DNA from: Tetraselmis striata
Taxonomy: Eukaryota > Chlorophyta > Chlorodendrophyceae > Chlorodendrales > Chlorodendraceae
Direction: 5' to 3'
Length of the DNA: 64,000 nucleotides
Assembly (NCBI GenBank): GCA_006384855.1
Contig: VCJN01002976.1
Span: forward strand, 52,161-116,160
In this document: in pieces, positions 1 through 64,000 of the stretch
Layout of the letters: each line of letters begins with the position of its first letter
How positions within the stretch are numbered: the stretch's first letter is position 1
Notes under the pieces: model-generated
Told to the model about the DNA's origin: nothing
Databases searched by the model: none
The model's input: the letters and a program-made list of their open reading frames with translations, nothing else
Program-made: the position numbers and the translations under genes

Positions 1-1826
1 GCATGTCGCGCACGCGGCGGGGGTTGTTGCAGCGAGTCTATGCTAGCGGGCATGGTGCCTTGGGCGGCATTCTCTCTGTCGGAGTGCATACGGCCAAGTC
101 TGATGCGTCTGATCGTGCTCATTCCGCACCCTCTTCAGTTGCTGCTTCCACCTCGCATTTGCTTTAGTGGACGTTTCCTACTGCCTTTTTGGGTGAGTTC
201 CCGGTCGCCTTTTGCAGCTATCATATAATTATAGTACATCAATTAGACCCATTACATGAGTGTGGAATCCAGAGAGCCGCAAGGATCAATCGTAGTAGTC
301 GCTATATTGTACAGTCCCGCGTCCGCCGACCCGCCGACCCGAGGCATGGCGTTCATCGACGGACGGGCAGCGAGGCGGACGGGCGACGGTCGTAGTACGG
401 CGTCCGGAGACGGACGAACGACGGCGTCCGGCTTCCGGGTCCGATATACATGGCGCTTCGCGCCATGCCCGCCCCGCCGTAGACCTGACGAACGGCGACG
501 ACCGGCCCAACCGGCGGCGGCCGGGCGGCCGGTACCCGTAGAACCGGTAGATGTAGTCAACTACAGGTACGCGCAACGGTTATTTTAGCATGATGCGCGG
601 AATAATGACGGAATCTATAACGGATACATTGTCGATCTATCTAATAATCTATGTGAAACCGTTCCGAAAGTCGGCGACAGAGTCACAGACAGACTCACCT
701 CGTAATTGATATGGCATGTAGGTGTTGTTACACGGATAGCATCTAGAGAATGCACGGAAAGTAGTACTGGGGAAGGGAAAGCCTACATTTAAGCAAATAA
801 ACTCACGTAGCGCCGCGCCGAACTATCTACGGTACCGTTCGCGCCCCGAAAACGCGCCCCGAAAACGCACCTCCTCGTCGTACCAGTATGTATCGGTACG
901 AGTACAGTAGTATTAGCTAAGTGCGAGTCCCGCTTGCCAAAAGAGCATGTGACTGATTACAAGGCACCACGCCACACTTGTTGAACATGGTGGGTTGGGT
1001 GGGTGCGAGAAGCCCTACAACGAAGGGGCTGAGCGCGATGGCTCGCTTCCTACGTCTTATAGCTAGTGAGGAGTGAGGCAGAGAAGGTCGGGGGCTGTCG
1101 GCCGCCCGCTTGCTCATCTGCAAGTTATTCCTTTCTAGAAGTGTCCAACGACGGCAGTTGTGCCGCACCCGGACTAACATTAGTACATGCACGAACCGCC
1201 GACTACCACTGCGGGGCCGCCACTCGGCCTTGCTGAATAAACTCAGCGAAAGCCGCCACTCAGTCCTGTCTTGGATTCGGAAAAAAATCAGTGAAGTTTA
1301 AACCAGTGACGACTAGACAAGCAGTCCGAGTCCCGTTTGGCAAATGACACGTAGCCCACAGCAACCGCAGCAAGGGCGGTCACTGTGCCAATTAGCTCGC
1401 AAGGGCACCCTGCAAGGCGAAACAAGAAAAAAAGAATCTGCCGCACGGGGTGTCGATGAAGCCGGGAAGAATGTAGTCAAGCATCGCGCCGTTGCCGACC
1501 GCCCAGCCATCAAGCCATCAAGCCAACGCGTAGTAGGCGCATGGGCACCCTTGCGGCCTATGCGGCGGAAGCAACTACGCCGCCTCGAAGCTGAGGGGGG
1601 TAGTCCACACAACCCGTGCGGTGGGTTGGCGCCGACTGCCCGGTAGGCAGCTACCACCCAAGCCGTGATGGGGGCCGAAGTCCACGACACGGGCAAGTCG
1701 CCGGGCAGCTGCTAGAAATGGGTAGCGGCTAGGTACATGACAGCCATACAGCCGTGCGGCGGACAAAGTGCCGGAGCATGTCGGCCAGCAAGGGGTGCGA
1801 AGCTGTCGCAAACTGCAGCACGGGCA
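1..1826. other. No gene recognised; repeat-rich flank
   Basis: I see no open frame here with a recognisable domain. The stretch holds a GC-rich dispersed repeat (320-545), and around 190-235 a diverged relative of the micro-retroposon described at 25804 (shared words such as TCGCCTTTTGCAGCTA and TAATTATA). The overlapping frames at 1313-1811 look like chance openings of GC-rich sequence. Confidence 0.5.
320..545 (+). repeat. GC-rich dispersed repeat, copy 1 (partner at 53695-53850)
   Basis: The segment shares long stretches with 53695-53850 in the same orientation: a GGGCGACGGTCGTA word, repeats of GGCGTCCGG, a GGCATGGCG/CGCGCCATGCCCGCCC block and a following CCTGACGA...GACCGGCCC word. Its coding openings run in several frames at once, so it is better read as a repeat than as a gene. 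Confidence 0.6.
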
Positions 1827-2665
1827 CTAGCACCGCCGGGCGGCCGCGTTGCTTGACGACGCGGCAATATAGTGATGTAATGGAACGCAAATCCAACCCC
1901 CAAATCCGAGGCAAGGCAGCCGATGCTCGTACATGCCCGAGCGGTGACAAAACATGCTGAATTTGATCGCGGTAGAGGCCAAAACCCGGCATAGGTAAAT
2001 TTCGCAGGTTGGCTCGCCTCTTAGCATGCGCTGAACAATCATGGCGCAGTCGTGCGCGTCGTCGGCCGGCAACGGCGCGTCTTGGCCACTGTTACTATGG
2101 CCTTCTGAGCGAGCTCCCATATCCGCGGATCGCTCGGTAGGGTTCGTGAGCGGGCCGAGCGCCATAGGCTTGCGAAGGTGGTCGCGGAGGTAGTCGATGA
2201 TCCGGACAGGTAGGGCGCGAGACGCGAGGCGTTCAGCATGTTGCGCCCACGATCGGCAACCCAAGAGACGTAGCGGACAATCGTGGCCACGTCCGCCTCC
2301 ATCGGCATGATGCCGTCCGCGGCGCAAAATGCGAAGTAGATCTTAAGCATCGACGCATCGGCCTTGATCGACCGTGGCTTGACCGTAGCGGACATGAAGT
2401 CCACCGCGCACGCGGCGCCCGATGTCGTCCCCGCCCAGCAGCCATAGGACGCCGGGCCGCAAAGTTGCGGGCCACGGAGTTTACTGTACATCCGACGACA
2501 GTAAACTCGTACCGGCGCGTGCGACCGCGCGCCGCGCCACCCAAGCGTGGCATCGTACCGACCGGAGTCGCCAAGGCCGCCGCCGCCGCAATCAGGCGCG
2601 CCCGCCCGACGCGATGGGCTGCGTAGAAGAACGCTGAAGGGAAGGCGGAAGAGCATCACGCTCAA
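1827..2665 (-). pseudogene. Possible tyrosine-recombinase N-terminal remnant, frameshifted
   Basis: Two overlapping minus-strand frames (2665-2039, then 2327-1827) look like one broken protein. The first contains a helix-rich stretch with SIKADASMLKIYFAFCAAD, then DVATIVRYVSWVADRG and a YLSG motif. This resembles the core-binding domain of phage-integrase-type recombinases of DIRS or Crypton-like elements. The second frame continues with IIDYLRDHLRKPMALGPLT. No catalytic R-H-R-Y set can be seen, so any such gene is truncated. The family assignment is inferred from the general helix pattern only. A chance GC-rich frame is the main alternative. Confidence 0.3.
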
Positions 2666-2815
2666 GCGCGGCCGCCCAACCTAGTAAACCCTTAACCGGC
2701 AAGGGAGGCGAGCTGGCGCGCGGGCACCACGCACGCGCTTGTTGCGGGCCGCTCGGCATAGTAGATCGCGTGAGGTGGGCCAGCTGTCGCAGTTTTTCGG
2801 GGGGAGGGGTGGGGT

Positions 2816-2832
2816 GGGGGGGGGGGGGGGGG
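2816..2832 (+). repeat. Poly-G tract (17 G)
   Basis: An uninterrupted run of G preceded by shorter G runs (GGGGAGGGGTGGGG). It is one of 22 runs of 13 or more G or C in the window. Confidence 0.95.
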
Positions 2833-4028
2833 CGAAACGTCAAAGCCTCTGGGTCCAACTCCAAGCCTATTTGTTGTAGGCGTTGTGTGGGGTCGAGGTT
2901 GGCCTTGGTGGGGTGTCGCGAGAGGCCGAGGCGGCCCTAGCCGCTCTTTTCCATCGCACGCAGACATAGGGCTTGCGCCTCGGTAAGCGTTAGGAACATG
3001 CAATCGTCCACGAACGGCATAGGTGGACATACTCATCACGTCCTCCGGTTGCGCAGCTTTCGGCGCGAGGGCTTGGGCGACCGGGAGTAGGTCGCGAAGT
3101 CGGGCTGCCGCAGGTAGTATCGAACCATCTCCCCATAAGCACTAGCCTCCCGGACAATCTCGTAATTATTCTATAATGGCCCGATATCGCGATTTTCCCA
3201 CGGAATGGGCGTGTAATCGCCGTATATACAATGTAATCGCCACTTTTATGCTCGGTAGTCGCAATGACGTGCCTGGCTCGCCCGCACTCCGTAATATGCG
3301 CTACGAAGAGCCCGTTGTGCCATCCCCATAGTACATGGGATCCACATCTCGCCTCGCGCGGCTACCCGTAATCGTTGGGACTCTCGCCACAGTGCACTTA
3401 TTTAACGCCTCACAAGCTCCGTGGCGACGCAACGGCCAGCGGTACCCTAGCTAGGTCTCAAACCGGATAAGTTGAAATCGCGCGGAAAATTTAACATGAT
3501 GCATCGCAGCAGCGTGAGCGCCAGTGACTAGCTCTTAACGACCCCCGCCGCTGCGAGCCGCCGGCGCCGAGTAGTGGTGTGCCATGTTGGGGCGTCGCAA
3601 CTCCAAGCGCCGTATTCCCTAAGGGAAGGAGGGCTGGACGCCTTCCAAGGGGACTTGGGTAGAGGTGACCAAGAAAATGGTGCGCTGCTGCGCGTATGGC
3701 GCCTCTTTTGCGAAGACTCGGTTCTACGGTAAGCACAGATGGACGGAGGCGTGCGCCAAGCCGGACCCTGTCAGACCGAAACGCGGGGTGAGCCGGGTGA
3801 TGCATCGATACCGTCGCCGCCGCCATCGCCCCCGCCACCCTCTCCGCCGCTCTCGTCTCCCCAAAACAAATCAGCGAGCCCCGCACTACCCAACGGCGGG
3901 GAGGGGCGTTCGGTGTCGTCTGATGGTGCCCACGCAACAAGCATGGCAGCGCATGAGATGAATGCCGAGATTTACGTGGGCGCTATCATAATCAAGACGT
4001 ACGGGATGCGGGGGGGGTTTCTCGGCCA
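2833..4028. other. No gene recognised
   Basis: Overlapping short frames occur on both strands (for example 3491-3940 minus and 3665-3961 plus) but none carries a domain I recognise. The composition is GC-rich, which opens frames by chance. Confidence 0.45.
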
Positions 4029-4274
4029 ATGACCCCCCCCCCCACGCTTCCTCGTTGCCCTCCCTGGCGTCCCGTTACACCTGCCATATGCCCACCGCCG
4101 CTTTGTGACAGCCACCCGTGTGTATCATCCAACATCCATGTCGTCAGTTGGAGATGGGATAACGAGGACGCAGACCTGGCGGATAGGGAGATGGTGATGA
4201 AGGTGATTTACAACGACGGCGACTCGGAAGAGATAACTGAGTCGGAGATACAACCGCTATACTTGACGACATAG
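4029..4274 (+). CDS. Tudor-like coding fragment, unassigned gene
   Basis: The 81-residue frame ends with MVMKVIYNDGDSEEITESEI and then LYLTT before a stop. The core 'V-x-Y-x-DGDSEE-(x)n-E' is the pattern seen in Tudor/PWWP-like beta-barrel segments of many protist proteins. The frame is too short for a full gene and no splice structure could be fixed. It may be one exon of a multi-exon gene or decayed element covering about 4.0-8.6 kb, together with the segments at 4915, 6130, 7035, 7456 and 8126. No function is proposed. Confidence 0.3.
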   Translation: MTPPPTLPRCPPWRPVTPAICPPPLCDSHPCVSSNIHVVSWRWDNEDADLADREMVMKVIYNDGDSEEITESEIQPLYLTT

Positions 4275-4914
4275 CAGCTGAGCGATTTCACTCGCATGCT
4301 GACTCAAGGTGCCATTGACGACCTACCGGCGGTGCGTCCCTTGCGCACCCACCGACGGTGCCTTCGGGGGGTGCTTGCCCGCGTTGTTGCCCTTATAGTT
4401 TAGGTGTTGGTAAGAATATACCACTGGCAAGGTGCAAACGATGATTTGCTGAAGATGACGGTTACACGTGCGTTCGTTTACATGCTTGCGTGCATGTAGT
4501 GCACCTGGCATGAGCTACGTGAACTTATGGACGCCGACAGCGACGCCGACGGAATTGTCGCGGGGTTGTGGAAGGCAACCCCTCTGACAGTTCCTGGCTG
4601 CAGCGACAGCGACGGTGAAGGAGACGCGGGCGCGAGGTATGACTTCTGTACCGGGACCATCAACGCTCGAGGGAAGTAAGACGGCGGGAAGAGGCGAGCA
4701 TGTATCGTGTCGACTGCCCCTCGTTCCATGTGTGGCGCCTACTAGTCCGTTGCTAACACCTGCTTCTCCGCCCCCTTCGGAACATATGCCGTCAGTTGTA
4801 CACCGGTGCCGACGCCACCTGATGGAGGCCGCGCTCAGTCTCTGCGAGTGAAAGCTGACGCACAACATAAAGACGGCGGCGTTCGAGAGGCCGTCGAAGC
4901 TGCTAAAGTAATAC

Positions 4915-5103
4915 ATGCTATCAAAGGACACGTCTGAGCTTACCGAGACGTGGTACCATGTGGAGCGGTGCATGGACGTCCCGGGCATAAAGTACATCGT
5001 TCACTGCTGCCCGTGCGACGAGCATCGGTACGGCCACTCCCTGGATGGTGACGAGAGCTACGACGACCGCTGCCCTCGCTGCAATCTGGCGCGGGACACC
5101 CGA
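4915..5103 (+). CDS. Cys-rich (CxC/CxxC) coding-like segment, unassigned
   Basis: The frame reads MLSKDTSELTETWYHVERC and continues through VHCCPCDEHRYGHS and DDRCPRCNLARDT. The paired CPC...CPRC clusters around acidic/His residues suggest a small zinc-binding unit. Similar arrangements are found upstream of the catalytic core in some CACTA (tnp2-like) transposases, but no catalytic part is visible nearby. Downstream the frame runs into low-complexity sequence and a C22 tract (5182-5203), which in this window often sits in introns. Confidence 0.3.
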
Positions 5104-5181
5104 GTCACTGCGTCACCCGCGCCCCGCCACCCCTCAACCGCGCAAGTTTTTCTACAACTTAAACGTCTGTGCGGTGATGCG

Positions 5182-5203
5182 CCCCCCCCCCCCCCCCCCC
5201 CCC
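5182..5203 (+). repeat. Poly-C tract (22 C)
   Basis: An uninterrupted run of C. By analogy with the SEL1L introns downstream it may lie in an intron of an unassigned gene. Confidence 0.95.
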
Positions 5204-6129
5204 AACTTCCGTTTGCCCCACTTCATCGGCAGCATTGTCAGCGCAAAGATAATTGGGTTATTGTTGATGTTGCACGAAACGCAATTTAGGTGGCGGAGTA
5301 ATTATTTTGGGATGAGGAATTGGCTCTGCGCTGAGGCACATGCACAGACCAATCTATCAATGGGTTTTGGAACTCTTAAGCCTACAAGGCCACGGATGCT
5401 GCCACCAACGGGCATTTTTTTGTCACAAAGACAACGGGGTGTATGATTTATGTGGAGATGGGGTGGAGCTGCACTACAGCGGAGCATATTCTTGCTGGAT
5501 ATCTGGCATTAGGTTCGTACCCTAGTGTTGTTACATGCTGCGAGATATATGAGTATGAAGTAACTTGACAGTTGAATCAGCGATGCGTCGATTTTTCGGA
5601 AAATTTTAAAGGAACGGGTTCTATATCACTGGCCTACAGTTCCATGAATTGCATTGCCAGCGCTCTGAAGTAGCGACTAGGAACTCGCGTGTGGCTTGCA
5701 TAGAAGTACATGTCAGCAGATAAGCGCTTGTGACGACTAGCGAGTACCATTTTTTCCATTACCAGCAGCGAGAAGCGAGTACCAGTACCAGTACCTCCCA
5801 GCCGTGAGATCGTAATCGGACGGCTGTGTAATTAAGAACCGTGGGTGGGCGGGCGGGCGGGCGGGCGGGCGGGCGGACGGACGGGCGGGTGGATTATATT
5901 AATACTTCGTAGTACATGCCAGTAGATAAACGTTTTAGTCACGCACCTATAGGGCCCGATCCGCACTATACGGGTACCCATACGGCAATAAAGCTCACCG
6001 CCGAAAAATCGACGCTTCGCTGGATAGCCATAGTTCGGTGCTTGTTTTGACCTGATGTAGTGCGGTGGTGTGGCGTATTAAGGTAGGTGTCAAGACATAC
6101 CATCATCAAATCGGAGGGAGAAGCGCAAC
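5204..6129. other. No gene recognised; contains GGGC microsatellite
   Basis: Short frames near 5300-5525 have no recognised domain. From about 5530 the sequence is AT-richer and rich in GTAC words (for example AGTACCAGTACCAGTACC near 5785), then passes into the GGGC microsatellite at 5841. Confidence 0.5.
5841..5892 (+). repeat. Microsatellite (GGGC)n grading into (GGAC)n
   Basis: About a dozen tetranucleotide units of GGGC/GGAC in tandem. Confidence 0.95.
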
Positions 6130-6399
6130 GTGAAGGTGTTGCTTGATCATCATCCCAGGGCCATTGAAATATATGTGGAGGAGACACTCATCAAGGCAAT
6201 TGCCGGAACGCGGAGCGCGGAGGGCACACGGACTGTTTTGCACGTGTATGAGGTGTCTGACAACGATGGCAAGAAGTCCATAGCGCGCCGATACTTGCAA
6301 CATCATGTGTGCACCAACTACCTTCAACATGAAGTGGGCATGCTGGCCTGCGATTGGCTGCATGCGGCATATAACACTGCCCTGCACAATGTGGGATGA
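6130..6399 (+). CDS. Coding-like segment, unassigned
   Basis: An 89-residue frame with balanced amphipathic composition (VKVLLDHHPRAIEIYVEETL; TVLHVYEVSDNDGKKSIARR). It reads like genuine protein rather than translated repeat. A neighbouring frame at 6350-6540 continues with MWDDGPHIYIGAFFADVHGR and FEAMKRGGVTSWHGCSYYLL, consistent with an intron or frameshift between them. I recognise no family. Confidence 0.3.
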   Translation: MKVLLDHHPRAIEIYVEETLIKAIAGTRSAEGTRTVLHVYEVSDNDGKKSIARRYLQHHVCTNYLQHEVGMLACDWLHAAYNTALHNVG

Positions 6400-6797
6400 T
6401 GGACCACATATATACATTGGCGCCTTCTTTGCTGACGTGCATGGACGCTTCGAGGCTATGAAGCGTGGTGGAGTTACATCGTGGCACGGCTGCTCCTACT
6501 ATCTGCTACAGAGTACAGAGGGCAAGGACAAGAAAAAAGGTATGACTGCATGCGTTATGTATGTAGGCAGGTATCGTATGTTACTACTATGGATGATGCT
6601 GATCATACATGGGCGGCTTCGGTGCAGGCAAGTACTACTTCGAACTCTGCCGTCGAGACGCCCCTTACTGCGACGGCTATACAGCATACGGCGTGCACAT
6701 GGTGGCTGGTGATGGACGCATCGCAGGAAAAGACTGCCGACGATGACTATGCACCCATCATTGCCTACTGTCTCCATTTGTCTACTTTCCCAAGGCC

Positions 6798-6810
6798 GGG
6801 GGGGGGGGGG
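6798..6810 (+). repeat. Poly-G tract (13 G)
   Basis: An uninterrupted run of G between the coding-like segments at 6130 and 7035. Confidence 0.95.
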
Positions 6811-7034
6811 TGGAGCATCTCATGAGCTGGTTTCACTGCAAATTTCGGGAGTCGACCAGTATAGAACAAGATCTTGGCTGCCGGTATCTATCTGCCCATT
6901 GCATGATGGGAGACATTACGGCGGCCGTTGGCCCGGTGCCCTCGTCCACGCCCCACGGGATGTTGGGGTACGGCAGGAAGCCTGCCTTGAGTGCTGCAGC
7001 TGCACTTGCTAGGTGCGGGTAGTAATCGGGGACG

Positions 7035-7268
7035 ATGCCACCCGCCAGGTCGGCTTCTCAATTCTTGGCAGCCTCCATCAGTCTGCGCACATTGGTCATC
7101 GGCTATGCTTTCGCGGACATACTGAACGACTGCGCTGAGCAAAAGCTGTACGACGAAGCCAGGAAGAAGCTCCTGCTTGAGGCAGGTTTTCAAGTGTCCG
7201 ATTCGGGTGTGGTCTCGCTGTTTTTATTTTACCTCGTGCGTATCCGTGCGTACGTGCCCAGATCTTGA
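7035..7268 (+). CDS. Coding-like segment, unassigned
   Basis: The frame includes SLRTLVIGYAFADILNDCAE and QKLYDEARKKLLLEAGFQVS, which looks like helical protein. It then loses protein-like character about 20 residues before its stop, as if the real exon ended there. No domain is identified. Confidence 0.3.
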   Translation: MPPARSASQFLAASISLRTLVIGYAFADILNDCAEQKLYDEARKKLLLEAGFQVSDSGVVSLFLFYLVRIRAYVPRS

Positions 7269-7455
7269 ACCCAGCACCCGGCACAACCCCTCTCCCCATA
7301 CATGATCATAGGCACTGGCACTTGCATAGAACGCCTCCGTCGATGGTGCATCCCATACTCTCACTACGAGCTGCGGGGTTTGGAGTCCACCCTGAAAGGT
7401 AAAGAGTCGGCGGGTGGCTGACATGACTGCGTGGAGGATTTGAATTTCACAGGCG

Positions 7456-8039
7456 TTGACCGCCCCGTGCCGCGTTTTTGTTGTTGCTCCTACATCCAAA
7501 GACAAGGCGGTGTTGTCGGCTGTCTTTGACGATTGCTGGCCGCGCGACACTCAGACGGGGATCCCTTACCCTTTGAAGAAGACGCCGAGGTTTCCCAGCG
7601 CCGCGCCCCCGTATATCGAGCGGATATGCTACGCTACCTTCAACTACCGTGCCGGCTACACAACCGCAAACCACGTCAACGCCAAGGAGACCGTCCTGGC
7701 CGCGTTCCGAGAGTACATCCCTCCCCCTTCCTCCCAACCCCACTACTGCGACAATCCTTGTGGGTTGTGCTGACGGTGCACCTTGTGCTGTACATGAAGC
7801 ATGGGAACGTCAGGAACTACCTCGCTCGGCACTACTTCCTAGATGAGGGCAAGGACGGCCAAGCATGTAGGAAAAAGGGACCATCGCCGAGCGAGGACCG
7901 ACTCGCGAAGGCCCTCGACCTTGCAGATGCATGGCAGCAGAGCGAGCTGGGGAGGTACTACCAAGCCGGCAAGTGCCCCCCTTCGAACGTGATGTTCAAG
8001 GGCGAGGAGGAGGTCTGCGAGGTGACGCCGCAATGGTAG
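7456..8039 (+). CDS. Coding-like segment in two frames, unassigned
   Basis: The first frame (7456-7773) carries VFVVAPTSKDKAVLSAVFDD and ERICYATFNYRAGYTTANHV. The second (from about 7775 to 8039) carries LVLYMKHGNVRNYLARHYFL and then a Lys/Glu-rich stretch with ALDLADAWQQSELGRYYQAG, ending in a stop. The change of frame falls in C-rich sequence at 7710-7775, so an intron or an indel could join them. Both halves look coding. I recognise no family. Confidence 0.35.
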
Positions 8040-8125
8040 GCCGCAGGTGACGAGCCGCGTTTGTTTTCGCACTTGTTCGAATACAAAGCCACCGCCGCCG
8101 CGACGAGCATCAATCAACACGCATA

Positions 8126-8596
8126 TTGACTTTCGCAGTTCATGTGCCAGACCCCCGCCCAGTCCCTACGTTTGGCGGTAAGCCGATCGTATCGAGTGTT
8201 CAACGCAACAAGGTCATGTCGCTGCCGCTGGCGGGCACCGCTGCGTCGCCAAAGGTCAAGGGCTTGGTGGGTGTGCTAGCGCATCAACAGAAGAGGGCGG
8301 GCGGCATCATCAAGCACAACACCCACGCGGTCAAGAACCTCGCCGCCACGCAAGCCGTCCACGGCGACAACGTCGACGAAGGCAGTAGCCCGGAGCCCCC
8401 GGACAAGAAGGCCAAGCAGCCCGCCAAGCCGGCGGCTGGAGTGCCGGCCCGGGGCCGGGGCGGTGCCGGGGCCAAAGTAGGCGGTGGGGCGTTCGCGTGG
8501 CGGGGCGGCCGCAAGGCCGCCGTAGCCGCCGCTGCCTCCACTCACAAGCAACATGCCGGCCCCGTGGCGGTCCCAGCCGAAACTGGATGTAAATGA
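8126..8596 (+). CDS. Basic Lys/Ala/Pro/Gly-rich coding-like segment
   Basis: The 156-residue frame has an ordinary N-terminal half (VHVPDPRPVPTFGGKPIVSS) and a low-complexity basic C-terminal half with KKAKQPAKPAAGVPARGRGG and similar repeats, ending in a stop. It could be the tail of the gene suggested by the 7456-8039 segment, since frame and spacing allow a short intron. The antisense frames are shadows of it. Function unknown. Confidence 0.35.
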   Translation: MTFAVHVPDPRPVPTFGGKPIVSSVQRNKVMSLPLAGTAASPKVKGLVGVLAHQQKRAGGIIKHNTHAVKNLAATQAVHGDNVDEGSSPEPPDKKAKQPAKPAAGVPARGRGGAGAKVGGGAFAWRGGRKAAVAAAASTHKQHAGPVAVPAETGCK

Positions 8597-8971
8597 TTTA
8601 TTCCGCCCGCCCACTGCCGCGCGCCTCGCCGCCAACTGCCACGCGCGCGCAATCGCGGATTAGGTCAAAGCGCAGCGAGATTGTCGGGCTTCTAGAGGCA
8701 GATCCCGAATACTCCATTGTTGATGATGCGTCGCGATGATGAGTAATATGCGCCTGATACAATATGTTACGAGTATGTCACGGAATGGCGACAGACGAGT
8801 GTCATTATACTGGTAAGATTACATGATAAATACAAGGTATTACAGTATAATTACGAAGTGGAGCGAGAGCCTGCGTGTGGTGCGAAGTTGGACGAAGCTA
8901 CGAATCGGACTCGCACCGGCGGATGTAGCGGAAGAAGGAGAGCATGCGCAGTGTAATCTTGAAATTTGTAG

Positions 8972-9050
8972 TGGTACAAGTGGGAATTGAGCCCCGGTCT
9001 CTTGCCATGCATGCTCGCCACCTTAGCTCCGAAACCATGTTGATGTATCA
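8972..9050 (-). repeat. tRNA-derived repeat (SINE family 2), copy 1
   Basis: Read on the minus strand the segment contains GGTTTCGGAGCTAAGG followed about 30 nt later by GGCTCAATTCC, close to the polymerase III B-box GGTTCRANTCC. The leading words recur at 20690-20800 (minus) and 63185-63255 (plus). It is a diverged tRNA-like head, not a functional tRNA gene. Confidence 0.5.
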
Positions 9051-9235
9051 AGCTCGGATAAGTTGCCGATCGGACTTGGTTATCATCATCCGATAATCCT
9101 TTATAGGAGAGCTAATGTACCTGTCCGAACCGGGTCAATGCGCGCCCACACCACAGGATTGTACCACTTATTACTGCTACCTATCGTACTTTCCAAACAA
9201 CACGACGTGCAATCAAAGGTAGCGCGATATGGGGG

Positions 9236-9485
9236 TACATCCCTTGTCCGCTCGGTCGAGCGGTCGTTGCATACGTGAGCAGTCCCGGGATCAATTCTTG
9301 GTCGATGTATCTCGGCTATATCGTCCCGGGGTGCCATGGGTTTACCCGGTTGATGCATTAGCCCTTCGGGGTTCGAATGAGGCAATGGTCTACGGGATAT
9401 GCCAGACCTACGACTGCAGTTGGAGCAAGAGGTCAAGCGCTGGGGCGGCTTCGGCCAATGTCTTGGGGCGAACTTCACTTTTGAC
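9236..9485 (+). repeat. tRNA-derived SINE (family 1), copy 1
   Basis: The first 74 nt (9236-9309) are tRNA-like: TACATC at the start pairs with GATGTA at the end, with a D-arm CGCTCGGTCGAGCG. The B-box is decayed (GGGATCAATTC). The body that follows (CCCTTCGGGGTTCGAATGAG, GGCAATGGTCTACGG, TGCCAGACCTACGACTGCAG, CAAGAGGTCAAGCGCTGGGG) recurs at 10370-10544 (minus), 18770-18910 and 19145-19262, which defines the family. The copy ends where a LINE-tail fragment starts. Confidence 0.75.
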
Positions 9486-9640
9486 TGCAACGGAGCGTCG
9501 CCTAAATTCCGTCACTGACCTTTAAATAGAATTGCAGAATGCTTCGGCAATTTGCTGGTCGACTGCAACGGAGCGTCGCCTACTACCCAGGGCTTTCCGT
9601 AACTGGATCGCTGTCCGCTAAAATGCCGTTGTGGAGACGC
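9482..9640 (+). repeat. LINE 3'-tail fragment, plus orientation
   Basis: The words AAATTCCGTCACTG, TGCTTCGGCAATTTGCTGGT, ACGGAGCGTCGCCTACTACC and CAGGGCTTTCCGTAACTGGA match the 3' end of the LINE at 36540-36660. It directly abuts the SINE copy, and it is mirrored by 9835-10170 on the other strand. Confidence 0.6.
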
Positions 9641-9834
9641 TGCACGGGTTTCAGTGGTGCCAGTCCTGTCCCCTGGGCGGAAAAACCAAAAAACAAAGCG
9701 GATGCTGGTATATATGAGATAGGTCGCTAGAGTACTCGGTATTTCTCCTTATTTCGGGAGGTTGTCTCCCTTTTTTCTCGTCCCCCCCTTTTTTTTCGCC
9801 CCCGGAGCAGGACTTGCACCAGTGAACCCCTTGC

Positions 9835-10170
9835 AGCGTCTCTACGACGGCCGTTTTGGCAGCAATCCAGTTGCGGAAAGCCTTGAGTAGGCGACGCTCC
9901 GTTATAATATAGTCATCAAGCAAATGGCCGAAGCATTCTGCAAGACTAATTAGAGGCCAATGACGGAATTTCCAACACTGTTGGATCACCGTCTAAAACA
10001 CTGCCATCAAAATACCCGGCACTGACCACGAAAGGTCCGCTCTACCCGTTTTGGCGTCGGCCCATTCGAGTAATGCGAGTTGGGGCAAAACATTTCGGGA
10101 GTGCGATACATGTGCAACAAAGCAGGCAATGTGAGGGAGGGCCCGACGCCATAGCTGGAAAATTTCCCAT
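9835..10170 (-). repeat. LINE 3'-tail fragment, minus orientation
   Basis: The reverse complement matches the 3' region of the LINE at 36330-36660: CAGCTATGGCGTCGGGCCC, TTGCACATGTATCGCACTCC, TCGCATTACTCGAATGGGCC, TTTTGATGGCAGTGTTTTAG and the GTTGGAAATTCCGTCATTGG block. It is 5'-truncated and no coding frame is preserved. Confidence 0.7.
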
Positions 10171-10369
10171 TCCCATTAAAATCCAGGTCCCCTTGTTCAA
10201 ATACCATATGGGCTTCACTGATGCCAGCCCCGTCCCGGGGGAGGGAAAAACATGGGTTTAACCGCTTCACCGAGTCGCTACAGGCGGTAATAATCATATT
10301 ATTATCATTATTTAAAAATCCTTATAATATTTGTCCGGTCCGTCCGGCCGGCGTCGTCCCGTAATAAGT

Positions 10370-10617
10370 TAAAGTTCGCCCCGGGACATCGGCCGAAGCC
10401 GCCCCAGCACTTGACGTCGTGCGCCAACTGCAGTCGTAGGTCTGGCATATCCCGTAGACCATTGCCTCATTCGAACACCGAAGGGCTAAGGATTACTGCA
10501 TCAACCGAGTAAACCCGGGACACGCCGGGCCGATATTGCCGAAATACATCGGCCAGGAATCGAACCCGGGTCTCTCGCACACGAGACGACCGCTCTACCG
10601 AGCGGACAAGGGATGTA
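10370..10617 (-). repeat. tRNA-derived SINE (family 1), copy 2, best preserved
   Basis: On the minus strand the first 73 nt (10617-10545) fold as a tRNA: acceptor pairs TACATC/GATGTA, D-arm CGCTCGGTAGAGCG, anticodon-arm words TCTCG...CGAGA, and a perfect B-box GGTTCGATTCC. The family body then follows (GGTTTACTCGGTTGATGCAG, CCCTTCGG, GGCAATGGTCTACGGGATAT, TGCCAGACCTACGACTGCAG). The tRNA identity is not resolved because the anticodon loop is irregular. Together with 9236-9640 it forms a large inverted repeat. Confidence 0.8.
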
Positions 10618-10988
10618 CCTCGTCCCGTATTACATATGTGCCCCCTCCCACCTCCTCCCCCCCCCCACGAGCCAGTGAGCATCGCGGACATACTCCTACT
10701 ACTGCGTCACCAGCAACTGGTTCCTTCACCAAACCAGCTGTCCCTTGGCATCGGTGGCACCGCGTTAAGCTGGGTGGCGCTGGGCGCACCGCACGCGCTT
10801 CAAGTGCAAACGAGGCACCACCTACCCGCGCGCCTGTGGTCATTGACACGCCTCATCAGTCGAATCGAGCTGCTGGCTCCGATGCTGGCCTATTGCCACG
10901 GAGAGCGCGCCCCAATATAATTGCAGTCCGATTTGTCCTTCCGGCCAGCCAGACTACGGGGCGCCTGCCTGTGCCACCTGCACCTCCC
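10618..10988. other. Upstream flank of SEL1L
   Basis: No clear TATA box or other promoter element was recognised. An open frame continues upstream of the chosen start codon, but its residues are low-complexity and lack any signal-peptide pattern, so it is treated as leader or chance opening. Confidence 0.4.
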
Positions 10989-11164
10989 ATGGCGATTAGG
11001 TCTCTTCTCGGCGGGACACCGCGATCCGGCGCCCCGGCGCTCCTTGTGCCGCTCCTCCTCCTCCTGCTGCTGCTGGAGCGGCGGTGGCTGGTCTGCGCGG
11101 AGGCGAAAGCGGGCGGCGAGTCGCGCGCCGCAGAGCTGTACGAGGAGGCCCGGCGACTCAGCAG
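10989..11164 (+). CDS. SEL1L: SEL1L exon 1: signal peptide
   Basis: Codons 1-58 plus two bases. The ATG at 10989 is followed by [20 protein letters not shown] and then a run of nine Leu-rich residues, a classic ER signal peptide. Next comes the first repeat-like word [12 protein letters not shown]. The donor is AG|GTGCCC at 11165. The start was chosen because it opens the signal peptide directly. Confidence 0.85.
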
Positions 11165-14100
11165 GTGCCCCCCCGCCCCCAAACCGCGCCCAGCCCGCCT
11201 GTGCTCCCAGCCAGCTACCTGCCCGGTACTCGCTGAGGGACAGGGGTATCCCTCGCTCCTGAAATCCTGAGAGACGGAGGCTTTGGCTCTTGAGGGACTG
11301 GTGGTCGCTCGGTCCGGCGGGGCTGGAAAGGCAGCGTGAACATGTTGCCTTGACGCTACATGAAAGCGACACTATTTTAGTTGGCAGTCTGCATTATGCC
11401 CCCCCCCCCCCCCCCCCCCACACCTCTTTCATCTCACGCAACTATGGGCCCAACCTGCGCTCAGGCACCATTTTAGGTCTAGTGGATGGCTGACCCGCAC
11501 TCACCCCCCATCCTCGTCAGCGCCCGAGTGGGGCCGCCGTCCTCGGATCTGCAGGAGCTGCTCACCCAGGCGGCCCATGTAACCATCGACTCCGCGAGCG
11601 CCACCTTCAGCGTGGGCGACGCCGCGCACCCCGGCGCACTGTACGATCTGTCCCTCTTCTACAAGCAGGGCTGGCGTCGGAACTGGAGGCTGGCGGATGG
11701 CTTGCTGGCGGAGGCGGCGCAGCGGGGGTGGCCGGACGCGCAGGTGGGCTGGCCAACGGTGTCCTACGTCCACTCAGCATGGGGCCATTGCCAGGACAGC
11801 GACAACTCCCCCCCGGCCCCACCCTCCGCCCCTCCAGGACCCTCCCCTCCCCCACCCAGACCCCCTTGTTCCACCTCATGCTGTCCATTTGCCGACCCTC
11901 CGCGTGTCACCCATTGATATGTGTTTCAGTCTTAACAAAGTGGTAAATCTGGGACTTGGTGCACCTGATGGATCCTGCGGCCGCACTACAGGCGGAGGTG
12001 GGATTCCGGCTGCTCATTGGGATGCACAACTCGAGCAGCCCCCTGGGCGTGATGGAGCTGGGCAAAGACGACGCGCCGCGCGGCCTCCTGCACCTCTACT
12101 TCGCCGCGCTCAGCAACAGCACAGCGGCCGCCACGGTGCTGGGCTACCGGCACAGCGTGGGGCTGGGCGTGCCCAAGAGCTGCGCGGCTGCGGTGCTGTA
12201 CTACAACCCGGTGGCGGAGGCGGTGGTGGCGCAGGCGCGCGAGGGCGGCTTCCCCGCGGTGGACAAGCTGCGGCTGAGCCTCAAGACCGCGAGCGGCATG
12301 CACCGCGGCCGCGAGCAGGACATGCTGCAGTACTACCAGTACAGCGCGGACCTGGGCAATGTGGCGGCGCAGACGGCGGTGGGGCAGCTGTACAACCACG
12401 GCACCCAGGGACTCGAGCGCGACCACTCCCAGGCGCGCCCCGGCTGGCGTCGGCCCCCCATCCCTCCCTCTGTCCTCGCTCCAGCTCCCCGAGCCCTGCT
12501 TGTCCCCGTTGCGTAGCTATCTTTAGTTAGGTAGGCAGCCGTTGCGCTGGGGTACCCCTATGGGCTGTTCCGGTTGGGTCGACTCATAGTGACCTGCGGA
12601 AGTCTGACGGGTTGTTGATCCATTGCGGCATTCAGTAGGAACTTGCATGATGCTAACGGCGTAGGCTGGGAAGTAGGCAGGGAGTGGAATGTCGAGAAGA
12701 GGCTGTTGAAGAGAGAGGGGGGGGGGGGGTGAATTGTGCGACCAACCGCATCGCAGATTCACGCGATGCAAATGACCTACCTCCTCATCGCTGCCAAACT
12801 AGTTGGAGACCGTTATCAGTGCAGATGTGCAGGCCTTGCAGGTGCTGCCTGTCAAGGCACGTGCTCGGCCGTCTTTGCAATGTTGCAAGCAAAACGGATA
12901 CAACATGAAGCATACAGCATGCCCGTTTTGGCGTTGTGTTCGAATACAAATACTCACCCCGATCCCTGTATGTAACTCAGATGCGATTTCAGCGGGCCAA
13001 ATGTAGAGTGTCCTGCCTCCCTCAGTCCCTAAACTGCATGTTGAGGTCCTCTCATCCTCAGAAGTCGGCACTCGGGCTTGACTGTGCGCGCCGCGCCAGG
13101 CGACGATTGTGATCACACCAGACTGAGTTCTTCATGGCCGACCCCCCCCCCCCCCCCCCCCTTGCGCAGGCGCTGCACTACTTTTCCCGTGCCGCAGAGC
13201 AGGACGACCCCAAGGCCATGAGCCAGCTGGGCCACATGTACGCCAATGGGCAAGGAGTGGAGCAGAACATGGACATGGCTGTCAAATGGTTCACCATGGT
13301 GCGGGCGCCTCCTCCCCCCATCAACCCCAGCCAAATCACAGCGCAAAGGCTGGTTGCTCCCTTCAACTTGTATCCCTGAACCCTCTCCCTGCCCCCCCCC
13401 CCCCCCCCGGCCCTCCCCGGCGCGCGCCTTTCCCCCGTCTCGCTCCAGGGCGCCGCGCGGAACCACCCCAGCGCGCAGTACGGCCTGGGCTACCTCCATC
13501 TCACCGGCAATGGGGTCGCAGTCGACTATGACACCGCCTTCAACTACTTTACGCTTGCCGCGGAGCAGAATCATCCAGGTGCTCCGCGTGCGTAGTCCAG
13601 TCCCCCCCCCCCCCCCCCCTCAACATGGGCCGGTGCATCGGGAGCGCTTGCTTTATTTGGGTGGAAAGATATATGAAGTATGAAGTATGTATATACGGTC
13701 TATTTGATTTAGGTCGATGTGACAGAAGCGAATTCAGACAAAAGGCATTTTGCATCAACGCAGGGTTTGCCTCGCACGTGATTTTCAAGCTCACGCTCAT
13801 GGGGATGTCTGAGTCAATGATAGTGGAATAACTCGTGTTTTCCCAAAACATGTTCGAAATTCCCACGATGGAAACGGTAGCGTTATCCGCCAATGTGTGC
13901 AGCGGCGTTGTTTGCAGCCCAGGGGTTTATGAGCGGGGGCCTGACGGTGCCCCTCTGCGCTTGTGTGACGCCCCGCCAGACGCGCAGTTCCACCTGGGCA
14001 TGATGCACCTGCGGGGGTGGGGCGTCAAGCAGGACCGCCAGCGCGCGTTCCACTTCTTCAACCTCGCGGCCGTCGCCAACCACGCGCTCGCGCAGTACAA

Positions 14101-17100
14101 CGCCGCGATGGTGCAGCTGGGCTCGGACCCCTCCACCGCGAGCTGCGAGAAGGCGCTGACGCTGCTGAAGCGCGTGGCGGAGCGCGGCCCGGTCGCAGAA
14201 GCGCTGCAGGCGAGCCCCCCCCCCCCCCCCCCCCCCCGGCCCCAAACACACACACACACAGTTTTATAAATGGAAATGCATTGGAACACACCACGAGCGC
14301 AGCACGCAATCCCCGGCTCGATGGTGGAAAGCAGTTGATTTTGTTTGGGATAGGCGACCTCGATTAAGAGCCACGCTGTGACCTACTTTGGGCGCAGTGC
14401 ATGATCTGGCAGTTATCCCCATATTTTTGTTCAGACGACTGAGCAAAATGAAGTCACTTATGGGAACCGCCCATCGCTCCACAGACCCCCCCCCCCCCCC
14501 CCCCCCCCACCCCATGTCAATAAATAAAACAATGACATTGGAGTGTCACAGCCAATCCGCACACTGTTCTTTTTCCTCTCACTAGGGCATTGTGCCAAAT
14601 CCCAGCTGATCCCGGCTCCGCATGAGTGGGATGCCTGCGAGGGCTGCACAATGATGAGCGGTGGAGGGTGACCGCCGGTGTGCACCGGAAGCTCACGACC
14701 GCTGTGCCTGGCTGGCTGCAGGCTGCGCGCGACAGCTTTGTGGCGGGGCAGCAAGCGGACGCGCTGCTCCACTACCTCCGTGCGGCAGAGATGGGCTCGG
14801 AGCTCGGCCTCTCCAATGCCGCATTCATGCTGCGCCACAGGATGGGCACTGCGGCAAAGGGGGTGCGATGCTTGGTGCCACCTTAATGGAGCCGCGCGGG
14901 GAGATTGGGGGCAGGGGGCACTAAGTACTGATCTGCTCACCGCGGGAGCCGGCTATATACCGCGACTGCATTATACCCCCCGCCTCCCCCCCCCCCCCCC
15001 CCCCCCCAACACACCATCCTGCCTGGCTGTCGACAAACCGCGGGCATGACAGATGCGATTACACAATACCTCTTTCACTACCCAGGGTTAGTTACCACGG
15101 GCGACTGGGTGGCAATCTGCCGGTTGGGCGGCCTCCATTACGCGGGCTGTGTCTCGGGCGCCACACGATTGCCCTGATGAGCAAAAGGTCATGGGCAAAC
15201 CTCCAGAGGTGTTTGTCCAGGCCCTGCGGATAGTCCCTGCCCACTCTTGTTGATGGCCAACTTTGTCCATCAGGTCGGAAAAGGACCATATGCTTATCAA
15301 CATACCTTCTGGCGTCACGTAGATGCACAGCTGTGAGAAATCATTGGTTCTGCTGTATGTGTGTGTGTGTGTGTGTGTGTGGATGTGTGTGTGTGTGTGT
15401 GTGTGTTTGGTACTCTAAACTGGACCCCTTCCTCCCCCCCGATGCCTCCACCGATTCGCAAGCAATTCATGTTTTCCCTGTGAACAGCGCAACCAAACAA
15501 TGTATTATAAACCTCCCTCCCGCCTGATGCCACTGTTTCTACTATGAAAACACGTCAGCATGATTCAGACGGGCCATGACGACTGCATGCTGAAGTGAAC
15601 TGGCACATATGGTTCAAGATCTTACTACCGTACCATTGCCTCTTGGCTTGCGGGGCCTATGGTTTGTTTTGCCGCCTCGTGACGATAATTCCGTGTTTTT
15701 ATTTTTGATGCATCTCAATGATGGGCACCAATTTGTAGCGTTTCTCCTGTTTGAAAGCAAGACAATTGCGCGATCAACTGCGGCCATGCCTGTGTCATTA
15801 TATTTGACCACGCGTTAGTATAAAACCCAGCCCTCTTTAGTCTAAAACAATGCTGTCAGCCAGCACAGGCAGTGGACGTCCCCCCCCCCCCCCCCCCCCC
15901 CCCCTTCCCCCCCCTCCCAGCTCCTTCCCATGTACACCGCTTTCCTGTGCCGACCCATGGTTTTGTCCCCTCATTCTTGCACAGGCGGACTGGCTTGCTG
16001 TGCAGCTGTACTCACGTGCCTCGGACCAGATGAACATCCACGCGCTCCTGGCGGTCGCGGACGCGTACTACTATGGCCGCGGTGTCAAGCTGGACTGGCG
16101 CCACGCAGCCCGGCTGTACGAGAAGGCCTCGGAGCGCAGCGCGCAGGCGCTGTTCAACCTGGGCTACATGCACCAGTATGGCGCAGGCCTGGAGCAGGAC
16201 CTGCACCTCGCCAAGCGGTGCGCTGCTGCCCCTTTTGGGTGCCCCCTGCAGAATACGTGTGATGTTTCTTGTTATCGACTACCATTGTATTCTCGAATGC
16301 CGGCAGTATAGGTAACTGCCTTACCACCGTCAATACACCGTGCCATTTAGTTGGGCGCGCAATTACACCGAAATGTTTTGCAGCATCGAATTCGACAATG
16401 CTGGGTTCCCATTGTGTATTCTGATACATTTCAAGATGAAGGTAGCGATCCACTCTGCGCGGGGATGAAAGATGTGTGGTACACTCAAAAGTGTGCTTAC
16501 TGTATGTACAATTCCGTGGTTTCACATCCGTAGGTCTCAATGTGGATGTGGCTGTGGACGCATGCTTTTCAGCATGCTGGCATGTCAACAAGTTACTGCG
16601 CATGCCATTGTTGTCATTTGTTCAGAGCTTGAGACAACTCCAGAGCACACCTCAAACAGGAGTGTAAACCGGGTTCTTTCGCTATCCACGCTGGTAACCC
16701 TTGCAGATGTATGGCCAAGCCGACACGCTTCCGCACTCGCTGCCACTTGCATGACGCGACTCATCCGGTGCTGCCCACCATCCCGGCCTCCGCAGGTATT
16801 ACGACCTTGCCAGGAGCCAGGACAAGGAGGCCACCGTCCCTGTGTCCATGGCGCTGGCCGTGCTGCGCGTGCAGGGCTGGTGGGACGCGTACCGGGGCCT
16901 GCTGCCCGCCCAGCTGTCAGCCTTCGTGCAGGACACGCTCTTCAGTGTGCCGCAGCCCGCGTCGTCGCTGCCGGAGCACAACATGCCCTCCCTCGGCTGG
17001 CTGGACGCGCTGTTTGACTACTTGGACTGGGACCCGGCACAGCAGCCGCCGCCGCAGCAGGAGCAGTCGCAAATGGCGCAAGGCGTTGACAGTTCTCGTA

Positions 17101-20100
17101 GTGAGGCGGAGGGGGACGGCCTGACTGACTCGTAAGCCCCCCCCCCCCCCCCCCCCCCCCACCTCCTTCCCGCCTTCCCGCAGCCAAACTATAGACAGCC
17201 GGGAAACGTAGTTTACGTAATCGGCATGTAGGTTTTTTTCATCCTTACAGACCCCAGGATCCGAAATCAATACAAACTGCCCCGATGCGAAACCGGAAGG
17301 CTAAACCTGGAAAATTGAAAAGGCGAACGATGTTCTAAATGGCGTATTTGAAGTGAACGCGTCGATAACTATGATACTATATGTCGGCAGAGCAACTTTC
17401 TATTTTCCTAATATACACAAATATTCCATGAATGCATAACGGGCGTGGATTTGAAACGTTCGCATATCTTCCCGGTACGTACGCTGTGAATAAAAACAGC
17501 AATACCGGCTTCCCTACTCCTACGGATTCATACCTTTTTGGTTGCTGCCGGGTCGCCTGCCGTATCGCTCATGTATAATATGACTCTTAGCCAATACAGT
17601 AAAACCCGTTGTGCCTGGCCCTACTTGAACATGTAGCCATGTAGATAGCTGCATACTTGAGTCAGTGTTGCATACCACAAACATGCCCTATGTACTAAGC
17701 ATGTATACTGTATTCTCTCTCTCAAAATGTTTGAATCGTTTTTGAAAACGCCGTGATTTTTAATGTGCAACACGGATTCAAGTTTGTTGAAGCAGCGCTC
17801 ATATTTGCAATTTTACATGTTATAAGTTTTTGCACTCACTGAGTGCCGCGTACTAATAGGGGTGCGGGCATTGAGGATAGGGTAGCTACCTACTCAATAA
17901 TATCAGGGAACGGTTTAATCTACTCGTTTTACTTTTTCCTACTATTAAGGATCACGGCGCGAATCCGCCTCTACCCGCAACTCATCTTTATTCAGGATAT
18001 ACTTCCGCAACACTATTTTTTCTATTTTTTCGCACACTATGCCCGGCTGTTCCAGTGCTGGTGGGGGCGCGAGGCAAATATCCGGCAGCCTTGCTTTGTC
18101 TTCTTAACTTTCCTTGTCGGTCACACCCGCCAGATCCGGAAACTTAAGTTGACTGGGCGCTCAGTGTCAGGGCGAGTGACCATGAATATGTAAGTCGCCG
18201 GTTCACGATCGGCCGGCGGGCCGTGAGAGCTTCGTCCCTGCAGATTCATACCGTTGTGAATCAGTTAAGGCCAGCAGCAAATCCACCGCTAAAAGCAGTA
18301 CTAGGAGATCAACACAAGCCGCTGAAAAGCGGGCCGCAACCCGCACGAGTAGGGATGGATGAATGATGTGCGCCCGGTTCAGAGTCCGGGAGGGTGATCC
18401 ACAGGCGCGCTGCGCGGCTTCGGCAATTGGGTGACGGACGAATCTGCGCCGTCTGATGAAGCAGGTGCCACTGCAAATTCGTACCGGTTCTGTCTCAGCT
18501 CATAATCAGGTCATCAGGACGCAGTGATTCGGCGCAGGGGTGTGTCGCGAAAATGAACGAGATATGAAACACATTCGTCGCGAGGAAAGAATGGCTAATC
18601 CCAGTTAGCCTTGGCCGTCTGCCTGGATTAGGAGTACATGCACCGGGCATTTACCCCTAATGCCGACTGTATCATTTACATGCCTCCTTGACTCGACTGT
18701 CCGCGCAGCAGAGCGGTGGTCCCTTACGCGAGGTCCTTGCTTCGATTCCAGGTTCTCCCAGTGAGGGCAATATCGACCGGGTGTGTCTCGGGTTCACCTG
18801 GTTGATGCGTTCGCCCTTCGTCGGGTTCAAATGAGGCAATGGTCTAATGACTATGCCAGACCAACGAATGCAGTTGGCGCAAGAGGTCAAGCGCTGGGCC
18901 GCTGAGCATTACAGTACTATCCTAAGCGGCGGGAGGCATAGAGTGTGTAGTTGGTAATAACCGCAAGATACTCATCAGGAAATGTTAAGGTATTAACCAT
19001 GGTGGCGGATTGCGATGACGCAGGAGTCGGGATTGTCCGATGTTAATTAAGGATCATCAGGGTGATGTAATAAAGATTGATATCACCGAGCAATAAGGTA
19101 TTAAAGAAAACCAAGCGCAGCCAGGTACGTCTCCACCGAACACTGGAAATAAGCCCTTCGGGGTTTGAGTGAGGCAATGGTCTATGGGCTATGCCAGACC
19201 TACGACGGCAGTTGGCGCGCAAGAGGTCAAGTGCAGGGGATGTCCCGGGGCGAACTTTACTTTTACTGGAAACATGTATTCATACATGCCACATGTACCG
19301 GCTCCTCGTCTCGCTCGGGGAGTAATCCTTACACTTGAATAACAAATACATCTAGCAATATAAACCGTTACCAGGTTTCTGCCGCGGGGGGTCACTTGTC
19401 CCATTTATGAGGTTGGATGATTTAGGGGTCGTGACTTGCAGAAAGTGGCCTGCTGCATGCCGGATGCTGTTAAATGTGTATATTTGCGTGGCGGGGAACC
19501 TACTACGAGTACGCGTACCCATCACTGTGCCACCCCGCATGTACCTGCTACCCATACATGCATATGTAGCGACTACATGTACTGGGATCAAGCGGCAGCA
19601 GAATTAGGCTTTTTATTTTTATGATTCGTCGTATATATAAACACATCACGGTCGTGCCGTCATCCCTTCTATATTCAGGCGATATTCATCGATTCCCTTG
19701 AAACAATGTTAAAGGTTGTAGGGTTTAAGATAGGTCTAAACCCTAAAAACCTTATATTTCCGTCGATAAGTATCAGGTGCTGTAGCGATTCATGTATAAA
19801 ATCGAAAGCGGGGGTGCCTGCCTGCCGGCGTCCGTTGATCCGCATGGAACTCCGTCGATAAGTATCAGGTGCTGTGGCGATCCATGTTCGAAAGCGGGGT
19901 TGCCTACCTGCCTGCGTCCGTTGATCCGCATGGAATTCCGTCGATAAGTATCAGGTGCTGTAGCGATTCATGTATAAAATCGAAAGCGGGGGTGCCTACC
20001 TGCCGGCGTCCGTTGATCCGCATGGAATTCCGTCGATAAGTATCAGGTGCTGTGGCGATCCATGTTCGAAAGCGGGGGTGCCTACCTGCCTGTGTCCGTT

Positions 20101-23100
20101 GATCCGCATGGAATTCCGTCGATAAGTATCAGGTGCTGTAGCGATTCATGTACGAAATCGAAAGCGGGGGTGCCTACCTGCCTGCGTCCGTTGATCCGCG
20201 TGGAATTCCGTCGATAAGTATCAGGTGCTGTAGCGATTCATGTACGAAATCGAAAGCGGGGGTGCATGCATGCGTCCGTTGATCCGCATGGAATTCCGTC
20301 GATAAGTATCAGGTGCTGTGGCGATCCATGTACGAAATCGAAAGCGGGGGTGCCTACCTGCCTGCGTCCGGTGATCCGCGTGGAATTCCGTCGATAAGTA
20401 TCAGGTGCTGTAGCGATTCATGTACGAAATCGAAAGCGGGGGTGCCTGCCTGCGTCCAGACACATATCATGTTTATTGCCTATCAACACCAAGCAGGATT
20501 ACTGTAGCAATTAGTATCGTAATAACGACTACCTACGTGACAATTATACGAGTACGATAGCCATACTACGAGTTAGTGCCTGCACTATGTGTGCGAGTAT
20601 TAGTACGATGATACAGACGGGTTTATGTACTGTATAATGCTGCCATGTGGCAAAAGTTGTTATTTTGAGACGAATGTCGCCTCGATTGGTACACATTGGG
20701 AATCGAAATGGTGACCTCTAGGTTCCTGCTGGATCGAAACCAATGCTCCGAAACCAGTGTATCAATCGAGGCGCCATTCTCTCGAAAGAACAACTCATGC
20801 CACATGATGGCAGCATTATACAGTATATATACCTGTAGTCGCAGGTACACATCCTGCTAGCACTCGTACGCATGGTGCAGGTACTAACTCGTAGTACAGT
20901 CCCCCTCGTAAGTCTTGCCCTATGCGTATCTGCGTATCGCCACATCAGCACCGGCGGCGCCGACCACCAAGTGGTACAGTGGCGCATTTTTTGATACAAT
21001 TAAGTTCATCAACGGCTTGAGATGTCATACGTGGCGGAGGCGGCCTGCCTGTTCCGCTCGTGATTCCGCTCCGCCCTGGTGCGAACCCTGCCGGGGCCCT
21101 CGGTGGAAATATATCCGAGCGGGGTAGGGGAGGGGGCAATGCAAATATTTTTAGGTTCTCCTACAAAGCCAAGTACAGTGGCTTACCGCGCGACCCACAT
21201 CCGAAGATTTTCCCCGCGTAGGGGCCCGCTGGGCGTAGCCCAATAGCAGAATATGGGAGCGTATTTATGGCCAGCCCTACCACATACCCTGGACAATGCC
21301 CTGGTGGGCTGGTTTTGGAGCAAGCCGCAATTGCAGTATTGGCCGTTTTGCGGGAAGTGCTCACTTGCTTGCATGCCGACGGTGGGGAGAGCGTGCCTTG
21401 GTGAATGTGTTCCGCGATGGTAGAGCTATCTCTCGGCGTGCAGCCGTACACATAGAACGCATATACCTGCGATATAAAAATTCGCGCCCTCGTGACATTG
21501 GGTTATCAAATTTATTATTAACCCTGAACAATGAGACGCACACGTATGGCTTTTACGTGAGCACAACAAACGCCACTTAGGGCTGACCCCACGCATGATG
21601 TCATGTTCGCATATGGCACATGGAAGGGCGCGGCCGGAAACGAAGGCGAGGGCTCATAATGGGCCAAACTACAATTGATGCTTGACAAGGAGGGGAAGAC
21701 TTTTGTAGGCAGGTGTATATCGTCCCTGTGGAATTGTCACACTTAGTACAATGCAATGCAATTAGTACGTACGAGTAGTATTGATGGTGGCGGCTGCTCG
21801 TCCCGCCCGAGATAGGAGGATACATATGAGTGCAGAGAGAAGTCTAAGCATTTTTTCACTGACCATCGGCAACTCTCGGCCGCACACTGTTGGAGTGTCG
21901 CGGGTGAGTCGACCCGTTGCCTGCATGTGCAGGAGTTGCAAACATAGCATGGGCGCACCATGTGTACGCCTTGGTTTGCTTCGGACAGATAGAGTCCCAT
22001 ATACAGGGGCTCTGACTAGTTTCCGAAGCTTCAATGGCCAGGGAACACGTAGTAGGAGAGGGGGGCATCACTGATGCATCGTCCCCTACTACGATGCACT
22101 GCGTGGCACCCCATGGTACTGTATCATCGTAACCCTAGAAAAAGGGCTGAGCACGGTTAGCAGCAGCTTGGGTCGGGCACGGATGGGCAGAAATGCCCGA
22201 TTAGTCGAGTCGGTGGTAAACCCGAATAAGAGGAAGGTTAACGAGTATCTCAAAAGTATAGTAATACTGCATATACGCGTCACTCGTCAGCCTCTGTTTT
22301 TATGACCCGGGTCATCGGCTGCGAGCACACTCGCCGCTGTTGATGGCCCAGCCCTGGGCGGTGGTCCCCATTGGTATCCTGTTCCCCTTTCGGTTTTTTC
22401 TGGTCGTTTCTTGGGTTTCAGTGTTTCCCTGGACCCTTTGGTTCCTTGGCGACTTCCTGGTTCCCGCTGCTCTTCCTTGGTTCTTGGCTCCCTGGCGTGC
22501 TGTTTGGCCCTTAGTTTCAGGCCTGTATCTCTTTTTTGCTGGCAACCTTTCACATTGCCTTTAGTTCTGCTTTTATTAGGCGCATATGTTAAATCACTAA
22601 TGTAAGAATCAACACAATACTCCGTTATCCCTTAATCTTTAGCGTTACCAAGCAATTTATAGTAATACGAGACACGACTTGTAGCAAGCGAGTGGTAATA
22701 GTCCTGCTAGTAGTATTAGTATTGCCTGCGTCCGTATGATTACAACACTATAACGTACAAAATGAATATTTTATATACGATTTATTATGGGCTAATGGCA
22801 CACATATAGATATATGTGTCGAGAACTATCTACACCCATCCACACAAGTCCGGCTTTTGCATTTTCGATTGCAAAGCGCATGCATGTTCAAGGATAACGC
22901 CGGCTGCATGTGCATACATGCTAACTACAGTGGGAATAGTTCGGGCAAACGCCTATTGTGCGCTTTATACCCACCCGCGCGGCAACACGACCATTTGTGG
23001 GCGCCCTTTAAAAAACGCGAAATCAGTGCATGATGCGTTGGCGCTAGAAAATTGTGGGTTGCGCCAACCGTCCAAACCTATGGAACTGGCGGCACTTGTC

Positions 23101-26100
23101 GCACCAAACTCGGTGAATACGACCCTTGGCATAAGTTGCACACACCGTGCGTGTAGGCCACTGAAAGCATGTCGCTATAGGCACAACGTGACACCCCAAC
23201 GACAAGTTGGCCACTGTGAGGAGCAGTTTTGGGGTGAAAATGCTGCTGTTTCTGTGGCGAACGTACGTAGGAGAGGCGCTCGATGGCCCCCTTGGAGTAG
23301 GGCGATGCTCTACTATGGGGCGTATGATGGAATGCCAGTTGCACCGTTTCGTGGGCGGGGTGGCGCGGTAGGGGCGTGGACTTTAATCAATAAATTCCTT
23401 GAAAAATGCTGTGGAAAATGGCATTTTGGCTGGTAGATGTGTGTATGGCTAGGAGGCGGCACATGCCAAGTATTGGTGGTCCGTGGTCATCCACACACAT
23501 AACGCTCTCGTGCAACCGAGTAAGGGGCTTAGACACGCACTGGGCGCAAAGCCACGCGCCCAACATGGGTGGGCACATGAGGCAGTGAGGGGCAACTTGG
23601 ATGATCATCTTTGGGGATTTTTCCCGGGGCCCCAAAAAATCGGTTTTTTTGATTATGGAAGATTGGTTTCGACGCAGATTTGAACGAGGAGCTGCATGGT
23701 ATTTGTAACAAGTTTTTCTGAGCAAATCCCAAGAAGTTATAGCGTTTAAAGCCAAGGGGGTGTTGCTGAGCGTGGCCGACACTTATGCCATGCCAGTATC
23801 GCAACGCGGCATGTACTAGCCGCCGCCCACACGGCTACACCCCAACCAAATGGAGCACCTGAGCCCCTCGCCAATGTGTTTCCTCACGCGTTCATGGCCA
23901 TCCCGCCGTTTGGTTGTCTATTCATGCGCGTCGGCGTGTGCGTGATAGCGACCCTGGTTTTGGCGCAGTTGCAGGCGACGCCCATCCACGCACCAAGTGC
24001 AGCGTGACACCCTAGTCAAAGGTCTTTAAGCTTCGGTTTGAGCCACTCGTCATGCAGGTCTCATAAAACCCTCTGAGATTCCAGGGTTTCATCTCATATA
24101 CCCTATGTTCAGGTACCCTAGACTTCTGAAGTCTTTAGACTGCCGAAAAGGGACCCCAAACTTATGTGGAGGGGTGTATATTCAAGCCCCCGCGTCCTCC
24201 TTTTCTCAAAGCGGCGAAGCCGCTGTACTTTTGCACATATATTTCTCAAAGTTAGATGAACTCACAGGAATCTAAGGACGATGCCTGGTACGTATATGGG
24301 TCCTGGTCATGTATCATTTTGTTATTGGTAATCCTTGCTGTACTCGTACCTATCTTGGGGGACGCCTGGTGCAACAAGTGGACTGATGCGGGCCATAGAA
24401 AATCCTAAATCGAAACAGAATTCCGCATTTCTTGATATTCCGGCGAATGCGGTATTCCGGATCAGCACGTTCACACGTCACCGCTTGACCTGGCCGTGAT
24501 ATACAGTCAGTAGCGACTACAGTATTGCTACTGAGACGACGGGGCATCGATGACGACGATGACGATGCATCCTGGTGCAAGCCTACTTCTAAAAGTAGCG
24601 ACTAGTAATCGTTACTAAAAAATCCACACATCAGGCAAGCCTATACCCGTACTGCTGTGAATTACAAACAGGGCAGTAACAAATCCACCTACGGTACTGC
24701 TAAAAGTAGTACTAGAAAATCCACACATCAAGCCGCCTAAAAGCGGCCCGCATCCCGCATGAGGCGGGATGGATGAGTGATGCGCACACGGTTCAGAGTC
24801 CGGGCCACGCGTGCATGTGTGTGTGTCTGGGTGATTTTAACCCGTACTGCTAGTACAGTAGTTGTCTCTACCATAACCCCGTACCGTACCGGAGCTGTAC
24901 TTCATTTTTTAAAATGACCAGGTTATGATTATTGCTGTTTTTCGTCGCAGCAAATTATATCTAAGAGTAGCAGTGGGCCGTTACTACAGTACGAGTAGTG
25001 CCTTATCTTGTGATTTCTGCCCGGTCGCCTTTTGCAGCTACCCTAGCCCTTATGTAGGAAATATATCTGCAGTATCCAGTCGCTGCAGTGTCTTGTCACG
25101 TTATTTCGCGATCGCCCTGCGCAGGTACTGTAGTCCAGCACGTAAATACAGGATTGTAAGAGTACCTGCTGTCGCCTTTCCGATTGTCCTTTTCTGTTGA
25201 TTTTCTGATATCGCCTTCTGCAGCTAGCTCATGTAATTAGTCGCTAGTACCTGCTGTCCCCATGTCGCCATCTGCTCCTTGCAGTGGTACCTGCAGCAAC
25301 GAAAAAGCAGGATTATATCTTCCTACGGGTCATCCATTACATTACCCAGGATCATATCTACCTACGGGTAATCCATTACATTATAATCCATCCGGGTATT
25401 TGCATTTAGATTTACATCCGCCACCCCTACGGTACCAGTACCTGTACCTGCTGGTAGCGGCAGAACATGTTCCTCGAGGCCGGGTCCGGCGCCTGCTGTC
25501 ACGGCGCCCAGGCGTATTTTACCGCGCTTGTCCACTCTTTATGGCGGGCGCGGGTGGCAGCGGCGGCGGCGCTTGTAATATTTGTTCGTCCCTTCTGGTA
25601 TGATAGATACAGCTACTATTCGGTGCCGGTACCAGTACCGTACCTGTGCCAGTGCTGCTCTAGCGCGCGCATCACTGTACGTAATCCTTACTGCCGCTGC
25701 CCTCATCCGCCGTCCGCGGGTTGCGGTCGGCTTGTGCTGATCTCCACTGTAGTCCCTGCTGGTGTTGGTAATTACAAATATGCCAGTACTGAATCCACCT
25801 CTAAAAGCACCACTAAAAGATTTTCTTTTCTTTGGTGATTTCCGATATCGCCTTCTGCTGCTAGCTCATGTAATTATATAAAGCACCACTAAAAGATTTA
25901 AAAATAAAGCAAGCCGCCCCAGCGGCGTGCATCCCGCACGAAGCGCTACTGGTAGCGACTAATAGCGTGCGCCATACTACGATACTTATCATGGACTGCG
26001 AAAGGCGCTTATTATGACAGTGGCGCCTCCGACCGGTCTACTACTGGCAAGAGTTTTTAATATGATAAAAATGGTGCTTGAGGATTAAGGATTAGCGACT

Positions 26101-29100
26101 ACTGCTCGCGACATTTGAATTTGTGCTGCGCTGGCGGTAATACCTGTACGTCAATACAAGCACCAGTACCGGTACTGGTACATTTAGGGCATCATTTTGA
26201 ATTTGATGAGTACCAATTTGACTACCGCGGGGGAGCGAGTATTTTACAGTCCGATTTGTTTCAATTTTGTTCTTGTAGGGCCGGTGAGAATTAATACCCC
26301 GTTTACCCCCCCCCCCCCCCCCCCCCCCCCCCGATTCCCCCCTTTCCCCACAGAAAGTTTTTAGCTGGGTGATGTACGTTGTAAAGTACTCTGCTCAGCA
26401 CTTCCGGGGGGAAACTAGCCACAATTGCATGTAGAATGTGCAGCAAACTTGAAACTTGTGCAGAATTGATTTGAAATAGTTTGTGTGATGCATGCATAGT
26501 GCGTCTGGCATTCATTAAGAAGCATATAAAGTACATTATTAATATAGTGGCATGTGGCGGGCCCTTGCCCATTGTGCAATATACAGCTAGCTATGCCCCC
26601 GACGGCTCTGTCCCCGGGCTGAGTACAGAAGCCGCTCTACTAGCTCTTCCACCCAGAGTCAAACTCTCCGTGCTCCACAATTGTCATGGACATGTGGTCC
26701 GCAAGCTCAAAGGATATCTACGGCTCTATCTTCTTCGCCGCACACTGTGTTAGCTCGTAGCGGCTGAGGGTCCGCATCCACTGCTAAGCGAAGGGATACA
26801 ATTGGGGCATGGTTGCCGTCCTTGGTCACACCCACTTTCAAAGCGGTGTCCTCCTCATCTAGCATCCGGACGTCGTTGCGCTGTCGCCGAGCGCGGGCAG
26901 CGGCCGCCTAGGGTGGGCGGTAAAGTGAACGAAATATATCATGCCCACCATATGATAGGATAGCCCATAGGCAATACTGAGTTGGCGGCTTTGGCGCCGC
27001 AAGCGCGCATTCTTGTGTGGCGGTCTACTTGATGTACGACATATTGAACTGAGATATGCTAAAGTACTGGCTATACAATATTAGGCCAGCTGCATAATTG
27101 CCCCCCCCCCCCCCCCCCCCCCCTCGGATCTGAGCCAGATTTCAGGCCTCAAACGGGATATCGATTTATAACACTTGCCTAAGTGTTGTATACTCTTGTA
27201 TAGCGACTATTTGTAGTTTTATACCCGGATATTAAAACCTAAGTAAATAAGCAATTGCCATAGTAGATCAGAGGAGGATCCTGAGCCGACGCAGCGGGCA
27301 ACCGTGGGCTGACAGGGGGCGACAACGCAAGACCCCAGCTGCTATATTCCGAAGCAAATTTATGAAATATATCGCCCCTTTGGCCGTAACACAGAGGCGA
27401 GCAGACGAGGCGTCCAAGGGCATTATTTGATTATTTCTTCACTCGAAAATACGGGTTTGCGAGTTCCGATCAGAAAAACCCCCGTTACACTCACTGTACT
27501 ACCTTATCATATAGAAACTGTCATGCCGGGCGGGTGTTGGCGGGGCGCCGACACGGTATGAATATAGATAGGGGTGCCGGCTAACCGCCGATATTGCTCT
27601 GTATTTTCTAGCATAAACGGCAAACCGTTCGTATTTCCGTAATGAATCCGCTATCCTTGCACATAGATTCGAGCATTGTAGGGCTGGGGTGCTGTTACCT
27701 TGCTTTACTTTGCACAAGTCGTAGACTTATTATTGGCGCAGCTGGATAGCGACGATTACGAGTTCTCGTACTGTACTCATAACATTGTACGAGTCACCAC
27801 GTCGAGTCTGGTATAATCCTTGCCACCAGCACGTTTTCCCGCGTTTTTTCTCCGCATCTACTACCTTTAGTCGCTATTTACCTGCTGGTCCAGACATGAC
27901 GTCAGCGGTCAATCCCATCTTTGCCGCGCAGATAAGGCACCGGTGCGCAAATTACCCGCGTAATAAACCAGGTAGCAACCGGAATGGACGCGTGTAGTAA
28001 TTAGGAGGAAGGTTTATTTTCGAGTAAGGATTGCGGTGTTCCGCGATTAGAAAGTATGCCGCCCGAGGATGAAAATATATAGAGTTAGCTAGCTGCAATA
28101 GGCGATCAAGAAATCACCCGAAAAGGCAATAGTCTGAATCTATTGCATCCGAAAAGGCAATAGGATGAAAATACAATAGTATTTCGGAGTACTGCTGTCA
28201 GACCGATTTTCCCTACCTGGTACTGAGGGAACGCCAGTGGTCCGGGACCCCGTGGACTACTCCCGCGAAATAGCGCGGAACAAAAATAAATAATCGCAGC
28301 CCTCGTATACCACGTATACCACTGTTAACGGGGTATTTAAGATCGAAACTCCTGTTCGCGGGGTTTCCATCCTAGTACAGTAGTGCTCGCGGCAATATTT
28401 TTTTTTCAGTAGTGGTCGCTGCCGCGGCATTATTTTACCCTTCATGCAGATACTACTGGCCCTTGCGGCGTCCAGGTACGGGATCGCGGCAGGGGGTCAG
28501 GCATCATTTTCTCTACACCCCTCGGGGAGCTCCCCTAGGGGTGAAGAGAAAATATGAAAACTAATATTGCCGGGTTAGGCCGCGTACGTCCTACATGCCT
28601 AGTCGCCACTCTCCCCCAAGCCGGCCGCCAACGCCCCGTGGACACATCAGGCGACGGGGCTGGAAGGAAATGCCCGCACGAATATGCGTGTTGGCCTCCC
28701 ACCGCCCCGAAACGTGCTGGCCACGGGATGTCACGGGAGACGTCGCCGATGCCCAACCTCCTCGGCCACGTTGACCGCCCATCACGGAAGACCGGGACAC
28801 CCGCACCACCCCCGCCACCTCACCCGTCAGTGTGTCCCAGCCACTGGGGCGGTCAAAACATCTTCCGGGTAGAGGCACATCCTCGCCACCGCGAGGCGCT
28901 GGAGGATCCTGAGCCGACGCGGCGGGCAACCGCGGGCTGACAGGGGGCGACCACGCAAGACCCCAGCTGCTATATTCCGAAGCAAATTTATGAAATATAT
29001 CACCTCTTTTGGCCGCAACACAGAGTCGGGCGGACGAGGCGTCCAAGGGCATTGTTTTGATTATTTTTTCACTCGAAAACCCGTGACACTTTATTACCTT

Positions 29101-30035
29101 TATCACATTGAAACTGGTTGACATATTACACATGCCGGGCGGGTGCTGGCGGGGCGCTGACACGCTGGCACCAGCCCCCGTACTTGTCTGTACAGCTGCA
29201 TGCGAGGGCTGCGATTATCATGTTCCGCGCTATTCCGCGTGAGTACTTAAGCAAAGGGTCCTTGGACCCCTGGCGGTCCTCCAGCAGGGAATATATTAGA
29301 CCGACTGTTTGCAAAAATAACCATCTTGAGTACTGAGAGCATTGAGAAGTAGCTGGCCGAGCTGACTGTCCGTATTACCGCCAGGGGGGACTGTGGTACT
29401 CAACTGCGGGCACCCGCGTGTGACCATCGTCCGACGACGCTCAGCTACAGGCACCCCACATTCAAAATACCGCCGGCGCTCTTGTATAGCTGGTATAGCC
29501 ATGCGCCCATGGAATTATGACATATGATGGCGGTTCCTTAAAATGAAACACAGGCTTCGCTTTATCTCATCAGCCTTTGTCGCTTTTGATGCAGTTAACG
29601 ATGGAAACTGCGACTGCCAAATTGTTTATGTTGCTGCTCGGCTTTATATTACAGGCCCCAGACTGTAGATACTCCGTAGTCTCACGTGCCTCATGGTGTT
29701 TTGGGTACATTGACGCAATCCCCCCCCCCCCCCCCCCCTGCCCCCTTCCGCGCGCTCGAGGTATGCCGTGTGTGCTCCCACCGTCCCCTCCGCTGTAAAT
29801 GACGCCGCCCCCTACATCGGTGCCAAACAGGTATGACACGGCGCTGCTGCTCTTCCTCTGCATCGGCCTGGCGGTGGTGCTGCGCCGCAGGAACGCACTG
29901 CGGCGGCAGATCGAGGCGGGCCAGCAAGACGTGGACCCAGTGGGCGGCGTCGCGGCGCAGCCGTTTGTGGAGCGCGCGTGGCAGCCCCCGCAGCCGCGCC
30001 CGCCGGCCCAGCAGCCACCAGCCGCGGAGCAGTAG
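10989..30035 (+). CDS. SEL1L: SEL1L/HRD3-like ERAD adaptor, 10 exons, 747 aa
   Basis: SEL1L/HRD3 is the ER-membrane partner of the HRD1 ubiquitin ligase; its luminal Sel1 repeats present misfolded proteins for ER-associated degradation. My exon model is 10989-11164, 11521-11743, 11992-12432, 13170-13298, 13449-13578, 13980-14209, 14722-14862, 15985-16217, 16796-17131 and 29831-30035. The phases agree at every junction and sum to 2244 nt. The product has an N-terminal signal peptide (poly-Leu core, residues 16-29), Sel1-like repeats from about residue 45 to 600 ([38 protein letters not shown]), two N-glycosylation sequons in exon 3, a single C-terminal transmembrane helix (about 683-698) and a Pro/Gln-rich cytosolic tail. 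Animal SEL1L has the same order and similar length. Two introns use GC donors. The 12.7-kb last intron is the main uncertainty; the alternative is a stop at 17133 with no membrane anchor. Confidence 0.85.
11165..11520 (+). other. SEL1L intron 1 (GT-AG, contains C21)
   Basis: Donor GTGCCC, acceptor TCCTCGTCAG. It holds a 21-C run at 11399-11419. Confidence 0.8.
11521..11743 (+). CDS. SEL1L: SEL1L exon 2
   Basis: Encodes [20 protein letters not shown] through [20 protein letters not shown] and ends [10 protein letters not shown], a Sel1-type helix pair. It starts in phase 2 after AG|C and ends in phase 0 at CAG|GTGGGC. Confidence 0.85.
11744..11991 (+). other. SEL1L intron 2 (GT-AG, C-rich)
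   Basis: Donor GTGGGC, acceptor CGCACTACAG. It contains C-rich stretches (11805-11875) but no pure long run. Confidence 0.8.
11992..12432 (+). CDS. SEL1L: SEL1L exon 3: Sel1 repeats and N-glycosylation sequons
   Basis: A 147-codon exon in phase 0/0. It begins [20 protein letters not shown], contains [20 protein letters not shown], and later [20 protein letters not shown] followed by [13 protein letters not shown]. These match the central luminal Sel1 repeats of SEL1L. NSS and NST are potential N-glycosylation sites. The exon ends CCCAG before GCGCGC, so intron 3 uses a GC donor. Confidence 0.88.
12433..13169 (+). other. SEL1L intron 3 (GC-AG, G13 and C20)
   Basis: Donor AG|GCGCGC, acceptor CTTGCGCAG. 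A G13 run lies at 12717-12729, and a C20 run at 13142-13161 sits 8 nt before the acceptor, taking the place of a polypyrimidine tract. Confidence 0.78.
13170..13298 (+). CDS. SEL1L: SEL1L exon 4: Sel1 repeat
   Basis: 43 codons encoding [20 protein letters not shown] then [20 protein letters not shown]. This is a textbook Sel1 repeat (A-LG-Y-GxGV-D--A-W). It joins the preceding DHSQ without a gap and ends at ATG|GTGCGG. Confidence 0.9.
13299..13448 (+). other. SEL1L intron 4 (GT-AG, C17)
   Basis: Donor GTGCGG, acceptor CGCTCCAG, with a C17 run at 13392-13408. Confidence 0.85.
13449..13578 (+). CDS. SEL1L: SEL1L exon 5: Sel1 repeat
   Basis: Encodes [20 protein letters not shown] then [20 protein letters not shown], another complete Sel1 repeat. 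It ends in phase 1 at CCAG|GTGCTC. Confidence 0.9.
13579..13979 (+). other. SEL1L intron 5 (GT-AG, C18)
   Basis: Donor GTGCTC with a C18 run 23 nt downstream (13602-13619); acceptor CCCCGCCAG. Confidence 0.82.
13980..14209 (+). CDS. SEL1L: SEL1L exon 6: Sel1 repeats
   Basis: Encodes [40 protein letters not shown] and [20 protein letters not shown]. The split codon G|AC restores Asp in [10 protein letters not shown]. It ends in phase 0 before a GC donor. Confidence 0.9.
14210..14721 (+). other. SEL1L intron 6 (GC-AG, two C23 runs)
   Basis: Donor CAG|GCGAG, followed immediately by a C23 run (14215-14237). A second C23 run lies at 14486-14508. The acceptor is GCTGGCTGCAG. A short CA repeat follows the first run. 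Confidence 0.8.
14722..14862 (+). CDS. SEL1L: SEL1L exon 7
   Basis: Encodes [20 protein letters not shown] and [20 protein letters not shown]. The SNAAFML word matches the conserved 'QSNAAFIL' region of animal SEL1L. The donor GG|GTGCGATG at 14863 was chosen for phase 0. A donor at 14841 (CAG|GATGGG) is less likely. Confidence 0.8.
14863..15984 (+). other. SEL1L intron 7 (GT-AG, C22, GT repeat, C25)
   Basis: It contains C22 at 14986-15007, a GT dinucleotide array at 15357-15407 and C25 at 15880-15904. The acceptor is TTCTTGCACAG. Confidence 0.8.
15357..15407 (+). repeat. (GT)n microsatellite
   Basis: About 25 GT units with one GGATGT interruption, within SEL1L intron 7. Confidence 0.97.
15985..16217 (+). 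CDS. SEL1L: SEL1L exon 8: C-terminal Sel1 repeats
   Basis: Encodes [40 protein letters not shown] and [20 protein letters not shown] ending LAKR. The 'A-FNLGYMH...GL-QD-HLAKR' block is the most conserved signature of SEL1L/HRD3. It ends in phase 2 (CG|GTGCGC). Confidence 0.92.
16218..16795 (+). other. SEL1L intron 8 (GT-AG, no C tract)
   Basis: Donor GTGCGC, acceptor GCCTCCGCAG. Unlike most introns of this gene it has no long C run. Confidence 0.82.
16796..17131 (+). CDS. SEL1L: SEL1L exon 9
   Basis: Completes the LAKRYYDLA motif, then [21 protein letters not shown] weakly conserved luminal linker follows ([20 protein letters not shown]) ending GDGLTDS. It can end at a donor TC|GTAAGC (17132), which is followed at once by C24. 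If unspliced, the frame would stop at TAA 17133-17135, leaving the protein without a membrane anchor. Confidence 0.85.
17161..18270. other. Intronic stretch, nothing recognised
   Basis: AT-rich sequence without a convincing gene or repeat. The frame at 17843-18193 is Phe/Tyr-rich and looks like translated AT-rich DNA. Confidence 0.5.
18271..18395 (+). repeat. Structured dispersed repeat B, copy 1
   Basis: Shares AAATCCACCGCTAAAAGCAG, AAGCCGCTGAAAAGCGGGCC, CGCACGAGTAGGGATGGATG and CCCGGTTCAGAGTCCGGG with copies at 24671-24806, 25780-25950 and 54070-54210 (plus) and 53866-53925 (minus). Short stems are conserved among copies (GCCGC...GCGGC; CCCGGTT...TCCGGG). It is probably a small non-autonomous element. 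Confidence 0.65.
18690..18910 (+). repeat. tRNA-derived SINE (family 1), copy 3
   Basis: The tRNA-like head carries GTCCGCGCAGCAGAGCGGT and a B-box GCTTCGATTCC. The body repeats GGTTCACCTGGTTGATGCG, CCCTTCG, GAGGCAATGGTCTA, ATGCCAGACCAACGAATGCA and CAAGAGGTCAAGCGCTGGG. Confidence 0.75.
19145..19262 (+). repeat. tRNA-derived SINE (family 1), copy 4, 5'-truncated
   Basis: Only the body remains: GCCCTTCGGGGTTTGAGTGA, GGCAATGGTCTATGGGCTAT, TGCCAGACCTACGACGGCAG, CAAGAGGTCAAGTGCAGGGG and GGGGCGAACTTTACTTTTAC. The tRNA-like head is missing, as expected for 5' truncation by a LINE machinery. Confidence 0.72.
19761..20459 (+). repeat. Minisatellite, 8 units of 86-92 bp with alternating subtypes
   Basis: Units begin CGTCGATAAGTATCAGGTGC at about 19761, 19853, 19939, 20031, 20117, 20209, 20297 and 20389. 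Spacings are 92, 86, 92, 86, 92, 88 and 92. Long units carry TGTAGCGATTCATGTA and AAATCG; short ones carry TGTGGCGATCCATGTTCG without the 6-bp insert. The 3' half reads GAAAGCGGGGGTGCCTACC and GCGTCCGTTGATCCGCATGG. The array lies in SEL1L intron 9. Confidence 0.95.
20460..22299. other. Intronic stretch, no gene recognised
   Basis: It holds a family-2 tRNA-derived repeat (20690-20800). The short frames at 20900-22080 overlap on both strands and have no domain. Confidence 0.45.
20690..20800 (-). repeat. tRNA-derived repeat (SINE family 2), copy 2
   Basis: The minus strand reads ACTGGTTTCGGAGCATTGG and then CCATTTCGATTCCCAATG, a tRNA-like layout with a near-consensus B-box. The two flanking words ATTGGTACAC/GTGTATCAATCGAGGCG suggest a direct duplication around it. 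Confidence 0.5.
22300..22565 (-). repeat. Repeat with conserved basic ORF start, copy 1
   Basis: The reverse complement matches 33655-33860 across GGATGCCAGCAAAA, GAAACCAAGG-like, GAACCAAGG and GACCCGGGTCAT words. Both copies open a frame beginning MPAK followed by KPETK or RPETK and a Lys/Glu/Arg-rich tract with TKSP or TRKSP. The conserved start suggests a former coding sequence of an unidentified mobile element. Confidence 0.5.
22570..24670. other. Intronic stretch, no gene recognised
   Basis: A 206-residue frame at 22816-23436 is open but Cys/His-scattered, has no domain, and overlaps frames on the opposite strand. It is listed among the rejected items. Confidence 0.45.
24671..24806 (+). 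repeat. Structured dispersed repeat B, copy 2
   Basis: Contains AAATCCACC, CTGCTAAAAGTAGTACTAG, AAGCCGCCTAAAAGCGGCCC, GCATCCCGCATGAGGCGGGA, TGGATGAGTGATGCGC and GGTTCAGAGTCCGGG. The stems GCCGCC/GGCGGC-like and CCCGC/GCGGG are retained. Confidence 0.65.
25161..25259 (-). mobile_element. Micro-retroposon copy with 13-bp flanking duplication
   Basis: A unit containing CTGATATCGCCTTCTGCAGC and TAGCTCATGTAATTA (read on plus) lies at 25174-25246 between direct repeats AGTACCTGCTGTC (25161-25173 and 25247-25259). On the minus strand the unit begins TAATTACATGAGCTAGC and ends with an A-rich tail (CAACAGAAAAGGA). Confidence 0.6.
25780..25950 (+). repeat. Structured dispersed repeat B, copy 3, interrupted
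   Basis: GAATCCACCTCTAAAAGCAC at the left and AAGCCGCCCCAGCGGCGTGC, ATCCCGCACGAAGCG at the right are repeat B. The middle is interrupted by the micro-retroposon at 25824-25879. Confidence 0.6.
25804..25899 (-). mobile_element. Micro-retroposon copy with 20-bp target duplication
   Basis: A 56-nt insert (25824-25879) sits between perfect 20-bp direct repeats that begin AAAGCACCACTAAAAGA (25804-25823 and 25880-25899). On the minus strand the insert reads TAATTACATGAGCTAGCAGC, AGAAGGCGATATCGG and AAATCACCAAA, then an A-rich tail GAAAAGA. It interrupts repeat B. Confidence 0.75.
26306..26332 (+). repeat. Poly-C tract (27 C)
   Basis: One of the longest C runs in the window, in SEL1L intron 9. Confidence 0.97.
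27101..27123 (+). repeat. Poly-C tract (23 C)
   Basis: A C run in SEL1L intron 9. Confidence 0.97.
27270..27555 (+). repeat. Direct repeat pair, copy 1 (partner 28895-29165)
   Basis: Shares GGATCCTGAGCCGACGC, CAAGACCCCAGCTGCTATAT, TCCGAAGCAAATTTATGAAA, GACGAGGCGTCCAAGGGCAT and CATGCCGGGCGGGTG with 28895-29165 in the same orientation. It contains no gene. Confidence 0.85.
28895..29165 (+). repeat. Direct repeat pair, copy 2 (partner 27270-27555)
   Basis: Partner of the repeat at 27270, about 1.6 kb away, with scattered substitutions and small indels, all inside SEL1L intron 9. Confidence 0.85.
29831..30035 (+). CDS. SEL1L: SEL1L exon 10: transmembrane helix and Pro-rich tail
   Basis: After acceptor CCAAACAG the exon supplies one base completing Ser, then [20 protein letters not shown], a single hydrophobic helix followed by positive charges (a type I stop-transfer). 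The tail ends with [16 protein letters not shown] and TAG. Animal SEL1L also ends with one helix and a Pro/Gln-rich tail, which is why this distant exon is assigned to the gene. Confidence 0.72.
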
Positions 30036-31190
30036 TCGCGCCCGGCACCATCAAGACAGCACTTGTCCAGACCGCCTGCCTGTGCATATCTTTTAAACGC
30101 TTCCAATGGCCGCCCGGCAAGTTTCGACACAGCAGCCAGCTCCGGAGGGGTTGCTGGCGTGTTGAGCCCAGCAAGCTCTGTAAGTAAATTGAGTGGTCAC
30201 ATCAGCATTGCATGTAACAGGGCCGTCCACTGCCTCTTTTGCCAGACGAGTTTTGCCGGGTACACTTTGGTACGGATTGAATCTTGCAAGTGCCTCCCAC
30301 CCGTGATGGGCTTGCCATGTTGTTTCCCCCCATTTGCGTCTTGACATCGAATCCGCAGTAACGCACATTACTGCAATCTCCCTCGCTCAGTGCGGGCTGC
30401 GTCAAAACTGCCATCATCCCCTAGCTACTGGTGCACATTCCTGCATTTTACCATCCATCCTACCTGACAAAAGGCTTCCCAGGTAGCCTACATCTCTGCA
30501 GAGAGCGCACTACTTGCAAGTGTCCCGGAAATGCAGGTTGCCTGGCGTCATGAAGGAGAATATGTACTGGTGAGTGATCTCCGTAAAGCGCGCTTGGTCT
30601 AACCGCGTGCGGACTGGAGAGACGGGAGCGCAGGTTGTAGGCAGTGGATGAAATGGGTGGAAACGGGGAGGGGCACATCTTGCATTTTCAGCCCCGTAAA
30701 GACATATTTTACATCTGTGGCAGGGGTCATGTCAAAGCGCGGGAATTTTATGGACTGCCTGCAACCCAAAGCCAAGGGGGGGGGGGGGGGGGGGTGTTGT
30801 TTGCTTTCTGCCAGCTCCTTCACCCCGTGTCCGGTGCTAGAGTCTTGTTGGCGGCCAGTGTATCGCTCACTGCAAGCTGCCGGCGCCTGCCTTGGGGCTT
30901 GCTACGAGCTGGACCGAATTAAGCGACTTCTCAATGGAAGACAAAGGAGCTTGCGCAAACTCCAGGATTGCAGGAAATGCATTGTAGACCCCGATAGAGC
31001 ATAGCATGTTAGAATGGCTACCGCACATTTGCGAAGTTTGCAGCAGTATGCTGTGTTGTGTGTCACACGCGACACCGGCAGTGCAGCGTGTAAATGCTGG
31101 TGAATGCACGACTGGCGGTTTGGAGTGAGAGTGAAGGTCAACTTAATTTACACATTGATACGAAGGTCTCTGCTTGTGGTCGCATAGTGA
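30036..31190. other. Downstream flank of SEL1L, no gene recognised
   Basis: Probably the 3' untranslated region and intergenic DNA. No polyadenylation signal of the AATAAA type is seen near the stop codon. A G19 run lies at 30776-30794. Confidence 0.45.
30776..30794 (+). repeat. Poly-G tract (19 G)
   Basis: An uninterrupted run of G. Confidence 0.97.
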
Positions 31191-31708
31191 CGCCTATACT
31201 ATGCTAGATGCTGCGATGCAGCAGTGTTGGAGGGCCGTATTGCAATACATATACACATACACTACTTGGCTAGCCAGCGCCCGCACCATGCACGGATGGT
31301 GCGCGGCGTTGGCGAAAACAATTTGCGGCAGTCCACAACCTGCGGCTGAGGTCGGGGCGCCAACGGCACATGCTCCAGCTCGGCGGCTGGGCAGTCCGAG
31401 GAGCCCAGCGGCTGCAGATATGAGTACATGCGGCTTGAGGGGACTGGGTCTTGAGGCATCCACGGGATGTGTCATCTTGAGGGGGTGCAACAGGGCTTCG
31501 GTATATTTATGTAGAGCGAAATTATGGCTCAACTGGGGGAAGGCCGGGTCAGCTGATATTAGTACAACTTGTGCTATCTTGATGACTTGAGGAATATACA
31601 TGGTGTCGGCGCAACGGCGGCAAAGGCAGTGCGGCTTTGCCCCGAGTGCGGGCAACATCTTTCGACGATCGACAGAGACCAACGGAGCGAGGCTGCTAGC
31701 TCCGAGCC

Positions 31709-33004
31709 TCAACGCATATGACGCAGCGGCGTCTGGCGGGGCTCGTCTGTCAAACGGCCGTTGTGGGACGCCATGGCGGCGGCCTTGGTTGGCGACGTCC
31801 AGATGAAGGAGCCTCGGGGGGGACGGTCGACCTTGGCAGAGACGGCGGCTGAAGGCAGGACGGTGGGGTGGGTCGCTGGCGCGGCGACGGAAGCGCCCTT
31901 GGCCGACGCAGCTCGCGCGAGCACGATCTCGAGTGAGGGAAGAGGGCGAGTGAAGAGCAACTCCCGGCGCTGCGTCACGCTATGTTGCCGGGCCGGCGTG
32001 GAGGCTTGCTCAGCTGGCGGAATTACCGAGAAGCTGGGCCAGGTGGGGGGCGTCGCAGCGAAATCGAGCGCCCGCGTCGCGTCGCACTTCTGCGCCGGCC
32101 CACGGCTGCGGCGCTGGCGCTTGGCCGAAGGCAACTGCGGCGAGTCGGCGGTTTCGGGCGTGGCAGGGCTTGCCGAATTATCACGCGCCGAGAACGAGGG
32201 CAGACGCGTGCCGATATCGGATGTGCCGGACGGATCAGGCGGCGAACGGTCGTTATTTCTAGATGTCCGACAAATATTCTTCGACTCGGCCGCATCCTCG
32301 ACGACGGCCTCCGTGGACACGGTATCTCCGAGGAGCTCGTGGACGAGAGACGAGGAGACGTCGTCAAACACGGCGTTCAGGCGCCGGGCGACGCCTGGGC
32401 CTGGCTGCCAAGACTCGGCCGAGGTGGCGGGGGAGGGGGCGGCGAGCGGATGTACGGGCAGGGGCGGAAGTGCGCCGAGCAGCGGGGGCTGCTGTGCTGC
32501 CCATTCGTCATCTTCGGCTGCCGCACGAGTAGCCCTCTGTTCCCGACGCCGCCGCTTCAGGGAGGGAGGCCGCACGGGGCCGGAAAGCCAGGGAACACGT
32601 GGCGCTGGGGGCGTGCAAAGCTCCTTGGCGTCTTGGCGGAGAACGTGCTGGGGGCTTAGCTGCTCGGCCGAATGCTTGTCGATCTGACCGTCGCCTGATA
32701 CACCCTCCGACACGCAAGCAGCAGCACTGCCAGCACGGGCGGGCGAGCGACGATCGGCATCTTGATAATAATGCGCGCAACGGATTGCGCGTGCTAGCGG
32801 CACCGTAGACTCGACCCCGGCTATGCGGTGCGACGGCCGCGGCGGGGTATGCGGCGCAGGTAGCCCAATTCCCGAGGCGGGACGACGTTGAGGGGTGAGT
32901 GTACGTGTCCGCTGTGCCTCGGTAATCCACGCGCTAGACGGGAGCGAAGGCGCCATTTGCCGTATTTGGCCGGGTGTTGCGGGCTGACAGCAAAGGCGAG
33001 CCAC
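31709..33004 (-). CDS. 431-codon ORF, probable ORF1/gag-like protein of a dispersed element
   Basis: The longest frame in this part of the window. The protein is Pro/Ser/Ala-rich with basic clusters (LKRRRREQRATRAAAEDDEW; SAKRQRRSRG) and no catalytic domain. The first 45 residues recur at 55154-55399 (APSLPSSAWITEAQRTRTLT and TPQRRPASG/E). There the frame starts with ATG, whereas here that codon is GTG, so translation would have to start at the Met at residue 17. The upstream leader (33005-33290) is also present at 39210 and 55400, which marks a multi-copy element. Its 3' end overlaps by a few bases another minus frame (31712-31194) whose start carries CLCRRC. ORF1 of a non-LTR element is my best guess; no reverse transcriptase is visible downstream. 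Confidence 0.5.
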   Translation of the reverse strand: MARLCCQPATPGQIRQMAPSLPSSAWITEAQRTRTLTPQRRPASGIGLPAPHTPPRPSHRIAGVESTVPLARAIRCAHYYQDADRRSPARAGSAAACVSEGVSGDGQIDKHSAEQLSPQHVLRQDAKELCTPPAPRVPWLSGPVRPPSLKRRRREQRATRAAAEDDEWAAQQPPLLGALPPLPVHPLAAPSPATSAESWQPGPGVARRLNAVFDDVSSSLVHELLGDTVSTEAVVEDAAESKNICRTSRNNDRSPPDPSGTSDIGTRLPSFSARDNSASPATPETADSPQLPSAKRQRRSRGPAQKCDATRALDFAATPPTWPSFSVIPPAEQASTPARQHSVTQRRELLFTRPLPSLEIVLARAASAKGASVAAPATHPTVLPSAAVSAKVDRPPRGSFIWTSPTKAAAMASHNGRLTDEPRQTPLRHMR

Positions 33005-33290
33005 GGGAGTATGAGTGACCGGACGTATTTTGCGGAAGGGGGACGTGCTCGCGCTGGTCCTGAGTGAGGGGGGGAGGCAGGGGGGAATGCTGACGCCCGG
33101 CGGTCAGATGTTTTTTAACGGGCGGATGTGTGGACGCAGGTAGTGTCGTCCGCCAGCGAGGGCGCTGTCCGCGGGCAGGCGGGCGCGGGATGGCAGGGCG
33201 CGGCGCGTATGCGCGGGTGAGGTGACCGGCGCGGTCTTCGGCCGGTCATCGGTCTTGACGCGCCCAGGCGGGACAAGTACTCGTACCAGT
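33005..33290 (-). repeat. Composite repeat segment A-left, copy 1 (leader of ORF1)
   Basis: Shares CGGAAGGGGGACGTGCTCGC, GGGAGGCAGGGGGGAATG, GATGGCAGGGCGCGGCGCGT and GACCGGCGCGGTCTTCGGCC with 39210-39480 and 55400-55650. A strong hairpin GACCGGC...GCCGGTC is conserved in all three copies. Confidence 0.75.
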
Positions 33291-33654
33291 ACCTACCGCC
33301 AGTAATCCGAATAAGGCGGTGATACCGAGGGGATAGTCGCTACTACCTGCCTGGATACTATCGGCCGATGAAAATCGGACAAGGGTCGCCGTCATGCAGC
33401 CGCCTGTAGTCCCAAGTTGGCACGCAAAAAATTGACATGACAGCAGCGCAGGACGGTTAGCGACAAATATTCCGCGACTGCTGTCACTACCGGCAGCATG
33501 CTTGATACGAGGTACCAGTACATGTACGGGTATATATCCCAGGCGCGCGCGGGGCAATGAGCATATGTTTGATGTTTCCGTGTTTCCTGACAATACATTT
33601 TTTTTTACATCAGGGCTTTAACATATGCGCACTAAAAACAGAACTAACAGCAGC

Positions 33655-33860
33655 TATATGAAAGGATGCCAGCAAAAGCGATACATAAGCCTGAAACCAA
33701 GGTCGAGCAGGATGTCAGGGAGCCAAAAACCAAGGAACAGAGAGCCAAGGGGACCACGAAGTCGCCAAGCTGCCAGGAACCAAAGGGACCACCGCCCCGG
33801 GGTAGGCCATCAGCTGCTGCGAGGACGCTTGCAGCCAATGACCCGGGTCATAGCAACACA
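33655..33860 (+). repeat. Repeat with conserved basic ORF start, copy 2
   Basis: Plus-strand partner of 22300-22565. The frame begins MPAKAIHKPETKVEQDVREP and continues KTKEQRAKGTTKSPSCQEPK, with a shared GRPSAA...LAANDPGH end. Confidence 0.5.
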
Positions 33861-33869
33861 TGCCGACGA

Positions 33870-35130
33870 GCGACGCAACGCATGCGCAGGTGCACCATCA
33901 CGTGCCGCGCGCCCGGCCGCGACCCCGCCAAGAGCGTTGTCTGCATGTGCCATGTTGATGAGCAGCGAGAAACGGCGGCGCCACGCAGACAAGAGCTGCC
34001 CGTTTTTTGGCATAATGTGTGTGTGTGGCTAGCTTTTGCGAGCTCCACCAAGAACGCCTCAGCGTGCGGGGCCAGCGAGCCGAACTCGGAAACGGCGAAA
34101 GGAACAAAGCGAGCCGGCGGCGTTTCGGACACCCTCGTCACCCTGCTTCTAGATTTTGTGGCGCTCTACATCCCGCACTGCAGTAGTTGGATCAGAGCTT
34201 GACACGCCGAAGATAGGGGCAATGGTGGTATCGACAGCAACCGTGTTCCCACGGATACCACCATACCCAAAAAGTCCAACATCGGCCGGCCGGCCGTCGC
34301 TGCCCTTCGGAAGAGAAACAAGCACCGACGGGTCCGTGAGGATCCGGACACCCACGCCCAAGGCAAGCGGACTTCACGTCGTGGCAAACGTCGGAAAGGC
34401 CACGTGCTGCCCATTCGTGTGCGGCGTGGTTGGAGTCGCCCCCAGAGCAACGTGCCATGTGTTCAGCGTACGCGACCGCCCAAGCTGAATGAGTGAAATC
34501 CACGCCAACTTCCTCAAAACAGGCCAGCATGCCTTGTACCGAGAAGGAGCAAAAAACACAAAGGCATGGCTCGCCAAGGGAGAGGACAGGAGCTGCCGGA
34601 AGGCCAAATGGGCGGCAAGCGGCAACGCGGAACATGGAATCGTAGTACTCATGGGAACTCACACGGACTTCACCAAGGCGACCCGCACTTGGAGGATCGG
34701 TCACCAGAAACGGTGTCGCAGCGCGTAAGAGGCGGCCCCGGAAGCGGTTACTGTCATGGCCGCTTGTAGGCATACGCGCAGCAAGCTTTGCGAAGCGGAC
34801 CGTGTGAATGCGGTGGCTCAGGGGTTTTCTGGACTTTCAGCATGGAGTGCAAGGGAAAGTCCGAGTAATGCGGGATAGCTTGGAGGTCGGCCGCCGAGCG
34901 CATCGCAAACGCCGGCTCAGCCCCAGGGGCCGAGCAGCCGACACGGGCAACGTGAGAGCGCTTGGAGGGGAGCAACTTTAGGGCAGAGGCCAACGGCCCC
35001 GCTAGATCCTCGAGCACCACGTCTCCACACTCGTCAACGACACGGGTATGAGCATCGCGAAGCTCAACAGCCCACATCGACACCGATACGTTGGCGCCGT
35101 CATCATGCTCCAACCATGTGGTGGCCAAAG
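33870..35130 (-). pseudogene. Non-LTR retrotransposon pol C-terminal remnant, frameshifted
   Basis: Read on the minus strand, successive frames carry pieces of the C-terminal part of a LINE-type pol. There is a Cys/His-type segment (YAEHMARCSGGDSNHAAHEW then AARGLSDVCHDVKSACLG), then GRPADVGLFGYGGIRGNTVA, VDTTIAPIFG, and then FVPFAVSEFGSLAPHAEAFL. The 'RPADV...D-T...PF-V--FG-L---A--FL' order matches the conserved tail of a reverse-transcriptase family annotated widely in plants and algae. At least two frame changes and a stop (near 34145) break it. No RT active site is present, so it is 5'-truncated. The plus-strand frames here are shadows. Confidence 0.5.
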
Positions 35131-35283
35131 CCTGGTGAATCGAGGACGCCCCAACAAGGTAGAGGCTATGAGGGTTGGATACGCCTTAGGGGTCGGAAAG
35201 GAACGCGCCGGCGTCGCTCAGGGTGGCGTGTTGAACACGGAGGAACGTCACAGCTTGGCCAACCAATACATTGTCTTGATATA

Positions 35284-36690
35284 GTAAATGAAGATAGGTA
35301 TTTGGGTAGGTAATAAGTCGGATCTAGGTACGGCACACAGTAGACGACCGGGTTAAGAAGGGTGAACGGGCCATTGAGGCGCTCGATTCGGTATTAGTCG
35401 GTAGACGGGACATAATCCCTATTTTAGTTCTTCGTGTCTTTAAAACCTGGGTAAGCATGGTTTCCTTACTACCGGTTCTAACTTATGGGTGTGAAGTATG
35501 GGGTATGGATAGAACTAGCAGCGCAAATAAATTACAAACCGTACTCAATCAGTGCTTGTGGTGCCTTATTGGGGTGGGTAAAAACTCCCCTGGGGTGGCC
35601 ACTGCACCGATGATCAGATATTGCGCCCATAGAGGCTAGGGTTGTTGCGGCACGGGCTCGGGCGTTCCTTAAAGCATCCAACTTGAGTACATGTAAAACC
35701 CAATTAGTAGATCAGCCAAGTTGGGCGCGCCCTAACACGTGGACATCGGGGACTGTGCGGTGGTAAGATCGACTAGCTAGGGCGAACGTAGGGCTAGCTG
35801 AGGGGGCGCACCATCCATTTGAGTGGAGGTCACTAACCGGCGCGATGCCGCTAAACTTGCGGCTAGTAGAGGCATTGGTGTGGGCGCGTTGCAAATCGTC
35901 AGCATCGTTAGCATGCACTAAAACCTGGGGTATATATGTCCATACGTCTTAAGTGTCAAACCCGTTGCCACAGTATGGTGTGGGTGTCCCCGCGGGGCTA
36001 CGTTGTGGCGGGGATGCACATTATGATACAATTACGCACCCGAGTATATCCCACGGCCCGCCGATTGGCCCGGATTCATGCCATGCCTGAGCGGTTCTTT
36101 GAACACTGCCCTGCATGTGGCGGAGGTGAATCTGAGACTGTCGAACATATGTTGGTGGAGTGCCCGCGGTGAGGGTTTCACCGTCATAATTTAGGGCTTT
36201 TAGTTCCGGAGTTTAGGGATTTTACTAGTATTCAGGTTATTGCGTCAACATATGAGGACTTAACTGCCTTTATATTGAGCGGGGTCCCCCCCCTCCCTTC
36301 ACGGCGCCCTGGACTTTACTAGAAATGTGAAAATTTTCCAGCTATGGCGTCGGGCCCTCCCTCACATTGCCTTTTTTGTTGCACATGGATCGCACTCCCG
36401 ACAGGCCTTGCTCCGCGGATTGGGCTTGGCCCAACTCGCATTACTCGAATGGGCCGACGCCCAAACGGGTATATATCGGGCGGACCTTTTGTGGTCAATG
36501 CCGGGTATTTTGATGGCAGTGTTTTAGACAGGGATCCAACAGTGTTGGAAATTCCGTCACTGGCCGCCAATTATTTAGTCTTGCAGATTGCATCGGCAAT
36601 GTGCTTGTTGACTATAACGGAGGGTTGCCTACCCAGGGCTTTCCGTAACTGGATATTTAAATATTTCCATTTTGAGTGGTATTGCCAATA
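35284..36690 (+). pseudogene. 5'-truncated LINE: RT end, zinc motif and 3' tail
   Basis: Begins at EDRYLG (the 'YLGv' thumb-proximal motif of non-LTR reverse transcriptases). It continues RVKKGERAIEALDSVLVGRR, then SLLPVLTYGCEVWGMDRTSS and ANKLQTVLNQCLWCLIGVG, all typical of LINE RT C-termini. About 500 bp later comes FFEHCPACGGGESETVEHML then VECPR, a zf-RVT-type CxxC...H...C motif. Several stops and frame changes separate the parts, so it is dead. The last 350 bp are the 3' tail whose fragments recur at 9482 and 9835. The catalytic YxDD part is missing. Confidence 0.75.
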
Positions 36691-36744
36691 AGAAGATCGC
36701 GCAAGCGGTTATTTATATCACGGTCATGAGCCGAAGTTGGAGCA

Positions 36745-36880
36745 GAGAGGTCAGCGCAGGTTCAGCAGTGAAGACTGTTTAGTCCCAATCCTATTTGAAA
36801 TTCAAGAACTATATTTAAAGTTCAAGCAACGTTTAAGGTGCCGGAATGATGCTGCACAGATTTATTGGGATTTGGTCGCT
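36745..36880 (+). repeat. Composite repeat segment C, copy 1
   Basis: GTCAGCGCAGGTTCAGCAGT, CAATCCTATTTGAAATTCAA and TTTAAGGTGCCGGA match 53130-53270 and the window end at 63962-64000. Confidence 0.75.
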
Positions 36881-36899
36881 TCGTTGCGAGTAGCGCAGA

Positions 36900-37870
36900 G
36901 CGGCGGTTAGAATAACGAATACTTGCCAATACACTGTTAGTAACGCTGACAATCCCGATACTTAAAGCGATGGCTCCGTGGAGGTGCCGTCTCCCAAGTG
37001 ACGCCATAATTTCTCGGGTGGGCATCCTCAGGTGACGGACCGAGGACGCGACATGGCCGGATTTTCGAATTCGAGCTTTGGTTGACGAAACGAATAGTTC
37101 GTTGTGTCACGTAAACATTTATTATGTCTAGAGCCGTTTTCCTGAGGTTTCTTACTTCCTTTCCTTGACCCTAAGGTATGTATGTGGATGTCGAAACCGG
37201 CTGTCCGCAACCTTTGCGCCACGCCACTTTGGCGTGGCGGCCACATAAGCAATGTATGCCCTCCGGCATGCAGTCTTGGTGCTTTATTAGCACTGACATG
37301 CCGAAGTAGTACGGCACTTTGCGTGCCGCCTTCGGCGAAAACATCACATCGGCCACCCCAATACCCGTCGAATCTTATAAAACCATCAGTATCGTGCGCG
37401 ATAGATGGGACCACTTTCTTAGTTTTGTGTTGGCCTCTTGCCGACCCAACACTACAACTCGCGGCTTTGGACCGTGCAAATAAAGTGTTGCTCATTCACC
37501 GGTCTCGACTTGGTGTGGTTGCCAGACCTCTCTCGGCACCCTATTGCGAGGCACCCGCGCGAGCGCAAGATGGGGCAACCACGGCGTGCCCGCCGAGATC
37601 AACGCCTTTTCCAAGGTAGTTGTTGTGGGGCGCGCAGTAGCTATAGGCGAGCTATGGGCGTCAGCTCTTTTTTACTAGTCGTTATTTGGGTCATGGGGAA
37701 GGTACATGTGGTGGCACGGGGTCGGTTGTGCGCATCTCGCGGTCGCGCCCCAGCACGGGTGATCAATTGTACACGTGTACAGTTGCCCGCCGATATTTTC
37801 TCGACGGTCAAACCATCCACTCGACACAGTCTTAGCAACTCGTCACCCGAGCTACATGGTGGTTTGGTGG
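36900..37870 (+). repeat. Composite repeat segment D, copy 1
   Basis: Shares ACGCTGACAATCCCGATAC, GATGGCTCCGTGGAGGTGCC, GAGCTTTGGTTGACGAAACG, AATAGTTCGTTGTGTCACGT and AATACCCGTCGAATCTTATA with 54230-54990. Open frames on both strands lack recognised domains. A minus frame at 37495-37028 (FIRFDGYWGGRCDVFAEGGT) has a protein-like look but no assignment. Confidence 0.7.
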
Positions 37871-39209
37871 GCAAGTTTTGAGGTATGGATCACATTACAA
37901 CACTATCCGATGACTCGCATCCGTATGGCAGCCCTGGCAGTTATGGAGGACGTGAAACTGTATACAGTCGTCCAGACGCCATTGCGCCCAGCTAGCATGA
38001 CCCCAGTCAGCACAACTGCCTCAGTAGCCCCGCCCCCCTACTCTAGGTGCGCCCTACGCCATGTGAACTTGACATCAACAAGGGAGAGCGTCGAACGCCA
38101 CTTGGACAGGCGTCCCAATCTCGAGCGGCATGGCGCGTGTCACTCGGGATTTTACTGCGCAAAATGCCGAGTAATGGTGCAAGTGCCGCCGTCCCGCCGC
38201 TGTTTATCTCGCCGTCAACTTCTAACCAGCGACGGCAACTGGTGTTAGCAATCATATGCCATGCTGACTAGTCGAAGCGGCTAAAACTCAGCAGCATGTG
38301 CTTAGAATTCTAAGACACTATAATACCCGTGTACATTAAAGCCCGTAGTTCGATAGGCGAGCCGCGCGTGGTCCAAGGCGTGGCTGCCCCTCCAAGAGCA
38401 CATAACCTTCAAAGGAATTTGGCGGGTTCATTACACAATCCGGTACCGGCGACCATATGTGCCTAAGTACAAACGAGGCGATTTTGTGACGCCTCATGAT
38501 GCTGCCTTGCACCCCCTCCCCCCTCCCCCCCCCACCCCGCGGTTTCTAGTTCTAGTTGTCCATAGCCAGTACAATAGCGCGAGTAGCAGCTAGCAAAAGT
38601 GCTGGAGTTTTAGCATTGTGTAACCGTCTGACAAGCTTTACCCCTACGACTGGCCCAACTATGTCACCTCCTATGGATGTCCTAGCACCTAGCAGATAGC
38701 TAGCATGGCGATGTTAAGCCGCCTTTGATTAAGATAATGATGGTGGAGACCCCGAGCCGCCGCTGATCAAATCCGCAAGGGAGCTAGGTAGGTTTCGGGC
38801 TATGGGCGCTGGGTGCGCAGGACAGCGGCGCCGGGGCGCGCTGGGCGGAATTGATGGGCAGCATAAGTTTGATCGATTGAATGTATTAGCTATACGGAAA
38901 TTCAACTAGTAGTGCAAGGTCATTGTGTTATATATGCACCACACATATTGTCCGACATCTTGTGAGTACTACATACTAAACCGGGATAAGTCTTGATCTG
39001 TCACTGTGTCCGGATCTTCATAGAAGCATCACAGTTTCTCCTCGATGTGCTTCAACGCGACAACGAAGGCGTGATACCTCACAGCGAAGGCGAATGTTTG
39101 GCCGAAGGGGCGCCTTGCTCTGCCATACACCAATCCCGAGGGGGGGTGACCCTATCACCGTGCGCTCAGCAGATGCGTGCAGTCGGCACACAGCGAGGGT
39201 GAGATACGG
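37871..39209. other. No gene recognised
   Basis: Short overlapping frames only. A C-rich stretch with broken C runs lies at 38510-38540. Confidence 0.45.
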
Positions 39210-39697
39210 AGTGACATGGAGTATTTCGCGGAAGGGGGATGTGCTCGCGCTTGTTTCCATGCGTGTGGGGGGGAGGCAGGGGGGAATGATGATTTTAACA
39301 TGCGGATGCGTGGACGCATGTAGTATCGTCCGCCAGTGAGGGCGCTGTCCGCTGTCCCGCGCGCTGTCCGAGGCGCGGGATGGTAAGGCGCGGCGCGTAT
39401 GGTGAGGTGACCGGCGCGGTCTTCGGCCGGTCATCGGTCTTGACGCAGCCTGGCGGGCAAAGTACCAGGTAATCCGAGGCGGTGATTCCACCGAGGGGAT
39501 ATTACCAGTACCAGGTACCTGTATACGGCTTTTAGCAGTGTATTTGTTACTGCTGGTCTTTTTTGTAATTCACGCCAGTACCTGGATACTCCCGGCCGAT
39601 GAAACTCTTTTTCATGCAGCCTGTCCCAAGAGTTGGCCGCGCGGAAAAATGTCAGCATGGATAACAGCAGCAGTATGTTTCCGACTGTCAGCAGCTG
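39210..39697 (+). repeat. Composite repeat A, copy 2 (uninterrupted)
   Basis: Contains the leader hairpin region (39400-39440), then GGTAATCCGAGGCGGTGATT, CCGAGGGGATATTACCAGTA and the A-right part (TTTTAGCAGTGTATTTGTTA, TTTTTTGTAATTCACGCCAG, GGCCGATGAAACTC). It preserves the site where the copia element inserted in another copy (55690/63029). Confidence 0.75.
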
Positions 39698-39883
39698 TGA
39701 GGATATATCCTATACCCTCACTAGCCCTAATCATCATAGCACATTAGGCGCGTATCGCGTGCCCGTCAGATGACGGGCTGCGCCCGCGCCCTGTCGGCCA
39801 CATCCCGTCGCCTGATATATCAGGCACGGCGCGTGTCGGCCTGTAATCAGACCATCACACACCATCACACCAGTGGAATAGCA
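39698..39883 (+). repeat. Solo gypsy-type LTR (186 bp)
   Basis: Runs from TGAGGATATATCC to GTGGAATAGCA. It matches 52439-52688, which directly follows gypsy integrase sequence. It contains the hairpin GCCCGTCAGATGACGGGC and the palindrome CCTGATATATCAGG, which is uninterrupted here. It could be the 5' LTR of the decayed gypsy element ending at 52688, but 12.5 kb of mixed elements lies between, so solo LTR is the safer call. Confidence 0.65.
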
Positions 39884-40009
39884 TTCACCATGCGCACCTT
39901 TCCTCACATTTGGTGCTTCTACCCACTCGATCGCTCCCTCGCGAGCACTTGCCAACCATACCATAAGCGCCTGCCGCATAGCGACTGCGGGCGTCGGCAA
40001 TTACCCTGC

Positions 40010-40220
40010 CGAAAAACTATAAGAGGCTCTTCCATAAGCCACCCTGTCAAGAGGCAGCACTATACACCAGAACCTTCTCGACCACTGAGTCGAGCTTATA
40101 ATTACTCCGCCTTGTCTTGAGGCGGACGCATACAATATATCTCACCATCTGCGCTACCTTCTCACTCGGAGCGCTTCACACATAATGCTCGCGCTTGTAT
40201 GTCGTGTGGCAACTGCGGGT
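40010..40220 (+). repeat. Hairpin-row repeat, copy 1
   Basis: Same orientation as the tandem pair at 44220-44670. It contains AAAACTATAAGAGGCTCTTC, CTGTCAAGAGGCAG, CTCGACCACTGAGTCGAG, CCGCCTTGTCTTGAGGCGG and a GCGCT...AGCGC region. Each is a short stem-loop at the same relative place as in the other copies, although the sequences differ. Confidence 0.65.
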
Positions 40221-40308
40221 TTCGGCAAATACCCCGCTGTCGCAGGAAAAAGAGAAATGGGGTGGTGATGGCAAACTGTCGGCGCCGCACTGCGCCGTGC
40301 GGCATCGC

Positions 40309-42561
40309 TTAGGCATCAGGTAGGAGAGACAGACCATAGACGCTCTGCACGGCTGCGGCAAAGACGCGCGTCAAGTCGAGGTGCGTGTAGTCAACCCAGG
40401 TGAGCCGCGCTGTCGCCTCGAAGCGTCGGACGGCTTGCTGAAGCACCGTCTCCCATGCTACGGCAATGTGGTCACGAGTTTCAAGTCCTCCACGCAGTGC
40501 AGTGTTGCGTGCCTCCAACCACCTTGCAGCATGCTCGGGTGTCATGTCCGATACCACAGCAACGGGTAGACCAGGGAACTTGGCGTGCTGTAGCGCTGTG
40601 CGCAGGTGCTGCAGGAGCTGCTGATTGCGGATGTCCAACATGTCCGAGGTGATCGCTCCTCCTCCACGGCGGCCTTCGTAGGACGCAGGAGCCTCCTGCT
40701 CGACTGCCGGCTCAAAACCTTGGGGCCGCTGCTTGGTGAGTTGCTCGCGTTGGGCGTCCCATCCGGGTTGGCGCATGCGAAGTTCAGGGTTCCGCGCCGA
40801 TCCTGGAGGCAGCACTGCCGGGCGTCCACGCGGTATTGGCACAGTCGACTCCGGCGTCCAGTCAGCCCCCACAGGTTGCGCACGACCTGGAGCTCCAAAG
40901 AAGACTTCACGCAGCTCACGCACGGGCAGCTCCACACACGACGCTCCAGGTAGCAAAGTGCCGTGATCGTCGGTGTCAACGCAATCCAGAAAGGGGTCTG
41001 GCACCTCCACGGCCAAGCGCATGGCACCCGTAGCACCATGGGCAGCCTGAGACTTCTCGAGGATGCGAGAGAACATGGCCTCCAGGTCTGCCATTGTTGA
41101 TGATGTCGCTGCTCCGTCAATATGGGCGTCGTGTCGCCCAGTGAGCATGTGTCCGGCTTTCCTCGCCAAGTCCATCTCGAGCTTGGACAGTCCGGTCTCC
41201 ACGTCCATAGCCCATCCGCGTTGCTGTCCATAGGCAAGGCGGCGCTCTCGCTCCCGCTGGTTGCGCTTCAGTCGTGCGATGAGCGTAGGGTCAGTGATTG
41301 GCTTGTCGCACTCAGTAAAGTTGTGAGCGCCGTCGCACCCAGCGTTCCAGCTCGGTCCTCGTCCGCCTCCGGGTGCGCCTCCATCGCCGCGTCCACCACC
41401 ATGACCACCACGGCCACCTCGGCCTGCGCCTCGGCCGCCTCCACGGCCGCCACGGCCACCAGCGGCGTCGTTGACATACATGGTTGAGCCGAACTTGTTG
41501 GCACACTTTCGGTAGTTGGCTCCGTGAAAGATGTCACGTCCACGCGCCTTTGTGCATGCCTCGCACAACGGGCGGATCTGGTGGGTGTCCTTCACGACGA
41601 CAAGCTGCGCTCGCACACGACGTCCGTTGACCATGGTCCATGTGATGACCGGTTCTTGAGTGCTGGTGCCGTGCTGCCGTCCTCCACCAGCTGCCGGCGC
41701 CGATGCTCCAGTCAGTTCTGCGAAGTGTTGGGCAGCCGTCAAGGCCTCCGCCATTCGAATCTCATCCTTCCTCACGATGTCCTCATAGCGCTCCACCTCC
41801 GCAGCTAGCTCGTCCAAGCGGTCCTCATGAGACTGACGTAGAACAACGATGTCCTTGAGCTGGTGGAAGCCAGCGTCGAGGGACTGCTTGAGCGCCGGAA
41901 TAGAGCGCCACACAGAGGTCATGACGTCGAACGCTTTCTGGTTGAACTTGTCCCACGTGAGGTATGGTAGATGCGCCTTGAGCTCGCGAAGAGTCATCGC
42001 CAAGCTGGCAGGGGTCTCGCGGAAGCCCTCACGGGTGTACGCGTCGTACTCAGTGCGCATCTTTGGCGCCTCATTGAACTTGGTCTCAAAGAGCTCCACA
42101 TAGCGTCGATAGCAGAACTCGTGAAAGGCGTCCGCATCCTCGCGCGATGGCACTTTAATGCGTCCGGATGCAGGGTCGAAGCGGAGAGTTCGTTGTTGAT
42201 AGCGTAGAGTGTCCTTCTGCCATTGATCGATGATGGGCCTGGTGACGGCGTTGATCTCGACATACTCTTGAAGAAGCTGAAGGGAGTCTGCTGGGCTGAA
42301 CACCCACTCCGGTCCGGTGCTCTCGCCTTCCGATGAACCGGCTCCGTCAGCCCTCGGGGCTGATGTTGGTGGCGCCTTGGTAAGCGCGTATGGCACCAAG
42401 ACGTTGGCGTTGAATGAACTGAACCACTCCGTCCATATTAAGGTAGCGCCGTCGAAGCGCTCATGGCGTGGTGTTGTCTCCTTGCGTAGACCACCGGCGA
42501 TTGTCCGCGCGTCTTCTCGCTCCTCGTAGATGCGCTCCTCCGCTGCACTCAGGTCACCCAT
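40309..42561 (-). CDS. 750-aa gag-like protein with RGG region, no pol
   Basis: A long intact frame from ATG 42561 to a stop. The N-terminal 200 residues are helix-rich (WTEWFSSFNANVLVPYALTK). Residues about 230-285 form a likely coiled coil (LAAEVERYEDIVRKDEIRMA). At about 331-351 comes a Cys/His cluster (CEACTKARGRDIFHGANYRK then C), and at about 365-400 an RGG/GRG-rich stretch typical of RNA-binding gag proteins. The rest (ELREVFFGAPGRAQPVGADW; HLDLTRVFAAAVQSVYGL) is unrecognised. No protease, integrase or RT frame adjoins. It is flanked by same-orientation hairpin-row repeats (40010 and 44220), so I infer a non-autonomous gag-only retroelement. The 42570-43080 minus strand holds further coding-like remnants (AFVGNRFINMFSPDFRAPIG). 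A host RNA-binding protein is the alternative. Confidence 0.6.
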   Translation of the reverse strand: MGDLSAAEERIYEEREDARTIAGGLRKETTPRHERFDGATLIWTEWFSSFNANVLVPYALTKAPPTSAPRADGAGSSEGESTGPEWVFSPADSLQLLQEYVEINAVTRPIIDQWQKDTLRYQQRTLRFDPASGRIKVPSREDADAFHEFCYRRYVELFETKFNEAPKMRTEYDAYTREGFRETPASLAMTLRELKAHLPYLTWDKFNQKAFDVMTSVWRSIPALKQSLDAGFHQLKDIVVLRQSHEDRLDELAAEVERYEDIVRKDEIRMAEALTAAQHFAELTGASAPAAGGGRQHGTSTQEPVITWTMVNGRRVRAQLVVVKDTHQIRPLCEACTKARGRDIFHGANYRKCANKFGSTMYVNDAAGGRGGRGGGRGAGRGGRGGHGGGRGDGGAPGGGRGPSWNAGCDGAHNFTECDKPITDPTLIARLKRNQRERERRLAYGQQRGWAMDVETGLSKLEMDLARKAGHMLTGRHDAHIDGAATSSTMADLEAMFSRILEKSQAAHGATGAMRLAVEVPDPFLDCVDTDDHGTLLPGASCVELPVRELREVFFGAPGRAQPVGADWTPESTVPIPRGRPAVLPPGSARNPELRMRQPGWDAQREQLTKQRPQGFEPAVEQEAPASYEGRRGGGAITSDMLDIRNQQLLQHLRTALQHAKFPGLPVAVVSDMTPEHAARWLEARNTALRGGLETRDHIAVAWETVLQQAVRRFEATARLTWVDYTHLDLTRVFAAAVQSVYGLSLLPDA

Positions 42562-43144
42562 GATCTGATTGGGCGTGTAGTGCTGACTTCCAGGTGGTCG
42601 TCGTCTTGATGGTGTTCAAGATCCTACGGCGCTGGGGTCTCCACCGCGCTGCGCCATGGCGTCACGGAGCGCTTGACGCAAGACGCGCTCCGGCTCCAAT
42701 AAGGGTGCTGTCACAGGTGCTCCGGTACTCCTCGTGAAGCGTCGTCTGAGTTGGCGCGGGCTCTCTCCCTCTGACATGCGCCTTGCTCAGTGACCGCTCC
42801 CACCCCAATTGGCGCGCGGAAGTCTGGACTGAACATGTTGATGAAGCGGTTGCCGACGAACGCGCTCCAGGCTGAGGTAACCACCACACGCGGCTCCTCT
42901 CAGCTCGTTGCACGCGTTGTAGGTGTAGGCGATGCCTCCTACGCGCGCCTTGCAGAGTGCCTTGCCAACAATAGCGCAGAAGATCGGCGCCGATGAACGT
43001 TGCACTGTGATGACTTGCTCCCTCCACTTGTGAAGACGTGGCTGACTGCAAGAGGTGAGGGCGTCCCCTGAACAACCTCGAGGTCAGCGTCTAAGTGGGG
43101 GTATTGGGATGTGGGCGTTCAGGACTAAGACCACTTAGGAACAG

Positions 43145-43862
43145 CCACTCTTTGGCTTTCCAAACGATCGTCTAACAGACTCTTAGGCATGTGGTCTTAT
43201 GTACGTGTCCTGGCCTCTAAGTCTCTGTCTAAGACTTGCCGACTCTTGGCCTCGGTTCCTATGACTCCAGTAGAAGTACGTCTCACAGTGCCATCGGCCC
43301 TATTGGCCGGCACTACACACGCGTGCGAGTTGCTTGGTTACTCGGCGTGACAGAGGTGTGCGTGTGTGTGGTCGATCGACGCGAAATACGTCAAGCACTC
43401 CTCACCCTGTGCCGCACGACATGCCTCTCGCGAATGGACTACGAGTGCCCGCACGCGCGCATATGCGTACGCGTACGGTATCACGACACGACTCGACGAC
43501 GACGACGCGCAGTACCGACTGCTCGCATATGGCAACAAGCAAGCCAGTGCTGATCAGGCACGTTCGGTACGCTAATCGGTCGGTCGGTCGGTCGACAAGT
43601 CCAAGCAGTCGGTGCGACGGGTTCACATGAGGTAAAAGCAAGACGGGCGTCACGACGCAAACAACACAGGTGTAACCGCGACTCACCACCGTTGCTTGCT
43701 GCGCGATATCACTCGCAACTCGACAACAGGTTGTACTGCCCTTGATGGACAGCAATAGACGAGGCACGTACATGTGTGATGTGCACAGAGTCGGGGTGTT
43801 TGTGGTGTAGTAGCGTGGTTACAAGATGGGTGGGATGAGACGTTTGGAAAGCCAAAGAGTGG
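43145..43862. mobile_element. 718-bp element with 22-bp terminal inverted repeats
   Basis: CCACTCTTTGGCTTTCCAAA plus CG at 43145-43166 is perfectly inverted at 43841-43862. No transposase frame is recognised between, so it would be a non-autonomous (MITE-like) DNA transposon. No clear target duplication is seen at its borders. Confidence 0.55.
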
Positions 43863-44219
43863 GCGGGCAGCGCGCCGACAGGATGCTAAAGCATCCCGCG
43901 GGCGCGCGAGCCGACTAAGCCCCTAGGCCTTCCCACGCGCTATTGGTCTGCACGGGCGCCGTGGTTGGCGGCAGTTAGCCGTTGGTACGGGCCCTAGGTC
44001 TGTCGGTGGTTTTAGGTGTGAGAGCTGAGCGACAGACAGTTGGTCGTTGCGCCATGGGTGACTACTCGCTTGGACATCAGGCATACACATACAACGCAGT
44101 ACTGCAAGTACTAAAATTGATAACCGTATGACAGGCGACGAGTATTCGCCGGTATGCCAAGTAAGCAAGTCCCTGTACGCGCGCATGCGTACGCTGAAAC
44201 GTTGTACGCTGTGACACCG

Positions 44220-44670
44220 CTGAAAAATCATAAGAGGCTTTTACAGAAGCCACTCTGCCAAGAGGCAGCACGATACAGTCGAACCTACTCGACCACCGAG
44301 TCGAGTGAAACATAACTCCGCCCCTTCATAAGGCGGAAGCATACTATATTCTGCGCCACCTCGGCGCTACTTTCTCGCCCGCAGCTTGGAGATTACCGGG
44401 CCGCGACGCTACCTGAGAAATGCGGAGCGTCGTGGACGAAATACTATAACAGGCTTTCTCGGAAGACGCCGTTTCAAAGCTGAACTGCCAATAGGCAGTA
44501 CTATATTCTCGAACCTTCCCGGCCATCGAGTCGAGTGAAACATAACTCCGCCCCTTCATAAGGCGGAAGCTTACCATACGCCTACTATCTTCTGCGCCAC
44601 CTCGGCGCTACTTTCTCGCCCGGAGTTTGGACATTACCGGGACGGGCGACGCTGCATGTAGAACTCGGAG
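44220..44670 (+). repeat. Hairpin-row repeat, two tandem units of about 225 bp
   Basis: Units 44220-44440 and 44441-44670 share the series CTGCCAAGAGGCAG or CTGCCAATAGGCAG, a CGAGTCGAGTGAAACATAAC word, CCGCCCCTTCATAAGGCGG, GCGCCACCTCGGCGC and CTACTTTCTCGCCCG. Each unit is essentially a row of four or five short hairpins, ending with an inverted word around GGAGCGTC. Confidence 0.8.
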
Positions 44671-46064
44671 CGTCATTATTCTTTTTCTTGTATGAATCGA
44701 ATTGAGGTAAGCGGCCTATTAGGTAAGCCACTCCTACCTCAACCCAACCTTATCCCCTCACCGAAATATATTAACAACAACATGACAATGAAACATCAGA
44801 ACATTATCAAAAAAAGGAAAAAAATGCTGTTGCGTCGCTTACGATATTCAAGCCATATTGAGCCCGAAGAGGCCTGAAATCAAACCATATCCAGCAGGTT
44901 GAACCCTGACCGTGATGACTATATTCTGAACGATATCGCTGCCTCAATGGCAGCTGCGGACGAAACCATAATCGGTCGCCCAAAGGGAGGGCGACAACGA
45001 TTTTTTCTCAAAGAATGAGGACAACCCATAACTCGCATGACGATACGATGATCAGTCGCCCAATGAGGTTGACAACGAGATCTCCTCAATGAATGAGGAC
45101 AAAGCATAACTGGAAAATTTCCCAAGATATTACAATGAGGTCACGCTTTGCCTGATCAAAATACAATATACATGATAATACATGCCACACAGAGGGCCAC
45201 TCTGGCGAACAAATGTTGCCAAAAGGAGAGGAAGAGATAACATCACAGCCTCTCCATGATCACGATAATAACCCAATTAGTGAGGCACAGCCTCGCGTGA
45301 ACATATAAACATCTGTCATCATATCTCCGAGCATAGCCATGAGAGCTATGACTCTGATGCCAATCATAAAAGACAACATGATCCAACCATAAACACAGAC
45401 GATATGCTCCCATCATGATACCTAACATATTGTGATATGCTGTGTGAAGACAGCAACCATATTCAAAACATTATCCCGGGTTTTCAAACCAGTGAAACTA
45501 TAATATAGCCAAACTCAGACAAGAGGGCGGACTGGTCCTTCCGCATATGGACTCAGGTCTGACACCGTATAAAGATATGGCAGCAAATATTGAACATAAC
45601 CAAGGCTGGAATGCCAGCCTTGTGAAAAAAAACTGGCTGATTGTATTCAAAAGTGGACAATTGATATAATGACACCGTATTTCATACTGAGTAAACATGC
45701 GGGGACAGAAGCCTCCGAGCAGCGAAAAACATTGCAGTTGCAGTACATCGACAGTGTGCTAGCAACTGCTACACCAAAACCAGCCAGTACAGCTCTGATA
45801 CTTTTTCCAGGGGCTTTCATATATCAGATCCATGTGCTTAAATACTGTAAAATAGTCTTGTTGGTGTGCAAACCAGCATCCAAAACGGAATGTGTCATTA
45901 AATACATTAACCAGCTCACGCCTCTCTTTGAGGTGTGGATAGGGCTCCGCATCAAGCCTCAGGAGATAAATATCAAGAATTGGTGCATGACGGAAAAAAA
46001 AGATCAAGAATTGGTGCATGATCCAGTTGATCCGATCTTTAATCGATTTAATTGGGTTGCTAAA
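44671..46064. other. AT-rich stretch, no gene recognised
   Basis: Base composition shifts to AT-rich here and stays so to about 51.4 kb. It contains a tandem pair at 44970-45115. The frame at 45669-46094 (141 residues) has no recognisable domain; it may be remains of the gypsy element that ends at 52688. Confidence 0.45.
44970..45115 (+). repeat. Tandem duplication, two units of about 75 bp
   Basis: Both units contain TCGCCCAA, GGCGACAACGA or GTTGACAACGAG, TCTC(C)TCAA and GAATGAGGACAA followed by CATAACT. Confidence 0.7.
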
Positions 46065-46203
46065 CATTGGTGCACCGGTAAATCCATCACATAAATATCG
46101 GTGCACCAGTAAATTCCGTGTCTAAATGTCGGTGCACCAGTAAATTCCGTGTCTAAATATTGGTGCACCAGAAAATTATGTGAAAATATTGGTGCACCAG
46201 AGG
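46065..46203 (+). repeat. CGGTGCACCAG minisatellite, array 1
   Basis: Units of about 31 bp (AAATATCGGTGCACCAGTAA plus ATTCCGTGTCT) repeat four to five times with drift. The core GGTGCACC is a palindrome. Related arrays lie at 46635-46766 and 48722-48862. Confidence 0.85.
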
Positions 46204-46634
46204 TGAAATATGCAGTATTAATCGATTTTACTCCGCGAATTTGATGTTAATCTGGAAGAAAGGAAATTGTGTCAAGTTCATGCGATGAAAATGAGCCTCA
46301 ATTAACATCATCATATTATGATTACTCGTACAAGTACGAGGAGTTTTTATTAGCGACTACATAAGGGCTTTCATTATCATCATATTATTATTACACTTTG
46401 ATCCCATGCATCAGGTGGACAGGACGCACACCACATTACTGCAGCATGTGTGATGCGCTTAGCACTAAGAAGCATGTATGGGACCAATCCCATACAACTT
46501 GGGAAAAAGATTGCGGCCCATGCCCTCCCCCTTCGTCCGCGGGAATCATCAATGAGTACAACCCTCTAAGCATCGTCACGATCGAAGCCATCGATGACAC
46601 ATGTCTCCCACTGTGGCTGATTCTCGGTTGATTC
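46204..46634. other. Spacer between minisatellite arrays, nothing recognised
   Basis: AT-rich, with repeated CATCATATTAT words. The short frame at 46398-46631 has CSMCDALSTKKHVWDQSHTT but no assignable domain. Confidence 0.4.
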
Positions 46635-46766
46635 TTGGTGCACCAGTCGTTGATTCAATTACGCAGATAAATATTGGTGCATCGGTAAAATATGCGGTTA
46701 AATGTTGGTGCATCAGTAAATGTCGGCACCGAAGTATCGGTGCACCAGTAAATACCGGTACCTTAA
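46635..46766 (+). repeat. CGGTGCACCAG minisatellite, array 2 (left of TIR element)
   Basis: Four diverged units end exactly at the left TIR of the transposon at 46767. The array resumes at 48722 on its right side. Confidence 0.85.
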
Positions 46767-48721
46767 GGCCTGGAAGATTTTATCCGTTGTCTTTGGTGGC
46801 CCCTTTTTTGGGGGCCCCCCCTTTGGAAATACTTCCTTCCTCTGCAGTACTGCTAAAGTACTACCATGAAACAAATTACAAGGAAACATCGTGTTTGTGC
46901 CTTGTAAGCATGCAGGAACAGCCAGGGCAACCAAAAACATGTTATAGATGAACTTCTATAGGTATTGGGCACCCCCACCTTCAGGTGAAAAAGGGGGGAC
47001 TGTGACCGTACTTTGTGCAGTACTGTAGACAAGGCTGGGGCAGCAAATAGGCCGTTAATATAGATGCAGGAGGATGCATAGAAGACCACGGCATATAGAT
47101 GATTATTATGGCACATAGATGAATGTAACAAATGACAATGTTGATTACATTGTCAACCCCAGACCCGCCCGACTGTATGAGACAGCATAGACGGGGGTGT
47201 CCAGCAACCGGTGGCTAAGCGAGCGCATGTCGGTTGGGAAATCGCGGTTGATGGCCAGCGCTTTCAGCGCCTCGATGGTCTCCACATGCGACGCCGTCTT
47301 GGCCGACCGTACCGGCTCCTCCATCAGTTTTGACTTAACGTCATAGTCGCGCTGCTTGCCGAGCCGCTCCTCACACCGAAATAGCGAGAGCTCCAGGGCT
47401 TTAGCAACGCAATGATGCTCGGCCAGTTGCCCTTCTGGACCCAATTACCGTTGCGGACAGCGTGGTATTGAGGTACTCCAACGAGCTTCGGAACGTTCGG
47501 CCGGTCTGCCTTATGTCCGAGTTTCTTCTTCCCAAAGAACTGCGCGAAACGTTTGTCCGGCGGGGCTGGCCCTTTGCAGAGATGCTCTCATACCCAAGAT
47601 ATAACGCCAGTCTTGGAACGAGAGCTGAGAGGGAACAAGGCGCGATGGAGGGCGAAGACGAAATCAAAGCCGACCGGTTTAGCCACGTCCGTCGACCAAC
47701 CGACGCCCTCTAACTCTTGCCAGTCTATCAGGGAGTTGTATTGCTGGTTTTTGGCAGACAGCGGGGCGCCGCTAGGCACTTTGCGAGTAGGGAGGCGGTG
47801 ATGACTCTCATGGCTCGGCGCGGCGCTAGCCATCATCATCGTCGGGAACGGGTTGTGCGGTGCTTGCCGAGACCTTAATCGTAACCGGGTAGCGGGGCGC
47901 TGGCAATCGACCTTAATCGTAACCGCTCTCGTCTCAAAGCAAGAAACGCCAGGGTGCATGTGACTGCCTCTAGCAGGAACGCTGTGCAGTCTCGCGAAAG
48001 CCCACGGTCGTGCCGGGTGCCGGCCGTGCACACCATCTTGATATCGGTGTCAGTAAGCATGGGGTGGTAGTCGGGGGCGTGGGCCTCGATTGCCTCATTC
48101 AACTGGTCCGTAGAGTTCTTGTCACCCCATCATCCACTCCTGAGCGCCTAGCTTTATCCATACGTTCCGCACCGCGGTCATACCGTCAACGGAAATGCTG
48201 ACGCACGCCGCCAGTGACGCCAGGAGGTACATAGTGGTGCTGCCTGGTGTGGGCGGCGGGTGATGGTGGTGGTGGGATAGGGTGGAGGGATATCGGATAT
48301 ATGGAAGGCAATGAATTAGCAGATGAGATGATGGTGGCCGTCCTAAGTAGCTCCCCGGCCAGGCCCGGCGCAAGGCTCGCGGGCGATAAGGCAGCCCGAA
48401 AGGTACCGGTAAAACCCGTTTGAAACCCGAAACAGATTGTACGGGGCGCACTAGGACAGTTGACTAGTTCTTGAAATCCCATAAACAGAGCTTAGAGGAT
48501 GCATTTGCGGCGGTTTGTCTCCCCATCCGCCGCTACTGTACCGTGCCGGTTTCGAGTCAGCTGCGCCGGCGCTGTCGCCTACGACATCGGGGGCATCGAC
48601 GAGTACTGTTCAAAGTACTATTAGACTATAAGTTTTTTTTTTCGGAAAAGGAAGATTCCCCCCCCCCCCCTTTTTCCGAGCAAAATCGCCACCAAAGACA
48701 ACGGATAAAATCTTCCAGGCC
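46767..48721. mobile_element. TIR DNA transposon, 1955 bp, PIF/Harbinger-like ends
   Basis: The terminal 34 bp (46767-46800) starting GGCCTGGAAGATTTTATCCG are perfectly inverted at 48688-48721. The flanks read ...CTTAA| at the left and |TAATA... at the right, giving a TAA target duplication. A 3-bp TWA duplication and GG-starting ends are features of the PIF/Harbinger superfamily. The sequences just inside the ends are C/G-rich (a C13 run at 48658-48670). The inner minus strand holds broken coding sequence (47145-48102). The superfamily is inferred from ends and TSD only. Confidence 0.7.
47145..48102 (-). pseudogene. Broken ORF inside the TIR transposon
   Basis: Minus-strand frames line up as one damaged gene: 48102-47875 (DYHPMLTDTDIKMVCTAGTR), 48031-47588 (AKNQQYNSLIDWQELEGVGW), 47667-47401 (YLGYESISAKGQPRRTNVSR) and 47444-47145 (VETIEALKALAINRDFPTDM), ending at a stop. 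At least three frame changes are needed. I could not see a DDE transposase motif set. It may be an accessory protein or cargo. Confidence 0.4.
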
Positions 48722-48862
48722 TAATATCGGTGCACCAGCAAATTCCGCCAGCTAAATATCGGTGCACCGAATATTACAGCCCAATAAATATCGGTGCACT
48801 AGTAAATTCCGCGCCTAAATATTGATTCTTGGTGCAATTCACGATCTGTCTGGTGCACCATG
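48722..48862 (+). repeat. CGGTGCACCAG minisatellite, array 3 (right of TIR element)
   Basis: Units with ATCGGTGCACCAGCAAATTC, ATCGGTGCACCGAATATT and ATCGGTGCACTAGTAAATTC. It is continuous with array 2 once the transposon is removed. Confidence 0.85.
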
Positions 48863-49589
48863 ATTCGATCTTTTATTGATTCTTGATGCGGAGCCTTAGG
48901 TGTGGAAGCTGGGATACAATACTGAAATCCAACTAAAATCCCAAAGTAACGCCAACATATTTCCTGCAATACCATATCCCAGAAAACAGTTTACAAATCA
49001 ATCGATCGGTCTGCCATCAACATTCTGCAATTCATACTATCATAACTCAATCAACACATAAACAACATGTGGTAAACCCAAAAGATGTAGGGCAAGCACC
49101 GATGGACATTGATCCGGTGGTTTTAGGGAAAAACCATCAGTTGGCGAAGAATATAATATGTTATATACAAAGTTAAAAATGTACTCATGACCCTCAACAT
49201 ACTTCAGGCATAATGGAATTTGCCTGCATATTATACCATACAAATATTGTAATACTCTGGCCGCATTTTTCCGTTGGGTGCTGCAGTTGAGTGGCTGGGT
49301 ACAATGGTACTCATCCCATCACCCCTCTATATATCATGCATTGCTTGAACGGAAAATTCCGCAAGAACGCAAACCTTAATATCGAGTTCCAAAGGCAACT
49401 CGACATCTACACTATGGGCCAGTAAACATTCACCATACAAACCATACAATAGGTCATTGAAATCATAAATTCATGAAAACGATACATGCCGTAAGGCTGA
49501 TGATAACCAGAGTAGGCACCTAGGCTTGTAGCCATGACCCTCATTCAGTGCAACTGTTGACCACAACAGTAATGTCAGACATGCTCTCG
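48863..49589. other. AT-rich stretch, no gene recognised
   Basis: No domain-bearing frame. Probably internal sequence of the decayed gypsy element. Confidence 0.4.
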
Positions 49590-49715
49590 AAGCATGATGG
49601 TGGTGGTGGCCGTGGTGATCGGGGAGGCCGCAATGGAGGCCGTGGCGGCCGCTCTGGAGGAAGAGGCGGCGGCAGATATGCTGGCCGCGGCCGGGGCGGT
49701 CAAGGTGGAGAACAC
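49590..49715 (+). pseudogene. RGG-rich gag remnant of the decayed gypsy element
   Basis: One frame reads HDGGGGRGDRGGRNGGRGGR then SGGRGGGRYAGRGRGGQGGE before a stop. It is an arginine-glycine-rich gag C-terminus of the same style as in the 40309-42561 protein. The surrounding frame is destroyed. Confidence 0.45.
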
Positions 49716-49772
49716 CCATGAGCCACCATATCTACGATCACCCACTAAAATAGTGGAAAACAATTTCGTCCG

Positions 49773-49915
49773 CAACGCTCCAAAGAAGAGCATACATGCT
49801 GAGGCACTGACCCAGCAAGCTGCAAACACATCTGCAGTACAATGAAAACGCTCCACAGAAGAGCAAACATGCTGAGGCACCGACCCAGCAAACTGCAAAC
49901 AAATCTGCAGTATAA
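49773..49915 (+). repeat. Tandem duplication, two units of about 72 bp
   Basis: Both units contain CGCTCCA(A/C)AGAAGAGCA, ACATGCTGAGGCAC, GACCCAGCAA and CTGCAAACA followed by ATCTGCAGTA. Confidence 0.85.
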
Positions 49916-50308
49916 TAGAAAACATCGGCACTTTGTATTCTAACCAATTATAATATGTAATTACTTTTGCAATTCAATGTGCCAATATAAGTCTCCTTAT
50001 TGTATGATTAAATGTTGCCATAAAGTGCATAAGCTCACCGTAATAATGCACTGAATTGGCAGCAGCTTTGATTCGCGGTGATTTGGATTGTGGCCGTTCA
50101 GTTGATCTGTGCCAGGGGACGCTATGGAGTGATCTTGAACGTGAGCCTGCTCCTTTCGCTTGCGGCAGGTTCACCAACAATCAGAGTTCATCGAAGTCGG
50201 CCGACGAACACATTCCTCTGACCATATCGCTGTAATTGCTGAACTGTATGTCACCATATGATTAAGTATTAATGGGCAAAGTACCAAGACAAGCCCTCAC
50301 AGAGGATG

Positions 50309-50390
50309 TGGGACCACTACGAACTGTCCGTAGGGTCAATGAACTGTCCGTAGGGTCAATGAACTGTCAACGAACTGTCCGTAGGGACAC
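50309..50390 (+). repeat. 20-bp tandem repeat (GAACTGTCCGTAGGGTCAAT)
   Basis: Two perfect 20-bp units, then a partial unit and a further GAACTGTCCGTAGGG. Confidence 0.9.
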
Positions 50391-50551
50391 AGGATACCCC
50401 TGTTGCGCATCATGTACTGGAGACGCAAAAGCGCAGAAGGCGCAAACATATTATACATCACTTTGCCACTGGTCAAAAAGGCAACCTATTTCAAGCGCCA
50501 CAAATTGAACCAGTTGAGCAATTACTATATCAGCAAAAGCCACCAACTACG

Positions 50552-51210
50552 GTGGATAATGCTGCACAAACGGAAACCCTCAAGTTCCGGGATATACAGA
50601 CTCAAGTTGATGAGCTCATATCTGACTATAATAACAGTATGACCAGGGCAACGACTCCTAGGTCTGATCATAACGATGCAACGGCAACAATAACAACAGT
50701 CACAATACCCCAACATGATACCTACCCATCATTCAATCAGAATGCTTGGGAGGAATTGAACATGATATGGGGGGCGTTCACCCTTGATGGGGCGGCAATT
50801 GCTGAAACCACAAAGGTGATGAATAGCTAGTGTTCCCCAACTAACTCTTTCTTTGATGCTGACATTACTAACCATCATGTGTGGCTGAACCCACCGTTTG
50901 AGAAAATCTGATTTTATTGCCGGCTTCGAAAGGAAGCGCATGCAGAACCCATGAAGTATCTCTGCAGCAATTGCAGTTCCCAAGTGGAAAAACAATAAAA
51001 ATGTTCAGCACATTCTGAACACATACCGTAAGATCCACCTTTACCCAAAGAGTGCATACTTGTATGACATCTCTGATCCCAAAAACCAGAAAAAGCGGAT
51101 ACCAATGGGTCCGACTCCATTTTCAGTCGATGTGTATTTGGCTGATCATACTGTGGAGGACAGAATGCGTGACAAAGCGCACAACATAACACCACAATAA
51201 TATGAAATCC
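50552..51210 (+). pseudogene. Gypsy pol remnant: NPPF-type (N6-adenine-like) methyltransferase domain
   Basis: After a linker, the frame reads NAWEELNMIWGAFTLDGAAI, a stop, then CSPTNSFFDADITNHHVWLN followed by PPFEKI. The order 'W..FT-D-A...CSP-NSF...D....VW-NPPF' is that of Dam-like adenine-N6 methyltransferase domains, with NPPF as catalytic motif IV. After a frame change comes YRKIHLYPKSAYLYDISDPK and PMGPTPFSVDVYLAD, the usual end of this module in algal gypsy polyproteins. There are several in-frame stops (50828, 50908 and later), so it is dead. The module sits directly before the protease. I infer a gypsy-borne domain rather than a host gene. Confidence 0.6.
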
Positions 51211-51220
51211 CCACAGCAAA

Positions 51221-51390
51221 TTTTACCTCTCAGACTGTCGAAACATATCTGTTGAAGGCAAAGGCTAAAATCAAAGCCAATAATGATACCCTTTCGGATC
51301 AAGTTGAAATACTGATTGACAGTGCTGCCCAGCGAGAATTGGTCTCGTGGGACATTGTACACAAATATAACGCGACCGAGGGACCGTAAA
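51221..51390 (+). pseudogene. Gypsy retropepsin remnant
   Basis: The frame carries VETYLLKAKAKIKANNDTLS then VEILIDSAAQRELVSWDIVH. LIDSA followed by a hydrophobic strand matches the aspartic-protease active-site region (usually L-DSGA); the Gly is replaced by Ala. The sequence ends at 51390 where RT and RNase H should follow, so that part is deleted. Confidence 0.55.
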
Positions 51391-51676
51391 ACACACTAGG
51401 AGAGAATCCACTAGGCAGAAAGTTTCCTAATACACGTGGCTAGGTTTCCTCACCGTTAAAGGCAATTTTTCTAGGCCGAGCAAAGCAACGGCATTGGTGC
51501 TAAGTTGAGGAATGAGGGTGGGTTGGCGTGCGCGTACTGTACAAGGTCTTGAGGGTGGCCACGGAGATGCCGAACTGCATGTATGGCCTTTGAGGCCAGA
51601 GCATCCGCGCTAGGCAGCCGAAAGTCCCGTTTTGGGTCCATTGCGCCCCCGCGGGGGCCGGTGCTTCGGTTGGTCA

Positions 51677-51696
51677 GGGGGGGGGGGGGGGGGGGG
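51677..51696 (+). repeat. Poly-G tract (20 G)
   Basis: The G run lies at the junction where the gypsy RT and RNase H region is missing. Confidence 0.97.
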
Positions 51697-51869
51697 CTTT
51701 AGAATGTGGCAGGGTGACGAGTGGGGTTGGCATGTACATGGCGCTGTGCCGCACCCGCACGCGTGCAGTTGTGTGGGCGGAAAACGGAATTTCGGATACA
51801 ACATCTTCGGGCAGTCCTCGCACTACGGTATGGGTTACCGCGGGAAGTGGTGTGTTTTCAAATCAGTGA

Positions 51870-52441
51870 CAAAATAATGATAAAAATAGATGATATGATT
51901 ATACGCGGACAAAAATATCCTAAGCTCAAACAACGATATGTAGGACCATATGAGATCATTGAGCAGGTGAATCCTCAGGCCTACAAAATTCAACTACAAC
52001 TGCCGGCGCGAGATCTTCGCGCTCCCACTATGGAAACTGCCGAGATTCACACAAACAACACTCTACACATGTGCAATGCATCATTGTGATCAATCATACC
52101 GTTTTATGTGGCGTAAAACTGATACAACGCCTGACTCTAAATTTTTGCGGACGTCGCAGACTATAAGTTGGCACAATATCCCAGACTATATTCGAAGGCA
52201 GGGCAATGCCTTACGGTTCAAAGTGAGGTTCCACAATTTCCCGGAGACCGGATATGACTGGATACCCTATGAAACGATGCGGTATTCACCGCTAATGCGG
52301 CATTTTATTTATGCCGACCGGACGTTTCGTCAATACATATCTCGACCTTACCAGCATACCTTGCTGCTAAGGCGAGCCACCCGCAAAGGTTTCCACCGTG
52401 AATCTGTTGGCTCAGACTCAACAGAGCGGGGTGGAATGTGA
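51870..52441 (+). pseudogene. Ty3/gypsy integrase C-terminus and chromodomain remnant
   Basis: The first frame reads GDKIMIKIDDMIIRGQKYPK, LKQRYVGPYEIIEQVNPQAY and KIQLQL. This is the 'KL-PRYVGP--I---V---AY-L-L' signature of gypsy integrase C-termini. A +1 frame (52076-52441) continues with RRQGNALRFKVRFHNFPETG and YDWIPYETMRYSPLM, a chromodomain pattern (V-W-G-P----TWEP). The stop lies just before the LTR at 52439, the expected end of a gypsy pol. A frame change and the missing catalytic core make it inactive. Confidence 0.75.
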
Positions 52442-52688
52442 GGATGTATTCTATACCCTCACTAACCCTGATCATCATACCACATTAGGCGCGTAGCGCG
52501 CGCCCGTCTGATGACGGGCTGCGCCCGCGCCATGTCGGCCACATCGCGCCACCTGATATATAATTACATGAGCTAGCAGCAGAAGGCGATATCGGAAATC
52601 ACCAAAATAAAAGGCCTGATATATCAGGCACGGCGCCTGTCGGCCTGTAATAAGATCATTCGTCCACCATCACACCAGTGGAATAGCA
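52439..52688 (+). repeat. Gypsy 3' LTR (250 bp, with 63-bp insertion)
   Basis: Begins TGAGGATGTATTC right after the pol stop and ends GTGGAATAGCA. It matches the 186-bp LTR at 39698-39883, apart from substitutions and the 54-nt micro-retroposon plus 9-bp duplication at 52552-52623. Confidence 0.8.
52552..52623 (+). mobile_element. Micro-retroposon copy with 9-bp target duplication
   Basis: A 54-nt insert (52561-52614) lies between CCTGATATA direct repeats (52552-52560 and 52615-52623). It reads TAATTACATGAGCTAGCAGC, AGAAGGCGATATCGG, AAATCACCAAA, then the A-rich tail AATAAAAGG. The paralogous LTR at 39698 has CCTGATATATCAGG with no insert, which proves the empty site. Confidence 0.85.
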
Positions 52689-52739
52689 GCACTACCTGGC
52701 CACCACACGCACATCCCCCCACGAGTACCAGGTAAGGGT

Positions 52740-53270
52740 ACCTGAACTGTTTTAAGCAGTGTACTTTTTTAAAATGCTGGCTTTTTGTAATTCACACCAG
52801 TACCCGGATACCCTCGGCCGATGAGAAATGCAGTAGCGATCGCTATCCTGTCCAAAGAGTTGTTAGCCGCGTGAAACAAATGACATGATTGATGACAGCC
52901 GCAGTCCGACAGGTTGTATATATGAGGTACATGTATGGGTGGATATTATTCCAGGTGCATGTTTGATGTTTCCGATGCGTATCACGTGTTTCCGTACAGT
53001 ACATTGTCTTGCAGTGGGTGATTCTCAGACATATTCAAATAATGCAAGGACAGTGTTTCAATTCTGAGTCTGGTTCTGCCAAAAATATCGCGCCGGCGGT
53101 TCTACACGGTCGGGGGCCGAAAGTGGCGCAAACGTCAGCGCAGGTTCAGCAGTCAAGACAGCAATCCTATTTGAAACTCAAGAATTCCATTTGAAATTCA
53201 GGCAACATTTAAGGCGCCGGTATATAATGCACTTGGGATTTGGTCGTTCCGCTGCCGGTTCCCCTACCTC
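52740..53270 (+). repeat. Composite repeat segments A-right and C, copy 2
   Basis: Nearly identical to 63560-64000: TTTTTGTAATTCACACCAGT, GCCGCGTGAAACA, GACATGATTGATGACAGCCG, TCCAGGTGCATGTTTGATGT, GTATCACGTGTTTCCGTACA and TCGCGCCGGCGGTTCTACAC. Segment C then follows (GTCAGCGCAGGTTCAGCAGT). Confidence 0.9.
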
Positions 53271-53694
53271 TTGGGTTGAGCGGAGGAAAAGGAGAGCCGC
53301 GTCCGAAATCACCTGGAATATGAGAGAACTGATACCGGTCATAATACGGCTTAATCACGGAGTTTTAGGGGTCCTCCGTCCGTCCTCCGTCCGTCCGTCC
53401 TGCATGATACGCGCTTCGTTTATGAACCGTCATACATTCGGTGTTTGCTCGTTTGATTTCACGGTACTGGTACGCGTGTGGTGAGATTCTGAATGAATGC
53501 GCGTGTATTCTAGCCGAGGCACGTCATATATTCGTTCTAAAACGCCAAAATAACGCGGTACCGCAGCGCGTTTTTACTGCTAAATCAGCAAGCGAAACTA
53601 TTCAGCGACTATTCCTTACTTATACGGTAGTCCAAGTATAGCTATATATATCGTTATACATCGCTATATATATCATGTGAAATGATGCTGCAAA
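53271..53694. other. No gene recognised; CCGT microsatellite
   Basis: Contains a short TCCG/CCGT repeat at about 53370-53400 and TATATATCG-type repeats near 53640-53675. Confidence 0.5.
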
Positions 53695-53850
53695 AACGGG
53701 TCGCCGCGGTGCGGGGGCAGTCCACCGACCCGGGGCCCGGCGTCCGTCGACGGATGGGCGACGGTCGTACGACGGCGTCCGGCGTCCGGTGCCGGTACAG
53801 GCGGCGGGCATGGCGATTCGCGGCGTGCCCGCCCTGTATACCTGACGACC
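53695..53850 (+). repeat. GC-rich dispersed repeat, copy 2 (partner at 320-545)
   Basis: Shares GGGCGACGGTCGTA, ACGGCGTCCGGCGTCCGG and the GCATGGCG...GCCCGCCC...CCTGACGACCGGCCCGAC order with the window start. Confidence 0.65.
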
Positions 53851-53865
53851 GGCCCGACCTGCGCG

Positions 53866-53925
53866 GCCTCGTGCGGGATGCGGGCCGCCTGTAGGCGGCT
53901 TGTACTGTATTGCTGATCTTGTAGT
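53866..53925 (-). repeat. Structured dispersed repeat B, partial copy, minus
   Basis: The reverse complement reads AAGCCGCCTACAGGCGGCCC and GCATCCCGCACGAGGC, matching repeat B. Confidence 0.6.
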
Positions 53926-53934
53926 GCTGCTTTT

Positions 53935-53961
53935 GGGGGGGGGGGGGGGGGGGGGGGGGGG
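53935..53961 (+). repeat. Poly-G tract (27 G)
   Basis: The longest G run in the window. Confidence 0.97.
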
Positions 53962-54069
53962 TAATACCTGTACTACTTTTAGCGGTGGGTTGGGTACTGG
54001 CCTTTTTAGTAATGCACACCAGTAGTCAGCGGCCCGCTATTACGCGGCTTGCAGATTTCATCTGTTTTA

Positions 54070-54210
54070 CAAAATAATAGGTCTCTTTTTAAAAATAAAT
54101 TACTGACAAATCTAACGCTAAAAGCAGTATTACCCGTTACCCGGAAACAACGGTATTACAAGATCAACACTACAAGCCGGCTGAAAGCGGGCCGCATCCC
54201 GCACCAGGCT
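54070..54210 (+). repeat. Structured dispersed repeat B, copy 4
   Basis: AAATCTAACGCTAAAAGCAG, AAGATCAACACTACAAGCCG, GCTGAAAGCGGGCCGCATCC and CGCACC match copy 1 at 18271. Confidence 0.6.
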
Positions 54211-54229
54211 CAACCCAAGAGGTAGGGGC

Positions 54230-54990
54230 ACCTCCACAAATCCCCGGCGCGGAGCGCCGCTTAGTACCGCATAGCGGCGGGTAAAATAACTAGTACTTGC
54301 CGAAACACTGTCATTGACGCTGACAATCCCGATACCAAAAACGATGGCTCTGTGGAGGTGCCGATTCATAGGTGATGCCATACTTTTGCGGGAGGGCACC
54401 CTCATATGACGGGCCGATATCGATCGTGTATGGCCGGATTTTTGAGTTTGAGCTTTGGTTGACAAAACAAATAGTTCGCTGTGTCACGTTAACATTTATG
54501 TTGAGAGCCGTGTTCTTGGGGTTTCTTGCCCTCTTTGCGTGCCGCCCTCGGAAAAACTTGGATCACCTCAATACCCCTCGAGTCTTATTAAACCATCATC
54601 GGTCGCTAGATGGGACTACTCTCTCATTTTTGTGTTGGCATGTCGCGCGCACAACACTAACAACGGTTGTGGATCGTGCAAAGTGCTCATGCCCCCGGAA
54701 AACGGTACAAAACCTTCCACCCTCCGTTGTCGATGCTACTACATGACCAACTCAAGCCGAGGCTCTTATCTCTTTTCTCCCCGCGGCTTCCTCCCAGACG
54801 ACCCCTTCGATATGGCTAGCAATAACGGCTCACCCGCGCCGGCTCAAAGACGGTCGACGCGGGCAAGGCGGCGGCTGTCGATGAGGGTTCGAGACGTCGG
54901 CCACCGCTCAAGCGCACATCAAGGCGGGGCGTCGTGAGGCGGAAGACGCGAGAATGAGACAAGTCATCCACGAGCATCTCTCTAGGTTCG
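54230..54990 (+). repeat. Composite repeat segment D, copy 2
   Basis: Partner of 36900-37870. At its left end GGCACCTCCACA (about 54229) is inverted as TGTGGAGGTGCC (about 54351), enclosing about 110 bp. The 36900 copy has only the right arm. Confidence 0.7.
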
Positions 54991-55153
54991 TCGCTACCCA
55001 AGATAGTCTAATGCCGCCGGCTACCGCCCGCGAATAAGAGGGTGCCGTTGCGGGCGGGAATGAGTCCGCGCCGGTGGTATATGGACCAAAACGTCCGTGC
55101 GACCTTCGCTCCCTCGAGCTTACCCCACTACCTTAATTGGAAAACCACCCTTG

Positions 55154-55399
55154 CTACTGCTCTGCTCGGTTTCGAGAACGGGATGCCTCCCTACGGTTTG
55201 AGACGCCCGGGGCTTTCCCCATCGCCCTCGACTGCGTGCCCGAGGCCACCTCAAACCACTTAATTTCCGAGGCGGGACGACGTTGAGGGGTGAGTGTACG
55301 TGTCCGACGTGCCTCGGTAATCCACGCACTGGACGGGAGCGAAGGCGCCATTTGCTTTATTTGGCCGGGTGCTGCGGGCAAACAAGAAAGGCGAGCCAT
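55154..55399 (-). pseudogene. ORF1 N-terminal fragment, second copy
   Basis: The frame from ATG 55399 begins MARLSCLPAAPGQIKQMAPS and continues LPSSAWITEARRTRTLTPQR, nearly identical to the start of the 31709-33004 protein, then diverges after about 45 residues (EIKWFEVASGTQSRAMGKAP). It is truncated relative to the other copy. Confidence 0.6.
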
Positions 55400-55701
55400 G
55401 GAGTGAAAGGGGAGATTTCACGGAAGGGGGAAGTAGTGCTCGCGTTGCTTGGTTTCCCTAAAAGTCGGGGGGGGGGGGGGGGGGGGGGAAGGGGGGAATT
55501 CTGACGCACATCGGTCAAATGTTTTTAACATGCGGATGTGCGGACATGTAGTATCGTTGGCAGGCGAGGCGCGGGATGGCAAGGCGCGGCGCGTATGGTG
55601 AGGTGACCGGCGCGGTCTTTGGCCGGTCATCGGTCTTGACGTGGCCAAGCGGGCAAAGTACTATAGGTAATCCGAGGCGGTGATACCGAGGGGATACTAC
55701 A
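55400..55701 (-). repeat. Composite repeat segment A-left, copy 3, split by copia
   Basis: Leader region with G22 at 55467-55488, GATGGCAAGGCGCGGCGCGT and the hairpin around GACCGGCGCGGTCTTTGGCC. It ends GGTGATACCGAGGGGATACT + AC at the copia insertion. The other half resumes at 63029. Confidence 0.8.
55467..55488 (+). repeat. Poly-G tract (22 G)
   Basis: An uninterrupted G run at the place where the other copies of repeat A have GGGAGGCAGGGGGGAA, so the run has expanded in this copy. Confidence 0.97.
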
Positions 55702-56182
55702 TGTTGGACCCAGGGTATCCGGGTACCTGAATCCGCTTTTTCTCTCTGTGAAATCCGCATTTTTCTGGCTGCCGTACATGTGCCTAATTTGGACCTTATG
55801 GCAGCAGTACGGCACCAAAGCATGGCACCTAGGCATCATTGCCAGTTGGCCTTCTTAGACGGAGAGGTGTCCGTTCTAATTGACACCTAGCCGGCTGGTA
55901 TAAATTGCCAGCCTCGGCTCCTTGTAATAGAGTCAACTGCTTTTCCAGAAATATTCCGACTCACCCTTTCTATCTCGTGACAGTGCCACTCAGCCATCAC
56001 CACGGCGACAGCGACTACCTATCGTCCATCGCCCACGGCTCATAGCAGCCCTTTGCCTTTCCAGCTTGCACCTTGCTTGCTGGCACTCGACGTGATTCGA
56101 CGCGTGCACGCCGACTCTCGCCGACTCTCCCCCCATCACTGACAGTGCCACTCAACCATCACTTCGACAATCCCCTCCGACA
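55702..56182 (+). repeat. Copia 5' LTR (481 bp)
   Basis: From TGTTGGACCCAGGGTATCC to CAATCCCCTCCGACA. It has canonical TG...CA ends. The following bases (GGTTTTTGGGCCC) do not match the initiator-Met tRNA primer site common in copia elements, so the primer is unknown. Confidence 0.9.
55893..55915 (+). promoter_or_regulatory. LTR TATA box inside a hairpin loop
   Basis: GGCTGG-TATAAATTG-CCAGCC: a TATAAAT box enclosed by a perfect 6-bp inverted repeat. Upstream, AGGTGTC...GACACCT forms another stem. Both are kept in the 3' LTR (about 62735-62757). This is the likely transcription start region of the element. Confidence 0.6.
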
Positions 56183-56372
56183 GGTTTTTGGGCCCTCTCC
56201 TTTGGTTCGACGTCTTGCCCCGTGCTCGACGCCTGCCAAAGGCTTCAACCTGCGTGTATATCGACCCTCGACAACTTTCGACGATCGACGGCACCGTGCG
56301 ACGAGTTTTTCTTCCCACCCGCCCACCCCTACAGTCATACATCCTCAAGCACAAGTGCGCCATCCCTTCGCA

Positions 56373-58994
56373 ATGTCTACCAGCATCAACACCGGCATGA
56401 TGAACACCCCCCTGGCCAATCTGGCTCGGCAGAGTGCGATCAAGACCGACCCTGGCCACGCCCCACCACCTCCTGACTTCCGTGATGATACCAGTTCTGA
56501 CGACGCCTTCAGCATGGACGGGGCGTCAGACAATGACTCCGAGGTCGTCCAGCATATCAAGCCAGCTGCAGTGAAGCCGGCACTCGACCTCAAGAACGTC
56601 CCCATCTGGGACAACACCATCTCTACACGAGACAACGCTCAAGCCATCAAGATCGCTCTCGGCAGCGCTGGCTACTTGGACACCACCAAGGGCGAAGGCA
56701 CCCGTCATGAGCAAATGATCCTTCTGGCCGCCCTACGCCACGCAACAGCCCATTATCCCATGGCACTGGCCATCGTCAACAGCATCAACATGGATTCCAG
56801 GAAGTGTGGATACACCGCATGGAAGGCTCTTCTTACTAAGCTCCAGGGCTCTGCCATGGAGGAGCGTAAGCGCTTGGAGGAAGAGATCACAGCGGGCCAG
56901 CTCCCGAATGAGCCGGTTCAGGTGTATGTTCGGCGCTACCAGAACCTCTGGAATCTGCTGAACAAGGCACATGGCCAGTGGACCTTCGAGTACGTGGCTG
57001 CCAACTACCTCATCCCATGCCTTCACCCAGACTACGATCATATCGTCGACACCACCACCTCGGCGGCCACTGTCAACGAGAAGCTGGCAACCATCATCAG
57101 CGCCGGACAGAACATGGAGGCGCGCAAGCGTCAGCGTCAGCAGCGCGTCCGCGCGTGCCCACCCAACCTCAATTCCTACAGCCCCAGGGACCCGCAGCAC
57201 ACCACCGGGCCCAGCGTTGTCTGCAGGCGGTGTGACCGTCCGGGCCATACCCAGCAGCAGTGTGTGGCCAGGCGCCATGCCAATGGCATGCGTATCCTGG
57301 ATGACACCACGCCGACCAGCACCATGACCAACCCTCGCTATGACCGCCATCAGCGCGCGCCTGCGGAGCGTCGCGTCAACACCAACTATGGCCACCACCC
57401 GCGCGACAACTACCGCCAGCAGGCACCGACATGCCAGCCTTTCTACAACGACAACCGCAACAATCAGGACAGGCCCCAGCGGCAGCAGCGTTGGACAAAC
57501 CAGGGCGGCAACGGCGGCATGCAGCGTCATCAGCAGCCGGTCGGCTTCGTCTCCCCGGCCGGACATCAGCACCCGGGTCATCAGCAGGCCAGCGACACCT
57601 TCACCCAGCGGCCGATGGGACACCATGAGGCCTACCCGTTCGTGGGAGTGTCCCCATCAGCACAACACCACAGCAGCCTGCCTATCATGCTCACCTGCAA
57701 CACTACCGCCCCAGGAGGGGCGGACACCGGAGCACATGAGGGGGAGGGCGAGGACAGCGCGGAGGATGACTTACATGACCCCTGGCACGTCCCCTACTCC
57801 GACTCTTATGCCGACTTCGAGTCCCCATTCTCACACTCATGGCATGTTCACCGCTCCCGCCCTCACCCAGACGCCTTCCCGATCTTCGATACCCCCGACA
57901 TCCCCCCCCGCTGGAACGTTTACTCCCATCCCTACTCCCTCGATCCCCCCATCCACCTATTCGACATCAATTGGCAACGTCCCCACCCCGTCCCCACCCC
58001 AGCCCAACCCCTATGCCTCACTTCACCCACATTCCCCGCCTCGGCGGCGTTGGCATCCCACATTCTTCAAGCGGAGCAAGGCGCCCTGCGTGGCGACCCG
58101 CCACCAACACTACCGCTCCTCACCGCTGCGCCGATCCTCCCGCTGCCAACCTCTCTGGTCATCGACCATCTCTTTTCGCCCTGCCATGGCCCATTGGCAT
58201 CTGAAGTAGAGGCTCTGGTAGAATACGGCTTCACCATCCACAAGATCACCAGCGCCGACCCGTCGCCCGAGGCTCGTACTATGTGGACGCATCGCCTACA
58301 TTTCATCAACGACAAGTACCCGGACCGTCTGCCCCCTTCAGCATTTCAGGACTGTCATGCCATGACCCCCATGGACGTCAACAACATCACCATCGCGGAG
58401 CTGGAGACCCTGCGTCCGGTCACCCTCATCGTGTCAGGCCCACCGTGTCAACCATGGTCGCGCGCTGGCTCACGCCTTGGCTGGCAGGACCATCGCTCTC
58501 GGGCCTTTGCTTCCGTCATCAGTTTCATCCGTTTCTACCTGACTACACAGCCCACACCGGTGCGCTACATTGTGGAGAATGTTCCAGGCGCGCTGGACTT
58601 CCCTGAGATACTCTCCTCACTTGGCACCGGCAACATCATGCGTGCGACCGCATGCGGCTCGGCGGCTCACCGCGACACCCTCCTGTGGACCAATATCGCT
58701 TCGCAAACCGACGTCCAGGACTACATCAACATCATCAACGCCATCGAGCTCACCAACCCCGGCCCTTGCGCGTGGGACCTCTGTATATCCGAATTCCCCC
58801 ACTTTACTCAAGTGGTGACAACTGACTACTTTCCGAAGTTCGTCGCCCGCCCCGGCTCATACGCTTTTCGCATGCAAACCAACGGTCAGCCGGGCACTGG
58901 CATGGTCTACGATCTGGTACTGGGCAGACAACGGCAGATGGTGCGAACCCCCTGCAGCTCTACGCGCTCGCGCCATGGGCTTCACCTTGAATGA
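56373..58994 (+). CDS. Copia gag-CCHC-methyltransferase ORF (873 aa)
   Basis: The frame is open from 56073 inside the LTR; the ATG at 56373 is the first that starts ordinary gag sequence. Residues about 60-260 are a copia-type gag (NVPIWDNTISTRDNAQAIKI; YVRRYQNLWNLLNKAHGQW). The zinc knuckle CRRCDRPGHTQQQC is at 284-297. A His/Gln/Pro-rich linker runs to about 590. From about 597 the protein resembles a C5 cytosine methyltransferase: LVIDHLFSPCHGPLASEVEA (degenerate motif I region), motif IV VSGPPCQPWSRAG with Cys692, motif VI VENVPGA with Glu735, and motif VIII ACGSAAHRDTLLWTN, like the AHR...W-N of DNMT3. The frame ends in motif IX and continues in the +1 frame at 58975. The first glycine-rich SAM loop (usually F-G-G) is poorly kept, so activity is uncertain. 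Confidence 0.88.
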   Translation: MSTSINTGMMNTPLANLARQSAIKTDPGHAPPPPDFRDDTSSDDAFSMDGASDNDSEVVQHIKPAAVKPALDLKNVPIWDNTISTRDNAQAIKIALGSAGYLDTTKGEGTRHEQMILLAALRHATAHYPMALAIVNSINMDSRKCGYTAWKALLTKLQGSAMEERKRLEEEITAGQLPNEPVQVYVRRYQNLWNLLNKAHGQWTFEYVAANYLIPCLHPDYDHIVDTTTSAATVNEKLATIISAGQNMEARKRQRQQRVRACPPNLNSYSPRDPQHTTGPSVVCRRCDRPGHTQQQCVARRHANGMRILDDTTPTSTMTNPRYDRHQRAPAERRVNTNYGHHPRDNYRQQAPTCQPFYNDNRNNQDRPQRQQRWTNQGGNGGMQRHQQPVGFVSPAGHQHPGHQQASDTFTQRPMGHHEAYPFVGVSPSAQHHSSLPIMLTCNTTAPGGADTGAHEGEGEDSAEDDLHDPWHVPYSDSYADFESPFSHSWHVHRSRPHPDAFPIFDTPDIPPRWNVYSHPYSLDPPIHLFDINWQRPHPVPTPAQPLCLTSPTFPASAALASHILQAEQGALRGDPPPTLPLLTAAPILPLPTSLVIDHLFSPCHGPLASEVEALVEYGFTIHKITSADPSPEARTMWTHRLHFINDKYPDRLPPSAFQDCHAMTPMDVNNITIAELETLRPVTLIVSGPPCQPWSRAGSRLGWQDHRSRAFASVISFIRFYLTTQPTPVRYIVENVPGALDFPEILSSLGTGNIMRATACGSAAHRDTLLWTNIASQTDVQDYINIINAIELTNPGPCAWDLCISEFPHFTQVVTTDYFPKFVARPGSYAFRMQTNGQPGTGMVYDLVLGRQRQMVRTPCSSTRSRHGLHLE

Positions 58995-61296
58995 TCTGCC
59001 CACATCTCACCTTTCTGAGGCGACACTGCGCAAACTTCTCGGCGGGGTCATCGATCTCAACGTCATGCGCAACTACATCAAGCCTGTCTCGGGCGCCGCC
59101 CCTTCCCCAGCCGTCATCACTGTCTGCCACACGTCATACGGCACCCTCATCACCCGCGATGGCGAGGCATGGGTGCTCATCGACTCGGGAGCATCCTCTC
59201 ACGTCAACGCCCACCGCACCGACTACATCTATTACATGGACATTCCTGCGGCGGAGCAATTTCTGGTGGGCGGTTTCGGGCAACCGGCAGTCGGCATCGG
59301 CACCACGCTGGCGCCAACACTAGACATCACAGGCAGGCCACATACCATTGTGGCACGAGACTGTTACCATACTCCTGACATCACCTCCAGTGCCGGTCTC
59401 ACCAACATCAGCCGCCTCCTCAGCACCCATCAACTCAGCAAGCAGGGCTACTCTTTCTACTTCAGCCGCCTCCTCAACAGCATGATCACCCCAAATGGCG
59501 CAGTCATCCACCTTCAGCCCTACCCCGGCACCACATGCATGTACGGCATCAAGCTCCTTCCCTGCCGCGATCCGTCTCATGGGGTCATGGCACTGCCATC
59601 TCCAACGGCCTCCTACTCCCTGTGGCATCTTCGACTTGGTCATCGCTGCGCGCGCCACATGGTGCTCACCCAACAACATGCCATCGGCATCCCGAAACTC
59701 GGATCTGCACCGGAGGCCATGTGCCCAGCGTGCATTCAGGCCAAATCCCACCAGCAGTCAGTCAACCGTCAGCCCTCCCCACGCGCGGAGGCACCATACA
59801 TGCTCGTGGTCATCGACGATTGGAAGGGACCTTGTCCGTCGGTCACTGGCGCGCAGCATGTTTTCGGCGCGGTGGATTCCTACACTGGAGTAAAGGTAGC
59901 GATCACCATGCGCACCAAGGACGAGGCCGTCCGCGCCGTCCATCAACTTCATGCGGCGGTTCTCGGCATGGGTCACACCGTTCAACGCATACGTGCCGAT
60001 CGCAGCGCGGTTTATACCGGCTCTCCGTTTCATCAAGCATGTGCAGACCTCAACATCGCGCTGGAGTTTACCGCATCCCACTCTCATCATCAGGCAGGCC
60101 TGGCGGGGCGCTCTTTCCGCACTATCGGTGAGTGTGCCCAAGCCATGCTTCTCCACGCCGGCCTCGGCCGCACCTTCTGGGACTGGGCCTATCTTCACGC
60201 CGTCTATCTCTGCAACCGCCAGTGGAGCTCGTCCGTCAACGCCATACCTTACACGCTGATGACCGGTCGCAAACCCGACCTCGCCAACCTACATGTTTTC
60301 GGCTGTGTGGCCTGGGTCAACATACCTGTGACTATGCGGGCAGCCAAGGGAAAAATGACACCTAAATCCTGGCCGGGCATCTACGTTGGCCACCATGAGG
60401 ACTCCGCCGGCTACCGCATATACAACCCGGCTACCAGGCGCGAAACGGTTACACGCGATGTCATCTTTGATGCGGTGACACGACCCTTCTCCAGCACACC
60501 GGCACTCTCTATGCCAGTCTTCCAGCTCCCCGACGATGACCACATGATGGATGAGCCGCAACCCTTGGACCAACAGGAAGGGCCCCACGCGCCACCTCCC
60601 ATGCCGCCACCCATGCCACCATCAGCGGCGCTTGCCTCCGCGCATGAGGGGCCCCCACCTCCGCAGCGAGAAGGGACGTATCTTCCGCGTCATCAGGAGG
60701 GGGACGCCACAGCACTGCCAACTCCTCACGCCAGTGGATCAGCGCACATATCTTCTCCTTGTGTCGACCTTAGCGACTACCACCCCAAGTTGGTAGCATC
60801 CGCCATCGCGGAGGTTGTGCGCCCCTACCCGGCGCACATGGCCGCCCTCGCCCTGCGTGCACCCACTGTCCGCGTGTCCAAGGCGCCGCGCAACTACAAG
60901 GAGGCCATCTCCAGCAATCACCCCGATGACTGGAAACAGTCCATGGACCGAGAGATTGCCTCTATCAACAAGATGGAGACCTTTGTTTGGATCAGCATTC
61001 CTGACCTTCGCCGTGACAACCCATCAGCAATCATCATACAAACGGCGTGGGCCTTTGCGGAGAAACAAGACAAGGATGGCAACCTCATCAAGCGCAAGGC
61101 CAGAGTGGTTCTCCGCGGCGATCAACTTACTGCCGGCGAGAACTATGATGACACTAAGACCTATGCCCCAGTCGTCAGCTTCATCGCCTTGCGCACCACT
61201 ATTGCTCTCGCAGTTCAACTTGACTGGGAGCTGTACCAGTTCGACGTCACCTGTGCTTTCCTCAACGCTAACCTCGATGAAGATGTCTACGTCTAA
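58975..61296 (+). CDS. Copia pol ORF: MTase C-terminus, protease, integrase, RT start
   Basis: Overlaps the gag ORF by 20 nt in the +1 frame. The first 45 residues (MGFTLNDLPTSHL; LLGGVIDLNVMRNYIKPV) match the motif IX-X end of C5 methyltransferases. The retropepsin motif LIDSGASSHV has DSG at 70-72. The integrase zinc residues are His218, His223, Cys250 and Cys253. The catalytic core has Asp281/282 and Asp342, but the position of the third acidic residue, 36 after Asp342, is Gly378 (LAGRSF instead of -AERxx). A Pro-rich linker follows, then the RT start (WELYQFDVTCAFLNANLDED). The frame stops at TAA 61294 beside a C21 run. Confidence 0.9.
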   Translation: MGFTLNDLPTSHLSEATLRKLLGGVIDLNVMRNYIKPVSGAAPSPAVITVCHTSYGTLITRDGEAWVLIDSGASSHVNAHRTDYIYYMDIPAAEQFLVGGFGQPAVGIGTTLAPTLDITGRPHTIVARDCYHTPDITSSAGLTNISRLLSTHQLSKQGYSFYFSRLLNSMITPNGAVIHLQPYPGTTCMYGIKLLPCRDPSHGVMALPSPTASYSLWHLRLGHRCARHMVLTQQHAIGIPKLGSAPEAMCPACIQAKSHQQSVNRQPSPRAEAPYMLVVIDDWKGPCPSVTGAQHVFGAVDSYTGVKVAITMRTKDEAVRAVHQLHAAVLGMGHTVQRIRADRSAVYTGSPFHQACADLNIALEFTASHSHHQAGLAGRSFRTIGECAQAMLLHAGLGRTFWDWAYLHAVYLCNRQWSSSVNAIPYTLMTGRKPDLANLHVFGCVAWVNIPVTMRAAKGKMTPKSWPGIYVGHHEDSAGYRIYNPATRRETVTRDVIFDAVTRPFSSTPALSMPVFQLPDDDHMMDEPQPLDQQEGPHAPPPMPPPMPPSAALASAHEGPPPPQREGTYLPRHQEGDATALPTPHASGSAHISSPCVDLSDYHPKLVASAIAEVVRPYPAHMAALALRAPTVRVSKAPRNYKEAISSNHPDDWKQSMDREIASINKMETFVWISIPDLRRDNPSAIIIQTAWAFAEKQDKDGNLIKRKARVVLRGDQLTAGENYDDTKTYAPVVSFIALRTTIALAVQLDWELYQFDVTCAFLNANLDEDVYV

Positions 61297-62124
61297 GCCC
61301 CCCCCCCCCCCCCCCCCCTACCCGGCTACGGCCGCAAGGATCAGGCTTGGAAACTCGTTAAGGCACTCTATGGCATGCCGCAGGCACCCAATGCATGGTT
61401 TCTGCGCTTTTCTTCTTTTCTCCGTGACTTCGGCTTCGTCAGCTCCGAGTGCCATCCATGCGTATGGACGCTGCTCGCAGCCGATAAATCGCTGCTGGCC
61501 ATCCTATGCGTCTACGTCGATGACATCATGCTGGCTACCTCCCCGTCGTCCGACATCCGGGAGCGTTTTCATACTTCTCTCTTCTCTACGTTTGATGCGA
61601 CTACTGACGGCCTATGCACCTGGCTTCTTGGCATGGCCATTGATCGCAAGCCGGGAGGCGTGCTCCACCTCCATCTCGAGAAATACATCAACGACATCTT
61701 GACTACCTTCAACATGGCGGCGTGCGCGCCTCGCCGCCTACCCTGCACACCGGATACCGATTTTCATGACCCTACAGGCACGCCCCTCGACACCAAACTC
61801 GTTCCCTATCCCAATCTTGTTGGTAGCCTTATCTGGCTGGCTGTGGCATCACGCCCGGACATTGCGTTCGTGGTCGGCCGCCTGTGCGCCTACATGGCGT
61901 CCCCCACCGAGCGTCACTGGCAGATCGCCGTATCAGTGCTGCGCTACCTCAAGGGCACCCCCAACCATGGCCTCATTTTCCGGAAGCAACTGGACAACGA
62001 GGCACCTGACTTCCTCTTTTTTGTGGACGCTGACTGGGCAACCGTCGTGCCCAAACGCCGCTCCACTACCGGCTATCTTGCCCTGGTGCATGGCACCCCA
62101 GTCGCCTACCGCGCGCAAGTTTAG
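61297..62124 (+). CDS. Copia pol continuation: RT catalytic part
   Basis: Same frame as 58975-61296, after TAA 61294. C21 translates as prolines and then PGYGRKDQAWKLVKALYGMP, the usual '-PPGY-----V-KL-KALYG' region. The catalytic YVDD is at 61513-61524 (ILCVYVDDIMLA). RNase H begins FFVDADWATVVPKRRSTTGY. The frame stops at TAG 62122, where copia elements normally have Gln of the 'KKQ' motif before (K/R)(S/T)V. Confidence 0.88.
   Translation, partial: APPPPPPLPGYGRKDQAWKLVKALYGMPQAPNAWFLRFSSFLRDFGFVSSECHPCVWTLLAADKSLLAILCVYVDDIMLATSPSSDIRERFHTSLFSTFDATTDGLCTWLLGMAIDRKPGGVLHLHLEKYINDILTTFNMAACAPRRLPCTPDTDFHDPTGTPLDTKLVPYPNLVGSLIWLAVASRPDIAFVVGRLCAYMASPTERHWQIAVSVLRYLKGTPNHGLIFRKQLDNEAPDFLFFVDADWATVVPKRRSTTGYLALVHGTPVAYRAQV
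61298..61318 (+). repeat. Poly-C tract (21 C) within the copia RT
   Basis: A C run inside coding sequence at the position of the conserved 'QPPGY' prolines. Its length keeps the reading frame. Confidence 0.95.
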
Positions 62125-62535
62125 AAGAGCGTGGCCCTATCTACTGCCGAGGCGGAGTTCGTGGCGCTCTGCATGGCCTGCAAATGTCTGGCGTTTATTC
62201 GCGTTCTTCTGCGCCAATTCCACCACCCCACCACTGACCCGGTACGGGTATGCGAGGACAATCAGGCGTGCATCGTTCAGGTGAAACATGGTATGATTAC
62301 AGGCGCGCAACGCCACATTGACCTCAAGTTTCACCATGCAGCCCAACTCTGCCAAGATGGCGTCATCGACATGCACTACACGCCTACCGCAGACCAGCTC
62401 GCCGATTTCTTCACTAAGGCGCTGCCGCTGACTACCTTTCTTCGTTTCCGCGCTTTCCTGATGGGGTCATCCGAGGAGCCATGTGTTGCGCCTCTGCCGC
62501 CATCAGTCTTGCGCCCGCGGGATTCCACAGGATGA
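62125..62535 (+). CDS. Copia pol end: RNase H
   Basis: Same frame again after TAG 62122. KSVALSTAEAEFVALCMACK holds the second catalytic acid, VCEDNQACIVQV the third, then QRHIDLKFHHA and TPTADQLADFFTKALP, the standard copia RNase H ending. It stops 7 nt before the 3' LTR, with the polypurine tract overlapping the end. Confidence 0.9.
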   Translation, partial: KSVALSTAEAEFVALCMACKCLAFIRVLLRQFHHPTTDPVRVCEDNQACIVQVKHGMITGAQRHIDLKFHHAAQLCQDGVIDMHYTPTADQLADFFTKALPLTTFLRFRAFLMGSSEEPCVAPLPPSVLRPRDSTG

Positions 62536-62542
62536 GGAGGGG
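62529..62542 (+). other. Polypurine tract
   Basis: AGGATGAGGAGGGG directly precedes the TG of the 3' LTR, the usual site of plus-strand priming. Confidence 0.8.
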
Positions 62543-63028
62543 TGTTGGACCCAGGGTACCCCGGTACCCTGAATCCGCTTTTTCTCTCTGTGAAATCCGC
62601 ATTTTTCTAGCTGCCGTACATGTGCCTAATTTGGACCTTATGGCAGCAGTACGGCACCAAAGCATGGCACCTAGGCATCTTTGCCAGTTGGCCTTCTTAG
62701 ACGGAGAGGTGTCCGTTCTAACTGACACCTAGCCGGCTGGTATAAATTGCCAGCCTCGGCTCCTTGTAATAGAGTCAACTGCTTTTCCAGAAATATTCCG
62801 ACTCACCCTTTCTATCTCGTGACAGTGCCACTCAGCCATCACCACGGCGACAGCGACTACCTATCGTCCATCGCCCATGGCTCATAGCAGCCTTTTGCCT
62901 TTCCAGCTTGCACCTTACTTGCTTGCTGGCACTCGACGTGATTCGACGCGTGCACGCCGACTCTCGCCGACTCTCCCCCCATCAATGACAGTGCCACTCA
63001 GCCATCACTTCGACAATCCCCTCCGACA
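62543..63028 (+). repeat. Copia 3' LTR (486 bp)
   Basis: TGTTGGACCCAGGGTACCC to CCCCTCCGACA. It differs from the 5' LTR by about a dozen substitutions, a 4-bp CTTG-type gain and a 1-bp indel near the start. Confidence 0.92.
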
Positions 63029-63535
63029 CTACCAGTACCAGGGTTAGCTACACTCGTACCGATAATCGGCTGCCCGATATCGATACGAGTACCGCGCGAT
63101 ACACCGTTACTCGGGTGCCCGTGTGCCGGCTATATGGCTATACATGCGGTTGCCCGCGTGTACGTGACATGCTCGAATCTTCTGAATTGCTTTCACTGGT
63201 TTCGGAGCCTTGGCTGCGATCCAGGTCACTGGTTCGATCTCCCTATCCCCCGCCAGAAATCGAATTAGTCGTCGTCCATGGATGGGACAGGATTGAATTA
63301 TTGTTAGCTATACTCGTCCCGATACTCGGCTGCCCGATATCGATACGAGTACAGCGCGGTATACCGGTACTCGGCTGCCCGTGTACCGGCCAGATGGCTG
63401 TATATGCGGTTGCCCGCGGGTATATGACATGCTCGGATCTTTTGAATTGCATCCCGCGGGCAGCCGAGTACCGGTATACCGCGCTGCACTCCTATCGATA
63501 TCGGGCGGCGTCCTAGTATCGGTACGAGTCCAGCT
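63029..63535. repeat. Direct and inverted repeats (foldback) right of copia
   Basis: Two direct copies of about 148 bp (63044-63191 and 63303-63452) share CTCGTACCGATAATCGGCTG-like, GCCCGATATCGATACGAGTA, TATGCGGTTGCCCGCG and GACATGCTCG. A third partial copy (63457-63530) is inverted: CGGGCAGCCGAGTACCGGTA, TACCGCGCTGCA and CTATCGATATCGGGC. The last two can fold into a long hairpin. A tRNA-like repeat sits between the direct copies. Confidence 0.75.
63185..63255 (+). repeat. tRNA-derived repeat (SINE family 2), copy 3
   Basis: CACTGGTTTCGGAGCCTTGG, then CGATCCAGGTCACTGGTTCG + ATCTCCC, a tRNA-like layout with B-box GGTTCGATCTCC. Confidence 0.5.
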
Positions 63536-63559
63536 ACCAGGTACATATAGCGACATCTA

Positions 63560-64000
63560 TGCGTTAAGCGGTGTACTTTTAACTGCTGGCTTTTTATGAT
63601 TCACACCAGTATCTGGATACCCTCTGCCGATGAAAATCAGACAAATGTCTTCCTCTGGCGTGTCCCAAGAGTTGGCCGCGTGAAACACATGACACGATTG
63701 ATGACAGCCGCAGTACGTTTCCGACTATCTGTCAACAACAGGTTGTATGTATGAAGTACATGTATGGGTGGGTATTATTCCAGGTGCATGTTTGATGTTT
63801 CCGATGCGTATCACGTGTTTCCGTACAGTACATTGTCTTGCAGTGGGCGATTCTCAGACATATTCAAATAATGCCAGGACAGTATTTCAATTCTGAGTCT
63901 GGTTCTGCCGAAAATATCGCGCCGGCGGTTCTACACGGTCGGGGGCCGAAAGTGGCGCAAACGTCAGCGCAGGTTCAGCAGTCAAGACAGCAATCCTATT
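63560..64000 (+). repeat. Composite repeat segments A-right and C, copy 3 (runs off the window)
   Basis: Very close to 52780-53180, from CTGGCTTTTTATGATTCACA to CAAGACAGCAATCCTATT at the last base. Together with 55400-55701 it is the other half of the repeat copy split by the copia insertion. Confidence 0.88.

Follow-up and report, generated by a model that had tools for sequence, protein, structure and literature searches.

DNA Methyltransferases Carried by Retrotransposons

DNA methylation is a main weapon of many cells against transposons, and a transposon with a methyltransferase of its own thus turns the logic of this defence round. Among the described systems, KnitGypsy-Dnmt3 from Klebsormidium nitens likewise comes from an alga of the green lineage and is an LTR element whose polyprotein includes a Dnmt3-type domain under purifying selection (PMC5890265). 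According to the description in that paper, KnitGypsy-Dnmt3 is a gypsy element with the domain in Pol, whereas the Tetraselmis element presented here belongs to the Ty1/copia type and carries the domain between gag and protease. SymbioDIRS-Dnmt3 and SymbioLINE-Dnmt from dinoflagellates are retrotransposon-borne DNMTs as well, but represent the DIRS and LINE classes and other hosts (PMC5890265). The same paper reports that two DIRS enzymes methylate CG in yeast, that the Klebsormidium gypsy and Symbiodinium LINE enzymes gave no activity there, which its authors themselves judge inconclusive, and that Symbiodinium Copia elements occur without any DNMT domain (PMC5890265). These precedents agree with an earlier note on the present DNA, which had referred to captured C5 methyltransferases in retrotransposons of some algae and protists. 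A paper from 2025 (PMC12344493) speaks in one phrase of DNMT3 embedded in “LTR Copia and DIRS” elements and thereby names Copia as a carrier, but refers for this to the 2018 paper, whose description concerns Gypsy; the name Tetraselmis does not occur in the main text of the 2025 paper. In the open-licence PMC literature, we found no paper on copia DNMTs from Tetraselmis.

Anatomy of the Tetraselmis striata Element

Tetraselmis striata is a chlorophyte of the class Chlorodendrophyceae. The analyzed stretch of 64,000 nucleotides from its genome (hereafter the window) contains a Ty1/copia element with the following features:

55702-63028 (+): whole Ty1/copia element, both LTRs and the interior read from the sequence
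55697-55701 (no strand): 5' copy of the target-site duplication, CTACA, read from the sequence; five other copies have exact 5-bp duplications
55702-56182 (+): 5' LTR, TGTTGG...CCGACA, 481 bases, 97.1% identical to the 3' LTR
56373-58994 (+): open frame from the first gag Met through most of the methyltransferase
57219-57287 (+): gag CCHC zinc knuckle, CRRCDRPGHTQQQC, from the motif and weak zf-CCHC Pfam matches only (E 0.09-0.16)
58143-59088 (+): DNMT3-type cytosine-C5 methyltransferase domain in two frames, from PF00145 (E 1.1e-9), alignment to an open copy, family profile, tree and fold
58437-58460 (+): motif IV, GPPCQPWS, with the catalytic Cys (Cys692, codon 58446-58448)
58575-58589 (+): motif VI, ENVPG, with the catalytic Glu (Glu735, codon 58575-58577)
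58662-58694 (+): motif VIII, AAHRDTLLWTN, DNMT3-like, with Thr for the second Arg
58912-58913 (+): net shortage of 11 bases, which breaks the methyltransferase frame in this copy
59176-59448 (+): protease region, LIDSGASSH (DSG at 59182-59190), from the motif; Pol_BBD at E 0.053, below its cut-off
59557-59748 (+): GAG-pre-integrase domain (PF13976, E 2.3e-7)
59791-60084 (+): integrase core (PF00665, E 9.6e-7, just under the curated cut-off)
60262-60474 (+): SH3-like domain after the integrase (PF25597, E 4.3e-22)
61033-61746 (+): copia reverse transcriptase RVT_2, broken near 61294-61320 (PF07727 in two pieces, E 3.6e-16 and 5.5e-19)
61747-62535 (+): RNase H end of pol, by its place in pol, with an internal stop at 62122-62124
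62530-62542 (+): polypurine tract before the 3' LTR, GGATGAGGAGGGG, read from the sequence
62543-63028 (+): 3' LTR, 486 bases, 97.1% identical to the 5' LTR
63029-63033 (no strand): 3' copy of the target-site duplication, CTACC, one mismatch, read from the sequence

The anatomy of the element is nearly certain, whereas what the methyltransferase does is something that we infer from sequence. The assignment to Ty1/copia follows from LTRs of the form TG...CA with a target-site duplication and from an integrase upstream of RVT_2, PF00665 preceding PF07727 both in the window and in the open-frame copy L021 (the integrase match lying just under the curated cut-off). The region 61747-62535, for which a Pfam search gave no match, we take to be RNase H from its motifs and its place in pol. 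When counted from the Met at 56373, PCQ (Cys692), ENV (Glu735) and AHR...WTN are located exactly where the earlier note had put them, and a profile search of the frame yielded the Pfam family DNA_methylase (PF00145) with 38.6 bits against a cut-off of 22 (E 1.1e-9), so that a chance motif match is ruled out, as it is by the predicted fold. Alignment to an open copy further confirmed that the domain end with motifs IX-X runs on in the next frame, which is due to the net 11-base shortage at 58912-58913, and the position of the methyltransferase between the gag zinc knuckle and the DSG protease was seen in the window copy as well as in open-frame copies. The window element is an old, broken copy: its LTRs share 97.1% identity, its duplication is imperfect (CTACA/CTACC), and in addition to the frame break in the methyltransferase it has a stop at 61294-61296 and a poly-C insertion in the reverse transcriptase and a stop at 62122-62124.

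Several other features were noticed in the window. A repeat pair of 87% identity on the same strand (52752-53171 and 63564-64000) flanks the copia element, which may thus lie within or beside another repeat. A 767-aa open frame at 40309-42612 (-) has a gag-like look without a Pfam match above cut-off and is perhaps part of another mobile element, and a tandem array of units of about 90 bases occupies 19758-20457. An Rfam search of the window at gathering scores returned nothing.

Copies and Families in the Genome

The genome of 224.1 Mb in 2903 contigs was searched for further copies, whereby the overlapping match listings comprised at least 144, at least 133 and at least 152 entries. For the window methyltransferase domain there were at least 144 matches, the best 20 of which (itself included) are 95-100% identical. 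The presence of the motifs in other copies had been set beforehand as a refutation test, and among these best 20 genomic copies (window copy included) motif IV was found in 18, motif VI in 19 and motif VIII in all 20. The more diverged loci L053-L056 each show one or two of the three motif patterns. In a database search with the L021 domain, 8 of 12 matches were jgi/Tetstr1 gene models, the best with 99% identity over the whole domain.

In the family of the window copy, family A, the whole polyprotein is present in one open frame in L021 (2162 aa) and L022 (2130 aa). The six long copies L021-L026 have LTR identities of 100, 99.8, 98.6, 99.8, 99.6 and 100%, and all of them but L023 are flanked by exact and mutually different duplications (GACAT, GTTTC, AGTAG, GTTCT, CTTAG), which indicates separate recent insertions. 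Family A is thus recently mobile. Four further copia families of the genome carry the domain. These are family C, with frames of 2152 and 2164 aa and a methyltransferase 41% identical to that of family A, family D (2299 aa), family D2 (2483 aa, of which 2244 aa were fetched), and a 2147-aa family in which it is known from a protein match only. An abundant copia family of 1561 aa, of which only the reverse transcriptase was fetched, probably does without the module, judged by its length. Outside this genome, the copia protein P0066 from a metagenomic ENA contig of 139,593 bases has the same order of gag zinc knuckle, DNMT, protease, integrase and RT, with 35% identity between its methyltransferase and the one of family D. 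In all five cases compared (A, C, D, D2 and P0066), the zinc knuckle is followed in turn by motif IV, the protease and YVDD.

The genome also contains a LINE with a 3505-aa frame (fetched in part, L047:3-6695), which comprises RVT_1, a PCIF1_WW-like domain, a methyltransferase and RNase H, and of which there are four copies at 92-100%. Similar elements occur elsewhere (P0012, P0067).

Affinity to DNMT3 and Active-Site Residues

Protein searches led to further relatives, namely gypsy elements with a methyltransferase and a PHD finger (P0010, P0011), the LINEs P0012 and P0067, the copia P0066, and another group consisting of the gypsy proteins P0013 and P0041 together with P0015, P0016, P0017 and P0021, of which the methyltransferase alone was seen. 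In one of these searches, scoring was confined to the 8000 candidates with the most words in common, and cellular DNMT3s may have been missed. P0058 is 93% identical to the Cymbomonas tetramitiformis protein P0056, and P0013, which is labelled in the same style as P0058, is probably from Cymbomonas.

Among C5 enzymes, the domain is nearest to DNMT3 by profile, tree and fold, and it has the unpermuted motif order and a motif VIII of the type SAxxR...WxN. Against solved structures, the family profile scored 65.5 bits with DNMT3A and 43.0 with the best non-DNMT3 enzyme, M.HhaI. In the maximum-likelihood tree, which holds one cellular DNMT3, the family stands beside DNMT3A (97/95), and in the predicted fold search the first 37 of 50 rows listed were DNMT3. 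These results support the DNMT3 resemblance proposed in the earlier note. The window sequence alone as query ranked M.HaeIII first (E 1e-4), followed by DNMT2 (0.003) and DNMT3B (0.022); the family profile and the tree nevertheless do not favour a bacterial Dcm-like origin. In comparison with the catalytic domain of DNMT3A/3B, the polyprotein lacks an ADD or PWWP match and has PCQ where DNMT3 has PCN; it also has Cys for the motif I Phe, and one motif VIII Arg is gone.

The catalytic Cys of motif IV and Glu of motif VI are kept in all rows of a residue table of 16 copia, gypsy and LINE sequences (12 with retroelement domains, 4 methyltransferase-only; the host-exon row was left out), although motif IV of family C reads CCE where the others have PCQ. 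The motif I Phe and the motif VIII Arg matter in DNMT3A and M.HhaI. The motif I Phe and two motif VIII Arg, which are usual in C5 methyltransferases although they do not define them on their own, were not found as a set: in family A, the Phe is replaced by Cys and the second Arg by Thr, and the residue table thus agrees with the remark that the first SAM loop of the window domain is atypical. Cys replaces Phe throughout the ten rows that form the copia, PHD-gypsy and LINE group, and also in three of the six rows outside it. In the same ten rows, Thr (9) or Ala (1) takes the place of the second motif VIII Arg, which supports their common descent; the Arg is kept in the other six, among which P0013 is missing the first motif VIII Arg instead. 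Such replacements could lower or change the activity relative to a textbook enzyme.

Selection on the Domain and CpG Content

In families A, C and D, the dN/dS values show that purifying selection acts on the methyltransferase domain. For family A, comparison with four diverged copies gave 0.16-0.31 (upper bounds 0.25-0.63). Within family C, the values were 0.33 for the methyltransferase, 0.91 for the preceding spacer, 0.27 for gag, 0.25 for RT-RH and 0.79 for protease-integrase, and within family D 0.20 for the methyltransferase and 0.71 for the spacer. The family D pair L046/L049 may be a mosaic, since dS is 0.19 in the methyltransferase and 0.04-0.08 in the other regions; on the side of L049 (L049:375-5789), this would suggest a mosaic by recombination. 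Of the regions listed for families A and C, the methyltransferase is the most similar between the two (40% identity), and dN/dS is 0.31 for RT-RH and 0.33 for the methyltransferase, with synonymous sites saturated. Families D and D2 share 52% identity in the methyltransferase, 30% in the spacer, 25% in gag, 49% in the linker, 63% in protease-integrase and 73% in RT-RH. With a domain inside the coding region of the element, many copies and purifying selection, the family matches the retrotransposon DNMTs described by de Mendoza 2018.

In 23 pooled, non-independent copies, transitions were counted at 166 of 12249 CpG positions and at 277 of 35237 other C/G positions, and reverse-direction transitions at 215 of 12411 and 170 of 34959, respectively. 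The CpG observed/expected ratio amounts to 0.90 for the frame of family A, 0.80-0.98 for those of the other families and 1.00 for the rest of the window. With this modest transition excess and CpG only slightly short, there is no clear sign that the elements are heavily methylated.

Family B Carries a Dead Enzyme

The frames of family B are 1235-1237 aa long and comprise gag and a methyltransferase of reduced length, while protease and integrase are mostly absent (four fetched copies, L030-L033). The catalytic Cys and Glu are both gone in all four copies, and the LTRs are 98.0-99.6% identical. Family B seems to be a non-autonomous element riding on family A. Having moved with a dead methyltransferase remnant, it shows that the activity is dispensable in cis; family A could supply it in trans. 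The remnant may itself still be constrained, as its dN/dS of 0.16-0.38 (upper bounds 0.64-1.30) compares with 0.75-3.9 in the degenerate rest, from six non-independent pairs, and it is possibly a pseudoenzyme resembling DNMT3L. In the selection comparison of family A with the dead family B, the values were 0.51 for the methyltransferase and 0.37-0.42 for gag.

Possible Role of the Methyltransferase

The best explanation, to which we give an even chance, is that the window holds a broken copy of a recently mobile Gag-DNMT3-protease-integrase-RT family, whose packaged enzyme methylates the cDNA of the element and stems from a retroelement-borne lineage and not from a recent host capture. The place of the fused enzyme, immediately after the zinc knuckle and ahead of the protease, suggests packaging, release and cDNA methylation. 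The methyltransferase would be packaged in the particle as a Gag fusion, at a Gag-like dose, and would be cut free by the element protease inside the particle, where the cDNA is made. The freed enzyme would then methylate cytosines, probably in CpG, of new element cDNA before or during integration, whereupon the marked cDNA would enter the genome resembling host DNA or would soon be quieted. Such marking might shield the copy from degradation or limit the damage to the host and thus lead to long-term persistence. The module itself would be a member of a DNMT3 lineage common to gypsy and LINE elements. Methylation of cDNA appears to be the most economical role, with the two DIRS enzymes as precedent for activity (PMC5890265); what speaks against it is that the CpG transition excess is modest and that family B has been mobile.

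The earlier note had also considered that the domain might act without catalysis as a binding or decoy module. It would then bind DNA and steer integration, or titrate host methylation factors, in the manner of a DNMT3L-like partner. The atypical SAM loop, the lost second motif VIII Arg and the open, seemingly constrained frame over the family B remnant without catalytic residues would fit such a role. The catalytic Cys and Glu conserved in all 16 copia, gypsy and LINE rows and the purifying selection on the domain weaken the proposal, but in view of the noncanonical residues in motifs I and VIII we consider it unlikely rather than refuted.

The substrate might instead be RNA inside the particle, whether genomic RNA or the primer tRNA, and methylation might help packaging, stability or priming. 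RNA methylation was raised for the LINE enzymes by de Mendoza 2018 (PMC5890265). The fusion inside Gag, beside the RNA-binding zinc knuckle, the altered motif I and motif VIII residues of the copia, LINE and PHD-gypsy group, which hint at a changed substrate, and the score of DNMT2 above DNMT3B with the window domain alone point in this direction, but we attribute a rather small probability to it.

Similarly improbable is that the enzyme serves self-restraint or the benefit of the host by marking new copies for host silencing, with less harm and longer coexistence, as put forward in PMC5890265. This would agree with the step of cDNA methylation and with the many copies, a good part of which contain stops; however, some copies are very young and have identical LTRs, and silencing is therefore incomplete. 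That the module is a functionless passenger carried by chance is hardly credible, as the dN/dS values from families A, C and D and the presence of the module in five copia families of the genome disfavour it, although a dead version moves in family B and the abundant 1561-aa family probably lacks it.

The young open-frame copies, an arrangement that predicts packaging, and family B as a natural control make the role that such enzymes have for the element testable in an alga.

Evolution of the Module

In the RT tree (seven rows, two long branches), families A and C (98/98) are apart from D, D2 and the 2147-aa family. The RT of the 1561-aa family is 50% identical to that of family D, to which family A is 34% identical, and since the tree places the 1561-aa family nearer D, the probable absence of the module from this family points either to a loss or to more than one gain within copia. 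The best tree groups the copia methyltransferases with weak support (74/51), and a single copia origin was not adopted. The gypsy rows as one clade were rejected (p-AU 0.012; P0015, P0016, P0017 and P0021 were assigned to gypsy only through their place in the tree). The simplest reading of these trees is that the module was exchanged between retroelement classes, the alternative being repeated capture from one unsampled cellular lineage. Specifically, a retroelement-borne DNMT3 lineage with Cys in motif I and R-x-T in motif VIII would have moved as a module among elements of the copia, gypsy and LINE classes, without fresh captures from hosts, and would serve here in a Gag-DNMT-Pol particle protein; we hold this at slightly less than an even chance. 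If it is true that one enzyme lineage crossed three retroelement classes, the published picture of repeated host captures needs revision.

Other sources were considered as well. Among the 123 PF00145 matches listed, a minority of whose loci was read, no cellular DNMT3 was recognized, whereby an exon-wise search can miss one. Capture from the other DNMTs of the host was rejected, as a multi-exon gene (two exons only) and the 325-aa and 311-aa enzymes fall outside the DNMT3 group in the tree. An IMG/VR scan covered the best 80 loci of at least 179 relatives, most of which match only around motifs IV-VI; eight loci were read and five entered the tree, L072, L073 and L100 having been dropped before. 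The loci L057-L059 are DNMT3-like, yet stand outside the group of retroelement rows and DNMT3A, and a viral source was rejected for the loci compared, although the alternative of DNMT3A grouping with the phage enzymes instead of the retroelement rows was only borderline rejected (p-AU 0.044).

Two further kinds of C5 methyltransferase frames were observed in the genome. A standalone frame of about 325 aa occurs in several similar copies (L041, L043-L045; contigs C776, C1647, C2337, C355 and C1455), and C776 and C1230, contigs with this frame, also hold many reverse transcriptases of the 1561-aa copia family. A 630-aa frame in L039 (C2009:28600-31000) is bacterial in look, and its contig is possibly a contaminant.
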